A stretch of 58,869 nucleotides of DNA from Bacteroidota bacterium (GTDB taxonomy: Bacteria > Bacteroidota > JABWAT01). Each line of letters opens with the position of its first letter. Within the stretch, counting starts at the first letter, position 1. The notes beneath the pieces are model-generated. The model ran no database searches. It was not told where the DNA came from and saw only the letters and a program-made list of their open reading frames with translations. Below are positions 1 to 58,869 of this stretch, piece by piece. A program made the translations under genes and the position numbers. The stretch covers positions 1-58,869 of the forward strand of contig JABWAT010000014.1 of assembly GCA_013360915.1 (NCBI GenBank), in the 5' to 3' direction.

Positions 1-23
1 CGATGAAGTCGGGGAAGGGACAA

Positions 24-102
24 GGGTTTTTCCCGTGACGAGTGACGCGTAACAAGTGACGAGAAAATACAAGTGATTTGTGATTGGTGATTAGAAAAAC
101 CC
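24..102. repeat. Terminal-inverted-repeat module, copy 1
   Basis: GGGTTTTTC (24-32) and its complement GAAAAACCC (94-102) bracket four heptamers of the GTGACGA type (35-62), the core AGAAAATAC (62-70) and three heptamers of the GTGATTG type (73-93). The same order of parts recurs at 4606-4668, 4716-4779 and 58804-58869, and in part at 4463-4560. The architecture resembles a very small non-autonomous element, but no target-site duplication was identified. Confidence 0.7.
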
Positions 103-123
103 GGACCCTGTGAGCCGAATCCG

Positions 124-146
124 GTGGCTGAGGTTCTCGAAGCCAC
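124..146. repeat. REP-like hairpin, GTGGCT stem variant
   Basis: GTGGCT (124-129) and AGCCAC (141-146) pair around the core GAGGTTCTCGA (130-140). The same core at 58785-58795 is enclosed by a different stem, ACCCT/AGGGT. The preserved core with a swapped but still paired stem points to selection on the fold, or a shared origin. Confidence 0.65.
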
Positions 147-248
147 TAGGATGAGGCTCTGAAAGTCCGACGCAGACGGAAATCGAGGGGCCGGCACCCG
201 GGTAATCCCGATTGCCTCGATAAATTCGGTGAGGGGTCGAGTGTATTC

Positions 249-447
249 AGGGGCGTAGCCCTGACATCTCCGTAGAAATCCCGGAACAGATTAAAGTCAA
301 AAAAGGGGCGTAGCCCTGACATCTTAAACAGCAGCAGCCAACCGATTAAAACCAGTGGTGCTTCTACCGAAAAAGATGCCACCGCTACGCGGCTTGAAAT
401 TCCTTGTCTTTTACATTTTGCTACCAAGATGCCACCGCTACGCGGCT
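249..447. repeat. Four 21-nt palindromic units, two in each orientation
   Basis: Units lie at 249-269 and 304-324 (one orientation) and at 374-394 and 427-447 (the other), 53-55 bp apart within each pair. Read in one direction the first pair is AGATGTCA-GGGC-TAC-GCCC-CT and the second AGATGCCA-CCGC-TAC-GCGG-CT. Both form a 4-bp stem with a TAC loop, and the stem bases differ in a compensatory way. This looks like a dispersed REP-type hairpin family rather than coding DNA. Confidence 0.75.
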
Positions 448-583
448 AAAATACTTTACCTCAATACATGGAATCTCTGCCATTTCCCTCAATGTCTTTC
501 TTCCCTGACGGGCAGCCTCCCGGTTTAAATTTTAAACAAGAACGAAAAATATCCCCCTCCGGCGGAGAGGGAGTCATCGCGTA

Positions 584-645
584 TCCTGACTCCTGACTCC
601 CGGTCCCTGCACGTCGGCTCCGCTCAGTGACCAAATCGAAGGGCC
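584..645. repeat. TCCTGAC heptamers and REP-like element with flipped core
   Basis: Three 7-bp units (TCCTGAC, TCCTGAC, TCCCGGT; 584-604) run into CGGTCCCTG (601-609), and CGAAGGGCC closes the element (637-645). Between them CGGCTCCGCTCAG (615-627) is the reverse complement of the core CTGAGCGGAGCCG seen in the ordinary orientation at 4898-4910. Upstream, at about 553-573, is a CTCC-GGC-GGAG hairpin related to the perfect palindrome at 4789-4807. Confidence 0.6.
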
Positions 646-655
646 TGGCTCTCCC

Positions 656-3271
656 CTATCTCAGAACCACCATCCGTCTGACTTCCACCCGATTCCCTGC
701 CATCAGCCGGTAGAAATACTGCCCGGAGGCAACCCGGTTCCCCGCATCCGTTTTTCCATCCCACCGGATGGTATGGAAATCACCCTCAAGCTCACCTTGA
801 ACCAATTGCCTGACCCGCTGACCGAGCAAGTTGTATATCTCCAATGTAACCCGGCCATGAACAGGCAGATCGAACCGGATCACCGTTTCTCCGTTGAACG
901 GATTGGGATAATTCTGATACAGGCGGAAATCGGCAGGCGGGCCAATTAAAACAGAAATGGCCTCAGACAAGTGTTTTTCCCCCGTCAGATCGGTTTGTGC
1001 CAGCCGGTAAAAAGCTTCACCCTTCTGGTACGGCCACCGGTGACGGAACTGATAGGTGGTCGTTTCCCGGGTGGTTCCCTTACCGGAAACAAATCCGGCT
1101 GACTTCCATTCCGTGTCACCCGGTTTCTGATAGTCGATGGTAAAACCGGCATTTCCGGTTTCGGTCTGCGTTTGCCAGGTCAGCAATACCTCGCTACCAG
1201 TCCATCCACCCGAAAAACCGGTCAGTTCCACCGGCAACCAACCACCAGACTGATCGATCCAATCCGGAATACCGGCAAAAAACCGGTCTGATCCCGTTGG
1301 GCTGATCTGATGGAATCCGAATCCGAACACCGCTGTGTTGGTTGGACCATTGTAAATCACCCCGGCTGCCGTATCGGGACCAAACCCCAACCAGGTGGCC
1401 GCGGCTTCTGCCCCACGAATCGGACGGATGGCATCGGGCGCCGATGCAGACACCAGTCCGGAAATTCCGCCCGAAAGTCCCGCCCCCATGATAAACCAGG
1501 AGGCCGACCCTCCATTGGCATCTGCAGAGACCAAGCCAGCTCTCAGGACCTGATGGATGAAGGAAGTATCAGGCTGATTGCCCGATTGAGCATGTCCGGA
1601 TACCACATTTTCACCGGCAATGATCAGTGACCGGTTGTTACCCTGGTCGGTAAAGCGTCTGATGGCGGTCCGTTGGCCAGGGGTCATTCCATCCGGTTCA
1701 TCCCAAAATACCGATTTCCAGTTTACCCAGCAGGTATCACCGCCGGCGCGGTTGATAGAATCATAATCCAGCCCGGCAGCATCCAGAATGGCCATTACCG
1801 AATCACGTGCGGCCACCTGCTCCCAACTTAAAAGGATGTTCTTAAAGGCCCGGATGGTGATCAACCGTTTCAGAATGGTCGAGTTCAGTCCATCAGAATT
1901 GGTCGCGGTGAACGCCACTTCGTATGTGCTGTCAACAACAGTGCCCGTCAACGGAAGGTCTTCAATCCGGTCCATAACAGGGGCAGCAATGGTTGCATTC
2001 ATCCGCCCGGATGCCACAACGACTCCCTGTTTCTGAACCGACCAGTCGATACCGGTTACGTCGGCCAGTCCCCCCGACCCTTTATGCATCCAGACAGGGC
2101 GGGTGGCCACATGGCTCCAGTTGCCTTCTTCGTCCCGTGCCCTGATCCGGATCACATGGAATCCGGGACCGAGGTCACTCAGATCAATCAGAAGGGTTTC
2201 ATTCACCTTTGAAGCGGGCTCCACAGAAACCGGAATTCCCAGTCCCTCACCCGGATCGGTTCCTGTAAAATACTCGAGTCCGTTGATCATTCCCGGTTCA
2301 TCCAGCGCCATTTCCTGTTTCACAAACTGCCGGTGAACCGACAAACTCCAGGCCCCCGACTGACTTCGCACACGAACTCCCAGATTATGAATTCCATGCG
2401 GGATGTCCGCCAGGCTGATCCGGAGAGTATCTTCCGTTCTGACTCCCTTTCTGATGGCCACGGTATCACCGTTTCCAAAACCCGGGTCGGTATCAAACCA
2501 CGTTTCCACCAGCTCGATCAGATCGGTTGAATCCGATTTAATCCGTTCAACCAGAACCGGCTTCACCATAGGAAGTCCCCACAGCCCCAGATCGGTCACT
2601 GCACGCAGATATACCCGGTGAAAACCCGGTCCCACGGATTCCAGTATCAGTGTCGGATTCAATTGAATGACCGAATCGGGTTCCACAGGCAACGATATGC
2701 CATTTCCCTGCCCGGGATCGGTATCGAAGTAATATTCCAGACCCGCCACATCAGCAGCAAACAACGGACTATGTTCTGATAACAGGAATCCGCGACTGAC
2801 AGGCAGACTCCATCCGCCGGTCACATCACGATATCGCAGGTAAAAGCGGTGAAATCCCGGTTCCAGATCTCCCGGGATCAGGACCATTTCCCGATCATCC
2901 AGTGTATCGGGGGAAAAGGACAGGCCAGTTCCTTTTCCAAAACCGGGATCTTCATCCATAAAATATTCGACGTGATGAATCGACTGCTTCACACCCGGGT
3001 CCTGACTGGCCAGAATGAATCCCTTGGCCTGGGCAATTCCCCACTTCCCGTTTTCATCGCGCACTCTGAAATACACCTGATGAAAACCAGGCGTCAGGCC
3101 GGAAGGATCGGTTGAAAAGGTCACATCAGCCGTTGAATCGGCCGGAAGTGATACCTGAATTCCGTTTCCCTCCCCAGGATCGGTATCGTAATAGTACTCG
3201 AGCACCGTCAGGTTCTGGGCTGCCAGCAATCCCGGAAGCAGAACGAGTAAAAGGACGTACCAGTGTCTCAT
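656..3271 (-). CDS. Exported protein with five DTDPGxGNG repeats and a type IX sorting domain
   Basis: An 871-residue secreted protein of unknown role. A signal peptide (MRHWYVLLLVLLPGLLAAQ) is followed by five repeats of 75-80 residues starting near 24, 101, 178, 256 and 332. Each opens with a motif like EYYFDTDPGQGNG and closes with PGFHxVYLRxRDxxGxW. Residues of about 405-690 form an unassigned domain, then a Fn3/immunoglobulin-like stretch, then a C-terminal sorting domain with NYPNPFNG and RWDGKTDAGN. By analogy with Por-secretion substrates it should cross the outer membrane by the type IX system and be anchored or released. The start is preceded by AAGGAGGA. It lies 27 bp downstream of the beta-helix gene and may share its transcript. 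The Asp-rich loops could bind calcium, which is inference. Confidence 0.85.
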   Translation of the reverse strand: MRHWYVLLLVLLPGLLAAQNLTVLEYYYDTDPGEGNGIQVSLPADSTADVTFSTDPSGLTPGFHQVYFRVRDENGKWGIAQAKGFILASQDPGVKQSIHHVEYFMDEDPGFGKGTGLSFSPDTLDDREMVLIPGDLEPGFHRFYLRYRDVTGGWSLPVSRGFLLSEHSPLFAADVAGLEYYFDTDPGQGNGISLPVEPDSVIQLNPTLILESVGPGFHRVYLRAVTDLGLWGLPMVKPVLVERIKSDSTDLIELVETWFDTDPGFGNGDTVAIRKGVRTEDTLRISLADIPHGIHNLGVRVRSQSGAWSLSVHRQFVKQEMALDEPGMINGLEYFTGTDPGEGLGIPVSVEPASKVNETLLIDLSDLGPGFHVIRIRARDEEGNWSHVATRPVWMHKGSGGLADVTGIDWSVQKQGVVVASGRMNATIAAPVMDRIEDLPLTGTVVDSTYEVAFTATNSDGLNSTILKRLITIRAFKNILLSWEQVAARDSVMAILDAAGLDYDSINRAGGDTCWVNWKSVFWDEPDGMTPGQRTAIRRFTDQGNNRSLIIAGENVVSGHAQSGNQPDTSFIHQVLRAGLVSADANGGSASWFIMGAGLSGGISGLVSASAPDAIRPIRGAEAAATWLGFGPDTAAGVIYNGPTNTAVFGFGFHQISPTGSDRFFAGIPDWIDQSGGWLPVELTGFSGGWTGSEVLLTWQTQTETGNAGFTIDYQKPGDTEWKSAGFVSGKGTTRETTTYQFRHRWPYQKGEAFYRLAQTDLTGEKHLSEAISVLIGPPADFRLYQNYPNPFNGETVIRFDLPVHGRVTLEIYNLLGQRVRQLVQGELEGDFHTIRWDGKTDAGNRVASGQYFYRLMAGNRVEVRRMVVLR

Positions 3272-3298
3272 GGCATCCTCCTTTCTGTACCGGACCGG

Positions 3299-4330
3299 TC
3301 AGCGGTTCGACTTGGCTTTAATCCGGACCGGCAGTCCGTTTGTGGCAGAGCCCGAGGCGGGTGCCTCGAGATAATAGATAGAAGGCAAGGACGGAATTCC
3401 TGATGTCACATACGGATCCCACCCGCCATAGGGTCCGGCATCGGTGCCATCGGTTCCAAAATTATCACCAACCGACCCATCCTTAATCCGGTACCAGGCA
3501 TCCGAGCCACCAGATGCAACAAACAGAGACGAGTTCATGCCGACACTTTGCAAATTGGATCCGGCCGGAAACTGGTTGTAATTACACAGGTTATTGGTGA
3601 TCAGGTTGTTGGCCCCAGTATAAAAACCGGCAAGCAAAATGTTATTCGTCACCACACAATAGTTGATATACAGATACCCTCTCATGATGTTGTTGCTTAC
3701 CGTTGCCGACGAAGTGGCAGGGCAGTTAATGGCCCCGGTGGTTCCGTTGTCAAGGACCAGAATAAAATTGTTCCGGATCTCCACATTGGTATTCTGCCCC
3801 TGTAACCAGATGGCATGAACATTCGAGGCATTCTGATCATTTACAATGTAATTCTGCAGGATAAATACATTGCCGGTCGTGTCCGTAATGTAAATGCTGG
3901 CACTGTTTGAAGTCATACCATACACGCGGTTACGTTTAAAAACAATGTTACTTGCGTTGATGATGATCTGACTTCGGATTATTGACGTGGGGGAGTGAAA
4001 GTAAAGCCCGGTAATCAGAGTCCCCTCGGACCCCGGATTCAGATCAAGTGTTCCGATCCGGGCTTCGGAAATGTTGGCCTGGGTTTCCGGATTCTCGGCA
4101 AGAAAGTATCCCGGTCCAAACAGATTCAACCGTTTCGTCATGACCAGATTGCCGTAGGGAACCCCCGATCCCATGATATACAAGGTGTCGCCGGCGGTGG
4201 CAGCATCGTGGGCCGCCTGAACGGTTTTAAAATCGGCTGAATTGCCCGGATTGGAATCGACATGCCATATTTTGGCTGTCAGCGGAACTGACCCGACCAG
4301 GATCAATAATGAAATGAACCATTTTTTCAT
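3299..4330 (-). CDS. Secreted right-handed beta-helix protein
   Basis: A 343-residue protein with a signal peptide (MKKWFISLLILVGSVPLTA). The opening WHVDSNPGNSADFKTVQAAHDAATAGD matches the start of pectate-lyase-like or NosD-like parallel beta-helix proteins. The body is rich in regularly spaced Asn and hydrophobic residues (NNFIL, NNIMRG, NNILL, NNLIT), typical of stacked coils. No catalytic lyase motif is evident and there is no sorting domain at the C-terminus, which ends LPVRIKAKSNR. The ATG has a good ribosome site, GGGAGGA. It is the first gene of a probable two-gene unit with the downstream repeat protein. A structural or glycan-binding role is as likely as an enzyme. Confidence 0.8.
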   Translation of the reverse strand: MKKWFISLLILVGSVPLTAKIWHVDSNPGNSADFKTVQAAHDAATAGDTLYIMGSGVPYGNLVMTKRLNLFGPGYFLAENPETQANISEARIGTLDLNPGSEGTLITGLYFHSPTSIIRSQIIINASNIVFKRNRVYGMTSNSASIYITDTTGNVFILQNYIVNDQNASNVHAIWLQGQNTNVEIRNNFILVLDNGTTGAINCPATSSATVSNNIMRGYLYINYCVVTNNILLAGFYTGANNLITNNLCNYNQFPAGSNLQSVGMNSSLFVASGGSDAWYRIKDGSVGDNFGTDGTDAGPYGGWDPYVTSGIPSLPSIYYLEAPASGSATNGLPVRIKAKSNR

Positions 4331-4421
4331 GACATCCTCCCTGAACAGATATCAGAATGTAGGATTTTTTCCCGATTGGATTGTCTTTTATTCGGATTTT
4401 TTAATCCGGCAGGTTGGATTT

Positions 4422-4779
4422 GTGATTGGTGATTGGTGATTGGTGATTGGTGATTGGTGATCGAAAAACCCGGCCCCGGGACAGAAATCAGTGATCAGAG
4501 ATCAGAAATCAGTGATCAGAAAATACAAGTGATTTGTGATTGGTGATTAGAAAAAACCGGACCCTGAGGTGAAAGTTTACCCCGATGAAGTCGGGGAAGG
4601 GACAAGGTTTTTTCAATCACTGGTGATCAGAAAATACAGGGGATTGGGGATTGGTGATCGAAAAACCCGGACCCCAAGTGATCTGACCGAAGGGAAGATA
4701 TTATCGAGGGGACAAGGGTTTTTCCAGTTACGCGTGACGAATGACGAGAAAATACCGGTGATTCATGATTGGAAAACCC
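4422..4779. repeat. Heptamer arrays and terminal-inverted-repeat modules
   Basis: Six GTGATTG heptamers (4422-4463) run into GAAAAACCC (4463-4471). Five heptamers alternating CAGAAAT, CAGTGAT and CAGAGAT follow (4482-4516), then AGAAAATAC (4518-4526). A second module spans 4606-4668, with AGAAAATAC at 4629-4637. A third spans 4716-4779, with AGAAAATAC at 4747-4755. The stretch before 4606 repeats positions 1-25 of the window. The modules are joined by GGACCC...GGGACAAG linkers. Confidence 0.75.
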
Positions 4780-4788
4780 TCCGCCCTT

Positions 4789-4807
4789 CCCTCTCCGGCG
4801 GAGAGGG
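4789..4807. repeat. Perfect 8-bp palindrome hairpin
   Basis: CCCTCTCC and GGAGAGGG pair perfectly around the loop GGC. It has no following T-run on either strand, so it is not a standard intrinsic terminator. A shorter relative sits at about 553-573 next to the same heptamer and REP-like neighbours, so the three parts seem to travel together. Confidence 0.6.
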
Positions 4808-4826
4808 AGACATTCTGTCTTCGGTC

Positions 4827-4917
4827 TTCTGAATTCTGAATTCTGAATTCTGAATTCCTATCCTGTCTCCTGACTCCTGTCTCCTTACTCCCGGTCCCTG
4901 AGCGGAGCCGAAGGGCC
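4827..4917. repeat. TTCTGAA and TCCTGTC heptamer arrays plus REP-like hairpin
   Basis: Four TTCTGAA units (4827-4854) are followed by five of the TCCTGTC/TCCTGAC type (4861-4895). They merge into GGTCCCT-GAGCGGAGCCGA-AGGGCC (4893-4917), whose CCCT and AGGG arms pair. The same succession, TTCTGAA-like units then CTCCTGACTCCTGTC, appears at 16818-16865, so the order of arrays is itself repeated. Confidence 0.7.
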
Positions 4918-5008
4918 TGAATTCTGACTTCCTCCTCCAGTCTCCCGACACCCGCCCTTTTTCCGCACCAGAATTGACGTTTTTACCAAAAAATCCGAAC
5001 ATGGTCCC

Positions 5009-6256
5009 ATGAACATCACCACCCGAATCATTGCCCGACTGCATGCGCTCTCCGAAGCGGCCATGGTCCTGAATTCCACCCTGGACCTTACCCAGATTTT
5101 AAATAAAAATCTGTCATACATCCTCGACATTCTGGAAGTCGACCGCGGCACTTTGTATCTGCTCGATCCGGATCGTCAGGAAATCTGGTCACGGATCATC
5201 ACCGGAGACGGCATGGAGGAAATCCGGTTGCCCTATGGCTCTGGTCTGGCCGGCGCAGTGGCAGTTTCAGGTGAAGCCATTATCCTCGATGATGTATATC
5301 AGGATCCCCGTTTTAATCCGGCCAACGATCAGAAGACCGGTTACGTCACCCGATCCATGCTGGTTCTTCCCATCATGAATCAGCAGCAGGACCAGATCGG
5401 AGTTCTTCAGCTGATCAACAAACGGAATGGGGTTTTCACTGACTCTGATCAGGAATTCGCCGCCTCTTTGGCTGGTATTTCTGCCGTTGCCATTGAAAAT
5501 GCCAGGTTGTATGAAGAAAGCCTCCGGTCGGCCTCCATTAAGAAGGAACTTTCCATTGCGCGGGAAATCCAATCCAAACTGATTCCAACCACCTTACCGG
5601 ATATTCCGGGGTTTGAACTCGCATTCCGGTACGAAGCCTGCAGCGAAGTCGGTGGCGATTACCTTCAGCTGATGCCATTACCGGATGGGAGCCAGCTTGT
5701 CATCATTGCTGATGTTTCCGGGCATGGAATACCTGCGGCCCTGCTGGTTTCCACCCTTCATGCCACAGTGGAAAGCCATCTGGAATCGGTCAGCAGTCTT
5801 GAAAAACTGGCTGCCATGCTCAATAACCTCATTTACCGCAATTCGACCAGCAGCACCTACATCACTTTTTTTGCGTTGATCCTCCATCCGGATGGGACAT
5901 TCAGGTGGTTAAATGCTGGCCATCCGTCTCCGGTTCTGGTGTCAGGTTCTGCTGCAACGCTTCCCTTCGAGGCATCGGGTCCGCCCCTGGGAATGCTGCG
6001 GGACATGAAATATGAGGAACAGACCAGCCGTCTGATGTCTGGAGATTGCCTGGCTCTTTTTACCGATGGCATCACTGAAAATTTCAATTCTTCAGAGGAC
6101 ATGTTTGGCGAAGAAGGGCTGGGGGCTACCATGATCCGCTGCCAAAAGGTCCCGGGCTCCGATCTGATAGAGTCGGTCTTTCAGGATCTGAATGCCTTTA
6201 CCAATCATGCACCACCGGACGATGACCGGGCCATTTTGGTTTTAAGAAAAGCCTGA
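5009..6256 (+). CDS. GAF-SpoIIE PP2C-type serine phosphatase (RsbU-like)
   Basis: A 415-residue cytoplasmic phosphatase. An N-terminal GAF domain (about 20-165) precedes a helical linker (SIAREIQSKLIP) and a SpoIIE/PP2C phosphatase domain (about 195-415). Metal-ligand motifs are visible: EVGGDY, IADVSGHGIPAAL, LFTDGITE and the final DDDRAILVL. In RsbU-type partner switching this enzyme dephosphorylates a STAS antagonist, freeing it to bind the RsbW kinase. The next two genes encode exactly those partners, with gaps or overlaps of a few bases, so they form an operon. The GAF domain presumably binds a small ligand or another protein. The ATG at 5009 follows a weak ribosome site. Confidence 0.92.
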   Translation: MNITTRIIARLHALSEAAMVLNSTLDLTQILNKNLSYILDILEVDRGTLYLLDPDRQEIWSRIITGDGMEEIRLPYGSGLAGAVAVSGEAIILDDVYQDPRFNPANDQKTGYVTRSMLVLPIMNQQQDQIGVLQLINKRNGVFTDSDQEFAASLAGISAVAIENARLYEESLRSASIKKELSIAREIQSKLIPTTLPDIPGFELAFRYEACSEVGGDYLQLMPLPDGSQLVIIADVSGHGIPAALLVSTLHATVESHLESVSSLEKLAAMLNNLIYRNSTSSTYITFFALILHPDGTFRWLNAGHPSPVLVSGSAATLPFEASGPPLGMLRDMKYEEQTSRLMSGDCLALFTDGITENFNSSEDMFGEEGLGATMIRCQKVPGSDLIESVFQDLNAFTNHAPPDDDRAILVLRKA

Positions 6257-6287
6257 GTACCTTTTGGCAAAATCATCAGGTTTGTTC

Positions 6288-6710
6288 ATGCCGGATCAAG
6301 AAGGTAAAGAAGTCATCCTCGTTATCCCGATGCTTCCAGATATGGAATTGGCTGCCACCAAAACAGCCGAAGCATTGGGACAGTACATCTCCATGGATGA
6401 TGATAAACTAGCCGACATCAGTCTGGCGCTCATTGAAGCGTGTCTCAATGCATTTGAACACAGCAAAAGTGAAGACAGCAACGTCACCGTTATTTTTACG
6501 GTTTATCCCGATCAGCTGAAAATTGAGCTGAAGGATAAAGGCGTTGGATTCGATCCCTCCAAAATCACAGCACCCGATATCACCAGCAAAGTCATGGGAA
6601 AAGAACGGAAGCGGGGATGGGGCATGCACCTGATGAAATCACTGATGGATGATGTGAGCATCCGGTCGGATGAATCAGGAACCGTCGTCACCATGATTAA
6701 AAAGAAGTGA
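6288..6710 (+). CDS. RsbW-like anti-sigma-factor serine kinase (HATPase)
   Basis: A GHKL-type ATPase of about 140 residues. The N-box reads ALIEACLNAFEHSK, the G1 box DKGVGFDP and the G2 box RGWGMHLM. This matches stand-alone RsbW/SpoIIAB kinases, which phosphorylate a STAS antagonist and, when free, bind a sigma factor or another target. The frame can begin at a TTG at 6264, but the ATG at 6288 has an AGG seven bases upstream, so I prefer it. It overlaps the following STAS gene by four bases if that gene starts at its GTG, suggesting translational coupling. The target protein is not encoded nearby. Confidence 0.9.
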   Translation: MPDQEGKEVILVIPMLPDMELAATKTAEALGQYISMDDDKLADISLALIEACLNAFEHSKSEDSNVTVIFTVYPDQLKIELKDKGVGFDPSKITAPDITSKVMGKERKRGWGMHLMKSLMDDVSIRSDESGTVVTMIKKK

Positions 6711-7072
6711 GCGCAATGGATACCAAATTCAAATTTATTCCCCGCAAAGTTCAGGATGTGTTGTTTCTTGATTGTGATGGCTACATCAATCAGGCTGCAG
6801 GGGAAGCGCTTGCCGACTATTGTATGAAAGAAATCGGGACCGGAAGCCGGAAAGTGGTCCTGAATATGGAAAAATCCACCGTCATCAACAGCGTGGGTGT
6901 TTCGATTATCATCGAAATCATCGAAAAACTTCAACAGGTCAATGGTCAGATCGGCTATTACAACCTGGCTCCCATTGTGGCCAAGACTTTTAAAATCATG
7001 GGACTGACCGACTATTCCACCATTTACCAATCAGAACAGGAAGCCCTTCAGCACCTGACCCGCCCTTCCTGA
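6707..7072 (+). CDS. STAS-domain anti-sigma-factor antagonist
   Basis: A 121-residue single STAS domain, the RsbV/SpoIIAA type. The segment NMEKSTVINSVGVS aligns with the antagonist loop that carries the regulatory serine. Here that serine is in NSVG, residue 62 counted from the GTG start or 59 from the ATG at 6716. Its presence fits phosphorylation by the upstream kinase and dephosphorylation by the SpoIIE phosphatase. The GTG at 6707 overlaps the stop of the kinase gene (GTGA); the ATG at 6716 is the alternative start. It is the last gene of the three-gene unit. Confidence 0.9.
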   Translation: MSAMDTKFKFIPRKVQDVLFLDCDGYINQAAGEALADYCMKEIGTGSRKVVLNMEKSTVINSVGVSIIIEIIEKLQQVNGQIGYYNLAPIVAKTFKIMGLTDYSTIYQSEQEALQHLTRPS

Positions 7073-7087
7073 AGATGCCGGAAACTC

Positions 7088-7123
7088 ACCTGGTGTCAGC
7101 CAGATGACATGGTCCAGCCAGGT
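7088..7123. terminator. Nested hairpin between convergent genes
   Basis: ACCTGG (7088-7093) pairs with CCAGGT (7118-7123), enclosing TGTCA-GCCAGA-TGACA. It sits in the 70-bp gap between convergent genes, where a bidirectional terminator is expected, and a TTTTT run lies shortly beyond at 7140-7144. The inner loop is asymmetric, so this is tentative. Confidence 0.35.
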
Positions 7124-7142
7124 CTGCATCATAAACAGGTTT

Positions 7143-8288
7143 TTATCGCCTTTTCATCACCATCAGGGTGATATCATCGGTTAATTCCGAGTCATGGTTC
7201 CAGGAGCGGATCGCCGCATTAAAATGATCGACGATCTGCTGCGCAGACCACCCATTCACCTGTTTCAGCAATTCCTGTATGCCGTTGTAACCAAACGGTT
7301 CACCTGCCGGATTGACCAGTTCCGGAAGTCCGTCACTGAAGGCAAACAGAACATCGCCCTTTTGCATGGAAAAACGGATGTCTGAGAAGGGTTGTGACGA
7401 CAAAGATCCCAGTGGCAAAAACTGGTTTTCAATCTCCTCAACAATTCCACTTTTCCACAACAGAACCGGTGGCATCCCGGCATTGATATAGCGGATTGAT
7501 CCACCGGAATAATTCACCATACAAAGTGCCATCATCATCCGGTTCAGATTCAGCGATTTGATGGTTTTATTCGCCGATTGAAAAAAGACGGATGCTTCAC
7601 TGATTTCGGAGTCTGAAACAAACAGTGTTTTCATGATGGAAACCATGAGTCCGGCCTTCATTCCGTGACCGGTGGCATCGCCGATGACCACATTCACCGA
7701 TCCATCCTGCGGGAAGGAGAAATCGTAGTAATCACCACCGACCTCGCTGGCTGTTCTCAGGGAAACTGCAATATCCAGCTCCGGGTGGTTTGGGATTGAA
7801 GCCGGTAACATGGCCAGTTGCAATTCACGGGCTTCATCCAGTTCCTTCCGGACGGTGACAAGTTCGTCGCGCGATTTCAAAGCCTGTTTGAAGGAATCCA
7901 GATTCTGAAGTGCCTTTTTAATCGTCAGTTCCAGATCATTAAAATCGATGGGTTTGATGACGAAATCATACGCACCGCCATTCATGGCCCGACGGATATT
8001 CTGAATGTCGCCGTAGGCCGATACAATCACAGAATATAACAGCGGATTGTTCATTTCCCTGATTTTGGACAGCAAAGTCAGACCATCCATTTCGGGCATG
8101 TTGATATCGGTCAGAACCAATTCAATGTCGGGATTTTCTATCAGCCGTCTGAGGGCATCCACGCCATGGCCGGCAAAATAAAAGTCATAAATCCGGTCAC
8201 GGATTTCCTTCCGGAATTTCTGCCTGATCAGCATTTCCAGATCGGGTTCATCATCCACGATTAATATTTTGGGAGTTGCTGTTTCCAT
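7143..8288 (-). CDS. Response regulator with SpoIIE PP2C phosphatase output
   Basis: A 381-residue protein with a receiver domain (about 6-125) and a SpoIIE phosphatase domain (about 170-380). The phosphoacceptor is Asp61 in LTDINMPEMDG and the conserved lysine is Lys112 in IKPIDF. Phosphatase motifs include SEVGGDYYDF, GDATGHGMKAG, FSDGLPEL and TDDITLMV. It lies three bases after the stop of the seven-GAF kinase gene, its obvious phosphodonor. By family it should convert the kinase signal into dephosphorylation of a STAS antagonist, most likely the one at 6707. It is the second SpoIIE phosphatase within 3 kb, so two inputs may converge on one switch. Confidence 0.92.
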   Translation of the reverse strand: METATPKILIVDDEPDLEMLIRQKFRKEIRDRIYDFYFAGHGVDALRRLIENPDIELVLTDINMPEMDGLTLLSKIREMNNPLLYSVIVSAYGDIQNIRRAMNGGAYDFVIKPIDFNDLELTIKKALQNLDSFKQALKSRDELVTVRKELDEARELQLAMLPASIPNHPELDIAVSLRTASEVGGDYYDFSFPQDGSVNVVIGDATGHGMKAGLMVSIMKTLFVSDSEISEASVFFQSANKTIKSLNLNRMMMALCMVNYSGGSIRYINAGMPPVLLWKSGIVEEIENQFLPLGSLSSQPFSDIRFSMQKGDVLFAFSDGLPELVNPAGEPFGYNGIQELLKQVNGWSAQQIVDHFNAAIRSWNHDSELTDDITLMVMKRR

Positions 8289-8291
8289 GGT

Positions 8292-11200
8292 TTATTTCCT
8301 GGGTTGACGCGGAAGCCGGATGATAAATTCGGTGTAGTGTCCTTCTTCCGTTTCAAAAGACAATTCACCCTGATGTTCCGATACCACAATATCATAACTG
8401 ATGGAAAGACCAAGCCCCGTGCCTTTACCCGATGGTTTGGTGGTAAAGAAGGGAGTAAATAATTTTCCACGGATTTTTTCCGGAATGCCGTGGCCATTGT
8501 CCCGGATGCGTATTTCCACACCCGTGTCGGTTTCCCGGGTCTGAACCCGGATGGTGGCTGGTTCTTCCAGTTTCAGTTCGGTTTTTTTCCGGTGGGCCTC
8601 GTAACATCCGTTGGTGATGATGTTCAGAAACACCCGGCTCATATCCTGCGGAATCATACTGACCGGACTGATATCGGAACCGTAGTCCCGTTCGATGCGG
8701 ATGTTAAACGTTCCATCCTGTGCACGCATGCCGTGATAGACCAGATTCAGATCCTCATCGAGCAATGCATTCACATCGGTGGGTTGTTTATCACCGGTTT
8801 TCCCGCGGGAATGCTGAAGCATGCTGTGGACAATGCTATCGGCCCGTTTGCCATGTTCGTTGATTTTGGCCGCATTCTGTTTCAGCATGGCAATGATCGA
8901 TTCCAGTTCGGCGAGAGCATCCTCTCCCAACACGGTCCGGTGCCGGTTGAATTCTTCAATCAGTTCATCGAGCAGTTCGGCCGATAACTCAGAAAAATTG
9001 TTGACAAAATTGAGCGGATTTTTGATTTCATGAGCAATCCCTGCAGTCAGTTGTCCCAGTGAAGCCAGTTTTTCCTGTGCAATTAACTGATCCTGTGTTG
9101 ATTGCAGATCATCCAGGGTCTTATTCAGTTCCTGATAGGCATTGGCATTGTTGATGGCAATGCCAACCGAGGCAGCAATGGTGGTGAGGAGACGCAGGTC
9201 ATCCTCATTAAATGTATTTTCCTGAACCGTGCTCTGGGCACTGAGCACACCGATAATTTCATCCCCAACCGGAATGGGAACACCCAGGTAAGAGGCCGAT
9301 TTAACTCCCACCCGTTCAATTCCCATTTCGGTGGTTTTTTTATCCAGTTCACTGTTGATCAGCAACGGTTCCTTCTGCAGAATAATCCGGGAAGTTAATC
9401 CCATACCCAAGGGCATGGGCGGGAAATAATCACCATATCCGAAAGGGAAAGAAATGGTGGTTCGTTCCTTATCGAGCAAGGCCAGATAAACAATATCTGC
9501 CTTGAATAATTCCCTCACCTGGTCACCAACCAGATTGATTAATTTGTCAATTTCGAGATGCCCGGCAATTGCCTGACTGATGTGGTTCACCGTTCCCATT
9601 TCGGCTGCCCGTTTTTTGGTCTCATCCAGAAGCCGTTTGGTTTCTTCGAACAGCCGGGCATTTTCCAGGGCCACACTCATCGAGTTGGCAATGGTGGTCA
9701 GCAACCGGATTTCAGAATCGGTGAACGCATTCACTTTTTCGTAGTTTTCAACCAGAATCAGTCCCTTTGCCTCGGTTCCCACTACAATGGGGACCATCAC
9801 CAGAGACAGACTGTGATCGGTTCCCGGAATGTTCGTGGGTTCGGTAATGCCCAGTTTGGCAATTTCCTTTTCGGATGCATCATTCAATACCAGCGTTTTT
9901 CCAGTATCGAGCACGTACCGGGAAAGGGGTGTGGGCTCCATGGGTTCAAAATGCAGCGGAACACCGTGTTCATATTCATACACGAAATGGAGAAGGTTAC
10001 GCTCGCGGTCATAGATGCGGATTCCCAATTCCTGGAAGCCCAGGGTTTCACGTAGCTTATCCCCCACCAGACGAATGATGGACCGGACATCCATTTCGGA
10101 GACCAATCCTTCCTGAATGGCGTTCAGAATGGCCAGTTCCGAGTTTCTCTGCTGGGTTTCTGAAAGCAGTCGTTTGGTTTCTTCAAACAACCGGGCATTT
10201 TCGAGTGCAACGCCCATGTTGGAAGCCAGAGTCAGCAATAACTGACCATCTTTTTCCGAAAACAGATGCTGCCGGTCCAGGTCCTGAACCGTGATAATGC
10301 CGGTTGCAATGCCGTTGTGAATGATCGGAACCCCCATAAAAGATTCCGGCATGTCCCCGGCCAGCGTGCCAACTCCGCTGTGTGCGATAATTTCGGCACT
10401 GGTCCCGAAAATAAGAGGCATGCGGCTATCAACTATTTCTTTCCGGTCCGGATCGATGGGAATCGGTGCCTCATACCGGAACCGGATATCTTTTTCCACC
10501 ACATACCAGTGAAAGATGGTCTCTGTCTCGGGCTGATAGGTGGAAATGGAAACAATCTGTGCATTGAACACTTCACGGATTTTCTCACCAACTAAATCGA
10601 CAATGGACTGGAAGTCGAGCTGCTTGGCCAGCCCTTCACCCACACTGTTAATGATTCCCAATTCAATGGCCTGCTGTTTCGATTCTTCCAGCAACTTTCG
10701 TGTTTCCACAAACAGGGTCGCATTCTGCAGGGCAATCCCCATGTTTGCTGACAGCGTGGAAAGCAATCGCACATCGTTATCATCATAGGCTGATTTTTGA
10801 TAATTTTGAATACTGACCACGCCCAGAATCTGTTCGTTGAACAGAATGGGGACACCCAGATAGGTCTCGGTTTTATCGGCCTCACCGATTCCCTCATCCA
10901 GTATGGCGCCATGCATGGCCTGTTCCTCGAACGAATTCAGCAACAGGGGTTTGCCGGTGGAAATGACTTCGGACGTCAGTCCGCCACCCAAAGGAAACGG
11001 ATCGACGGTCTGATATCCGCGGAAAAATGAATACGGCACCACAATCTGGTTGTGTTCCCTATCCAGCAACAGAATTTCGGTCACCTCTGACTTGAAGATT
11101 TCCCTGACTTTGTCGCCCACAATCCGGGTAACGGTGCTGACATCCAGCTGACGCGACATGGCATCGCCCACGCTGTTGATGATGGAAAGTTCTGCCTGGC

Positions 11201-12785
11201 GTTCCTCGGTTTCTTTCAGCAGCCGCACGGTTTCATCAAAGAGCCGTGCATTCTGCAGCGCCACACTCATACTGCCGGCCAGAGTGGATAGCAACCTCAA
11301 ATCCGATTCAGAGAAGGCATTCTCCTCGTCCACATTCTGCAGACTGATGACACCCGTCACCTCATTGCCTGCCACCATGGGCACAAACAGAAAGGACTTT
11401 GGCATTTCACCAACGAGAACCTGATTGTATCCGGGTTGAATGGCAACTTTGGAATCAATAATGGCTTTCCGTGTTTCCACCACATCTTTCCGGATTCCCT
11501 GCAGCTGGCGTGTACCGAGAAGAGTCCGGTCGCCTTTCTCATAGGCATACCGATCGGTGATCATGCTGGTGGTTGGGTCGTAGGAAACAATATCAATCAC
11601 CTGGGCGTTGAAAATCTCCCGCATTTTCTCGCCAACCAATTCGTAGATGCCATCAATACTGAGCTCTCTGGCCAGGCCTTCCTGCACAGAGGTAATCACG
11701 GCCAGTTCCGCATTGCGCTGCTCGGTTTCATCGAATAACCGTGCATTTTCCAGCGCCACACTCATACTGCCTGCCAAGGTGGTCAGCAACCGCAAATCAG
11801 AATCCGAAAAAGCATTTTCATCATCCACATTCTGCAGACTGATGACACCGATGACTTCAGAGCCGGCGATCATGGGTGCAAAGGCAGCTGATCTCGCATG
11901 TTCACCAACCAGCGTCTGGTTATCATATTGCTGTTCAGTTTCTGGCGTGATATGGGTGAGGAGCAAGGGGTTCCGGGTTTCAATCACATGTTTCCGGTAG
12001 CCTTTCAACGGCCTGGCCCCAAGCAAGGTCCGGTCGCCTTTTTCATAGGCATAGCGATCGGTAATCTGTCCGGTCGATTTGTCGTAAGAAACGATATCGA
12101 TGACCTGGGCGTTAAATATTTCACGCATTTTCTCGCCGACCAGTTCGTAGATGCCATCGATGCTGAGTTCTTTGGCCAGGCCTTCCTGAACACTGGTAAT
12201 GACTGCCAGTTCCGATTTCTGCTGCTCGGTTTCGGCCAGCAGCCGGTTCGTTTCATCAAACAAACGGGCATTGTTCAGCACCGCACCCATGGCCGTCGCC
12301 AGGATGGTGAGCAGCCGTACTTTCTCATCGGTGTAATCGTGCTGTTTATAACTCTGAATGCTGACCACACCCGAGACGGTATCACCAAACAGAATGGGAA
12401 CACCAATGTAAGTCTCCGTCCGTTCGGCATCATTAAGAGCAATGACTCCCAGTGCTTCCCCCTCGGCAAAGGTGCCATGAACCAACGGTTTCCGGCTCGA
12501 AATCACTTTGGAGGTTAATCCCTCTCCCAAAGGAAATGATTCTGCCTCAGCATAACCGCGGTAGTAGGAATAGGGAACGTGAATGGTGGTTCCGGTGGGA
12601 TCCAGCAATAAAATCTCGGTGACTTCCGACTGGAAAATATCCCGGATCTGATCGCCGACTATGCGGATCACCGAGGCAATATCCCGATGACTGGAAATCG
12701 CATGGGTCACCGAGTTGATGATTGCCAATTCGGCTTCCCGCTGTGCTAATTTCGCCAACAGATCTTCTTGAACGGGTGTTGACAT
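8292..12785 (-). CDS. Histidine kinase with seven tandem GAF domains
   Basis: A 1,497-residue soluble sensor kinase with no membrane segment. Seven GAF domains follow one another, each opening with a helix such as AVITSVQEGLAKELS or SIINSVGDAMSRQL and closing with ALENARLFDET. After them comes a coiled linker, a HisKA-type dimerisation helix with phosphoacceptor His1252 in GIAHEIKNPLNF, and an HATPase domain with DNGHGIP and GKGTGLGLS. GAF2 and GAF3 are close to identical over long stretches (compare 12060-12245 with 11580-11745), implying recent internal duplication. It is likely co-transcribed with the downstream REC-SpoIIE gene (3-bp gap) and with the CheY-like gene 111 bp upstream. The ligands are unknown. 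Confidence 0.92.
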   Translation of the reverse strand: MSTPVQEDLLAKLAQREAELAIINSVTHAISSHRDIASVIRIVGDQIRDIFQSEVTEILLLDPTGTTIHVPYSYYRGYAEAESFPLGEGLTSKVISSRKPLVHGTFAEGEALGVIALNDAERTETYIGVPILFGDTVSGVVSIQSYKQHDYTDEKVRLLTILATAMGAVLNNARLFDETNRLLAETEQQKSELAVITSVQEGLAKELSIDGIYELVGEKMREIFNAQVIDIVSYDKSTGQITDRYAYEKGDRTLLGARPLKGYRKHVIETRNPLLLTHITPETEQQYDNQTLVGEHARSAAFAPMIAGSEVIGVISLQNVDDENAFSDSDLRLLTTLAGSMSVALENARLFDETEQRNAELAVITSVQEGLARELSIDGIYELVGEKMREIFNAQVIDIVSYDPTTSMITDRYAYEKGDRTLLGTRQLQGIRKDVVETRKAIIDSKVAIQPGYNQVLVGEMPKSFLFVPMVAGNEVTGVISLQNVDEENAFSESDLRLLSTLAGSMSVALQNARLFDETVRLLKETEERQAELSIINSVGDAMSRQLDVSTVTRIVGDKVREIFKSEVTEILLLDREHNQIVVPYSFFRGYQTVDPFPLGGGLTSEVISTGKPLLLNSFEEQAMHGAILDEGIGEADKTETYLGVPILFNEQILGVVSIQNYQKSAYDDNDVRLLSTLSANMGIALQNATLFVETRKLLEESKQQAIELGIINSVGEGLAKQLDFQSIVDLVGEKIREVFNAQIVSISTYQPETETIFHWYVVEKDIRFRYEAPIPIDPDRKEIVDSRMPLIFGTSAEIIAHSGVGTLAGDMPESFMGVPIIHNGIATGIITVQDLDRQHLFSEKDGQLLLTLASNMGVALENARLFEETKRLLSETQQRNSELAILNAIQEGLVSEMDVRSIIRLVGDKLRETLGFQELGIRIYDRERNLLHFVYEYEHGVPLHFEPMEPTPLSRYVLDTGKTLVLNDASEKEIAKLGITEPTNIPGTDHSLSLVMVPIVVGTEAKGLILVENYEKVNAFTDSEIRLLTTIANSMSVALENARLFEETKRLLDETKKRAAEMGTVNHISQAIAGHLEIDKLINLVGDQVRELFKADIVYLALLDKERTTISFPFGYGDYFPPMPLGMGLTSRIILQKEPLLINSELDKKTTEMGIERVGVKSASYLGVPIPVGDEIIGVLSAQSTVQENTFNEDDLRLLTTIAASVGIAINNANAYQELNKTLDDLQSTQDQLIAQEKLASLGQLTAGIAHEIKNPLNFVNNFSELSAELLDELIEEFNRHRTVLGEDALAELESIIAMLKQNAAKINEHGKRADSIVHSMLQHSRGKTGDKQPTDVNALLDEDLNLVYHGMRAQDGTFNIRIERDYGSDISPVSMIPQDMSRVFLNIITNGCYEAHRKKTELKLEEPATIRVQTRETDTGVEIRIRDNGHGIPEKIRGKLFTPFFTTKPSGKGTGLGLSISYDIVVSEHQGELSFETEEGHYTEFIIRLPRQPRK

Positions 12786-12896
12786 AGACTTTTCCTGGCT
12801 GGTTTTTAAGAACCGTGTTTCGGGATGTGTAATCCAACCGATATCATCATAAACGATATCAGATGAACAGATTGAATGAAATGAAACTGAACGCCA

Positions 12897-13277
12897 TTAA
12901 CTGTTTGGCGGTTCTGGAAGGACTTTTTCGCGCAGTTGGTTGAAATCGATGGGTTTAATCAGGTAGTCATCGCAACCATATTCCAACGCCTGCTGGTAAT
13001 TTTTCTGATCGTTATAGGCGGTGATCATGGCCACTTTTAATTCAGGATAGGTTGTCTTGATCCATCTGAGCAGTTCCAGACCATTCATGCCCGGCATGTT
13101 GATATCTGACAAAATCTGCCTGATGGCTGAGGCTCCGTTTGATTCGAGGTATTGACGTGCTTCCTCTCCCGAGAAAGCAAACAGAAAGGCCACCTGTCCC
13201 GACCGGATTTCCTTCCGGAACCGTTGTTCAAACAAGTCCCGGATATCCTTTTCATCATCAACAACCATGACTTTCAT
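12897..13277 (-). CDS. Single-domain response regulator (CheY-like)
   Basis: A 126-residue stand-alone receiver domain. The acidic pocket is VDDE, the phosphoacceptor is Asp58 in LSDINMPGMNG, the switch threonine is Thr86 in ITAY, and the lysine is Lys108 in LIKPIDF. It resembles the receiver domain of the REC-SpoIIE protein downstream, including the IKPIDFN motif, so both may be phosphorylated by the same kinase. A lone receiver can act as a phosphate sink or bind a partner. The start ATG follows GGAGAGAT. It is the first gene of the minus-strand signalling cluster. Confidence 0.9.
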   Translation of the reverse strand: MKVMVVDDEKDIRDLFEQRFRKEIRSGQVAFLFAFSGEEARQYLESNGASAIRQILSDINMPGMNGLELLRWIKTTYPELKVAMITAYNDQKNYQQALEYGCDDYLIKPIDFNQLREKVLPEPPNS

Positions 13278-13537
13278 GCAATCTCTCCTTCAGGTATCCG
13301 GAATTTTAAAAGCAGTCCGATTTTTTTGAGGTAGGGAAGGTAGAAAATGGGAGTCGGGATTGCAAGGAATAAGACTTTGTCTTAATAAGAACCCTTGTTG
13401 AACAAAGGAGGAGTTGTTTAAAGGGATTTACAGGATCTAAGGCGGGAGGAGTCTGGAATGCCCGGACCCTCCCTGTCATGAACCTGAAGGACTTGTAAGG
13501 AAACGGCATTTGGCCCGACAAACACTGAGGAGGTCTT

Positions 13538-14032
13538 ATGCAAAACCGGTTTTTATTATGGATTCCATTTCTCCTTCTGCCTTTTTCCGCCAATTCTCAA
13601 TCCATAGGTTCCTACCGGATTGATCTGGAAAACGGGAAATCGGTACGAATTTCTGATTTGACTGCCAACGGGCCATTGATTATCACCTTTTGGGCCTTGT
13701 GGTGTAAACCCTGTCTCGCTGAAATGAAGACCTTTCCCTCCCTTCTCGAAAAATTCAGGGAGTCTGGTCTCACCATTCTTGCAGTCAATCAGGACTCGCC
13801 GAAAAGCACAGCCAAAATAAAATCTTTCCTTAAAACAAATGGATTGGACGTGGTGCTGGCTCTCGACTCCGAAAGTGAAGTCCTGAGCCGCTTCAACGGC
13901 GAGGCCATTCCACTCACCCTGCTGGTGGATCAAACAGGAACCGTTGTGTACCGGCAAACCGGCTACTTTCCCGGCGATGAGGCCAAACTGGAAACCGCCA
14001 TTCAATTGCTGTTAGCAGGAAAAGGCCAATGA
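13538..14032 (+). CDS. TlpA/ResA-like periplasmic thioredoxin
   Basis: A 164-residue exported thiol-disulfide protein. A signal peptide (about 1-20) precedes a thioredoxin fold with the redox pair Cys56-Lys-Pro-Cys59 in FWALWCKPCLAEM. The cis-proline loop is AIPLTLLVDQTG. This matches the TlpA/ResA branch of AhpC/TSA-like reductases, which reduce periplasmic disulfides. GAGGAGG precedes the ATG. Its stop overlaps the next start (ATGA at 14029), so translation is coupled to the beta-barrel gene. A third gene encodes another CxxC thioredoxin-fold protein, suggesting the three work together at the envelope. Confidence 0.88.
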   Translation: MQNRFLLWIPFLLLPFSANSQSIGSYRIDLENGKSVRISDLTANGPLIITFWALWCKPCLAEMKTFPSLLEKFRESGLTILAVNQDSPKSTAKIKSFLKTNGLDVVLALDSESEVLSRFNGEAIPLTLLVDQTGTVVYRQTGYFPGDEAKLETAIQLLLAGKGQ

Positions 14033-15627
14033 AACGGATGTTCATTACCGCATTACTCGGGGTTGTGGGTATACCCTTAACCGGACAAACAGATTTTTCA
14101 TTCAGGAATGCATTCCGATATGGAGACGGACAGCGTTTTAACGGATTTGGTACCACCGCCTTCCGCTATTTTGAAAACCTCACAGATATGCAAATCACCC
14201 ATGATGGCCACTACCGGTTTGGACTGCGCTACACACAGGACTCACCAGCAGAAACGGGACTTAGAAAGGAAGAATTTTCCCGTTGGTTTGCTGAATACGA
14301 TACGGATTCCTGGACCATTCGCGCCGGACATTCACCCGCTTTATTTGGACAGGGCTTGTCTCTGAACCTGTTCGAAGACCGTGGCCAGGGTTTTGATTCC
14401 TGGCTGCAGGGGTTGACTGGTGTCTACCGGCATGCGTTTTTCCGGATTCAGGCCATTGCCGGAAAAGTCGAGATTGATGACTCGCTGGTTTTCAGACGAC
14501 AGGACCGGTATGATCTGACTGGCGGGTCCCTGATAGTCCTTCCTTCAGGTCCGGTAGAGATTGGAATTTCTGCAGTTCATGCCCGGGGATTTGGAACTGT
14601 ACCCACGGTACCCTTTTCCCTGTCCTCAGATCTGTCCTCCTTTTCTATTAAAACCAATTTTGACACATGGAGTTTCCTTTCCGACTATCTCGTGCGATGG
14701 ACAAAGGATGACATCACCGGTCTGACGAAAACCGGGAGTGCATTTTACAGTTCTGTTTCGTGGTTTTCCGATCTGATCTCCCTTACCGTTGATTATAAAA
14801 ATTACCGTCTGGATGTCACCAATCCCATTGACAGGCTTGATCCGTACCGGCCATTTAAGCTATTACCTTTTCAAAATCCACCAACCGTTCAAAAGGAGCA
14901 CTCCTGGTTTTTCATTTCCCGTTCATTGAATGAACAGGATTTTAACGATCAAACGGGCGTGCAGGCAGAAATTTTTATCAACCCTGCCGAAAAACTTCAG
15001 CTGACAGCCAACGGGTCTTTCTCAAGCAGAACCACCTCCTGGCAACAGGATGTCTTCGATTTCACCTGGTCAAGAACAACGGGGTCCCTTTTATTATTTC
15101 CCTCTTCCAAGGAAATGTATTCCCCCTTTCATGAATTATTCCTTGAAGCAGACTATGAATTTTCTGACGACTTCTCTTTACGGGGTGCAGTAGCCACCCG
15201 GAGCTTTCACCTCTATAATGACTTTACCGGTCCGGCAGGCAGCCATCAGCAATCCGACCGGGTGCTTATGGGATGGCTTCAATGGAAGGTGACGGACTCC
15301 CAAACCACTCAAGTGCAATCAGAATGGATTCAGTCCGATGATAATTTTAGTCCTGATCCGCATTCAAGCGGTATTTTTCTAAGTTGGATTCAAACGATCG
15401 ATGGTTTTTGGAATGTTGCCCTCCGGCATGAACGGACAACCAACACTTTCGATCCGGGAGGGCGAAAAGATTGGACACTTTTTGAAACAGGACTCCGGTT
15501 AGATGGACGTCACCTGATCACAGTATCTGGCGGGCAGGAACGCGGCGGGTTGACCTGTACCAACGGTGTTTGCCGGTTTATCCAACCCTTTACCGGAGTA
15601 CGTGTATCTATTATAAGCACTTTATAA
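14029..15627 (+). CDS. Predicted outer-membrane beta-barrel protein
   Basis: A 532-residue protein with a signal peptide (MKRMFITALLGVVGIPLTGQ). The rest alternates short beta-strand-like segments rich in aromatic and polar residues (HYRFGLRYTQD, SFSIKTNFDTWSFLSDYLV), the pattern of a large barrel. The early motif on holding position and geometry (WTIRAGHSPALFGQGLSLNLFEDRG) recalls the Bacteroidota DUF6029 barrel family, but I am not certain of that. A CTNGVC pair near the C-terminus could form a disulfide, which would fit its thioredoxin neighbours. It overlaps the preceding gene by 4 bp and lies 15 bp from the next. Confidence 0.75.
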   Translation: MKRMFITALLGVVGIPLTGQTDFSFRNAFRYGDGQRFNGFGTTAFRYFENLTDMQITHDGHYRFGLRYTQDSPAETGLRKEEFSRWFAEYDTDSWTIRAGHSPALFGQGLSLNLFEDRGQGFDSWLQGLTGVYRHAFFRIQAIAGKVEIDDSLVFRRQDRYDLTGGSLIVLPSGPVEIGISAVHARGFGTVPTVPFSLSSDLSSFSIKTNFDTWSFLSDYLVRWTKDDITGLTKTGSAFYSSVSWFSDLISLTVDYKNYRLDVTNPIDRLDPYRPFKLLPFQNPPTVQKEHSWFFISRSLNEQDFNDQTGVQAEIFINPAEKLQLTANGSFSSRTTSWQQDVFDFTWSRTTGSLLLFPSSKEMYSPFHELFLEADYEFSDDFSLRGAVATRSFHLYNDFTGPAGSHQQSDRVLMGWLQWKVTDSQTTQVQSEWIQSDDNFSPDPHSSGIFLSWIQTIDGFWNVALRHERTTNTFDPGGRKDWTLFETGLRLDGRHLITVSGGQERGGLTCTNGVCRFIQPFTGVRVSIISTL

Positions 15628-15642
15628 ACAGAAAGATTGCCA

Positions 15643-16671
15643 ATGAAACTGCTGCTGATTTTATTTACCGGAATGGTCACCTTCTCGCCTGTTACTGCTC
15701 AGAAAAAGGTGCTTGTGGAAATTCTGACCAATTCCCACTGCCCGTTATGTCCGGCTGCCTATACAACTGTGAATAATTACCTGAAAACAGCCGGCAATTC
15801 AGAAAAAATCATTCCGGTTTTTCTGCACATGCCGTTTCCTTACAATGATGATCAGTTATATAAGGACAATACTTCTGATGCATCTGCCAGAAGTTCATAC
15901 TATGGGATCTCTTCGTCAACTCCCCGTGGAATTTTTGATGGTGCCCTGCAAACCAATTCCTATTCCAATTGGGCAGCTACTTTGAATTCCATCAGCAGCT
16001 CCGATTCACCCATCACATTAACCCCATTTGGTAAAATTACAGACAATGTACTGGAAGTAACGGTTGATATTGAACGGACAGGCACCTATTCCCAAACCGA
16101 TTTGAACGTTTTCATTATGCTGGTAGAAAATTTGAATTATTCAGGAAGGAATGGGATCAGCAGACATACCAATGTGGTCAGGCGGATATTAGCCCCCAAT
16201 GGTTCACCACTAATCCTGAATTCAATCGGAGAAAAAACGACCATTACGCAATCTGTTGCCTGGGATTCCAGGTGGGTGGCTGACAGCACCGCCCTTGTTG
16301 TGTTCGTACAGGGGAAATCCGGGAAGGCTGTTTTACAAAGTGAAATGATCCGGTATCCCTATTCTGTCCCAACCGCTGTGTCAGAAAATGAATCTGAAGT
16401 ACCCATAAAAACCAGCTTGTTGCAAAATTATCCAAACCCGTTTAATCCATCGACCACCATACGATGGTATCTGGATACCGGGGGGCCGGTCAGTATTAAG
16501 ATTTTTAACGTAATTGGTCAGCAGGTTGGAACGATTCTGAATCAGTCCATTCAACCGACAGGCCATGGAGAAATAGATTGGAAAGCATCGGGATTGCCGA
16601 CCGGGTTGTATATTATCCGGATGGAAACAGCATCAGGCACTTCCACAATCAGGAGTCTGCTGATGAAGTAA
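15643..16671 (+). CDS. Omp28-like thioredoxin-fold protein with type IX sorting domain
   Basis: A 342-residue exported protein. After a signal peptide (about 1-20) comes VLVEILTNSHCPLCPAA, with Cys33-Pro-Leu-Cys36 in the position of a thioredoxin active site, then a domain like the Omp28 family of Bacteroidota outer-surface proteins. The C-terminus is a sorting domain with NYPNPFNPS, IFNVIGQQV and LPTGLYIIRM, so export by the type IX system is expected. A TTG at 15637 could also open the frame, but the ATG at 15643 places the signal peptide correctly. It is the last gene of the TlpA, barrel and Omp28 unit. Confidence 0.87.
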   Translation: MKLLLILFTGMVTFSPVTAQKKVLVEILTNSHCPLCPAAYTTVNNYLKTAGNSEKIIPVFLHMPFPYNDDQLYKDNTSDASARSSYYGISSSTPRGIFDGALQTNSYSNWAATLNSISSSDSPITLTPFGKITDNVLEVTVDIERTGTYSQTDLNVFIMLVENLNYSGRNGISRHTNVVRRILAPNGSPLILNSIGEKTTITQSVAWDSRWVADSTALVVFVQGKSGKAVLQSEMIRYPYSVPTAVSENESEVPIKTSLLQNYPNPFNPSTTIRWYLDTGGPVSIKIFNVIGQQVGTILNQSIQPTGHGEIDWKASGLPTGLYIIRMETASGTSTIRSLLMK

Positions 16672-16782
16672 CCATGCCGGGTGGAATCGAATTTTGTCGG
16701 CTAGCGGTGGTTTCTGCTAAAATCATGGAATTTTTTAAAAACATGTTGATAGCCACTCACCCTTCCCGGCCGTTAGGGTGAG

Positions 16783-16845
16783 ATTCCGTATTCCGTATTC
16801 CGTATTCCGTATTCCGTATTCTGAATTCTGAATTCTGAATTCTGA
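16783..16845. repeat. Heptamer array switching unit from ATTCCGT to ATTCTGA
   Basis: Five ATTCCGT units (16783-16817) pass without loss of phase into four ATTCTGA units (16818-16845), then ATTCCCT and a CTCCTGACTCCTGTC tail. The change of unit within a continuous 7-bp phase suggests the period, not the base sequence, is what is propagated or maintained. The array lies between the 3' ends of convergent genes. Confidence 0.85.
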
Positions 16846-16867
16846 ATTCCCTCCTGACTCCTGTCTT

Positions 16868-17674
16868 TTACCGGTACACTCTCACGTAATCCACTTCCAT
16901 CACGGCCGGGAATGCATTCTGATCAACGCCCTTCACTCCGCCCCAGTTACCACCAACGGCAATATTCAGGAGAAGGAATTGTGGTTTATTGAAAGGCCAT
17001 TCGGCGTTGGTGGCGTTGGTATCTTTTTTAAATGTGAAGTATTTGTTGTCGTCCATGTAAACTGAAATGGAATCGGCCGTCCAGCGTAAGGAATACACAT
17101 GGAAGTCGGTTGAAACATCTGTGCTGAAAACTTTGGCTGTTCTCTGTGTTCCTTTCACATGGTTGTACGTATCGGTATGCACCGAGGCATGCACCCATCC
17201 CTGGTCGTATCCGACATGTTCCATGATGTCAATTTCACCGCAGGTCGGCCATCCGGCTGTTCCAATATTGGATCCCAGCATCCAGATGGCAGGCCAGGTG
17301 CCAGTGCCTTTGGGCAATTTTGCTTTAACATCAATCCGGCCATAGGTCCAGTCTCCTTTACCGCGAGTTACCAACCGGGCCGAGGTGTACAGTTTCCCTT
17401 CATATTCTTCGAAACGGGCGGTGATGTACAATTTTCCATTGATCACATTGGCATTCTGGCGTCTGCCCGCCGTGTAGTATTGTAATTCGTTGTTTCCCCA
17501 CCCGTGTCCTCCGGTTTCATGGGTCCATTTGGTAGAGTCGGGCAATCCTTCATAGTTGAATTCATCCGACCAGACCAGTTTGGGTTCGGTTGAGGTTGAA
17601 TCATCCGATTTAGAATCGGGATCGGTCCCGCATGAGGCGAGAAACAATAACAGGGCGATGAGAATGGCTTCCAT
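16868..17674 (-). CDS. GH16 endo-beta-glucanase, lipoprotein
   Basis: A 268-residue glycoside hydrolase of family 16. The catalytic signature GEIDIMEHVG gives nucleophile Glu147, Asp149 and acid/base Glu152. Other family marks are WSDEF near the start and LPKGTGTWPAIWMLG. The sequence fits the laminarinase (endo-1,3-beta-glucanase) subgroup, though substrate cannot be fixed within GH16. The leader LLLFLASC is a lipobox, so the enzyme is probably anchored by Cys15. The ATG follows GGAG. It is divergent from the GH53 gene, with 181 bp of shared promoter region carrying several palindromes. Confidence 0.9.
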   Translation of the reverse strand: MEAILIALLLFLASCGTDPDSKSDDSTSTEPKLVWSDEFNYEGLPDSTKWTHETGGHGWGNNELQYYTAGRRQNANVINGKLYITARFEEYEGKLYTSARLVTRGKGDWTYGRIDVKAKLPKGTGTWPAIWMLGSNIGTAGWPTCGEIDIMEHVGYDQGWVHASVHTDTYNHVKGTQRTAKVFSTDVSTDFHVYSLRWTADSISVYMDDNKYFTFKKDTNATNAEWPFNKPQFLLLNIAVGGNWGGVKGVDQNAFPAVMEVDYVRVYR

Positions 17675-17714
17675 TATAACTCCACAATTTTGGGGTAAAA
17701 TGATGCAGGATTCA

Positions 17715-17735
17715 TGCCAAACCGGTATGTTGGCA
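17715..17735. promoter_or_regulatory. TGCCAA-N9-TTGGCA inverted repeat
   Basis: Six-base arms TGCCAA (17715-17720) and TTGGCA (17730-17735) flank ACCGGTATG, 41-61 bases upstream of the GH16 start. Position and symmetry suit a dimeric repressor or activator site, but no cognate regulator is encoded nearby. Confidence 0.4.
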
Positions 17736-17773
17736 AAAAAAGAGGAAAAGCGGTTTTACCCAACCGGCCCCGA

Positions 17774-17862
17774 TTATCAGTGTGATAACCTTATCGGTTT
17801 GATAAGTCCGGACTGATATAGATTCTTTACGTTTAAAAAGGTACCTTATCGGTTCATGATAA
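17774..17862. promoter_or_regulatory. Three TTATC/GATAA palindromes between GH16 and GH53 genes
   Basis: TTATC-AGTGT-GATAA (17774-17788) and CTTATC-GGTTT-GATAAG (17790-17806) are spaced 17 bp apart start to start. A third copy with a 7-nt spacer, TTATC-GGTTCAT-GATAA (17846-17862), covers the ATG of the GH53 gene. Repetition of the same arms upstream of two glycanase genes suggests an operator array giving common control. No regulator gene is adjacent. Confidence 0.55.
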
Positions 17863-18986
17863 AACCCCTCACAAATCTGATCACTGGTTCGCTGATTGTT
17901 CTTATAACGATGAGCTGCTCTGCTCCTGAAGAACCAGACGCACCGAAGGATCAGCCTGTTTCCATACGGGCGGTTGATGCCTCCTTCTATCCCGAGATGG
18001 TTGATGCCGGGATAACCTATTCCGATTCTTCCGGAGTGGCTTCCCTGCCGGTTCTGCTGAAACGACATGGGTTTAACATGGTCCGCCTGAGGGTTTGGAA
18101 TCAGCCCGCCACCACAAGGTCCTCACCAAATGAGGTTCTTGAAGCGGCTGCTACCTTTTACAAGGCGGGTCTGGGAATCTGGATTGATTTTCACTATTCC
18201 GATACCTGGGCCGATCCCGGTCATCAAACGCCACCGGCGGCCTGGTCGGGACTGTCTGCAGAGGTTCTGGCTGATTCGGTCTATGCCTTTACCCGCCGCT
18301 TTCTGGAACAACTCCGTGACCGTGGCGTGGTTCCCGGTGTGATTCAGACGGGAAACGAGATTTCGGGCGGCATGCTGTGGCCAGCCGGTCTTGTGAACAG
18401 TGTCGATACCACTCAATGGCGTTCCTTATCCCGATTGCTGAATGCGGGATTGCAGGCCTGCAATACGGTCTTTCCGACGGCCCGCCGTATGATCCATATT
18501 GCCGATCCGGGAAGTGGATTCTGGTTTTTTGGCTATCTGAACCACTATCTGACCGATTACGATCTTGTGGGAGTGTCCTGGTACCCCTGGTGGCATGGAA
18601 AGGATCTGTCCTGGCTGACCATTCAGCTAACGCAACTGAACCGGATAACCGGGAAACCTGTCATCATTGCCGAAACCGCCTATCCCTGGACGCTTGGCTG
18701 GAATGACTGGACCAACAACATCGTCGGGAATTCGTCTCAGTGTGTTCCCGGCTTTCCACCCGATCCGGCCGGTCAGCAGGCGCTGATGCGTCGGATTGCT
18801 TCTCTTGCACGATCCGTTAATCAGGAACCGGTACACGGCTGGTGTTACTGGGCACCTGAACATCTGGCTGCTTATGGCCCCCAATCGACCCACGGCTCTC
18901 CATGGGAAAATCTGACATTGTTCGATTTCACCGGTAAGGCGTTACCCGCTTTTTATGAGGTGGGGAGACCAACTTCCGTTGATTAA
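17856..18986 (+). CDS. GH53 endo-beta-1,4-galactanase, lipoprotein
   Basis: A 376-residue family-53 galactanase, which cleaves beta-1,4-galactan side chains of pectin. The fold signature VDASFYPEMVDAG opens the domain. The acid/base is Glu168 in QTGNEISGG and the nucleophile Glu273 in IAETAYPWT, the expected 105-residue spacing. Also typical are MVRLRVWN, IWIDFHYSDTWADPG and SWYPWWHG. The leader LIVLITMSC is a lipobox, so the protein should be membrane-anchored. A possible AAAAGG ribosome site lies 14 bases before the ATG, unusually far, and a GATAA palindrome overlaps the start. Divergent from the GH16 gene. Confidence 0.93.
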   Translation: MIKPLTNLITGSLIVLITMSCSAPEEPDAPKDQPVSIRAVDASFYPEMVDAGITYSDSSGVASLPVLLKRHGFNMVRLRVWNQPATTRSSPNEVLEAAATFYKAGLGIWIDFHYSDTWADPGHQTPPAAWSGLSAEVLADSVYAFTRRFLEQLRDRGVVPGVIQTGNEISGGMLWPAGLVNSVDTTQWRSLSRLLNAGLQACNTVFPTARRMIHIADPGSGFWFFGYLNHYLTDYDLVGVSWYPWWHGKDLSWLTIQLTQLNRITGKPVIIAETAYPWTLGWNDWTNNIVGNSSQCVPGFPPDPAGQQALMRRIASLARSVNQEPVHGWCYWAPEHLAAYGPQSTHGSPWENLTLFDFTGKALPAFYEVGRPTSVD

Positions 18987-19044
18987 AACTGTTATCCAGA
19001 AAAAATGACCTTGGGAAAAGTTAAAACGAGGCAGTGTTTCAAAA

Positions 19045-20214
19045 CTACCATACCTTAAACAGGTAAGCACAGTTCAACCGGAATGTATGTTGCTTCTGAT
19101 ACTTCCCTGAGAAGCCGGTATCGCCAACCCAAACACCGTCCAGAATAACTGGTCCGATCGGGAAAGATAAGCCAATCGAACCCAGAACAGCATCAAGATC
19201 ACCTTCCTTAAACAACCTCGATGCACTTTTCTGATACTTTTCAGTATAGTTCCTTTTTTTAAACCATACTCCAACAACTGGTCTGACTGATGTGAAATGC
19301 ATGGAAGCAATGAAAAATGAGTATTCATAACCTCCCTTCAGATTTTTATAGATTCTATCCCAGTATTGTATGGAAGCAGAGGTTTCAATGACAATATCAA
19401 AAGGCGTCCGATATCCATAGGTTATCATTAATTCGTCTGGAACTTCCACTATCATTTTGTAAGAAACGGGAACAAACTTTTTGTCCCCACCTTCTTCCCT
19501 AATTATTTCATTTCCTTTATATAGAAGGTCCGATTCTGGCTGGTTATTGTAGAAGAAACCCACTGTTCCGACTTGTTCTGTTTCAACCAACAGGCCGGCT
19601 GACCATGACCAGGCGGTTCCCTTACCCGAAACCTCAGGAAAGTTAAACAGTTGCTGTAACCAATGATGCTGAATGCGGATACCACCACTAACCAGGGAAA
19701 AGCCGGGTAATTTGAAGGGCATTTGACTTGCAAGTGACAGGCCGGCAGTCCGGATTTGATCAGTCTGGATAAAATTAACTGTCTTGGTTTGACCCTGTTC
19801 GTCCTCAAACGTCTCCCGACCAAAATCCAGTTCACCAAAGTAATCCTGGTAGTAACAGACACCAATGGAAAGCCAATCAAAGGGAACAACAACCGACAGT
19901 TGAGCAGGTTCCCAAGACTGGTAACCATTTACAGGTATATCTAACAACCATCCACGTTTGATATCTGTCTGGTATTGCAATCCGAGCAAGGCAGTTGGGT
20001 AAGAGTGCAGAACCAAAGCAGCCGGGTTTTCACTTCCCGCAAAATCATCAGTGGCCAGGCTGCTACCCGATGGACCACGACTGGAAAGCCAGGGGCTTAA
20101 ATACCCTTGTGGTAGAAAAAAGGCAGTTTGTGATGAACCAACTCTTTCCTGAGCAACAGAATCGTCAGCCAACGAAAGGAACATCATAATCATTGCAGTG
20201 ATGAAAATTTTCAT
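19045..20214 (-). CDS. Predicted outer-membrane beta-barrel protein
   Basis: A 389-residue protein with a signal peptide (MKIFITAMIMMFLSL then a cleavage site near VAQ). The mature part begins FFLPQGYLSPWLSSRG and has the sequence texture of a FadL/PorV-like barrel, but no family is certain. The frame extends 27 codons further upstream. I chose the ATG at 20214 because AGGAG lies just before it and the signal peptide begins there. A stand-alone gene, divergent from the quinone oxidoreductase. Tyrosine and tryptophan are frequent, as in barrel walls. Confidence 0.7.
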   Translation of the reverse strand: MKIFITAMIMMFLSLADDSVAQERVGSSQTAFFLPQGYLSPWLSSRGPSGSSLATDDFAGSENPAALVLHSYPTALLGLQYQTDIKRGWLLDIPVNGYQSWEPAQLSVVVPFDWLSIGVCYYQDYFGELDFGRETFEDEQGQTKTVNFIQTDQIRTAGLSLASQMPFKLPGFSLVSGGIRIQHHWLQQLFNFPEVSGKGTAWSWSAGLLVETEQVGTVGFFYNNQPESDLLYKGNEIIREEGGDKKFVPVSYKMIVEVPDELMITYGYRTPFDIVIETSASIQYWDRIYKNLKGGYEYSFFIASMHFTSVRPVVGVWFKKRNYTEKYQKSASRLFKEGDLDAVLGSIGLSFPIGPVILDGVWVGDTGFSGKYQKQHTFRLNCAYLFKVW

Positions 20215-20376
20215 AACAACTCCTGACCCGGGGTAACGTCTGTTCGTTTCTGTTAATCTGGTGACAATGTTTAAATTTAACACAATGGGGTGCATTTCAA
20301 AACGACCTGATTAAAAACGATCAGTGGCATTTCAACCCGGCGAAACCGATCTTTTGAACATTTTCAGGAGCTCCTT

Positions 20377-21342
20377 GTGAAAGCAATCCGTGTTCTTCAA
20401 CCGGGACCGTCATCCGTCATGCAACTGACCGAGGTTCCCGATCTGAAACCCGAACCCGGGCAGGTACTGATCCGGGTTAAAGCGGCCGGGGTAAATCCGG
20501 TCGATACCTACCTGCGTGCCGGAGAGCAGGGATACAAACCCATATGCCCCTACACGCCCGGAATCGATCTGGCAGGCGAAGTGGTCGAAATCAGTGATGG
20601 CGTCATTCATGTGAAACCCGGTGACCGGGTCTATTCCGCCGGGTGTCTGACGGGAAGCTATGCCGAGTATGCGCTGGCAAAAGCCAGTCAGGTGTTTCAT
20701 TTACCCGATAATCTTTCCTTTTCTCAAGGGGCCACGATTCACGTTCCCTACGCCACTGCTTACCGGGCCCTGATGCTGAAAGCCAATGCCAGACCCGGCG
20801 AAACGGTTCTGGTCCACGGAGGCACCGGTGGGGTGGGAATTGCGGCCATTCAGATCTGCCGATGGAAAGGAATGACCGCCATCGCCACAGCTGGTTCCGC
20901 TCACGGCGCCAACATTCTTAAATCCATCGGAACATCTGCCGTGGTCGATCACCATGACCCTGAGCATTTTCAAACCATTATTTCCCTCACCGAAGGCCGT
21001 GGGGTGGATATCATTCTGGAAATGATGGCCAGCCTGAATCTTGGCAAAGACCTTCAGCTTCTCCGGACAGCCGGACGGGTGGTAGTGGTTGGGTCACGGG
21101 GACCGGTCGAAATCAATCCGAGGGATATCATGTCCCGGGATGCCATGATCACCGGTCTGGCCCTCCGGAATGCCACCGATTCGGAATTGTTCGCCATTCA
21201 CCTCGATCTGATAGATGGCTTTAAACGCGGATTCCTCAATCCCATCATCAGTCACGAATTTCCGCTTTCTGAAGCCCCGCACGCTCATGATCTGATTATG
21301 AATACACGTGCAGAAGGCAAAATTGTTCTGATTCCGGAGTAA
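20377..21342 (+). CDS. Quinone oxidoreductase, NADPH-dependent (MDR family)
   Basis: A 321-residue medium-chain reductase of the zeta-crystallin/QOR type. It has the GroES-like fold at the N-terminus (VKAAGVNPVDTYLRAG, PYTPGIDLAGEV) and a Rossmann domain with the cofactor motif VHGGTGGVGIAA. No catalytic or structural zinc ligands are seen, as usual for the subgroup. It would reduce quinones or enones with NADPH in the cytoplasm. Translation starts at a GTG with CAGGAG eight bases upstream. The amylase gene begins 3 bp after its stop, implying co-transcription although the functions look unrelated. Confidence 0.9.
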   Translation: MKAIRVLQPGPSSVMQLTEVPDLKPEPGQVLIRVKAAGVNPVDTYLRAGEQGYKPICPYTPGIDLAGEVVEISDGVIHVKPGDRVYSAGCLTGSYAEYALAKASQVFHLPDNLSFSQGATIHVPYATAYRALMLKANARPGETVLVHGGTGGVGIAAIQICRWKGMTAIATAGSAHGANILKSIGTSAVVDHHDPEHFQTIISLTEGRGVDIILEMMASLNLGKDLQLLRTAGRVVVVGSRGPVEINPRDIMSRDAMITGLALRNATDSELFAIHLDLIDGFKRGFLNPIISHEFPLSEAPHAHDLIMNTRAEGKIVLIPE

Positions 21343-21345
21343 TCC

Positions 21346-23157
21346 ATGCTATTCATACTGTTCACCCTGATTGCTGGAGGATTTGTGGGAAGTGAAAAAC
21401 CGGTTGAAAAGGAATTTGTACCCGCCTGGGCCAAATCGGTGGTCTGGTATCAGATTTTCCCCGAACGGTTCCGGAATGGTGACCCAACCAATGATCCCCC
21501 CGGATCCTATGCCAATCTGTCCTGGCCTTTCGACAACCAGTCTCCATGGCAGATTCATCCATGGACTTCCGATTGGTATGAATTGCAACCGTATGAACAA
21601 CAGAACAAGCTCGACCGGAATGCCAACATCGTCCGGCGCCGGTATGGCGGTGATCTGCAGGGAATCATCGATAAACTCGGCTACCTGCAGGATCTCGGCA
21701 TCACGGCCTTGTATCTGAACCCGGTATTTATGGCTCCGAGTCATCATAAATATGACGGCATGATGTATCACCACATCGATCCGTATCTGGGTCCCGATCC
21801 TGCCGGTGATCTTAAACTGATGGAAACAGAAAACCCCGCCGATCCCAACACCTGGGTCTGGACTTCAGCCGATAAAATGGTATTAAAACTGATCGAAGAA
21901 GCTCACCGCCGGGGAATGCGTCTCATTTTCGATGGCGTCTTTAATCACATGGGAATCAACAGTTTTGCCTTTCAGGATGTAAAAAAGAATCAGCAGAAAT
22001 CGGCGTATAAAGACTGGTTCACCATCAAGTCCTGGGACAATCCGAAAGCAAAAACCAAATTTGAGTATGAAGGATGGTTCGGGGTAAAAGAATTACCCGA
22101 ACTGCGTGAGGATGAAAACGGCATTGTTTCCGGACCGAAGGAGTACATTTTCGCCTCCACCCGCCGATGGATGGATCCGAATGGGGATGGATCGGTGGGA
22201 GATGGAATCGACGGCTGGCGTCTCGATGTGGCCTTTTGCATTTCGCACCCCTTCTGGAAGGACTGGCGGAAACTGGTCAAATCCATCAATCCGGACGCTT
22301 ACATTACAGCCGAAATCATCGACAGCATCGAAGCCACCCGTCCGTATCTGCTTGGAGATGAATTTGATGCGGTGATGAATTACAATTTCGCCTTTCTTTC
22401 ATCCGATTATTTCATCGACATCCCGAACCGGATTTCCACCACCGAGTTTGATGCCGGGCTGAAAAAACTTCGTGATTCGTTCACCGGCGGAGTGACCGGT
22501 GTTCAGCAGAATTTATTCGGAAGCCATGATACCAACCGGTTATCCTCCGCCATCGTCAATAAAAATCTTGGCGGTTACGGACAGTGGGGCGATTATTTCA
22601 TGAAATCAAAGGCCTCATCCTATCCGGGTTATCTTACCACCAAACCCACCGTAGCCGACTACCAGATTCAGAAATTATTTGTCATTTTTCAGATGACTTA
22701 CCCTGGTGCTCCGATGGTGTACTACGGCGATGAGGTTGGAATGTGGGGAGCCAATGATCCCGATTGCCGGAAACCCATGGTATGGGCCGATCTCTCATAC
22801 GCTCCCGAAGTGTATAACTATGACGGATCAAAACGGTCAAAACCTGAAACCGTTGAGGTCAATCAGGACCTGCTGGCGCATTATAAAAAACTGATCGGAA
22901 TCCGGAATGCCCATCCGGCACTAAGCACTGGTGATTTTAAAACCATTCTGTGCGACAATCTGCAACAGGTGTACGTTTATTCCCGGACCCTCGGCAGCGA
23001 AACGATTCTGGTGGTGCTGAATAATTCAGAAACCGCAGCCACCATTCATCTGACTGCTGCAGGAGCCTGGAAGGATCTGCTGAATGGTGATGACTTCTCT
23101 GCTCTGACCGGACTGACCATTCCCGGTACGTGGGGACGGATTCTGATCAGACAGTAA
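21346..23157 (+). CDS. GH13 alpha-amylase family glycosidase
   Basis: A 603-residue GH13 enzyme acting on alpha-1,4-glucans, probably of the neopullulanase/cyclomaltodextrinase group. Conserved regions are visible in order: LYLNPVF, LIFDGVFNHMG, GWRLDVAF with nucleophile Asp294, ITAEIID with acid/base Glu323, and FGSHDTNRL with Asp395. A hydrophobic leader of about 15 residues suggests export to the periplasm, although it is short and lacks a basic N-terminus. A C-terminal beta-domain follows. It starts 3 bp after the oxidoreductase gene with GGAGTAA upstream. Confidence 0.92.
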   Translation: MLFILFTLIAGGFVGSEKPVEKEFVPAWAKSVVWYQIFPERFRNGDPTNDPPGSYANLSWPFDNQSPWQIHPWTSDWYELQPYEQQNKLDRNANIVRRRYGGDLQGIIDKLGYLQDLGITALYLNPVFMAPSHHKYDGMMYHHIDPYLGPDPAGDLKLMETENPADPNTWVWTSADKMVLKLIEEAHRRGMRLIFDGVFNHMGINSFAFQDVKKNQQKSAYKDWFTIKSWDNPKAKTKFEYEGWFGVKELPELREDENGIVSGPKEYIFASTRRWMDPNGDGSVGDGIDGWRLDVAFCISHPFWKDWRKLVKSINPDAYITAEIIDSIEATRPYLLGDEFDAVMNYNFAFLSSDYFIDIPNRISTTEFDAGLKKLRDSFTGGVTGVQQNLFGSHDTNRLSSAIVNKNLGGYGQWGDYFMKSKASSYPGYLTTKPTVADYQIQKLFVIFQMTYPGAPMVYYGDEVGMWGANDPDCRKPMVWADLSYAPEVYNYDGSKRSKPETVEVNQDLLAHYKKLIGIRNAHPALSTGDFKTILCDNLQQVYVYSRTLGSETILVVLNNSETAATIHLTAAGAWKDLLNGDDFSALTGLTIPGTWGRILIRQ

Positions 23158-23475
23158 GGATTCATATGTTCGCAAAGTCGCAAAGACGCTAAAAAGGACT
23201 AGTAAAAAAACCAAAAAATCTTTGCGTTCTTTTGTATGTACCCTTTGCTTACTTTGCGTTGAAACGAATTGAAACGCAATGTCGCAGAGCATTCGCAGAG
23301 AACGCTGAGGTTCTTGTATTTAAATCTAAAAAATCTTTGCGTTCTTTTGTATTTAAACTTGGCGCCTCTGAGTTGAATGCATACGCAAAAACGCTTAGTC
23401 GCTAAGTTTCAAGTATTTTAAACTAATTATGCTTTGCGTCTTCGCGCCTTTGCGTACAAATTAAAAAACCAGACC
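23158..23475. other. Intergenic region with 8-bp and 25-bp repeats
   Basis: A 25-bp sequence beginning AAAAAATCTTTGCG occurs identically at 23213-23237 and 23328-23352. Around 23172-23197 and 23432-23456 are degenerate octamers, GCAAAGTC/GCAAAGAC and TTTGCGTC/TTCGCGCC. The right-hand set is roughly the reverse complement of the left, so the region could fold back on itself. The asparaginase frame is open from 23434 but those codons come from the repeats. Confidence 0.65.
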
Positions 23476-24465
23476 ATGAAGAAAAACATTCAGCTCATTT
23501 TCACCGGTGGCACCATTTCCATGCAGATCGACCCAACCACAGGGACGGCCGTTCCCACCCTTCCGCCGCAGGATCTCCTCAAACTGGTGCCCGGACTTGA
23601 CCGGCTGGCCGATCTGAAAATTCATGACTTTGGCATGTACCCGGGTCCGCACATGACCCCGGCACTCATGTGGGACTTGTGGGAAGTGGTGCAGGGATAC
23701 ATCAAGGATCCCACGGTGGATGGCATTGTGATCACACACGGGACCGATTCGCTCGAAGAGACCAGCTATTTCATTGACCTGATGAGCCGGTCACCCAAAC
23801 CCATCATTTTCACAGGGTCCATGCGAACATCCTCCGAGATCGGTTGGGATGGATTGCCTAATCTGATTGATTCAGTTGCAGTCGCCTGTCATGAGCATGC
23901 ACGCGATTTAGGCGTGCTGGTATGTCTGAACGGCGAAATCAACCCGGCCAGTGAAGTGGTGAAAACACACACCGATCAGATGGGCACCTTTCAATCCCCG
24001 AATTTCGGAATGCTCGGCATTGTCGATAAAGATGATGTATACATCTACCGGAAACCCGAGTTTTCTGAGTACATCGGCTCCACCCGGTTAGAAGAAAAAG
24101 TCGCACTGATTAAAACCTATACCGGAATGGATGGTCTTCTGATTGATACGCTCGTCGAAAAGGGTTACCGTGGGGTGGTTCTGGAAGGCATGGGCCGGGG
24201 CAATGTGCCGGTTCCGGTTTTTGAGTCTGTCGTATCAGCCGTAAAAAAGGGAGTGGCGGTCGTTCTGGTTTCCAGAACCGGAAAAGGTCGTGTTCTCGAC
24301 ACCTATGGCTATCCCGGTGGCGGAGCAGCCCTCAGAAAAGCAGGCGTGATTTTCGGTGGACATCTGAACGGACAAAAGGCACGGATTAAATTGATGGTTG
24401 CTTTGGGAAAGACCATCCAACAGTCCGAATTAAAGGCTATTTTTGAACATGGCCGGTATCATTAA
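23476..24465 (+). CDS. Type I L-asparaginase
   Basis: A 329-residue asparaginase, which hydrolyses asparagine to aspartate and ammonia. The first catalytic threonine is in the N-terminal FTGGTISM and the second triad in VITHGTDSLEET. There is no signal peptide, so it is a cytoplasmic (type I) enzyme. The related GatD subunit of Glu-tRNA(Gln) amidotransferase is excluded by the short N-terminus. I chose the ATG at 23476 over an upstream start at 23434 because the extra 14 codons are encoded by intergenic repeats and the GGTIS motif then falls at the usual distance. The ribosome site is weak. Confidence 0.93.
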   Translation: MKKNIQLIFTGGTISMQIDPTTGTAVPTLPPQDLLKLVPGLDRLADLKIHDFGMYPGPHMTPALMWDLWEVVQGYIKDPTVDGIVITHGTDSLEETSYFIDLMSRSPKPIIFTGSMRTSSEIGWDGLPNLIDSVAVACHEHARDLGVLVCLNGEINPASEVVKTHTDQMGTFQSPNFGMLGIVDKDDVYIYRKPEFSEYIGSTRLEEKVALIKTYTGMDGLLIDTLVEKGYRGVVLEGMGRGNVPVPVFESVVSAVKKGVAVVLVSRTGKGRVLDTYGYPGGGAALRKAGVIFGGHLNGQKARIKLMVALGKTIQQSELKAIFEHGRYH

Positions 24466-24482
24466 ATAAACCTTTACTAAAC

Positions 24483-24683
24483 ATGGAACAACAAACCACT
24501 TCTTCCCGGATTACTTCAACCGTCCGCAGCGGGATCGGCTTCGGCAGCGCACTGGCCATTGCCATTTCCTGGTATAAAAACCAATCGGTGCTCTGGGCCA
24601 TTTTTCACGGATTGCTTTCCTGGATTTACGTCATCTACCACATTCTGGATCGTGAAGGCTGGATTGGTCTCTGGTGGAAATAA
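24483..24683 (+). CDS. Small conserved-type membrane protein
   Basis: A 66-residue protein with two likely membrane-spanning stretches, SGIGFGSALAIAISWY and LWAIFHGLLSWIYVIYHIL, joined by KNQSV. Similar short proteins with an ILWAIxHGxxSWxYVIY segment occur in many bacteria as far as I recall, with no known role. It lies 17 bp after the asparaginase gene and the ATL gene begins inside its end, so all three are probably one transcript. Confidence 0.7.
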   Translation: MEQQTTSSRITSTVRSGIGFGSALAIAISWYKNQSVLWAIFHGLLSWIYVIYHILDREGWIGLWWK

Positions 24684-25056
24684 ACCGCAAAGGCGGTTAC
24701 CACCCGACTTTTACGAGCGGGTCTGGTCCGTGGTGCGTGAAATTCCACCCGGCAGAGTGACCTCTTATGGACTCATTGCCCGGTTTCTTGGAACAGGTTC
24801 CTCTGCCAGAATCGTCGGGTATGCCATGAATGCCGTCGCCAACCGGAAGGACATCCCGGCCCATCGGGTGGTCAACCGGATTGGGTTGCTCACCGGAAAA
24901 TTTCACTTCGAAACACCCGAGACCATGCAGAAACGGCTGAAGAGCGAGGGAGTCCGGTTCATCAATGAAGATCAGGTGGATTGGGACGCCCACCGGTGGG
25001 ACCCCATGGAGGCGTTGCCCCGGGAATTCAGGGACCAGTTATCGATTCCCCATTAA
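24664..25056 (+). CDS. Alkyltransferase-like protein (ATL) in DNA repair
   Basis: About 130 residues of the MGMT DNA-binding domain fold. The active-site motif is PAHRV instead of PCHRV: the alkyl-accepting cysteine is alanine (residue 66 from the TTG start). Such ATL proteins bind O6-alkylguanine without repairing it and hand the lesion to nucleotide excision repair. The flipping-helix part SSARIVGYAM, with its arginine finger, is kept. No ATG fits; a TTG at 24664 has GAAGG five bases upstream, and a GTG at 24652 is the alternative. Both overlap the end of the small membrane protein gene. Confidence 0.85.
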   Translation: MVSGGNKPQRRLPPDFYERVWSVVREIPPGRVTSYGLIARFLGTGSSARIVGYAMNAVANRKDIPAHRVVNRIGLLTGKFHFETPETMQKRLKSEGVRFINEDQVDWDAHRWDPMEALPREFRDQLSIPH

Positions 25057-25155
25057 CTTTTCTCCTTTTCCTTAGGAGAAATCATCTCACTTGCCATCCC
25101 GAAAACGGTTGGCCTCTTTTTTCATCTCACCTAACCCGGTGTATCGGTCAGCAGT

Positions 25156-26199
25156 ATGGCAAACATGTATATACAATCCATTAATCATTTCAGGGCCATC
25201 GCCATTTTTTTTGTGGTCTTTGGACACAGTTTTATTATTTCTGACTACGCGCCTGATACATTCACATCACAAGTCTTTTACAATCTCGCTGCAGGAGGAA
25301 CTACCTTTTTTGTCTTCATTTCCGGCTTTTTGTTTCACCACCTTTTCCGAAGCCGGTTCGACTACCCGGATTTCATGATTAAGAAAACCAAACATGTGCT
25401 GATTCCTTTTCTGATTCTGTCGCTGATTCCGGTGCTGGTCCTATATGTGAATTACCTGGCATCCGGCCACCCTGAACGGATACTGAATTATTCTCTCATC
25501 CGGCATTTTCTTATCGGTGTTGGCGGATTTTTTATGGGGTACTGGTACATTCCATTTATCATGATCGTCTTTCTGCTATCCCCTCTTTTCAGGCAAATAC
25601 TGAAATTACCTGTTCACTTTCAGGTTATTATCACCGTGCTGTGTCTTGCTGTTTCGGTATTTCTTCACAGGGGGACCAATCTCCATTTATATTCCGTTAT
25701 TCAGAATGTGGTTTATTTTATTCCGGTCTATATGCTTGGAATGATTGTTTCAGAAAAGCGTGAAACGATTCTGGATGTATTAAAACGCACCGAAATTGTC
25801 TTTTTGCTGATTGCAATCCTCATTGCCACCCTTCAGGTGTTTTCGGGGAATCAGGGAAACTACAGAAAGGAACCCTTTATATATGCAGGGATCGACCTGA
25901 TGATTCTTCAGAAAATTTCCCTCTGTTTTTTCCTCGTCATCTGGCTTAACCGTTTTGAAACCTATAAAGAGCGATTGTTCGAACTCATCGCCTCGAACAG
26001 TTTCGGAATTTTCTTTATTCACGGAATCATCATCTGGTTAATAAAGGCAGTAAAAAAACAACATCAGTTTTCCTTTGAACACAATTCATTTTTCATCTAC
26101 CTGATGATGGCCTCAGCTATTCTGTTCACTTCCCTGCTTGTGACAGTGATTGTTAAAAAGGCACTGCCCCGTTACGGAAAATATCTGGTGGGAAATTAG
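25156..26199 (+). CDS. Acyltransferase family 3 membrane protein
   Basis: A 347-residue integral membrane protein with about ten hydrophobic helices. The N-terminal INHFRAIAIFFVVFGH and the following FFVFISGFLF are the signature of the OafA/NodX-type acyltransferase-3 family, which moves acetyl or other acyl groups onto glycans at the membrane. Its substrate is unknown. It could modify a surface polysaccharide such as that encoded after 44 kb, but it is 19 kb away. It is noticeably A+T-richer than the upstream genes. Confidence 0.88.
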   Translation: MANMYIQSINHFRAIAIFFVVFGHSFIISDYAPDTFTSQVFYNLAAGGTTFFVFISGFLFHHLFRSRFDYPDFMIKKTKHVLIPFLILSLIPVLVLYVNYLASGHPERILNYSLIRHFLIGVGGFFMGYWYIPFIMIVFLLSPLFRQILKLPVHFQVIITVLCLAVSVFLHRGTNLHLYSVIQNVVYFIPVYMLGMIVSEKRETILDVLKRTEIVFLLIAILIATLQVFSGNQGNYRKEPFIYAGIDLMILQKISLCFFLVIWLNRFETYKERLFELIASNSFGIFFIHGIIIWLIKAVKKQHQFSFEHNSFFIYLMMASAILFTSLLVTVIVKKALPRYGKYLVGN

Positions 26200-26444
26200 T
26201 CAGTTGCGATCCCCACAGTTTTCTGAGGCTACATTAACGGGCACGTGGTTTTTTAATGGAGGTCAGGAATAATGTGATAATGATCGGAGGGGCGTTGAAA
26301 GATGGGTTGAAATAAAACCGACAGGTGAAAACGGTTTTAAATCGGGTGGCATTCCACCCAATAAAAAATGGAGTCAGGTTTTGGCGGTTAAAACCCGAAG
26401 GCAGCTGAGACCTGATTTAATATCGGATAAAAACGGTCACTGAT

Positions 26445-26987
26445 TCAGAACAGCAAGAATCCAACGCCGGCATTGACAAATCCCCATCTCGGAACCGAGA
26501 CCACACGACCCCGGTACCCAAGCGGAGCCATCAGACGGACTCCTCCGGTCAGATAGACACGGCTCAGCAGTGCCACATACACACTTGAGCTTAGCGAAAA
26601 CCCCGGAATCAGCCGGGTCTCCAGAGTTCCGTCTTCCAGGCCACGTTTCATTTCTGCCAGCGCCAGTCCTCCGCCGGTGATCAGACCTGAATACCGGTTA
26701 AACCGGTCATGAAAACTGATTTCGAGGTTATAGGCATGGTGGTTAAAGTAATCCCGGTTCGCAACAATTTTATCCGAAAGGCGACTATCGTTGCCAGTCC
26801 ATTTAAGAAAAGTGGCAGACAGCAACCAGTCCGGATTGATATCATACCGGATGCTTCCCTGAAAATGAGAGACCTGACCTGTGAAAGAAACACCAGCCAA
26901 TCCACCGGAAAACTCGGTGGTGACAAACTGGGCCCGAAGGAGGATCGGGACAATCAGAAGAACAAAAAGCCAACTCATTCTTTTCAT
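26445..26987 (-). CDS. Small predicted outer-membrane barrel protein
   Basis: A 180-residue protein with a signal peptide (MKRMSWLFVLLIVPILLRA). The mature part carries GGLAGVSFTGQVSHFQGSIRYDI and a terminal GFVNAGVGFLLF, consistent with an eight-strand barrel ending in a hydrophobic strand with C-terminal Phe. Function unknown. Its ATG overlaps the metG stop (ATGA), so it is translated with methionyl-tRNA synthetase, an odd pairing with no obvious rationale. Confidence 0.7.
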   Translation of the reverse strand: MKRMSWLFVLLIVPILLRAQFVTTEFSGGLAGVSFTGQVSHFQGSIRYDINPDWLLSATFLKWTGNDSRLSDKIVANRDYFNHHAYNLEISFHDRFNRYSGLITGGGLALAEMKRGLEDGTLETRLIPGFSLSSSVYVALLSRVYLTGGVRLMAPLGYRGRVVSVPRWGFVNAGVGFLLF

Positions 26988-29032
26988 CGGACGGCACTCC
27001 CGGTCACACCATCTTCTGGCAGGAACACCGGCACCAGTTTTCCCTGTTCATTCTCAATGGCCAGAACCATTCCTTTAGACGATTCCCCCCTCATGACCCG
27101 GGGAGCGAGGTTGGCCACAATGATCACCTGCTTTCCGACCAGACTTTCTGCACTGATGTGCTGCTGCAATCCGGCCAGAACCTGCCGGGTTTCGTAACCC
27201 AGATCCACCTGAAGTTTCAGCAATTTATCGGTTCCCTTAAAAATTTCTGCGGCCAGAACTTTTCCCGCTCGCAGATCCACCGCATTAAACTGATCGATGG
27301 TAATTTCGGGTTTTTGTGGTTCCCAGGTTCTTGCCACGGGTGCTGCTGCCGGTTGATTCAGACGGGCGATCTGCTCATCAATCACCGCATCTTCAAACTT
27401 GGTAAATAAGATTCCCGGTGTCCCGATCTGATGTCCATCCGAAAGACCAAAGAAGGAAGCTGATTGCCAGTCCATCGATTCCAGCGGATCCTGAATGGCA
27501 AGCATGTCCCAGACCTGACGGGAAGCGGCCGGAATTACGGGTGAGAACAGGATGGCAAGTGAGCGGCAGACCTGCAGACACACATGAATGGTGTTTCCGC
27601 ATTTCTGAAGGTCCGTGTTCCGTGTTTTCCAGGGTTCGGTGTCGTTAAAATACTTGTTGGCGGCCCGGGCCACGTTCATGGTTTCGGCAATGGCCTCCCT
27701 GAACTTAAAGGTTTCATACAATTCCCCGATCCGGGAGGGTGCGCCGGCCAGGTAGGCCTCCATGTCCCGATCCTTGTCTGAAGGATCGGTAAGCGGAGGA
27801 ATCCGACCTCCGAAATACCGGCTGGCAAATGTCACCGTCCGGTTCACCAGATTGCCATAAATATCAGCAAGTTCGTTGTTATGCCGCGCCTGGAACTCCT
27901 TCCATGAAAAATCAGAATCCTTGGTTTCCGGAAGCGAACATCCAAGCGCATACCGGAGGGAATCTGCGGGAAATTTTTCGAGATACTCATGCAGCCAGAC
28001 CGCATAGTTACGGCTGGTGGAAAGTTTCTTCCCTTCAATATTGAGAAACTCATTGGCCGGAACATTGTCGGGCAGTACGTATTCTCCATGAGCCATCAGC
28101 ATCGCCGGAAACACAATGGCATGAAAGACAATGTTATCCTTGCCAATGAAATGAATCAGGCGGGTATCATTGCTTTTCCACCAGGTTTTCCAGAGATCGG
28201 GGTTCCCCTGCTTCGAAGCCCATTCCCGTGTCGAGGAAATGTAGCCAATCGGTGCATCGAACCAGACATACAGCACTTTTCCTTCTGCATCGGGAAGCGG
28301 CACCTTCACACCCCATTTGAGATCACGGGTAACGGCCCGGTCTTCAAGTCCTTCGCGAAACCATCCCTGACAGTAATTGACCACGTTGTCCTTCCAGTCG
28401 GGATGTTTGGCCTGCCAGGCTTCGAGTTGCTGCTGAAATTTGCCAAGTGGCAGATACCAATGGCTGGTTTCCCTGATTTCGGGCGGATTTCCGCATAGTT
28501 TACACCGGGGATCGATGAGATCGGTCTGATTCAGGTAGGAACCACAGGATTCGCACTGATCGCCGCGAGCCCCTTCCTTTTTACATTTCGGGCAGGTGCC
28601 TTCCACATACCGGTCAGCCAGAAACATGGAATCGTGGGTGCAATACAGCTGTTTCTCGGACTTTTCGACCAGAATTTTCTTCGAATGAAGCACCGAGAAA
28701 AATTCCTGACTGGTTTCGTGATGGACCGGCAGGCTGGTTCTGGAGTAGTTATCAAACCCGATTCCGAAGTCGCGGAAGGCCTTTTCCATCATCACATGGT
28801 AGCGGTCTACAATGTCCTGAGGGGATACTTTTTCCTGATCAGCTTTGATGGTAATGGGAACCCCGTGTTCATCCGAGCCACAGATGAACAGAATATCCTT
28901 CTTATTCAGCCGCTGATATTTTACAAACAGATCGGCGGGAAGGTAAGCGCCTGCCAGATGTCCGATGTGAACGGGTCCGTTTGCGTAAGGAAGGGCGGCG
29001 GTAACTAAAATCCGCCGGAAAGAGTCAGCCAT
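26984..29032 (-). CDS. metG: Methionyl-tRNA synthetase
   Basis: A 682-residue enzyme that charges tRNA(Met). It has the HIGH motif (residues 22-25, GPVHIGHL), the KMSKS equivalent KLSTS (336-340), and a zinc-binding insert with four Cys pairs (CPKCKKEG, CESC, CKLC). A C-terminal Trbp111-like tRNA-binding domain (about 570-682; FNAVDLRAGKVL) makes it the MetG1 homodimer-forming type. The length is normal for that class. A barrel gene is coupled to its 3' end. Confidence 0.97.
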   Translation of the reverse strand: MADSFRRILVTAALPYANGPVHIGHLAGAYLPADLFVKYQRLNKKDILFICGSDEHGVPITIKADQEKVSPQDIVDRYHVMMEKAFRDFGIGFDNYSRTSLPVHHETSQEFFSVLHSKKILVEKSEKQLYCTHDSMFLADRYVEGTCPKCKKEGARGDQCESCGSYLNQTDLIDPRCKLCGNPPEIRETSHWYLPLGKFQQQLEAWQAKHPDWKDNVVNYCQGWFREGLEDRAVTRDLKWGVKVPLPDAEGKVLYVWFDAPIGYISSTREWASKQGNPDLWKTWWKSNDTRLIHFIGKDNIVFHAIVFPAMLMAHGEYVLPDNVPANEFLNIEGKKLSTSRNYAVWLHEYLEKFPADSLRYALGCSLPETKDSDFSWKEFQARHNNELADIYGNLVNRTVTFASRYFGGRIPPLTDPSDKDRDMEAYLAGAPSRIGELYETFKFREAIAETMNVARAANKYFNDTEPWKTRNTDLQKCGNTIHVCLQVCRSLAILFSPVIPAASRQVWDMLAIQDPLESMDWQSASFFGLSDGHQIGTPGILFTKFEDAVIDEQIARLNQPAAAPVARTWEPQKPEITIDQFNAVDLRAGKVLAAEIFKGTDKLLKLQVDLGYETRQVLAGLQQHISAESLVGKQVIIVANLAPRVMRGESSKGMVLAIENEQGKLVPVFLPEDGVTGSAVR

Positions 29033-29043
29033 GATACATCCTG

Positions 29044-29075
29044 AAAAAAGAAACCGGGCTTCAGTTGCCCGGTTT
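29044..29075 (-). terminator. Rho-independent terminator of the barrel gene
   Basis: On the minus strand AAACCGGGC-AACTGAA-GCCCGGTTT is a perfect 9-bp hairpin followed by CTTTTTT. It begins 36 bases after the stop of the 29111-30565 gene and lies just upstream of metG, separating their transcripts. Confidence 0.85.
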
Positions 29076-29110
29076 GCTGGTAACGTTGGGTCAAAAATAC
29101 CGTTTCAGGA

Positions 29111-30565
29111 TCAGGGATTCAATTCAGTCGCATCCCAGGGTCTCAGACCCACAGCCTCTGTCGACCCGAAATACCAGGTCAGGCCGGCGGAAAGGGAATA
29201 CTCACCATTGCGCTGTCGCCAAAGGTTGTCATAAGGCCCGGGTTGAGAACCAATAAAAAATTGATAGTAGCCTGAGAGGGTCAGGGCAACCTGATCTTCG
29301 AGAAAATAATTACCGGAAGCCGTTAAATGATGATTCCAAAAGTATGTTGGTCTTCCGGCCTCAACATTCCTGTGAACATAGGTGATTTCATGGGATCCCG
29401 AAACCAGTAATCGATCAAACCATTCGTAAAATAAACCTGCCTTTATCTGTGAGGCATATTGCTGTTTTAAAGAACTCAGAGTCGATATCTGAGGTCCTCC
29501 GGAAAAGCCTCCGTTTACAAAGAAGCCCGAATTAAGGGTTAATGATTCAAAAACAGAAGCTTTCAGAACAACTGCAACGACCGATTCCTCTGTCCGGTCT
29601 GTATAGTGTCCCCAACTATTGTACTCATCATAGTCGGTTTTATTGTATCGGTGACCAAAACCAGCCTCGACCAACCATCCTTCCTGACGAATGAAACGCA
29701 TTTCACTAAGGGATTCGAAGGCATATTCCGTTTGAAAACTGCTTGCTTTACCGTATCCATCCGTTTGAGCTAACGCATCCTCAACATCCTGCCGGATCAG
29801 CTTTTCCGGACGTTCATAAAAGGAGTTATAGTAAGGTATCCTCGCAAAAATTGCAGAAAGGTTATTAACCGTTTCATCAGTGAGCGGACTGGTAATGGCT
29901 CCACTTTTTTGCAGGCGTTCTCCAAACCGGATGGCATTAATGACCGGAGTTACATTTCGAATCCTCCCATATGAAAATAAAACATCCACGTTGGTTGACT
30001 GTCTGTAATCCCGCGTGTATTCCTGATTGGACTTAAACCGCTTTCTGTTATCCGGATCCTCCCAGTCCCGGCGCAAATAATGTGAGACCATTTGGTTACC
30101 ACTTACATATGTGTATACTGACCAGGGTGCTTCATCAGACAGATAGGTCCGGTAACTAGCCCTGCCATAAAGAGTCGGGGTCTTAATCCACCTGTAACTT
30201 TCAGAGGAGACCTTCTTGTCTGTATAGAATGGTGATTTATTTTGATATGTATTCTCCTGACCAATCAGTTCAAACTCAAAGTATCCAAAAACATCCCATT
30301 GCAATGGATCGGAGTCATAGACATATTCATACTCGGGTTGAATACTGAAGTTATAATTTTCATACTGGGACATGGATTCTCTTTCCTCAACGGGTGTTTC
30401 CGTATTGTAATAGCTCCCGTTCAAATTACTGCTGAACTCAAGCGTCCCAAATCCATATCGTGTTTCAGGAATGCGGTACTTTTTCAACAAGTCAAGACCA
30501 TTCATCTGGGCCTGCAACGTGCCAGATGTTACCATCAATACAATTAACAACCATGGTTTTTTCAT
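29111..30565 (-). CDS. Predicted outer-membrane beta-barrel protein
   Basis: A 484-residue exported protein of unknown function. The signal peptide is MKKPWLLIVLMVTSGTLQA. The mature sequence is dominated by strands with alternating aromatic residues (YGFGTLEFSSNLNGSYYN, YEYVYDSDPLQWDVFGYFEF) and many Tyr and Asn, as in large outer-membrane barrels. The frame extends 19 codons upstream, but the ATG at 30565 has AAGGAG before it and starts the signal peptide. An intrinsic terminator follows at 29044-29075, so it is a single-gene unit. Confidence 0.72.
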   Translation of the reverse strand: MKKPWLLIVLMVTSGTLQAQMNGLDLLKKYRIPETRYGFGTLEFSSNLNGSYYNTETPVEERESMSQYENYNFSIQPEYEYVYDSDPLQWDVFGYFEFELIGQENTYQNKSPFYTDKKVSSESYRWIKTPTLYGRASYRTYLSDEAPWSVYTYVSGNQMVSHYLRRDWEDPDNRKRFKSNQEYTRDYRQSTNVDVLFSYGRIRNVTPVINAIRFGERLQKSGAITSPLTDETVNNLSAIFARIPYYNSFYERPEKLIRQDVEDALAQTDGYGKASSFQTEYAFESLSEMRFIRQEGWLVEAGFGHRYNKTDYDEYNSWGHYTDRTEESVVAVVLKASVFESLTLNSGFFVNGGFSGGPQISTLSSLKQQYASQIKAGLFYEWFDRLLVSGSHEITYVHRNVEAGRPTYFWNHHLTASGNYFLEDQVALTLSGYYQFFIGSQPGPYDNLWRQRNGEYSLSAGLTWYFGSTEAVGLRPWDATELNP

Positions 30566-30668
30566 AGAACTCCTTGTGAGTTTGGGATAGTTAATGCCGG
30601 TCAGTATCACCGACCCAATCAAAATTAACCAATCTTAACAGAAAAAGACAGATAAAAATCGGGTAGCG

Positions 30669-32432
30669 TCAAACCGGGTCTTTACCGGTCATGGCCCGTG
30701 GTGGGTGCCGTTCGCGTTCGACCGTGGGTTCGAATGGGGCGGGAGGATCCACCGGAGGAAGTCCAAGAATGCCGCGTGCATGGTTGATGGCTTCATCAAG
30801 GTTCCCCAGCACGTTGTCTATGCCGATTTTTTCGAGGAATCCGGCACTTTCAGAGATGAAAAGGGGCTGTGTGTGAATATCTGAAATCAGCAGATGAACA
30901 TGACTTTTCCGGCATTGTTCATAAATATCTTCCAGCGTGCGCAATCCGCCGGTATCCATGTATGGAACATTCCGCATCCGGATAATCAGCACTTTATAGT
31001 CACTGCTCCCCAGTGAGATGGATTCACGGAACTTGTGAACCGTTCCGAAAAAGAGAGGTCCGTTGATTTCGAAGACCGCCACCGACCCGGGAATGGATCG
31101 TTGCATGATGGTATTGGAATCGGTCTCACCGGTGTCCTCAGCAAAATCCTGTTTCTTCAGGGAGACGTGCGAAATATCAGCCATTTTTTTCATGAACAGG
31201 AAGGCGGCCAGCACCATTCCGATTTCGATGGCAAGAACCAGATCGAAAATAACGGTTAGCAGGAAGGCGGTCAGTAACACCACTTTATCGGTTTTAGGGC
31301 CCTTCATGATCGATCGGAAGGCATGCATTTCGCTCATGTTCCAGGCAACCACCATCAGAATTCCGGCGAGAGTGGCCATGGGGATCAGTCCGGCCCATTG
31401 CCCGGCAAGCAGCATAATCAGCAGCAGAACAATTGCATGAATCATTCCCGCAACCGGAGTCCGGCCGCCGTTCTTTACATTGGTGGCGGTTCTTGCAATG
31501 GCACCGGTGGCCGGAATACCACCGAAGATGGGAGAAGCGATGTTTGCAACCCCCTGCGCAATCAGTTCCATGTTCGACCGGTGACGACTGCCGGTCATAC
31601 CATCGGCAACCAACGCGCTTAACAGTGATTCAATGGCGGCCAGCAAGGCAATGGCGGTGGCAGGTGGAATCAGATTCCGGACGGTTTGCCAATCGAGTTG
31701 GGGAACCATGGGTGCGGGCAGCGAAGAAGGAATGGCACCAAATTTACTTTCAATGGTTTCCACCGGAAGATTAAAAACCTGAACCACCAGAGTGGTAAGA
31801 ATGACGGCTACCAGAGACCCGGGTATTTTCTGAGTCAGCCTGGGCCAGTACAAAATGGTTGCAATGGTAACGATGGCCAGGGCAGGCGCATACCAGTTTA
31901 CCGACCCAAGGTTTTCGGCGTAGGAAAACCATTTTGGGATGATTTCCGATGGGACCGACGCGATGGAAAGTCCGAAAAAATCCTTGACCTGTGTGGAAAA
32001 AATAATGACCGCAATTCCCGAGGTGAATCCGGTCACGATGGGATAGGGTATAAACTTGATGTAGGTTCCCATTCTGGTCAGACCCATGATGATGAGAATG
32101 ACACCGGCCATGAAGGTTGAAATGAGAAGTCCGTTCAGGCCGTAAGTGCCCACCACACCGCTGACGATCACCACAAAGGCACCGGTTGGACCACCAATCT
32201 GCACCCGGCTTCCACCGAGGAATGAAATCAGAAATCCGGCAATCACCGCAGTGATGAGGCCTTTCTCTGGTGATACACCAGAGGCTATGGCAAAGGCGAT
32301 GGCCAGGGGAAGAGCGACAATTCCGACGATGATTCCGGCCTGAAGGTCTTTCAGGAACAGTTCGGCGTTATAGGTCTGGAGGGTGGTGAAAAATTTGGGT
32401 TTGAATGTAAGTGGCAGTGGAATTCTGAACAT
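30669..32432 (-). CDS. SulP-family anion transporter with STAS domain
   Basis: A 587-residue SLC26/SulP transporter. The family signature ALPLAIAFAIASGVSPEKGL and GGSRVQIGGPTGAF lies in the first membrane segments. About twelve helices end near residue 410, and a cytoplasmic STAS domain (about 440-560) contains FEINGPLFFGTVHKF and DTGGLRTLEDI. Family members carry sulfate, bicarbonate or other anions. The gene lies 7 bp after a hybrid histidine kinase and is probably co-transcribed with it. With the sulfate-activation operon only 5 kb away, sulfate uptake is attractive, but bicarbonate is equally possible. Confidence 0.9.
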   Translation of the reverse strand: MFRIPLPLTFKPKFFTTLQTYNAELFLKDLQAGIIVGIVALPLAIAFAIASGVSPEKGLITAVIAGFLISFLGGSRVQIGGPTGAFVVIVSGVVGTYGLNGLLISTFMAGVILIIMGLTRMGTYIKFIPYPIVTGFTSGIAVIIFSTQVKDFFGLSIASVPSEIIPKWFSYAENLGSVNWYAPALAIVTIATILYWPRLTQKIPGSLVAVILTTLVVQVFNLPVETIESKFGAIPSSLPAPMVPQLDWQTVRNLIPPATAIALLAAIESLLSALVADGMTGSRHRSNMELIAQGVANIASPIFGGIPATGAIARTATNVKNGGRTPVAGMIHAIVLLLIMLLAGQWAGLIPMATLAGILMVVAWNMSEMHAFRSIMKGPKTDKVVLLTAFLLTVIFDLVLAIEIGMVLAAFLFMKKMADISHVSLKKQDFAEDTGETDSNTIMQRSIPGSVAVFEINGPLFFGTVHKFRESISLGSSDYKVLIIRMRNVPYMDTGGLRTLEDIYEQCRKSHVHLLISDIHTQPLFISESAGFLEKIGIDNVLGNLDEAINHARGILGLPPVDPPAPFEPTVERERHPPRAMTGKDPV

Positions 32433-32439
32433 GGGACGG

Positions 32440-35400
32440 TTAAGATTTCCGCCGGTCTAAACGGGTTCTGATCACAGAAGCCAACTCTTCGGGGCGGTAT
32501 GGTTTTTCTATAAAGGCGGTTATGCCCTGTTTTTCGAGCGCCTGACGCTCATCGGGATCAATATAACCGCTGGCAAGAATAAATGGTACCGACGGAAGTA
32601 TGTTTTTCAGATAGTCGTGTAACTGTCCGCCATTCATCACGGGAAGTCCATAATCAGACAGGATCAGGTCAATGGGCTCTTTCCGGTTCTGGATCAGATC
32701 GATGGCTTCCACCGAGTTGAATGCCGAGAGAACATGGTACCCCTTCGAGATCAGCACTTCCATGACCAGGTCGCGCAACATTTCTTCATCTTCGACCAGG
32801 AGGATGGTTTCGTTTCCTCCCCGCACCTCGGTCACGGTTGTGACTTCCATCCCCTGAACAGTGGAAACAACTTCTTCAACCGGCAGATAAATGGTAAACG
32901 AGGTTCCTTTTCCTGCGACACTATCCACTTCAATGAATCCACGATGGGCGGTGATTATTCCGTAAGCAACCGACAGTCCCAGACCGGTTCCTTTTCCAAT
33001 GTCCTTGGTGGTAAAAAAGGGTTCGAATATCCGGTTGATCACATTGGAAGGAATTCCCATTCCGGAATCGGATACCACCACCTGGACATAGGATTTGGCA
33101 ATGGCATTCCGGATTCTCTGATTGAGGGAATCCCCATCAAGAACAGAGGTGGTGACCGACAGGTGTCCGCCGCCAGGCATGGCATCGCGTGAATTTACAC
33201 ACAGGTTGAGGAACACCTGATACAATTGCGTTGAGTCGCCCTGAATGACCGGCATTTTTCCAGTGTACTCTGAATGGAAGGTGATATTTTTCGGGAACGT
33301 TTCACGGATGATTTTTTCGATATCGAGTAAAATATCGGTGATATCGATTTTTTCGGCACGGGTCTCACTTTTTCTGGCAAAGGTGAGCAGTTGCCTGACC
33401 ATACCGGTTCCGCGTTCGGCCGCCTGATGAATAATCTGAGCATCGCGAAGCAATCTCGGATCGGATTGAACCCGGTTTTCGAGCATCTGAGCCCGGCCGA
33501 GAATAATGGCCAACAGATTATTGAAATCATGGGCAATGCCACCGGCCAGCGTTCCAATGCTCTGCAATTTCTGGGACTGAACCAATTGATGCTCCAATTC
33601 GCGACGTTTGGAATCATCGAGCAGATATCCCTTGATTTCGGAGACCTGACCAGCCGAATTTTTCGTCAGAATAAAACTGGTGACAGCATAAACGGTCTTT
33701 CCATCCTGCCGGACCATTTCATTTTCAAGGTACTCAAGCCGGCCTTCGCGTGAGAGCGCATTCAGGATGTCTTTCCAGACTGAGGTGGTTCTGAAAAGGG
33801 TCGAAAAATGAACAGTTTTCGCGGTTTTCAGGTCATCAAATCCGAACATTTTCAGGTAGGACGGATTTGCATCCACCAGTTTACCATCAGCCGTGAGAAT
33901 AATATTGGCTGACAGGTCTTCTCTGAACAACCGGCGGTATTTCTCTTCCGAGCGGCTCAGGTCTTCCTGTGCTTTCCGTTTTGAGGTGATGTTTCGGGCA
34001 ACCAGCATTCCATAAACCACTTCATTCTGATCATCGGTGATGGGAACATAATGATACAGATACCATTTATCCTGAAAGGCCAGTTCGGCTGAATGAGGTT
34101 TGCCCGAGAAAACATACCGCATATTGGGTTCAAAAAGGGCCACCAGATCGGGAGGGAACAACTCATAGAGAGTCCGTCCCATCAGTTCTTCTTTTTTCAT
34201 CCCATTTGCTTCAATTTCCGGACCATCCACCAGAAGGAAACGCAAATCCTGGTTGTACAGCATGATGGCACTTTCAGGCAACCGTTCCACCAGAAACTTA
34301 TATCGCTGTTCACTCATCTTGAGGGCCAGATCGGCCGCGCGTCGCTGGTGACTCAGAATGGTCTGCGCCATGTAATCGGCCATTTCGCCCGCAAACCGGA
34401 TCTCATCGGGGGTCCATTCACGGCGTGAACGGCTTTCAATACAGATCACCCCTTCCAACTTTCCGGTTACCCGTATTCCGGCATCAAGCAAAGAGAGAAT
34501 GCCATTGGGTTGCAGATAGGAAACCGCGAGTTCGCGGGTTCGTGCATCGCCGGCCGCATCGGTTGCATCGATAACCCTCGACCGCTCCAGGGCCTGGAAG
34601 TATCGAGGAAAATCATCTGACCGCAGTTCGAATCCAGACTCATGCAACTGTGATTGTCTGTCAAACAGATCAACACACAGCAACTGTCCGGTGGAAACAT
34701 CGCCGAGCCAGACCGACACACGGTCAGCCCTGACCACCGACGAGGTACTTTCAGTGATGGACCGGGAGACCGATTCGACATTTCCGTCACGAAGCTGAGG
34801 GGAAAACGTCAGCTTCATCAGGGCCATTCGCTGGCGTCTTAACCGGTCGAGAAGCTTTGCCTGCTCATCTCCCAGTTTTTTGATTTCAGTAATATCAGAA
34901 ATGGTCAGAAGCCTGGCTTGCTGCTGACGGAAGCGGAAGGGTTTGACCGATACAGTAAAAAAACGATCATTCACCGGCTCAGTCAGATCAAACTGCCGGC
35001 TGGTGGCAGCGGTTTGCCCGATAAGCGATCCATCTGCAAACACCGGGAACAACTCACTGATTAACCGCACCACCGATCCCGGATTGAAGGTTTCGCGAAA
35101 CACCTGGTTTTCCTGAATGATTTCCCCTGTTTCAGAAACGACCACCACAGCCGAATCGATGGAATTGAGGACCAGAAGCAATTCGGATTCAGCCTCGCCA
35201 CGCCGATGGGTTTCATCGGTCAGCTGGATGACATACCGGTGAAGCGTGTTGGCAAATACCCAGACCAGAATCATCATGAAGATGAGCAGGACCGAATAAA
35301 TGATCAGTTTGGTAAAAATCGTGTGTTCAACCTGGGCGGCCGGAAGCAATTGGTAATAATCGATGACCGTCAGAAATCCGGCCCAGATCAGACTGATGGT

Positions 35401-35823
35401 AAACACCACGAGGCCGGTCCGCAGCGACAGCAGCAACCCGGCCACCAGAACCACAATAAACAGGGAGGCAATGGAAGGCGACGAGATTCCGCCGCTGGTG
35501 AGTGTCGACCAGAAAATAACGCCGAGAATACCGGTAAGAAGCAGGTTTCTGGATAGTCGGAACCGGCCTTTTCTCAGCAGATACAGGCACAGACCAGTGG
35601 CTCCCGTCAGGGTGATCATCACCCCGATCAGTCTGAACCGGGCTTCGGCCCAGAAAACCGCGATCGGAATGATCATCAGACAAAACAGAATCAGAGAGAC
35701 CAATATCAGGTTCATCACCCGGTACTGGACCCGGTCAATCACTTCAATCTTTCCATGGACCGGTTTAAACGCATCCAGAAAGACATTCAGCAGATTCCTT
35801 TGTAATCCGGTGTCATTTTTCAT
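32440..35823 (-). CDS. Membrane hybrid histidine kinase with PAS, GAF and receiver domains
   Basis: An 1,127-residue sensor. About six hydrophobic helices occupy residues 25-200. Then follow a PAS-like domain (about 215-320), a GAF domain (about 345-505), two more PAS domains (about 515-755), a HisKA domain with His765 in GGIAHDFNNLLA, an HATPase domain (DSGMGIP, GKGTGLGLSVA), and a C-terminal receiver with Asp1057 in LSDYGLPVMNGG. No DNA-binding output is present, so the phosphate must pass to another protein or feed back on the kinase. It directly precedes the SulP gene (7-bp gap), hinting at transport-linked sensing. Confidence 0.92.
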   Translation of the reverse strand: MKNDTGLQRNLLNVFLDAFKPVHGKIEVIDRVQYRVMNLILVSLILFCLMIIPIAVFWAEARFRLIGVMITLTGATGLCLYLLRKGRFRLSRNLLLTGILGVIFWSTLTSGGISSPSIASLFIVVLVAGLLLSLRTGLVVFTISLIWAGFLTVIDYYQLLPAAQVEHTIFTKLIIYSVLLIFMMILVWVFANTLHRYVIQLTDETHRRGEAESELLLVLNSIDSAVVVVSETGEIIQENQVFRETFNPGSVVRLISELFPVFADGSLIGQTAATSRQFDLTEPVNDRFFTVSVKPFRFRQQQARLLTISDITEIKKLGDEQAKLLDRLRRQRMALMKLTFSPQLRDGNVESVSRSITESTSSVVRADRVSVWLGDVSTGQLLCVDLFDRQSQLHESGFELRSDDFPRYFQALERSRVIDATDAAGDARTRELAVSYLQPNGILSLLDAGIRVTGKLEGVICIESRSRREWTPDEIRFAGEMADYMAQTILSHQRRAADLALKMSEQRYKFLVERLPESAIMLYNQDLRFLLVDGPEIEANGMKKEELMGRTLYELFPPDLVALFEPNMRYVFSGKPHSAELAFQDKWYLYHYVPITDDQNEVVYGMLVARNITSKRKAQEDLSRSEEKYRRLFREDLSANIILTADGKLVDANPSYLKMFGFDDLKTAKTVHFSTLFRTTSVWKDILNALSREGRLEYLENEMVRQDGKTVYAVTSFILTKNSAGQVSEIKGYLLDDSKRRELEHQLVQSQKLQSIGTLAGGIAHDFNNLLAIILGRAQMLENRVQSDPRLLRDAQIIHQAAERGTGMVRQLLTFARKSETRAEKIDITDILLDIEKIIRETFPKNITFHSEYTGKMPVIQGDSTQLYQVFLNLCVNSRDAMPGGGHLSVTTSVLDGDSLNQRIRNAIAKSYVQVVVSDSGMGIPSNVINRIFEPFFTTKDIGKGTGLGLSVAYGIITAHRGFIEVDSVAGKGTSFTIYLPVEEVVSTVQGMEVTTVTEVRGGNETILLVEDEEMLRDLVMEVLISKGYHVLSAFNSVEAIDLIQNRKEPIDLILSDYGLPVMNGGQLHDYLKNILPSVPFILASGYIDPDERQALEKQGITAFIEKPYRPEELASVIRTRLDRRKS

Positions 35824-35914
35824 AATCAGGATGACAAAAGATACCGAACTTCAACTGTAAAATCAGGTACCTGTTACCATCCGACCATCTTTTTCCGGAT
35901 TTAAAAATTTTTTA

Positions 35915-37657
35915 TCAGATACGGGCCTGCCAGGTGTTGAGTTCAAAGTATTTCCCTTTTGCGGCCATCAGATCGTCGTGAGTCCCCCGTTCAGCTATCC
36001 GGCCGCTTTCAATAACCAGAATCTGATCGGCCCGGCGGATGGTGGAAAGCCGGTGTGCGATGACCAGGGTGGTCCGGTTGGTCATGAGTGAAGCCAGACT
36101 TTTCTGAATGTAGGCTTCGCTGAGATTGTCGAGACTGGAGGTTGCTTCGTCGAGAATCAAAATTTTCGGATTGGCGAGAATGGCCCGTGCAATAGCCACC
36201 CGTTGCCGCTGCCCACCCGATAACTTGACACCCCGCTCTCCAATAACCGTATCGAGCCCTTTTTCGAACCGGTCGGTGAATTCATTGACGTATGCCGCCT
36301 GTACGGCCGCTTCCACTTCTTCATCGGTTGCCATCGGTCTGGGGAAGCGTATGTTGTCGCGGATGGTCCCCTCGAAAAGGAAATCATCCTGCAGAACCAC
36401 TCCGAGAAACTGACGGTAGGAGTCGAGGCGGATGGTGGATAAGTCGGTTCCATCCAGGGTAATGGTCCCGGAACCCGGTTCCAGGAAGGTGGCTGTGAGA
36501 CCTGCAATGGTTGTTTTTCCCGATCCCGATGTTCCAACCAAAGCGGTGACCGTCCCCGGTTTCATTTCAAAGGAAATATCCTGCAGCACCGGCTGGCCCT
36601 GCTCATATTCAAAACTGACCTGACTGAAAACCACATGTCCCCGGGTCTGATCAATGGTCACCAGACGTGACGGATTGTCGGTTTCTGGCTGAACGGCAAG
36701 TATTTCACGGGTGCGGTCCAATCCGGCAAAAGCCTCGGTAACCTGAGTGCCGATATTTACCATCTGAACGATAGGTGCAATCATGAACCCGAGATACAGC
36801 GTAAACGCAACGAAATCACCCATGGAAAGGTTTCCGGTCATGATCTGATATCCACCCAGACCCATGATAGCCACACTGGCCAGCCCGAGCAGTAAGGTGG
36901 CTGCCATGGTAACCAGGCTGGTGGATGTCAGGGTTTTTCTGACGTTGGTAAATAACCGGTCCACGCCCGTCTGAAACGATGCGATTTCTGAATTTTCCGC
37001 ATTGAATCCCTTGATGACACGGATTCCATTGAGGGTTTCGGTCAGACGTCCCGTGACCTCCGCATTGATTTCACCCCGTTGACGGAAAATGGGACGAAGA
37101 TGACTAAAGGCTTTCATGGCGATCAGTCCGAAAACCAGGACCGGAAGCATCACATACAATGTCATGACAGGACTGATTCTGATGAGCATAACGAGAGCCA
37201 CCACCGAAGTGATCAGACCTCCCACCATCAGAACCAGACCAGTTCCCACCAGGTTTCTGATTCCCTCCACATCGGTCATGATCCGGCTGACAAGTGTTCC
37301 TGATTTCTGATCATCGAAGTACCGGACCGGTAGTCTCAGAATATGGTTCTGGACCCGTACCCGCAAACTGGCAATAAGTTTTTGCGCTTCCACACTGAGA
37401 AGCTGGGTGAGACTGTAACTGGTCACTGATTGAATGATCAGTGCACCGGCCACCACTGCCAGCAACCACCAGAGTTTTGACAGATCGGCAGAACCAATGA
37501 CATCATCAATCAGAATTTGCGTGCTTCCGGGCAGAACCAGACCCGACAACCGGTTAATGGCAATGAGAACCAAACCAATCGATAAGATACGGCGATGAGG
37601 CCAGATGATCTCATGAAAGGCCATTGTTAATGATGAAACAGCGGGACGTTTACTCAT
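35915..37657 (-). CDS. ABC exporter, fused permease and ATPase (MsbA-like)
   Basis: A 580-residue half-transporter: six membrane helices (about 20-310) and a nucleotide-binding domain. Walker A is GTSGSGKTT, the signature LSGGQRQR, Walker B ILILDEATSSLD and the H-loop VIAHRLST. It would work as a homodimer exporting lipids, drugs or peptides; the family is too broad to say which. It is divergent from the sulfate-activation operon with 180 bp between, so a lipid-flipping role for the nearby glycan pathway is conceivable but unsupported. Confidence 0.9.
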   Translation of the reverse strand: MSKRPAVSSLTMAFHEIIWPHRRILSIGLVLIAINRLSGLVLPGSTQILIDDVIGSADLSKLWWLLAVVAGALIIQSVTSYSLTQLLSVEAQKLIASLRVRVQNHILRLPVRYFDDQKSGTLVSRIMTDVEGIRNLVGTGLVLMVGGLITSVVALVMLIRISPVMTLYVMLPVLVFGLIAMKAFSHLRPIFRQRGEINAEVTGRLTETLNGIRVIKGFNAENSEIASFQTGVDRLFTNVRKTLTSTSLVTMAATLLLGLASVAIMGLGGYQIMTGNLSMGDFVAFTLYLGFMIAPIVQMVNIGTQVTEAFAGLDRTREILAVQPETDNPSRLVTIDQTRGHVVFSQVSFEYEQGQPVLQDISFEMKPGTVTALVGTSGSGKTTIAGLTATFLEPGSGTITLDGTDLSTIRLDSYRQFLGVVLQDDFLFEGTIRDNIRFPRPMATDEEVEAAVQAAYVNEFTDRFEKGLDTVIGERGVKLSGGQRQRVAIARAILANPKILILDEATSSLDNLSEAYIQKSLASLMTNRTTLVIAHRLSTIRRADQILVIESGRIAERGTHDDLMAAKGKYFELNTWQARI

Positions 37658-37837
37658 GACAGGGTTTCCTTACGTTCAAAGATATCTTCCATGGTCAAAT
37701 CCTGTGCCAGACCCCTTTTTCTCACACAAAACGCTCCTTTCACCCCACTTGCATAACCGTTAAAATGCAATCATAAATCCTGTATTTGTACTTATTTTAA
37801 ACAGGTTAATTGGTAATAGCAGGCTCCATTTTTATCT

Positions 37838-38803
37838 TTGTTCCCTAAAAAAGTGAATGGCAACCATCCTTTGACTGAATTTTCTACGCCTGTTCTGCCG
37901 CTATGCAATGGAATCTACGGAATTCTGACGGCTCTTGACGAAAAACGATCTTCATATGTCAAACCGGACCAAAGTCCGGTGACCCTGGCCGATCTGTCGG
38001 TACAGGTTTTTATCATTGACTGGATTACCCGGCATTTTCCCGGTGATTACATCATCGCCGAAGAGCGGTCGTCGGGTGCTACCTCGGCCGATCTTCGCCG
38101 TTTTATCGAGGATCATCCTTCCTTATATCCCGATCTGACCCGGTCACCCGATGTTGTGCTGGATGATCAGGGACGTTCTGCCACCGGTCCCGTCTGGTAC
38201 ATCGATCCGATTGATGGGACCAAAGGCTACCTGCGGCGGGAACAGTTTGCCGTTGCCATTTCCCGATACGACTCCACTGGCGAACCCCTTCTTGCCTGTC
38301 TGTACTGCCCCAACCTTCCGTTCCCAACCCTCGACAGTGCTCAGAAAGGCTCACTGTTTTACTGGGAAACGGGTAAAAAGCCGGTTCAGCTATCCTTGCA
38401 GACTCCTGATGACGTTCAGATACTGCCTTTGTCTCCATCTGTTTCTGCTCTTGCCACTTCAGTGGAAAAATCCCATGGAAATGCCCCGGTGGCCCAACAG
38501 GTGGCCAACGATCTGGGGCTTCAGGTGATTGAAATGGATAGTCAGGCGAAATATGGACTTCTGCTCAGAGGAGAAGCCAGTGCCTACCTGCGGTATCCGA
38601 CCGATTCGGTCTATCTGGAAAAAACGTGGGACCATGCAGCAGGTGCCGCCCTTTTGCGGGCAGCAGGAGGAACCGTCACGGAAGTGACCGGGGATCCCGT
38701 GGTGATCAGACGGACTGCCACACTTGAAAAACCCAATGGGGTGGCTGCCACGCTGGGTATTGACCATCAATCCTTAATTCAATCCATCCGGAATCATACC
38801 TGA
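37838..38803 (+). CDS. cysQ: 3'(2'),5'-bisphosphate nucleotidase (CysQ/HAL2 family)
   Basis: About 320 residues of the inositol-monophosphatase fold. Metal-binding motifs are DQSPVTLADLSVQ, EERSS, IDPIDGTKGY and WDHAAGAALLRAAGG. The threonine in GTKGY rather than GTxNF, and its place in an APS/PAPS operon, favour PAP phosphatase: it removes 3'-phosphoadenosine 5'-phosphate, the inhibitory by-product of sulfotransferases. The open frame starts at a TTG (37838); a GTG at 37853 is an equally good start and neither has a clear ribosome site. The transporter gene starts 2 bp after it. Confidence 0.88.
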   Translation: MFPKKVNGNHPLTEFSTPVLPLCNGIYGILTALDEKRSSYVKPDQSPVTLADLSVQVFIIDWITRHFPGDYIIAEERSSGATSADLRRFIEDHPSLYPDLTRSPDVVLDDQGRSATGPVWYIDPIDGTKGYLRREQFAVAISRYDSTGEPLLACLYCPNLPFPTLDSAQKGSLFYWETGKKPVQLSLQTPDDVQILPLSPSVSALATSVEKSHGNAPVAQQVANDLGLQVIEMDSQAKYGLLLRGEASAYLRYPTDSVYLEKTWDHAAGAALLRAAGGTVTEVTGDPVVIRRTATLEKPNGVAATLGIDHQSLIQSIRNHT

Positions 38804-38805
38804 TC

Positions 38806-40248
38806 ATGAGTGATTCCAAACCCGACGCATGGAGCAATCCGGGCCCCGGACGGCTGTTTGCCGGTAAATTACCACGCGATTGGTTCTTTAAAATACTCGG
38901 TTTTTCCCTTCTGGCCCTCGCTGGTTTACCGATGGTGCTTTTCCATGACCAGGCAGGGATGGATTACCAGTCTGCGGGCGCGCTTTACATTCTCGCGCTT
39001 GCCGTTTATCTATGGATTTCCAGTCTGATTCCACATGGAATCACGGCGTTGCTCATACTGGTACTGGTTCCTGTTCTGAATATTATGCCTTTAAACCAGA
39101 CACTGGCAGCCTTTGGAAACACAGCAGTTTTCTTCCTTCTGGGTGTTTTTATCATGGTGGCAGCGGTTATTGATTCGGGACTGGCCCGCCGGATTTCCCT
39201 GCTGTTTCTGAAAAGCAGCGAAAACACGCTGGGTAAGGTTTACGTGAGTATCTACACGGGCTGCTTATTCATGTCGTTTCTGATGCCCGAACACGCCGTG
39301 GCAGCCATCTTTTTCCCCATCGTCCTCGAAATTTCAAAACTGCTTGGCGAGAAAACCGGAAACCGGCCCATGGGAATGCTGTTGTTTATGGGCATGGCCT
39401 GGGGGGCCGTTGTCGGGGGAATCGGCACCTTACTGGGCGGCGCGCGTGCTTCCCTCGCCATAGAATTTCTGAAAGACATGACCGGAAAAACAGTCACCTT
39501 CTGGGACCATGCCTCGGTCGGCGTTCCGGTTGCCCTCATTCTTGGGGTTGTGGTTCTGGTCGTCTTTCCCTTCATGATCCGCGGCATTTCCCTCCGTCAT
39601 AAACTCGATCCCGGAGTGATTCATGCCATGAGAAGAAATCTGGGCCCCATGTCTTTCCGCGAAAAACGGGTGGCTGTTATATTTGCCGCTGTTATCCTTC
39701 TGTGGATGGTTGCAGGAGCCTGGTTGCATCTGGCAACCGTCAGCCTGTTGGGTGCCGTCCTCATGTTTGTGGCCCGGGGGGTTGAATGGAAAAAAGTGGA
39801 TGAACTGGTCAACTGGAATGTGATTCTGATGTATGGCGGGGCCATTGTTCTCGGATATGTACTGAATCATACCCAGGCGGGCAGTCTGCTGCTGAAAGTA
39901 TTCCCCGATTCCTGGCTGAACAGTGAAATCACCATGGTTCTTATATTTGCCGTGGTCACCATTACCCTGACCGAGTTCATGAGCAACGCTGCTGCTCTGA
40001 CCATCGTGTTACCCATTGTTCTGACAGCGGCCATTCAGCACAATCTCGATGTGATGATCATTTTCTACAGCATCACACTGATTTCCGGACTCGCTTTTGT
40101 CTTCCCGATGAGTTCTCCTCCCAACGCCATTGCCTTTTCCAGCGGAACCTTCACCGTTAATGACATGGTTGTCAAGGGAATTATTGTGAGCATCATTTCA
40201 TTGATTGTTGTGTTAACCTATTTATTTATCAGGTTTAATCATGTCTGA
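38806..40248 (+). CDS. SLC13/DASS-family transporter, probable sulfate importer
   Basis: A 480-residue transporter with about eleven hydrophobic helices. The repeat hairpins are [15 protein letters not shown] and [14 protein letters not shown]. In typical DASS proteins both hairpins carry Ser-Asn-Thr; here the first reads Pro-Glu-His and the second Ser-Asn-Ala, so substrate or cation binding may differ. Position between cysQ (2-bp gap) and cysC (8-bp overlap) strongly suggests it supplies sulfate to the pathway. Other DASS substrates, such as dicarboxylates, cannot be excluded by sequence. Confidence 0.85.
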
Positions 40249-40858
40249 AATCAAACAAAAAGGGGTCACCATCTGGCTGACCGGCTACAGCGGGGCTGGA
40301 AAATCGACCATTGCCGACCGTCTGACCCAGGAACTGACCAACCGACGCGTTGAACTGGAGGTGCTGGATGGTGATGTGGTCCGGACCAATCTTTCAAAGG
40401 GGTTGTCCTTTTCCCGTGAAGACCGGGATATCAATATACTCCGCATCGGGTTTGTGGCAGAACTGCTCACCCGGCATGGAGTGGTGGTGATCGTATCGGC
40501 CATTTCACCTTATCGTGCAGTCAGGGAAGCGGTACGGGAAAAAATCAGACATTTTGTTGAAGTATTCGTGAATGCACCGCTCGATGTGTGTGAACAACGG
40601 GACGTAAAGGGACTCTATAAAAAGGCGCGGGCTGGTGAGATCAAGGCGTTCACCGGAATTGACGATCCGTATGAACCGCCACTGAAACCTGAAGTGATCT
40701 GCAATACCGACAAGGAAAGCCTCGACGAGTCGGTGAATAAAATTCTCAGGACCCTCGAAGTCCTCGGCTACATCCCGGAAAGTGCCAACAGTCTGCTGGC
40801 CCAGGGAAATGACAGTCTTGTAAAAAATCATCTGAAATCTATGGGGATCAAATTCTGA
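40241..40858 (+). CDS. cysC: Adenylyl-sulfate (APS) kinase
   Basis: A 205-residue kinase that phosphorylates APS to PAPS, the sulfate donor. The P-loop is GYSGAGKS (15-22). The substrate motifs [10 protein letters not shown] and [10 protein letters not shown], and the family signature [23 protein letters not shown] (broken here for length: [20 protein letters not shown]), are all intact. It overlaps the transporter gene by 8 bp and ends 1 bp before cysD. A second, degenerate APS-kinase domain is fused to CysN in the same operon. Confidence 0.96.
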
Positions 40859-40859
40859 C

Positions 40860-41747
40860 ATGAGCATGGATTACCTCGATCAACTTGAACAGAAATCGGT
40901 TCATATCTTCCGCGAAGCATACGCCAATTTCAAAAACATGTGCATGCTGTGGTCCATCGGCAAGGACAGTACCGTTCTGCTCTGGCTGGCCAGAAAAGCC
41001 TTTTATGGTCACGTTCCCTTTCCGCTGGTGCATATCGATACCAGTTACAAGATTCCCGAAATGATTCAGTACCGCGACCGGCTGGCACTGGAATGGAACC
41101 TGAATCTGGTCTACGGAGAAAACCGCGAGGCGCTCGATGCAAAAATGACCTTTCCCGATGGAAATCTGGACCGGATCGGTTGCTGCAGGGCCCTGAAAGC
41201 AGAAGCCTTGAAAAACACGCTTTCCGGTCGCTGGCCCCGGTACCGCATGAACCACCAGTTGGGAAAATATGAACGCGACACCAACACCGAGCCGTATACC
41301 GGCGTTATTGTGGGAGCCCGCGCCGATGAGGAAGGTTCACGGTCAAAAGAGCGGTATTTCTCGCCTCGTGACAAGGAAAGCTCCTGGGACATCGGCGATC
41401 AGCCACCCGAATTCTGGAATCAGTTCAAAACCGATTTCGCCCCCGGAACCCACGTCAGGATTCATCCCCTGCTCGACTGGACCGAACTGAATATCTGGGA
41501 ATATATCGAACGCGAAAACATTCCCACCGTTTCGCTGTATTACAATCAGGGCGATGGATCACGCTACCGGTCGCTGGGATGCGGACCCTGTACCACACCG
41601 ATTAAGTCGGATTCCAGAAATGTTCAGGAAATCATTGAGGAATTACGCGTAGGGAAATTGGCGAATGTGGCCGAACGGTCCGGACGGGCTCAGGATAAAG
41701 ATGATGGCGGCGGACTTGAAACCCTTCGCCGCGAAGGATACATGTAA
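40860..41747 (+). CDS. cysD: Sulfate adenylyltransferase subunit 2
   Basis: A 295-residue catalytic subunit of ATP sulfurylase, which makes APS from sulfate and ATP. The PP-loop is [20 protein letters not shown]. Family marks [25 protein letters not shown]-like CCRALKAEA, and [10 protein letters not shown] are present and the length is standard. CysN, its GTPase partner, is normally the next gene, but here 704 bp of repeats and a four-helix-bundle gene lie between. Confidence 0.97.
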
Positions 41748-41753
41748 GGGGTA

Positions 41754-41809
41754 ACTGGCTACTGGCTACTGGCTACTGGCTACTGGCCGCTGGCTACTGG
41801 CTATTGGCT
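41754..41809. repeat. ACTGGCT heptamer array after cysD
   Basis: Eight 7-bp units, four perfect ACTGGCT followed by ACTGGCC, GCTGGCT, ACTGGCT and ATTGGCT. It begins seven bases after the cysD stop. Its unit is the reverse complement of AGCCAGT, the unit phase of the arrays at 42006-42075 and 42459-42500. Confidence 0.9.
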
Positions 41810-42005
41810 GTGGGAGTGGTATTTAATGATTTGGTTAGAAGGAAGTTATCCCCCGATTTTCCCTTCCTTTTTCGAAGAAGGAATACAATGGCCATCCATG
41901 ACAAAATTGATGTAGTTAATTAGTTCAGATGCTTAAATTTAAAAAAGTCTTTCTTTCATGAACACAACTTCTCATTTTATTATTCCGTCTATACTTTCCA
42001 AAATT

Positions 42006-42075
42006 GCTACCAGTCAGCAGCCCGTACCCAGCCGCCAGTTGCCAGAAGCCAGCACCCATGCGCCAGTAGCCATCA
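42006..42075. repeat. GCCAGTA-type heptamer array before the four-helix-bundle gene
   Basis: Ten units in phase: GCTACCA, GTCAGCA, GCCCGTA, CCCAGCC, GCCAGTT, GCCAGAA, GCCAGCA, CCCATGC, GCCAGTA, GCCATCA. The last two plus one base (GCCAGTAGCCATCAA, 42062-42076) recur at 42472-42486 with one mismatch, inside the cysN coding start. Confidence 0.85.
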
Positions 42076-42097
42076 ATCCTTATCCACTTAACTAACG

Positions 42098-42448
42098 ATG
42101 GGTGACTATCAACAGCTGGAAGTATGGCAACTCTCTCACCAATTAGTATTGGATGTGTATCGGGTAACAAAGAAATTTCCAAAGGAAGAAGAATATACAC
42201 TGAAATCCCAATTGCTTCGGTCGGTCATTTCGGTTCCAAATAACATCGCAGAAGGAAAAGGCAGGCAAAGTCCGAACGAGTTACGGCAGTTTCTGTACAT
42301 ATCACGAGGATCTCTGCAGGAAACTGAGTATTTGTTATTTTTATCAACTGACCTCGGATATATCAAAACTGAAGATTTTAACAGATTAAAAGAAAGCATT
42401 GACTCAATTGGTAAAATGCTAAACCGATTCATCCAAACAATTCAATAA
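42098..42448 (+). CDS. Four-helix-bundle protein (S23 / rRNA intervening-sequence type)
   Basis: A 116-residue helical protein. LEVWQLSHQLVLDVYRVTKKFP, RSVISVPNNIAEGKGR and FLYISRGSLQETEYLL are hallmarks of the S23/TIGR02436 four-helix-bundle family first noted in 23S rRNA intervening sequences and related to the Avd accessory protein of diversity-generating retroelements. Its role is unknown; positively charged members bind nucleic acid. The gene is clearly A+T-richer than its neighbours, interrupts the cysD-cysN pair, and is flanked by matching heptamer arrays, all signs of insertion as a mobile unit. No reverse transcriptase is present. Confidence 0.9.
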   Translation: MGDYQQLEVWQLSHQLVLDVYRVTKKFPKEEEYTLKSQLLRSVISVPNNIAEGKGRQSPNELRQFLYISRGSLQETEYLLFLSTDLGYIKTEDFNRLKESIDSIGKMLNRFIQTIQ

Positions 42449-42451
42449 ATT

Positions 42452-44287
42452 ATGTCAACCAACAGCCAGCAGCCAGTAGCCATTAACCAGAACCCATCCA
42501 CCCGCCTGTCACTCGTCATTGCCGGACACGTGGATCACGGAAAAAGCACCGTGATCGGACGATTGCTGGCTGACACCAACAGTCTGCCCACAGGCAAACT
42601 GGACATGGTCCGCGCCAATTGTGAACGGAACTCCAAGCCTTTCGAGTATGCCTTTCTTCTCGATGCACTGAAGGATGAACAATCCCAGGGGATCACCATT
42701 GACTCGGCCCGGATCTTTTTCAAAAGCAAGAAACGCGAATACATTATTATCGATGCACCCGGTCACATCGAGTTTCTAAAAAATATGATTTCAGGTGCTG
42801 CACGCGCCGAGGCCGCCCTGCTGGTAATTGATGCGGCTGAAGGCGTTCGTGAAAACTCCCGCCGCCATGGTTACATGCTCTCCATGCTGGGAATCAGGCA
42901 AATCACGGTCCTGGTCAATAAGATGGACCTGGCCGATTTTGATAAGGCCCGTTTCGATTCAATTGAAAAGGAATACCGTGCCTTCCTGACCGAAGTGGGA
43001 ATCGTGCCCTTGTCCTTTATTCCCATCGCTGCCCGCGATGGTGTGAACATTGCCAGCCGCGCCACCAAAGAAATGCCGTGGTATTCTGGTGACACCGTTC
43101 TGGATGCACTCGACCGTTTTCAGAAGGAGGCACTCCCCCTCGACAAGCCTTTCCGGATGCCGGTTCAGGATGTGTACAAATTCACTGCCCATGGCGATGA
43201 CCGGCGGATTGTAGCCGGAACCATTGAAACCGGTCGCGTGAGAGTCGGCCAGGATGTGATTTTCTATCCATCAGGAAAACACAGTACCATTAAGACCATC
43301 GAAGGATTCAACACGCCACAACGGACAGAATCGGAAGCTGGTCAGGCGGCCGGATTTACCCTGACGGAACAGATTTACGTCAAACGTGGTGAAATCGCCG
43401 TTCTCAGCTCAGATATCCGCCCGAAAGTCAGCTCCCGGATCAAGGTGAGTCTGTTCTGGCTTGGCAAAAAGCCAATGGTGATGAAGCGGGACTATTTCCT
43501 GAAGCTGGGTACTGCCAAAATCAGCTGCCGGCTCGAAGCAGTGCACAAGCTCATCGACGCCTCCACTCTCGATTCCCGTCAGGATGCCGACCGGATCAAT
43601 CGTCATGATGTGGCCGAATGTACGATCAAGCTGTCCAAACCCATGGCCTTCGATCTGGCCGACACCATTGCAGCCACCAGCCGGTTCGTTATCATCGATG
43701 ATTATGAAATCACCGGGGGCGGAATCATCCGGGAAGATTTACCGGATGGTCAGGGATGGGTCCGTGAAAAAGTATTCCTCAGAAATTACAAATGGGAACA
43801 AAGTTCCATCCAGCCGGAACGCCGTGCAGTTAAATACAATCAGCGTCCGACCCTTCTTATCATGACCGGTCCGAAATCGGCTGGTAAAAAGACACTGGCC
43901 CGGGCTCTGGAAGCCGATCTTTTCAATGATGGCCGCATCGTGTACTTCCTCGGAATCGGTAACGTGATTTATGGTATTGATGCTGATATCAAGGGGAAAT
44001 CTGATACCCGGGAAGAGCACCTGCGCCGTTTGGGAGAGGTGGCTCATATCATGCTTGAAAGCGGAGCCATTTTGATTGTAACCGCCGTGGAACTTACCCA
44101 GGCCGATCTGGAAATTATCAAGACCTGCGTGGCGAGCGAGCAGATCGAGGTGGTCTGGATGGGCGATTACCGTTCCACCGATGTGACCCCCGACCTTATG
44201 CTTCCCACCCATCCGGATGCCATCGAAGGAGTGGCTCAGATCAAGGATCTGCTGGTGAACAAGAATATCATCTTCAGACCGTGGTAA
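42452..44287 (+). CDS. cysN: Sulfate adenylyltransferase subunit 1 with degenerate C-terminal APS-kinase domain
   Basis: A 611-residue GTPase subunit of ATP sulfurylase; GTP hydrolysis drives APS synthesis by CysD. The EF-Tu-like G-domain has GHVDHGKS (25-32), DAPGHIEF and NKMDL, followed by beta-barrel domains. From about residue 465 a CysC-like domain is fused. Its P-loop is GPKSAGKK (473-480), but the DGDxxR motif and the GLYKKAR segment of true APS kinases are missing, so it is probably inactive or repurposed. Codons 3-17 are built from 7-bp repeats (42459-42500), so the natural N-terminus may originally have begun nearer TRLSLVIAG. It starts 3 bp after the four-helix-bundle gene. Confidence 0.94.
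42459..42500. repeat. Heptamer array inside the cysN coding start
   Basis: Six in-phase units: CCAACAG, CCAGCAG, CCAGTAG, CCATTAA, CCAGAAC, CCATCCA. They encode the low-complexity N-terminus [12 protein letters not shown] of CysN, and belong to the same unit family and orientation as 42006-42075. Confidence 0.85.
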
Positions 44288-44618
44288 GCGAAGACTGAAG
44301 AATCTGACCGGTCGTGACCGATTGAACTGCGACACAACAGCCCGATGTTCATTGTCGTATTTTTGTAGTCTGTTCATGCAACTGTCTGTTGCAGGGGGAA
44401 ACTGGTTCCCTCCTGCAACACTCTCCTGTACACTGGCATTGATTTTTAACAGTGTACCCGGAAATAACAAGAGCATGGCATCTGAAAGGAAACCAGTTTA
44501 GATACGGATCGGATTGTCACTTTTTCCTTCTGGCAATAAACATGGACCACGGCTGCACCAGGAATCATAGCAACAGACAATTCACACACATCCTGATAAA
44601 TAATTATTCCCTTTTTCA
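44288..44618 (+). other. Intergenic region between cysN and the glycan genes
   Basis: No gene seen. It contains the long hairpin at 44387-44420 and then about 200 bp of A+T-rich DNA that could carry the promoter of the sulfotransferase and glycan-export genes. No heptamer array is present. Confidence 0.6.
44387..44420 (+). terminator. Long hairpin downstream of cysN
   Basis: TGTTGCAGG-GGGAA, loop ACTGG, TTCCC-T-CCTGCAACA gives a 14-bp stem with one bulged T, about 100 bases after the cysN stop. No T-run follows, so it is not a textbook Rho-independent terminator; it may protect the 3' end or act in attenuation. Confidence 0.5.
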
Positions 44619-45434
44619 ATGAAAACACTTCTTAAAAAAGTCTTACGAAATCTTTTCGGAATCGAAAAAAAACATCAGCCGGTCTGGCTCTATCAGATGG
44701 GCAAAGTCGGATCTAAAACAGTTGAGCTTTCCATAAGAAAATCTGCCCCGGGTCTTTATATAGAACACATTCACCTGATGAACGATCTGGATGAGATCGA
44801 AAAATTGGTCAGATCCACCCGGACGGACCCAAGAAAAACGCTTAACCAGATTGAAATGGGCCGGCAGCTCAGGGCAAAAAAGGAACGGTACTTTGGTCCC
44901 CACCGGGTCATCTCATTGGTCAGAGAACCGGTAGGACGAAATGTGAGTGCCTTCTTTCAGAACATGACCGAGATTGTTCCCGACATTTTTGAACAGGCCG
45001 AAAAAGGCACCCTTGATTTCAATGAGTTATCCAACCGCTTCTATGCGGATGTTGCCACACACAATGCACCGGCAAATTGGTTCCAAAATCAGCTGCAGCC
45101 TGTTTTCGGAGTGGATGTTTACAAATACCCGTTTCCGTGGGCACAAGGGTATCAGATTATCAAAACACGGAACCTCCACCTCCTCATCATCAGAGTTGAA
45201 GATCTGAACCGGGTGTTCCATGCAGCCGTCAGAGAATTTTTAGGCATCGAAAACGCCATTATCGACCAATCAAATATTGGTGAGACCAAGGACTATGCCG
45301 ATATCTACAAAAAATTCAAACAACGGAATCTGGTTACCGCGGATTACGTCAATCAGCACTACTCAACGGTTTATGCCAACCATTTTTACAGTCCTGATGA
45401 AATCAAGGCGTTCAGAGCGAAGTGGATCCAATAA
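44619..45434 (+). CDS. Sulfotransferase-fold capsular polysaccharide protein (PF10364-like)
   Basis: A 271-residue protein. VWLYQMGKVGSKTV near residue 23 matches the 5'-phosphosulfate loop of sulfotransferases, and VISLVREPVGRNVSAFFQN matches the 3'-phosphate site. The combination is typical of the putative capsular polysaccharide synthesis family PF10364, regarded as sulfotransferase-like. It probably transfers sulfate from PAPS to a sugar. It opens the glycan cluster downstream of the PAPS operon. A G+C content slightly below the cys genes suggests separate origin. Confidence 0.8.
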   Translation: MKTLLKKVLRNLFGIEKKHQPVWLYQMGKVGSKTVELSIRKSAPGLYIEHIHLMNDLDEIEKLVRSTRTDPRKTLNQIEMGRQLRAKKERYFGPHRVISLVREPVGRNVSAFFQNMTEIVPDIFEQAEKGTLDFNELSNRFYADVATHNAPANWFQNQLQPVFGVDVYKYPFPWAQGYQIIKTRNLHLLIIRVEDLNRVFHAAVREFLGIENAIIDQSNIGETKDYADIYKKFKQRNLVTADYVNQHYSTVYANHFYSPDEIKAFRAKWIQ

Positions 45435-45628
45435 TCAGATCAGGATGCAGACCCGCCCTGGAAGCATCTGGCCACGACAGGACGGAATGTGATTGACGGC
45501 CGGGACTTAACCGGGTTTGGTAAAACCATGGCATTGGAAAATGACAAAACAAAATGCCTTCCTGATTTATGATTTCACATCGTGGAAACACCCTCTTTTT
45601 TACAGGGGACTAACTCGAAAATAAGTTT

Positions 45629-46960
45629 ATGACCAATCTGACCATCATAGAAAAAACAGAAGACGCTGGCACAGACGATGGCTCCGTCGTTTCCGGCAGT
45701 TCACACGCCGGTTCAGCCATGGATGGTGACTTGCTGGTGCAGGTTGAAGGTGTCTCGAAAAAATTCTGTAAAAATCTGAAACGATCCCTGGTCTACGGAA
45801 TTCAGGATCTTGGCAATGAGCTGATTGGAAGAAATCCGTCACATGATCACCTGAGGAAAGATGAATTCTGGGCGGTCAGTAATGTTTCATTCACCCTGCG
45901 CAGGGGTGAATGTCTGGGCCTGATTGGTCACAATGGCGCCGGAAAAAGCACCCTGCTAAAAATGCTGAATGGTCTGCTCAGACCAGATGTGGGAAGAATT
46001 GAAATCAACGGACGGGTTGGTGCCCTGATTGAGTTGGGTACGGGGTTTAACCCGATTCTTTCCGGACGGGAAAATATTTATGTCAATGCCCAGTTGCTTG
46101 GATTTTCCCGGGAAGAAATTGATGAAAGGCTCGAGGACATCATCGAGTTTTCAGAAATCAGGGAATTCATCGATGCACCGGTTCGCACGTACAGTTCCGG
46201 AATGAAGGTAAGATTGGGATTCTCCATTGCTTCCCAAATGAGTCCGGATGTGCTGATCATTGACGAAGTGCTGGCGGTAGGCGATCTGGGATTCCGGATG
46301 AAATGTCTGACCAAACTGGGAGACATGCTTGCCAACTCGGCGGTTATTTTTGTTTCCCATCAGATGTCTCAGGTTGCCCGTATCAGCAACAAGGTTCTCA
46401 TGCTCGATCACGGCCGGGTTCACACCTATACCACCGATGTTCCATACGGACTTCTGCAATATTTTAATGCCTTTAAAGGCAGCACCAGTGTCGCAACCGG
46501 GGACGGCAAGGTGATTCTGCATTCTGTATCCATCGCCGGTGATCATTGCGAAAAAAATCCGGACCACGATTCATGGATCGTTTTACAGCGATCCACCATC
46601 CGGATCACCCTATCCCTGGAATCTTTTCTTGAAAATGGCTGGTTCCACATCAGTATCGGATTTATCGATAAAGAATCACGTGTGGTGGCCAATTTGTTTT
46701 CTCTTTACGATCACGACCCCTTCTCGGCCAAAGGACGCTTCTCGGTGACCATTGAAACAAGTGATACCAAACTGACGCAGGGACAGTATGCACTCTCCCT
46801 GACGGTCAACGGCATTTCATCTAAAGGAACCCGGCAGTTTGTTCACCTGTATAATTCAAACATCGGACAGGTGGTAGTAACGGGAAAAGCATCCACCTGG
46901 GCACCGGTCATTTTTAATGGCACCTGGTCGGTGAGCAGCGGAGAGTTGGAAAATGGCTAA
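45629..46960 (+). CDS. wzt: ABC transporter ATPase for polysaccharide export (Wzt-like)
   Basis: A 443-residue ATPase. The nucleotide-binding domain has Walker A GHNGAGKS (100-107), signature YSSGMKVRLGFS and Walker B VLIIDEVLAVGD, close to Wzt/KpsT/TagH. The C-terminal part (about 290-443) is an extra beta-sandwich like the Wzt carbohydrate-binding domain, which recognises the glycan end before export. An unusual N-terminal extension of about 30 residues is Ser/Gly/Asp-rich; the ATG at 45719 would remove it. The matching permeases are 10 kb downstream (57056, 57915). It overlaps the next gene by 8 bp. Confidence 0.9.
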   Translation: MTNLTIIEKTEDAGTDDGSVVSGSSHAGSAMDGDLLVQVEGVSKKFCKNLKRSLVYGIQDLGNELIGRNPSHDHLRKDEFWAVSNVSFTLRRGECLGLIGHNGAGKSTLLKMLNGLLRPDVGRIEINGRVGALIELGTGFNPILSGRENIYVNAQLLGFSREEIDERLEDIIEFSEIREFIDAPVRTYSSGMKVRLGFSIASQMSPDVLIIDEVLAVGDLGFRMKCLTKLGDMLANSAVIFVSHQMSQVARISNKVLMLDHGRVHTYTTDVPYGLLQYFNAFKGSTSVATGDGKVILHSVSIAGDHCEKNPDHDSWIVLQRSTIRITLSLESFLENGWFHISIGFIDKESRVVANLFSLYDHDPFSAKGRFSVTIETSDTKLTQGQYALSLTVNGISSKGTRQFVHLYNSNIGQVVVTGKASTWAPVIFNGTWSVSSGELENG

Positions 46961-48020
46961 AAAAACCATTTTTCTGCATATCGGGGCCATGAAGACCGGA
47001 ACATCGGCCATCCAGAATGTGCTGTACCAGAAACAAAATAAACTGGCACAGACCGGGCTCTTCATTCCGACCCTTTCCAAGCGAGCCAGAAATTATCTTG
47101 GTTTCTCGCTTCTCAGTCCGGTTCCTGATTTTATTCACACCCGTCTTCCGGAGCCAGCCGGTGACCTGTACAAACAGCTGAACACTGAAATTGATCAGTG
47201 TGCCCAGAAGACTGTGGTGATTTCCACTGAATCCTGGTACCAGATCTCAACCAGTCATTTGCTTGGAGCCGAGGCCCCCCGGCAACTTCACCGGCTGCTT
47301 GGCGGTGAGCGGTCCGACCGTACTTACAAGGTTGTTTTCTTCATCCGGAGACAGGACCGGTTGATGGAATCCATCTACAACCAGCATATAAAAAACAACA
47401 ACTTGTACTCACTGCTACAGAGTCCCTTTTCTGAGTTTATGGACCACTATTCCGGGTATGCCGATCTGGAAGGAATCACCCGGTCATGGGAATCCGTTTT
47501 CGGACGTGAGGCCATTGTGTTAATTCCTTACACAGAACGGAAAACCAATTCTGTTGCACTTTTCTTTGATCAGGTCGGAGTAGCCATTCCAGAAGGGATT
47601 TCTGCGGATACGGTCAACGAGTCTCTCACCAACCGGGAATCGGAACTGATGCGGCATCTGAACATGGCATCGGTGGATAAATCTACCTGGCAGAGAAACC
47701 TTGCATTGGTTCAATTTATCAATAAATGGTCCGGTGAGACCCAGAAAGGGTTCAACTACTTTTCACCGGATGAGCGGTCCGCATTTATGAACAGGTACCA
47801 GGAAGCAAATCACCGGCTTTCCCTGCAGTATCTGGCAGGAGACACTTCCTGGTTTACCGATCCTGTTACCATTCCGGAAGGGGGACCAGCCGAACCCATC
47901 ACCGCCAAGGACTTCGCCCGGTTTGCAGCCAGCCTCTGGTCGCACATCAGTGATGAGGAAATTTTGCGGATCATACAGAAACCAGACACCTTCAGGTCAG
48001 AAAACCAAAGACAGAAATAG
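46953..48020 (+). CDS. Sulfotransferase-family protein
   Basis: A 355-residue protein starting KKTIFLHIGAMKTGTSAIQ, the canonical PAPS-binding loop at the extreme N-terminus. YKVVFFIRRQDRLMESIYNQ fits the second phosphate-binding segment. The acceptor is presumably a sugar hydroxyl in the exported glycan. The start overlaps the Wzt gene by 8 bp, so translation is coupled. No membrane segment is visible, so it should act in the cytoplasm where PAPS is made. Confidence 0.83.
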   Translation: MAKKTIFLHIGAMKTGTSAIQNVLYQKQNKLAQTGLFIPTLSKRARNYLGFSLLSPVPDFIHTRLPEPAGDLYKQLNTEIDQCAQKTVVISTESWYQISTSHLLGAEAPRQLHRLLGGERSDRTYKVVFFIRRQDRLMESIYNQHIKNNNLYSLLQSPFSEFMDHYSGYADLEGITRSWESVFGREAIVLIPYTERKTNSVALFFDQVGVAIPEGISADTVNESLTNRESELMRHLNMASVDKSTWQRNLALVQFINKWSGETQKGFNYFSPDERSAFMNRYQEANHRLSLQYLAGDTSWFTDPVTIPEGGPAEPITAKDFARFAASLWSHISDEEILRIIQKPDTFRSENQRQK

Positions 48021-48149
48021 TATGAAAACTAAGTCGACCATGATTTCTGAAAATTTTCACCGGATCAGATTGAACACCGTGCAAAAGATGTAAACCGGAT
48101 CGGTATTCCTAAATATATCATTCGGTATTGAATACTAAATAAAAAAATA

Positions 48150-48695
48150 ATGAGCACCAACCAATTAGGAATTTCCGGGTCAGCAGGTCCAACAAATACT
48201 GCGATCATTATTTGCACGGAGCATGGACGACTCGAAAAACAATCATTGTTGCTGGTTATGTCATTAAGGTTGTTCGGTGGAGCCTTTTCCGGACTTCCGG
48301 TTTATAGTTTTGCTCCAAGATCCGGTCACGCCCCTTCAGCAAAAACGCTTAGATTATTTGATTTTCTGAACGTCACTCACGAGACTATACCACTAAATGT
48401 ACAATACGCAGATTATCCACTGGCAAATAAACCCATCGTCTGTGATTATGCACAACATGCACTTTCAGAAAACCAACTGGTCTTTATTGATAGTGACCAG
48501 ATAATTTATAATGAACCAACCCTACTTTTTAACCTTCCGGATAACACGGTAGTGGTTAAACCTGTCGATGTGAAGGGAATAGGTACAGAATCACTTGACG
48601 ATAGTGTTTACTGGAAACAGATTTACAAATTATTCAATCTCACACCAACAGAATATGTTCGATCAACCATCGATAAGAAGGAAATTCTGGCTTGA
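48150..48695 (+). pseudogene. Broken glycosyltransferase-like gene, N-terminal part
   Basis: A 181-residue frame beginning MSTNQLGISG. IVCDYAQHALSENQLVFIDSDQIIY has a DxD motif (DSD) in a hydrophobic strand, as in GT-A glycosyltransferases. The frame stops at TGA after STIDKKEILA. The overlapping reading frame continues GNSGLILTKKTTGIFN, where NSGLIL is the natural continuation, so a one-base shift has occurred in the purine run GATAAGAAGGAAA near 48670-48683. The region is conspicuously A+T-rich. It may be a true pseudogene or a sequencing error. Confidence 0.6.
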
Positions 48696-49159
48696 TTCTT
48701 ACAAAAAAGACAACAGGCATTTTTAATATTTGGAACACCGTATTTACCAAAATAATGGAATCAGAAATTATACCTGAAGATGGTTATTACTTCATCGAAC
48801 AAAGCAGCTTTGCCATCGCATCACTGCTTAATGGAATGAAGACTGAATTTCTTCCACCGGCATACAACATTCCAATTCATTCTAATGTATACCGAAAACA
48901 ATACAGAGAGACATTGAAAGATGGAATCTCTTTCCACTATCATTCCCATCTTTTCAGGGAAAAAGGTAAATCATTTTGTGAGCTGATTGGCAATTATCAT
49001 CCCAAATCCCTTCTGATAGACTACCTTGTTAATGAAATCAACAAGGAGTTTCGTTATTCATCCTTTATAAAATCAGGAATTTTCGGAGACTTGAGTAATA
49101 TTAAGAAACGGTCAATAAATAGACGCACCAATTCATCAGGCTTTGAATTTTTTAAATGA
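48692..49159 (+). pseudogene. Broken glycosyltransferase-like gene, middle part
   Basis: A 155-residue frame, TKKTTGIFNIWNTVFTKIM onward, that continues the protein of 48150-48695 after a shift. It could be translated from a TTG overlapping the preceding stop (TTGA), but the conserved-looking upstream GNSGL is in the same frame before that TTG, arguing for one former gene. It ends at TGA just after a TTTTTT run (49148-49153); another frame carries on as LNDESVIRLGLPRN. No family recognised. Confidence 0.55.
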
Positions 49160-49558
49160 TGAATCCGTTATCCGCCTCGGCCTGCCACGTAATTACGGCA
49201 TCAGACTCCGTTTGGATACTGGTTCGAATGAATTGGGTGTATTCAATTACTTTTTGTAGATATGGCTATCAGCTTGCGCCGTTCCTTTTGAATTCGTGGA
49301 AACGGTTTACAAATGCCTTTTATCTTGGAGGCCTGACCTTCAACCTACCTTTCCCAGACATTGTGAAGACCGGATGGTTTTGTTTAACCAGCTGGATCAG
49401 TTCGAAAGCAGGAATGACTTCCATAAGCACCATTTTTATGAGGAAATCAGGTGTCCGGCATTATGGAAAGGCACTGCATCGCCCGGGACCGGAACCGATT
49501 CAGTTCCGGGTCGACACGAAAATGATAAGCAGACCCGTTGTGTAAGGATCACGGACTG
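49143..49558 (+). pseudogene. Remnant coding segment with stop and two frame changes
   Basis: One frame reads NDESVIRLGLPRNYGIRL and VFNYF, then meets TAG at 49257-49259 immediately after a TTTTT run. The next frame gives YGYQLAPF, and after TTTT the first frame resumes with FVETVYKCLLSWRPDLQPTF and NQLDQFESRNDFHKHHFYEE to a stop at about 49558. The pieces look like one protein broken at homopolymers. No family recognised. It precedes the WbsX gene by 11 bp. Confidence 0.5.
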
Positions 49559-49569
49559 ATTAATCAACC

Positions 49570-50688
49570 ATGAATACGGAATCAACCTCACATCCACGAA
49601 GTGATCATCTGAAGTATTTTGCGGTGTATCTGCCGCAGTTTCACCCCATCCCTGAAAACAACGACTGGTGGGGCCCCGGATTTACTGAATGGACAAATGT
49701 AACCAAATCGAAACCCTTGTTCCGGGGTCATTATCAGCCCCGAATCCCACGTGATCTGGGTTTTTATGATTTGCGTTACCACCCGACGATGATTAAGCAG
49801 GCCGAACTGGCCAGATCCTACGGAATTGATGGATTCCTGTTCTACCATTATTGGTTTAATGGCAAGCAACTGATTGAGAAACCAGTCAACCAATGGCGCG
49901 ACTCAGGAAAACCTGACTTCCCTTTTGCGCTTTTCTGGGCCAATGAAACCTGGTCCCGGCGTTGGATCGGGGATGATTCAAAAATTCTGATCGAGCAAAC
50001 CTATTCTGAGGCCGATGATCATCGGCATTGTGCCTATCTCGTTCATATGTTTAAGGATGAACGGTATATACGGATCGACAATCGTCCCGTTTTCATTATT
50101 TACCGTCCCCAGCACCACGAAGACATCGGCCGCTTTATCAGGATTCTTCGGCAGGCCTGCACAGACGCCGGGCTTCCGCCGGCTTATGTGATCGGATCGA
50201 ACAGTCATTCACGATGGAAAGATCTGATGCCTCTGGGTTTGGATTGCAATCTGGATTTTCAACCAAAGATCGGAAGGCTGCCCGATCAGGAAAAGGATGG
50301 ATGGCATTGGAGACGTTTCTTCAGGAACATCTACCGCCGGTTCGGTTTGCACCCTTATAAAGTCTATGATGAGGTGAGAATCCGACCACTTCTCGAAGGG
50401 AAACTGTTTAAACCACACCACATTCCGTCCCTCATCGTCAGTTGGGATAACAGTCCGAGACGTGGGAAGGAAGGGATTGTCATTCACAATTCCTCACCCG
50501 AGAATTATGGGAATTCGCTGGACCGCATCACCCGCCGGGAAATCACCACGCCGGGGTCCCATCACATTGTGGTGATCAATGCATGGAATGAGTGGGCAGA
50601 GGGAAATTATCTGGAACCAGACCAGAAATGGGGACATGCCTACCTGCAGAAAACGCTCGAAATCAAAAAGAAATACACGAACGGGTAA
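49570..50688 (+). CDS. WbsX/GH99-like glycan biosynthesis protein, copy 1
   Basis: A 372-residue protein of the WbsX family (PF14307), common in O-antigen and capsule clusters and related in fold to GH99. Landmarks: LPQFHPIPENNDWWGPGFTE, FYHYWFNGKQL, FWANETWSRRW, SWDNSPRRG and INAWNEWAEGNYLEPDQ. It is called a glycosyltransferase in databases, but activity is not firmly established. No signal peptide. It is closely similar to the gene at 53251, less so to that at 54354. It starts a tightly packed block of WbsX, two GT32, sulfotransferase and two more WbsX genes. Confidence 0.88.
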   Translation: MNTESTSHPRSDHLKYFAVYLPQFHPIPENNDWWGPGFTEWTNVTKSKPLFRGHYQPRIPRDLGFYDLRYHPTMIKQAELARSYGIDGFLFYHYWFNGKQLIEKPVNQWRDSGKPDFPFALFWANETWSRRWIGDDSKILIEQTYSEADDHRHCAYLVHMFKDERYIRIDNRPVFIIYRPQHHEDIGRFIRILRQACTDAGLPPAYVIGSNSHSRWKDLMPLGLDCNLDFQPKIGRLPDQEKDGWHWRRFFRNIYRRFGLHPYKVYDEVRIRPLLEGKLFKPHHIPSLIVSWDNSPRRGKEGIVIHNSSPENYGNSLDRITRREITTPGSHHIVVINAWNEWAEGNYLEPDQKWGHAYLQKTLEIKKKYTNG

Positions 50689-50700
50689 GGCTATAAACGA

Positions 50701-51573
50701 ATGACTCCGGATTCCGGAAATAACCAAAACCTGCCGCCTGTCATCTGGATGTATTGGCACGATGGAGAAGGATCTGCACCCCAGGTGGTACAAACCTGTA
50801 TTGATTCCTGGAGAAAACTCAATCCGTCCTGGGAAGTTCGGTTGATTGATAAGACCAGCCTGCCACACTATTCGGACTGGACCCATCCGGTCATTTATGA
50901 TCCCATCCGGGCGATCGTTGCAAATTCGAATATTCTGCGGATCGGATTGCTGCATCGGTTCGGCGGAGTCTGGGCCGATGCAACCTGCCTCTGCCTCCGT
51001 CCGCTGGATGAATGGATACACGGGGCCATCGGTGCGGGATTTTTTGCTTTTTCGAATCCGGCCCCCGATCGCCTCCTCTCTTCCTGGTTTCTGGCTGCCC
51101 AACCAGGCAACCCTTTGGTTGAAATGTGGTTTTCTGCCTCGGTGACATTCTGGAACCAGAATTCATTCGCTAAAAAACCGAATGCCTTTCTTTTCAACCG
51201 GGTGGAAAAAGTGCTATCATCCCACCGCTCCCGAACCCGTTTCTGGTTCAATCCCATCATCAGGAAGGGACTCCGGTATTACCCGTATCACTGGTTTCAT
51301 TATCTGTTTGAACGGATGGTGGCCACCGACGAACAGGCTGCCTTCATCTGGAACCAGAGACACGACTATCCGGCCGATCTTCCTCATTTCGTCCAGAAAC
51401 ACGGACTATACAGACCCATGACTGAAGAAATTATCGCTTTCTTCAACAGACATTTGCTGCCTATGGCAAAACTGACCTGGAAGATAGATGCAGAAAAATA
51501 TAAACCGGGGGTTGTTTTGCATGAATTAATTAACCAGCCTCCTCGCCTCAGACGTTCTACAGAGGTCGCCTAA
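50701..51573 (+). CDS. GT32-like capsular polysaccharide synthesis protein, copy 1
   Basis: A 290-residue protein of the capsular polysaccharide synthesis type (PF05704, GT32-like). PPVIWMYWHDGEG opens the Rossmann-like domain and RFGGVWADATCLCLRPLDEW contains the nucleotide-sugar binding region, with ADAT in place of a strict DxD. The downstream gene is a clear tandem paralogue. It begins 12 bp after the WbsX gene and shares one base with its successor (TAATG). Confidence 0.87.
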   Translation: MTPDSGNNQNLPPVIWMYWHDGEGSAPQVVQTCIDSWRKLNPSWEVRLIDKTSLPHYSDWTHPVIYDPIRAIVANSNILRIGLLHRFGGVWADATCLCLRPLDEWIHGAIGAGFFAFSNPAPDRLLSSWFLAAQPGNPLVEMWFSASVTFWNQNSFAKKPNAFLFNRVEKVLSSHRSRTRFWFNPIIRKGLRYYPYHWFHYLFERMVATDEQAAFIWNQRHDYPADLPHFVQKHGLYRPMTEEIIAFFNRHLLPMAKLTWKIDAEKYKPGVVLHELINQPPRLRRSTEVA

Positions 51574-52439
51574 TGCAAAACACCGACCTTCCCCGCATCC
51601 TCTGGATGTATTGGCATCAGGGCGCCGATCAGGCCCCCCATCTGGTGAAAACCTGCATCGATTCATGGAAATCGATGAACCCCGGTTGGGACCTCAGATT
51701 GCTGGACCAGAATAGCATGAAGTCCTATATGGAGTGGACCTTCCCGGTCTTGTATGATCCGGTATTGTCCATTGTTGCTAACTCTGAGCTGCTTCGGGTA
51801 AACCTTCTCAGCCGGTACGGAGGCGTCTGGGCCGATGCAACCTGCCTTTGCCTGCAACCGTTGGATGAATGGATTGACAAGGCCATGGGCGATGGATTTT
51901 TTGCCTTTTCAAATCCGGGTGCCGACCGCCTTTTGTCATCGTGGTTTCTGGCTGCAGTTCCAGGCAATCCGCTGGTTCTCGACTGGAAAAATCGTTCCAA
52001 CCGGTATTGGAAAGAACATGCCTTTCCAACCCGTGCTCCGGCTTCCATCCAGAAATTTTCGGGTCGTCTGTTCTCACGGACCACTTCACTGACCTGGTTA
52101 TGGTTTACTCCCGTGGTCAGCAAATGGTTAAAACTGTATCCCTATTACTGGTTTCACTACCAGTTCGAACGGGTGGTTTCATCGAGCCACGTGGCAGCCA
52201 CCATCTGGAAAAACAGGGTGGATTTTGAAGCTTCCATTCCTCATTTTTTTCAATTGTATGGTTTATACAAACCATATTCTGACGACATCCATGCCTTTCT
52301 GGACAGTCAGAGAACACCCATGGCCAAACTGACATGGAAAATTAAACCTGCCCGGTATAAACCCGGTGTGGTTCTGTATGAATTGATTGAACCCAACGGA
52401 ATCAGATCCATGATCCGTCATCAGGAACCAGTCGTATGA
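51573..52439 (+). CDS. GT32-like capsular polysaccharide synthesis protein, copy 2
   Basis: A 288-residue paralogue of the preceding gene, keeping the same motifs (RILWMYWHQGADQAPHLVKT, YGGVWADATCLCLQPLDEW) and the same C-terminal PMAKLTWKI...YKPGVVL segment. The two probably add different sugars or linkages. Start and stop overlap neighbours by one and four bases, so the block is translationally coupled. Confidence 0.87.
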   Translation: MQNTDLPRILWMYWHQGADQAPHLVKTCIDSWKSMNPGWDLRLLDQNSMKSYMEWTFPVLYDPVLSIVANSELLRVNLLSRYGGVWADATCLCLQPLDEWIDKAMGDGFFAFSNPGADRLLSSWFLAAVPGNPLVLDWKNRSNRYWKEHAFPTRAPASIQKFSGRLFSRTTSLTWLWFTPVVSKWLKLYPYYWFHYQFERVVSSSHVAATIWKNRVDFEASIPHFFQLYGLYKPYSDDIHAFLDSQRTPMAKLTWKIKPARYKPGVVLYELIEPNGIRSMIRHQEPVV

Positions 52440-53254
52440 CCAAAACATGTATCATTATACTGGGAATGCACCGTTCCGGAACGTCGGTGGTAACCGGATC
52501 GGTCGGAATGGCCGGAGCCGATCTTGGTCCCAATCTGCTGGGTGAAATTTATTACAACCCGCGCGGATTGTTTGAAGATGCAAAGATCAACCTGATTAAT
52601 TCCCGTTTCCTCTACAACCAAAAAACCGGCTGGTACCGGTTTTTCAGATATCATCCTTCTGAAAAGACCGACAGTTCCCCCCTCAGGCGACTGGGGACCA
52701 TCATTGATCAGTTCACCGGCGATGTGATGGTGATAAAAGATCCCCGGATCGTCCTGCTGATTCCACTGTATCTGCAGGTATTGAAACAACGTGAAATCAG
52801 ACCGGTTTTTGTAATTGTAAACCGGAATCCACATCATATTGCTGTGTCTCTTTGGAAAAGAGATAAAATGCCGCTTCTCTATGCTTATGCCCTCACCCGT
52901 TTTTATTACCGGCAGATGAACCGCTTTCTGGCAAACACCACGGCTACCCGTGTGGTGATAGAATACAATGACTTTCTTGACAACCCGGTTGATTCAATTA
53001 AATCCATTTTCCAGAAAGCCGGGCTCCCTCTGGATGAGCAAAAGGCTGCACAGACAGAACAATTGGTGAACAGGGATCTGAATCATGGAGGAAAGGAAAC
53101 AATTCCGGTGATGAATAAAGTCCTGCATGTATTATCACTTCCGCTCATGTATCTGATTCTTCTGGCCCCCTGGCTGAAACTGGACACCCACTTCACACGA
53201 CATATAATTACTCATGACTTTGATTTTGAAGGTTATCAAAAACAACACCAATGA
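52436..53254 (+). CDS. Sulfotransferase-family protein
   Basis: A 272-residue protein. CIIILGMHRSGTSVVTGSV is the N-terminal PAPS-binding loop of a sulfotransferase subgroup found in glycan clusters, and RPVFVIVNRNPHHIAVSLWKR the 3'-phosphate segment. A hydrophobic stretch near residue 232 (VLSLPLMYLILLAPWL) may anchor it to the membrane. It overlaps both neighbours by ATGA. Confidence 0.83.
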   Translation: MTKTCIIILGMHRSGTSVVTGSVGMAGADLGPNLLGEIYYNPRGLFEDAKINLINSRFLYNQKTGWYRFFRYHPSEKTDSSPLRRLGTIIDQFTGDVMVIKDPRIVLLIPLYLQVLKQREIRPVFVIVNRNPHHIAVSLWKRDKMPLLYAYALTRFYYRQMNRFLANTTATRVVIEYNDFLDNPVDSIKSIFQKAGLPLDEQKAAQTEQLVNRDLNHGGKETIPVMNKVLHVLSLPLMYLILLAPWLKLDTHFTRHIITHDFDFEGYQKQHQ

Positions 53255-54357
53255 AAACACACCCAACCAGCGACCGACTGAAATACTGGGCCATCTATCT
53301 GCCACAGTTTCACCCGATTCCGGAAAATGATGAATGGTGGGGCCCCGGCTTTACAGAATGGACCAATGTGACCCGATCGAAGCCCCTGTTCAAAGGGCAT
53401 TACCAGCCCAGAATCCCGGCTGATCTGGGATTTTATGATCTCAGGCACCATCCGACCATGATAGAACAAGCCCGTCTGGCCAAGCGTTACGGCATCGATG
53501 GCTTTCTGTTTTATCATTACTGGTTTAATGGAAAGCAACTGCTCGAACGGCCGGTCAATCAATGGGTGAAGGAAGGAACTCCTGATTTCCCGTTTGCTCT
53601 TTTCTGGGCCAATGAAACCTGGTCACGACGGTGGCTGGGAGAGGAAAAAAACATCCTGATCGAACAAACCTATTCAGCCGAGGATGATATTGAGCATTGC
53701 CGGTATCTGGTTTCGGTTTTCAAAGACCCCCGGTATATCAGAATTGAAAACCGGCCCGTTTTTATAATCTACCGCCCCCTGCATCACGAGGATATCAAAC
53801 GGTTCAGACAGAATCTGACCGATGCCTGTCTGGAAGCCGGTCTGCCCGAACCTTACCTGATTGGTTCCAACAGTCATTCGGTTGGTGTTGATTACCTGGA
53901 ACATGGATTTGACTGCAATCTTGATTTTCATCCGCGGTTGGGCCGTCTTCGTTTCAAATCTGAAGATGGCTGGCATTGGCGCCGGTTTTTCAGGAACATT
54001 TACCGCGGCTTCGGTTTTCACCCCTACAAGGTCTATGATGAGAAACGGACCCGGCCCCTGATGACGGGCGTCCGGTTCAGATACAAATACATACCCTCGG
54101 TCTATGTCAGCTGGGATAACAGTCCACGCCGGGGGAAGGATGGTATCATTATTCATAACTGTTCACCCGAACATTACGGTGAAGCACTTGACATCATCAC
54201 CAACCGCGAGATCAGTTCACCGGATACCCATCATATTGTGGTGATCAATGCCTGGAACGAATGGGCGGAAGGCAACTATCTGGAACCCGATCAGAAGTGG
54301 GGTCATGCCTACCTTCAGAAAACATTCGAAATCAAAAAGAAATATTCTGCTTCATGA
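53251..54357 (+). CDS. WbsX/GH99-like glycan biosynthesis protein, copy 2
   Basis: A 368-residue close paralogue of the 49570 gene, with matching LPQFHPIPENDEWWGPGFTE, FWANETWSRRW, SWDNSPRRG and INAWNEWAEGNYLEPDQ. Similarity extends to both ends, implying duplication within the cluster or import of a related copy. ATGA overlaps at both ends place it in one translational unit with the flanking genes. Confidence 0.88.
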   Translation: MKTHPTSDRLKYWAIYLPQFHPIPENDEWWGPGFTEWTNVTRSKPLFKGHYQPRIPADLGFYDLRHHPTMIEQARLAKRYGIDGFLFYHYWFNGKQLLERPVNQWVKEGTPDFPFALFWANETWSRRWLGEEKNILIEQTYSAEDDIEHCRYLVSVFKDPRYIRIENRPVFIIYRPLHHEDIKRFRQNLTDACLEAGLPEPYLIGSNSHSVGVDYLEHGFDCNLDFHPRLGRLRFKSEDGWHWRRFFRNIYRGFGFHPYKVYDEKRTRPLMTGVRFRYKYIPSVYVSWDNSPRRGKDGIIIHNCSPEHYGEALDIITNREISSPDTHHIVVINAWNEWAEGNYLEPDQKWGHAYLQKTFEIKKKYSAS

Positions 54358-55439
54358 AGGTTTTTTCCTTTTTCCTCCCGCAATTTCATCCGATTCCACA
54401 GAATGATGAATGGTGGGGAGCCGGATTCACCGAATGGACCAATGTTGCCCGCAGTGTACCCAAATTCAGGGGACACTATCAGCCTCATTTACCGGCTGAT
54501 CTGGGATTTTACGATCTCAGGTTAGCGGACACCCGGCACCAGCAGGCCGATCTGGCCCGTCAATATGGGATTGATGGATTCATCTACTACCATTATTGGT
54601 TTAATGGAACGCGGCTTCTGCATGAACCTCTCGATTTTCTGTTGACCAAACAGGCTCCCGGATTCCCCTACTTTTTCTGCTGGGCCAATGAAAACTGGAC
54701 CCGGCGCTGGGACGGAATGGAAGCCAACATTCTGATCAAACAGGACTATTCCTTTGCCGATGATCTTGAGCATATCCGGTTTCTCATTCCGTTTTTTAAA
54801 ACAGAGGCCTATCATAAACGGCTTGGGTGCCCGGTACTGGCCGTTTACCGCACCGAACTGCTGCCCGATCCGGCAGAAACGGTACGGATCTGGCGTGAAG
54901 AAGTTAAAAAGGCCGGCTTCCCCGACCTGTTCCTGATCAGAATCGAAAATCTGGGCCCCAGACCAGATCCTGCAAGCGAGGGGTTTGATGCTGCGTTGGA
55001 ATTTGCCCCCGATCAGGTTATCAGAGGACCCCGCTTGTATCATGGCCGACGGTATGAATGGCTCTCTGCCATGGGACTGCTCGAAAAAGGAAAAGTTGAA
55101 AACCGGCTGTACCGGTACGATTCACTCGTCAGAGCCATGTTGAATAAACGAAAACCTGGTTACCGCTGGTACCGGTGCGCCTGTCCATCCTGGGATAATT
55201 CGGCACGGCGCCAGCAAGGTGCCAGTCTGTTCCTAGATCCGGATCCCGCCCTGTTCAGAGAATGGGTAACCACCCTGCTCAGAGATTCCCTCAGCCAGCA
55301 ACCAGAGGAGGATCAGTTTATTGCCATCAATGCATGGAATGAATGGGCAGAAGGATGTCACCTGGAACCAGACCAGCGGTATGGTCATGCCTGGCTTGAA
55401 GCAGTCCGCGATGCCAAACGGGATGCCGGATGTCTGTAA
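54354..55439 (+). CDS. WbsX/GH99-like glycan biosynthesis protein, copy 3
   Basis: A 361-residue WbsX-family protein more diverged than the other two: FFLPQFHPIPQNDEWWGAGFTE, FCWANENWTRRWDG, PSWDNSARRQQG and INAWNEWAEGCHLEPDQ. The frame is open back to 54261, but the ATG at 54354 overlaps the preceding stop (ATGA) and gives the family's usual N-terminus. It overlaps the GT2 gene by 10 bp. Confidence 0.87.
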   Translation: MKVFSFFLPQFHPIPQNDEWWGAGFTEWTNVARSVPKFRGHYQPHLPADLGFYDLRLADTRHQQADLARQYGIDGFIYYHYWFNGTRLLHEPLDFLLTKQAPGFPYFFCWANENWTRRWDGMEANILIKQDYSFADDLEHIRFLIPFFKTEAYHKRLGCPVLAVYRTELLPDPAETVRIWREEVKKAGFPDLFLIRIENLGPRPDPASEGFDAALEFAPDQVIRGPRLYHGRRYEWLSAMGLLEKGKVENRLYRYDSLVRAMLNKRKPGYRWYRCACPSWDNSARRQQGASLFLDPDPALFREWVTTLLRDSLSQQPEEDQFIAINAWNEWAEGCHLEPDQRYGHAWLEAVRDAKRDAGCL

Positions 55440-56410
55440 CCAACCAGCCAGCGGTATCGGTCATTCTTCCGAATTATAATCATGCCAGATTCCTCCCGGA
55501 CCGGTTAAACTCGATTCTGAATCAGACTTTCAGCCAGTTTGAACTGATTCTGCTCGATGATTGCTCAACCGATCACAGCCGGCAGATTTTATCGGAAGTC
55601 AGCGACCCGCGAATCACACACCGGATTTTTAATACTGAAAACAGCGGAAGTCCGTTTGCACAATGGAACCGCGGGGTGCAACTGGCACGCGCTCCGCTGA
55701 TCTGGATTGCCGAAAGTGACGACCTGTGCGACGCCACCTTTCTCGAAAAACTGGTTCCTTACTTTGACGGTCATCCTGACCTGGCATTGGTCTATTGTCA
55801 GTCTGCCATTATCGATTCCAACGGGTCCGTTGCAGGTTCTCAGCTCGGCTGGACAGCCGATTTCGGTTCGGACCGGTGGAACACCGGATTCGTGGCAGAC
55901 GGCTCAGCAGAAATAAGTCAGTACCTGCTCAGAAAATCAACCATACCCAATGCCAGCGCGGTGGTATTCCGGCGTGACCTTTTTCCCTCCGATCTGGCCT
56001 TTTCCCGGTTCAGACAAACCGGAGATACCCTCATCTGGTGTCTGATCATTGCCGGGAAACAACTTCGTTTCTTACCCGATTCACTGAATCTGCACCGCCA
56101 CCATCAGGAAACAGTCAGGGCTGGCACCTCACGGTCCCGGCGATTGATCGATATCATCCGGCTGTCCCTGGAACTGGAACGCCGTCTCGGATTAACCAGA
56201 TCGGACCGGAACGAATTGATCATCCGGATAGACTCCCTGGCCGGGGATATGGAAAAGGAACGGGTTTTTCCGAACTACTTTTTTCCCCTGCTACTTTCAG
56301 TATTGCCACACGTGCTCAGGCAACCCTATTTCCATACCGTTGGTCTGGTTCTGAAGACCTTTATCCGTTTTTTTAAGTTCCGTATTCAATCCCGGCTTGG
56401 TATCAGGTAA
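55430..56410 (+). CDS. Family 2 glycosyltransferase
   Basis: A 326-residue GT2 enzyme. VSVILPNYNHARFLPDRLNS, LLDDCSTDHS and WIAESDDLCDA mark the GT-A fold and the metal-binding DD pair. It would add one sugar from a nucleotide donor to the growing glycan on the cytoplasmic side. A C-terminal hydrophobic part (YFFPLLLSVLPHVL) may associate with the membrane. It lies 6 bp before the next sulfotransferase gene. Confidence 0.92.
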   Translation: MSVTNQPAVSVILPNYNHARFLPDRLNSILNQTFSQFELILLDDCSTDHSRQILSEVSDPRITHRIFNTENSGSPFAQWNRGVQLARAPLIWIAESDDLCDATFLEKLVPYFDGHPDLALVYCQSAIIDSNGSVAGSQLGWTADFGSDRWNTGFVADGSAEISQYLLRKSTIPNASAVVFRRDLFPSDLAFSRFRQTGDTLIWCLIIAGKQLRFLPDSLNLHRHHQETVRAGTSRSRRLIDIIRLSLELERRLGLTRSDRNELIIRIDSLAGDMEKERVFPNYFFPLLLSVLPHVLRQPYFHTVGLVLKTFIRFFKFRIQSRLGIR

Positions 56411-56416
56411 AACATC

Positions 56417-57040
56417 ATGATCTCACATAAACACAAAGTCATTTTCATCCATCAGCGGAAATGCGCTGGCAGTTCAATTATCTCCTCCTTCGGATTAACC
56501 ACCGCCGATCCCGAGTGGCATGCATTTAATGACGGCGTTGTATCAGAAAATCCCTGGTGGAGTGAAGTCAGACAACACCACGCCGACTACCACATCTTTA
56601 CCGTGGTCCGGAATCCCTGGGACCGGTTTATTTCAGCCTGGAAATACCTGCCCGCCCTCCGGAACCTGCCATTGGAAACGGTGCTTCAGAACCTCCCCCG
56701 TGAGGGTCATGATTTCAGGCATATCACCCGCCCGCAATCTCAGATCCTGCTGGACAGAAATGGATCCCTGGTCGCCAACATCCTCAGGTTCGAGAATCTT
56801 CAGGCCGACTTTGATCAGTTTTGCACCACCTCCGGTATTCCGCTGAGGACACTGCCAACCATCAATCAGACCGAACATGATCACTACAGCAGGTATTTCA
56901 AGACAAAGAAAACCCGCGACCTGTTTGAACGTCATTTCTGGCTCGATATCACCCTTTTTGGGTATGAATTTGACGATGGACACAAGCCCGGTCGTTCTTT
57001 TCATTTCCCATGGAAGACGTCATTTTCGGTCGTATCTTAA
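56417..57040 (+). CDS. Sulfotransferase (PF03567-like)
   Basis: A 207-residue protein of the sulfotransferase-2 type, as in carbohydrate sulfotransferases. The 5'-phosphosulfate loop is VIFIHQRKCAGSSIISSF and the 3'-phosphate segment VVRNPWDRFISAW, both well kept. It is short for the family but looks complete, ending in FGYEF and a tail. It is the fourth sulfotransferase-type gene of the locus. Confidence 0.88.
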   Translation: MISHKHKVIFIHQRKCAGSSIISSFGLTTADPEWHAFNDGVVSENPWWSEVRQHHADYHIFTVVRNPWDRFISAWKYLPALRNLPLETVLQNLPREGHDFRHITRPQSQILLDRNGSLVANILRFENLQADFDQFCTTSGIPLRTLPTINQTEHDHYSRYFKTKKTRDLFERHFWLDITLFGYEFDDGHKPGRSFHFPWKTSFSVVS

Positions 57041-57055
57041 TATTTTAACATCTAT

Positions 57056-57898
57056 ATGCAAAAACGTATTTATTCTCCTGAGGCTGGAATCCGTCGCCCG
57101 GGAACCCTACTCTCGGGCATGTTCAGAGATCTGGCTGCTTCACGGTCACTCGGTTTCCGGCTGAGTGTGAGGAATCTGAGCGCACGGTACCGACAATCGT
57201 TCCTTGGCATTTTCTGGGCATTGGTCCCCCCTCTTGCCAGTTCTCTGATCTGGATCATTCTGAATCAGCAAAAAATTGTATCCTTCGGGCACACCGATGT
57301 TCCCTATCCGGTATTTGTGATCACCGGTTCATTGCTCTGGCAGTTTTTTTCGGAATCCCTGACCGGCATCCTGAACAGTCTGAGTTCGAACACCAACATG
57401 CTTTCCAAACTGAATTTTCCGCGCGAGGCCCTGCTGGTATCAGCTGCCATCGATATTGGTGTGAACATGCTGATTAAACTGACCCTGCTGGTGGTCGTGT
57501 ATCTTTCATTCGGATTGTATTTCGGTTTGCCCGTCATTCAAACCCTGCCGGGTCTGGCCCTGTTATTCTTCCTTGGAGCCTCCATCGGTCTGTTTCTGAT
57601 TCCGATTTCCATGCTGGTCAGAGACATACAGAACGGGATCGGACTGGTGCTTCAGTTTGCCATGTATCTGACCCCGGTCATCTATCCGGTAAAAGTTCAT
57701 GAAGGGTGGCTGAGTTTTCTCAACTACAATCCGGTGACCCCCATTCTTCAGCTCTGCAGGGACGGACTTTCGGGGCATTGGTATCCCAACTGGCCTGAAA
57801 TCCTGATCATCGGTGCCATCACCTTTCTGTTTCTTTTTATCGGCCTGATAGCGTTCCGGTTGGCCATGCCCATTCTGATTGAACGCATGGGAAGCTGA
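57056..57898 (+). CDS. wzm: ABC-2 type polysaccharide export permease, copy 1 (Wzm-like)
   Basis: A 280-residue membrane protein with six predicted helices. LSVRNLSARYRQSFLGIFWALVPP is the amphipathic entry motif of Wzm/KpsM/TagG permeases. It should pair with the Wzt-like ATPase at 45629. The tandem second permease begins 16 bp after its stop. Motif QFAMYLTPVIYPVK near the end is also typical. Confidence 0.9.
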   Translation: MQKRIYSPEAGIRRPGTLLSGMFRDLAASRSLGFRLSVRNLSARYRQSFLGIFWALVPPLASSLIWIILNQQKIVSFGHTDVPYPVFVITGSLLWQFFSESLTGILNSLSSNTNMLSKLNFPREALLVSAAIDIGVNMLIKLTLLVVVYLSFGLYFGLPVIQTLPGLALLFFLGASIGLFLIPISMLVRDIQNGIGLVLQFAMYLTPVIYPVKVHEGWLSFLNYNPVTPILQLCRDGLSGHWYPNWPEILIIGAITFLFLFIGLIAFRLAMPILIERMGS

Positions 57899-57914
57899 CA
57901 AACCTTTTACTCTT

Positions 57915-58730
57915 ATGCCCACTACCATTATCGATGCCAGCCGGAACCGGCTTTCCCTGAACCTGAAAGAACTCATTGCCTACCGCGATCTCATGTTTAC
58001 GTTGGCGTACCGTGATCTGCGCGTCCGTTACGCACAAACGTTTCTTGGTTTTCTCTGGGCCTTCCTACAGCCGGTGGTCACTCTGACCATTTTCACCCTG
58101 GTTTTCGGGCGTGTGGCACGGGTCGATACCGGATCGGTTCCCTATCCTCTGTTTGCTCTTTGCGGAATGACTGCCTGGAATTACTTTTCCTCGGTCATGA
58201 GCGGCGCCGGGTCATCTATCATCGGAGCTCAGGGCATGATCTCGAAAATTTACTTTCCCCGCCTCGTCATTCCCCTTTCAAAATCGCTGGTGTCCCTGGT
58301 CGATTTTCTGCTGGTCTTTGTTCTTATGATCGCGCTGATGATCTGGTATGGTGTTTCTCCTGGTGCTTCCATCGTTTTTCTGCCTTTGTTTCTGGCATTG
58401 GCCCTGATCTCGGGTTTGGCGGTGGGTATCTGGCTGAGTGCCCTGACGGTGCGTTTCAGGGACTTTCAGCACATCATTCCCTTTGCCGTTCAGTTGGGGA
58501 TGTATGCCACCCCGGTGGCCTACCCCGCCAATCTGGTCCCTCCTGATCTGCAGTTCTGGTATTTTCTGAATCCCATGGCCGGTGTGGTGGAAGGATTCCG
58601 CTGGTCCCTGCTCGGCGGACCCGAACCCGGTATTATGATTTTTGTATCGGCTTCGGTGGTTGTTTTACTCCTCATCGCCGGCCTGTATTATTTCAGGAAG
58701 GTCGAGTCGGTCATGGCGGATATTGTTTAA
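57915..58730 (+). CDS. ABC-2 type polysaccharide export permease, copy 2 (Wzm-like)
   Basis: A 271-residue permease of the same family (LAYRDLRVRYAQTFLGFLWA, QLGMYATPVAYP), with six helices. The frame extends 12 codons upstream into the previous gene, but the ATG at 57915 gives the usual N-terminus. Two permeases next to each other, with one ATPase in the window, could form a heterodimeric channel or serve a second ATPase beyond the window edge. Confidence 0.9.
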   Translation: MPTTIIDASRNRLSLNLKELIAYRDLMFTLAYRDLRVRYAQTFLGFLWAFLQPVVTLTIFTLVFGRVARVDTGSVPYPLFALCGMTAWNYFSSVMSGAGSSIIGAQGMISKIYFPRLVIPLSKSLVSLVDFLLVFVLMIALMIWYGVSPGASIVFLPLFLALALISGLAVGIWLSALTVRFRDFQHIIPFAVQLGMYATPVAYPANLVPPDLQFWYFLNPMAGVVEGFRWSLLGGPEPGIMIFVSASVVVLLLIAGLYYFRKVESVMADIV

Positions 58731-58732
58731 AT

Positions 58733-58869
58733 GGTGATTGGTGATTGGTGATTGGTGATTGGTGATTGGAAAAACCCGGACCCTGAGGTTCTCGAAGGGT
58801 GAGGGGTTTTTCCCAGTTAAAAGTTAAGAGTTAAGAGTTAAAAGAAAATACATGTGATTGGTAAAACCC
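58733..58869. repeat. Heptamer arrays, REP-like hairpin and terminal-inverted-repeat module at window end
   Basis: Five GGTGATT units (58733-58767) start two bases after the permease stop. Then come GGAAAAACCC, the hairpin ACCCT-GAGGTTCTCGA-AGGGT (58780-58800), GGGTTTTTC (58804-58812), four AGTTAAG units (58815-58842), AGAAAATAC (58843-58851) and a closing TAAAACCC at the window edge. The same order of parts as at position 24-102. Confidence 0.8.

Follow-up and report, generated by a model that had tools for sequence, protein, structure and literature searches.

S23 four helix bundle genes between inverted heptamer arrays look like the cargo of small operon-borne cassettes

S23 'four helix bundle' genes look as if they were carried by small mobile cassettes that insert into operons. 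Around approximately 136 non-redundant S23 genes, the upstream and downstream arrays of 7-mers (sometimes 8-mers) mostly share one unit in inverted orientation, with the unit varying by locus, and at orthologous addresses in sister genomes the S23 gene and both arms can be replaced en bloc. We know of no role for S23 genes, which are widely annotated in bacteria under the four helix bundle name, and heptamer arrays, noted in cyanobacteria and elsewhere decades ago, have had no owner assigned to them. In the window (the whole 58,869-nt stretch of DNA that was analysed), an S23 gene separates cysD from cysN. We lean slightly towards a joint reading of this locus, in which the DNA between the stop codon of cysD and the start codon of cysN belongs to a widespread family of exchangeable cassettes resembling the intervening sequences (IVS) of 23S rRNA.

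The cysD–cysN segment and other S23 genes of the genome

The features of the locus are as follows.

40860..41747, + strand: cysD, sulfate adenylyltransferase small subunit, the upstream host gene (PF01507; NF003587 CysD)
41754..41809, + strand: array 1, ACTGGCT x8, 7 bp past the cysD stop (TRF score 91; fold)
42006..42076 (approximate), + strand: array 2, degenerate AGCCAGT-type units, complement of array 1 (sequence; TRF, 42015-42072)
42098..42448, + strand: S23/TIGR02436 four helix bundle gene, 116 aa (PF05635, E 1e-41; TIGR02436, E 1e-39)
42457..42492 (approximate), + strand: array 3, AGCCAGT-type units, entering the 5′ end of cysN (sequence)
42452..44287, + strand: cysN with a C-terminal APS-kinase-like domain, the downstream host gene (profile match)

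The sequence-only reading of the window had described 704 bp between cysD (end 41747) and cysN (start 42452), occupied in order by an ACTGGCT array, a complementary array, an A+T-rich S23 gene and a third array, and this arrangement was upheld, with a G+C content of 0.379 in the S23 gene versus 0.526 in cysD and cysN. Two 15-mers that it quoted as bracketing the gene are present at 42062-42076 and 42472-42486; the two are direct repeats of one another, and each is inverted relative to array 1, against which arrays 2 and 3 gave inverted scores of 21 and 24, respectively. The S23 gene passes the curated cut-offs of both families (142 bits versus 33.8 for TIGR02436 and 135 bits versus 24 for PF05635). 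Array 3 lies in the first codons of cysN, giving CysN an extra N-terminal stretch (window 42452-42500); in Anabaena sp. 90, too, the right arm falls within the first codons of cas4. Among the host genes themselves, a stand-alone APS kinase gene (cysC, 40241-40858) is found upstream of cysD despite the APS-kinase-like domain of CysN (43800-44287), which is partial and has a P-loop, GPKSAGKKT, that looks degenerate.

A PF05635 profile search of the genome found six S23 places, the window copy and five others, three of which are bordered by arrays of their own. One lies between an AGTTAAA and a TTTAACT array, ahead of a ribonucleotide reductase gene (L002), and another between argJ and argB, with a GAATTCA array and its complement TGAATTC (L003), the gene names at both places having been read by eye. 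The third is a broken gene with an internal stop (L004), which has GTGACGA upstream, a decayed partner downstream, and a neighbour that looks like argG. No arrays were found beside a divergent 164-aa S23 copy next to miaA (L005), and the array detector found none at a weak PF05635 match (L006). The heptamer unit thus belongs to one cassette alone, the three bordered copies and the window copy each having a different one, and as a rule the array downstream of S23 is the upstream array inverted.

Heptamer arrays are also common without S23, several of them near REP-like hairpins. A three-unit ACTGGCT pattern with at most 3 mismatches gave 68 overlapping matches in the genome and its reversed control gave 0, so these arrays are not a product of chance; most of the matches have no adjoining S23 gene. 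At a permissive setting, 13 arrays were called in the window, array counts throughout being based on the window, the sampled stretches and the genome pattern search. Solo or clustered arrays at window 4409-4894, 16777-16856 and 58724-58869 have the units GATTGGT, CAGAGAT, TTCTGAA, ATTCCGT, TGGTGAT and AGTTAAA and have REP-like hairpins of the CCCTGAGCGGAGTCGAAGGG type in between. Arrays of this S23-free kind may have been left behind by lost cassettes, or they may form a class of their own.

Matching inverted arms across phyla

For a first set of 60 stretches around S23 genes (66 genes), taken from the same genome and its relatives in the phylum, arms were scored by SW comparison of the upstream 300 bp with the reverse complement of the downstream 300 bp. 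The mean for own pairs was 20.6, versus 11.0 for mismatched pairs, and the best of 5000 permutations reached 12.56. A GTDB set of 92 loci on 80 contigs, covering Bacteroidota, several proteobacterial lineages, Omnitrophota, Anaerolineae, Gastranaerophilales and others, gave 20.15 for own pairs versus 11.04 for mismatched ones (best of 10000 permutations, 12.37). At plasmid loci from Cyanobacteriota, Riemerella and Gemmatimonadota, 8 out of 13 had matching arms with a score of at least 17. The matching-arm pattern recurs in Bacteroidota, Cyanobacteriota, Gemmatimonadota and proteobacterial lineages; some S23 genes have no detectable matching arms (L048, L074, L218, L220 and L222), and when the arms of the argJ|argB orthologues were compared in a matrix, the own arm was clearly best in 3 of 5 rows. 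For conservation of unit order between the two arms, an alignment-chosen test looked strong, but the unbiased version proved weak (mean z 0.56, t 4.6), and no weight is placed on it.

The strongest periodicity of 206 arms was at lag 7 or 14 in 159 and at lag 8 or 16 in 33 (28 excluding lag 15 etc.), with no periodicity peak in random segments. Arrays on both sides were found at 25 of 65 S23 genes versus 7 of 193 ordinary genes with at least 50 bp of intergenic DNA on each side (p 1.6e-11), and the random-segment control for arrays gave 0.03%. Simple chance and local repeat richness are ruled out by the permuted partners together with these gene controls. A less simple account would be passive repeat dynamics, with slippage growing intergenic heptamers, hairpin template switching homogenising inverted copies, and S23 riding in repeat-rich gaps; the many S23-free arrays in the window's genome, and the fast change of array units and lengths between sister species, are what it would lead one to expect. 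Yet ordinary genes with two-sided intergenic DNA have paired arrays ten times less often, the association between S23 and arrays holds across phyla with independent units, and S23 itself lies inside the swapped unit, where its dS is saturated. We therefore regard passive dynamics as improbable.

Exchange between relatives and setting in operons

The sequence-only reading had offered two origins for the locus, insertion into a pre-existing array or an element carrying array ends, and had raised the possibility that S23 is mobilised with, or might act on, such arrays. At the cysD|cysN junction of one relative (G003) the S23 gene comes from a separate lineage (29% identity) and its matching arms differ from those of the window, and at that of a second (G002) there is no S23, only a solo AATAACG array. 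These differing junctions, and the own arrays at other copies in the genome, indicate joint mobilisation of S23 and arrays, so an element carrying array ends is favoured and mere insertion into an array has become the less favoured of the two origins. The occurrence of arrays away from S23, and the retention of an array at some S23-free sites, speak against the simplest form of this idea.

At argJ|argB in G002 and G003, the dS of S23 is 1.95, with most flanking genes at 0.2-0.3 and two at ~0.7; it is 2.21 in L050/L052, with flanks at 0.2-1.0, and saturated in the second cassette of L069/L070, with flanks mostly at 0.33-0.47. The divergent tract extends from at or near the upstream stop codon to at or near the downstream start codon. 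Unlike these swapped pairs, the S23 genes of L066/L067 are 99% identical. In L080/L083 the cassette is nearly identical (S23 dS 0) while the flanking genes are mostly at ~0.3, a near-identity that points to recent exchange; since the exchanged tract (G025/G037) extends into flanking genes, homologous recombination is one possible route there.

Counterparts of filled sites that have no S23 were found in L070 (versus L069), L202 (versus L053) and, at cysD|cysN, L039 (versus L038). The cas6|cas4 gap is filled by S23 in Anabaena sp. 90 and S23-free in Dolichospermum, with flanks 98.7/99.3% identical, and in five further cyanobacteria it spans ~5-70 bp. Where an S23-free site has close flanks, its sequence is never cleanly ancestral; L202 retains heptamers of another unit, and the Dolichospermum site carries a different filler. 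Pairs of filled and S23-free sites showed no target-site duplication and no exact excision product, and a search of relatives for the flank of L065, run without a positive control, gave no match.

S23 cassettes are sense-strand insertions in operons, as both neighbours are co-directional with S23 at 116 of 129 non-redundant loci and both opposed at only 3. The host operons include cys, arg and nrd in the window's genome, and cas6|cas4 and cmr2|cmr3 in cyanobacteria. In Picosynechococcus sp. PCC 7003 the cassette sits in a type III-B CRISPR operon as cmr2|S23|cmr3 (L219 1486-1842), and a Nostoc plasmid has an antisense S23 cassette between ribonucleotide reductase genes (L221 1495-1863). Clusters of three S23 cassettes within ~6 kb occur in L069 and L070 (G037 and G025), one of them having decayed in G037, relative to G025, by an in-gene deletion.

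If S23 were instead a permanent member of its operon that helps to regulate the host, with the arrays as local regulatory sites, one would understand why some sites are long-lived, with argJ|S23|argB common to four genomes of the family, and why the S23 reading frame is open at several orthologous sites. The relatives' cysD|cysN junctions, holding a non-orthologous S23 (29%) or none, speak against such residence, as do the occurrence of S23 in unrelated operons (cys, arg, nrd, cas, cmr) and the broken copies L004, L060 and L096, and we consider it quite improbable. The narrower case of a fixed, array-free operon gene is ruled out by the same junctions and by the arm matching in the GTDB set.

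Relation to known elements and a possible mechanism

The window S23 protein is homologous to 2gsc (E 1.2e-20), and S23 is a homologue of pentameric barrel proteins and of Avd of diversity-generating retroelements. The likeness to Avd is one of fold family (bAvd, E 9e-7; NF033474, E 7e-9; phrog_3206, E 1e-12), the Avd profiles scoring below cut-off on the window S23, and the S23 cassette differs in having no reverse transcriptase (RT). Membership in a diversity-generating retroelement was rejected, as the genome's only RT match is at G000 C15:31371-31952 and S23 is on C2, C4, C6, C14 and C16, and so was mobility driven by a resident RT, the S23-rich genomes G025, G037, G034, G028 and G003 having no PF00078 match. 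S23 had no PADLOC match as a defence gene and no match in phage records as phage cargo, and both roles were discarded.

The Coxiella IVS is 428 nt long, with an S23 ORF, 28-bp terminal inverted repeats and excision by RNase III, and carries tandem GACAGAT heptamers, in strain-variable copy number, immediately 5′ of that ORF (PMC4990558). The operon cassettes share with the 23S rRNA IVS of Coxiella and Leptospira terminal inverted repeats that enclose an S23 ORF in their loop, sense orientation in a host transcript, a size of ~0.4-0.7 kb, and signs of horizontal transfer. They differ in that the cysD–cysN cassette sits in a protein-coding operon, outside any 23S rRNA gene, that the arms are themselves arrays of period 7/8, each locus having a unit of its own, and that several divergent copies occur per genome; RNase III excision would apply to them by analogy only. 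The cyanobacterial STRR and Beggiatoaceae TAACTGA repeats are also intergenic tandem 7-mers, those of Beggiatoaceae mostly just upstream of start codons, but they were reported as direct repeats that may have a regulatory role, inverted gene-flanking pairs not being a defining feature, and S23 or four helix bundle proteins are not mentioned in that text (PMC4679880). As for IS/MITE-type elements, S23 cassettes do have inverted arms, but the arm sequence is not conserved between copies.

In the predicted RNA fold of the window locus, the first units of array 1 (41755-41774) pair with array 3 (42471-42490) and so enclose S23, and the remainder of array 1 (41776-41817) pairs with array 2, its length enabling it to pair with both. 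The fold z was -3.4 for the window (20 shuffles), -8.9 for L002 and -5.3 for L003, with the arms paired. By analogy, we propose that operon cassettes and the 23S rRNA IVS are one kind of element, placed in different host transcripts. The plan of the cassettes would be a heptamer array, an S23 gene and the inverted heptamer array, making up an exchangeable unit of ~0.5-0.75 kb that lodges sense-wise in intergenic gaps of operons. The cassette would be co-transcribed with its host operon, and both arms could pair into a stem around the S23 ORF; processing of this stem, by analogy by RNase III, may allow the insertion to be tolerated, like the S23 intervening sequence in 23S rRNA. The S23 protein would most likely bind the RNA or ssDNA that forms the stem in its own cassette, and would serve maintenance or mobility of the element, not sulfate assimilation.

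A G·U wobble test on the arms of 93 loci did not support selection for pairing in sense RNA, since sense-strand mismatches were A·C in 178 cases versus G·U in 119, the opposite of what such selection would produce. This excess leaves room for a DNA-level mobile element, with the arrays as terminal inverted repeats recognised as folded ssDNA or by recombination, S23 as a DNA-mobility factor, and transcription serving S23 expression only. Such an element would account for cassettes moving as units with both arms, for the absence of bias towards sense-strand wobble, and for the 29-bp perfect inverted repeat that brackets S23 in L069. However, the cassette has no transposase or integrase, no target-site duplication was seen, and the terminal sequence varies between elements, which is unusual for protein-recognised terminal inverted repeats; the strong sense orientation in operons would likewise be unexpected for an orientation-blind transposon, barring selection or a promoter need. 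On balance we judge this explanation unlikely, though worth keeping in view.

Both DNA strands of each cassette have the same 7-8-nt repeat at their 3′ ends, and its units begin with AG if the cassette is read inwards from the 5′ arm. Templated end addition, as at telomeres, would produce an arrangement of this sort. The arms could conceivably be written, not inherited, with S23, as a relative of Avd, belonging to a machinery that copies a short private template onto both cassette ends, which would mark and mobilise the cassette, and solo arrays being scars; we give this speculation very little credence.

An open-licence full-text literature search returned no paper tying S23 genes in general to inverted heptamer arrays, and none for TIGR02436; the general link is unreported in the open-licence papers searched, which is not proof of absence. 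The IVS-like reading joins S23 genes and heptamer arrays into one testable object that is inverted, swappable and operon-borne, and would turn the rRNA intervening sequence, so far a peculiarity of ribosomes, into one case of a general class of elements that live in operons. The cassettes would also be a source of rapid change at gene ends, as in cysN and the cas4 of Anabaena sp. 90, which gain arm-derived N-terminal residues.
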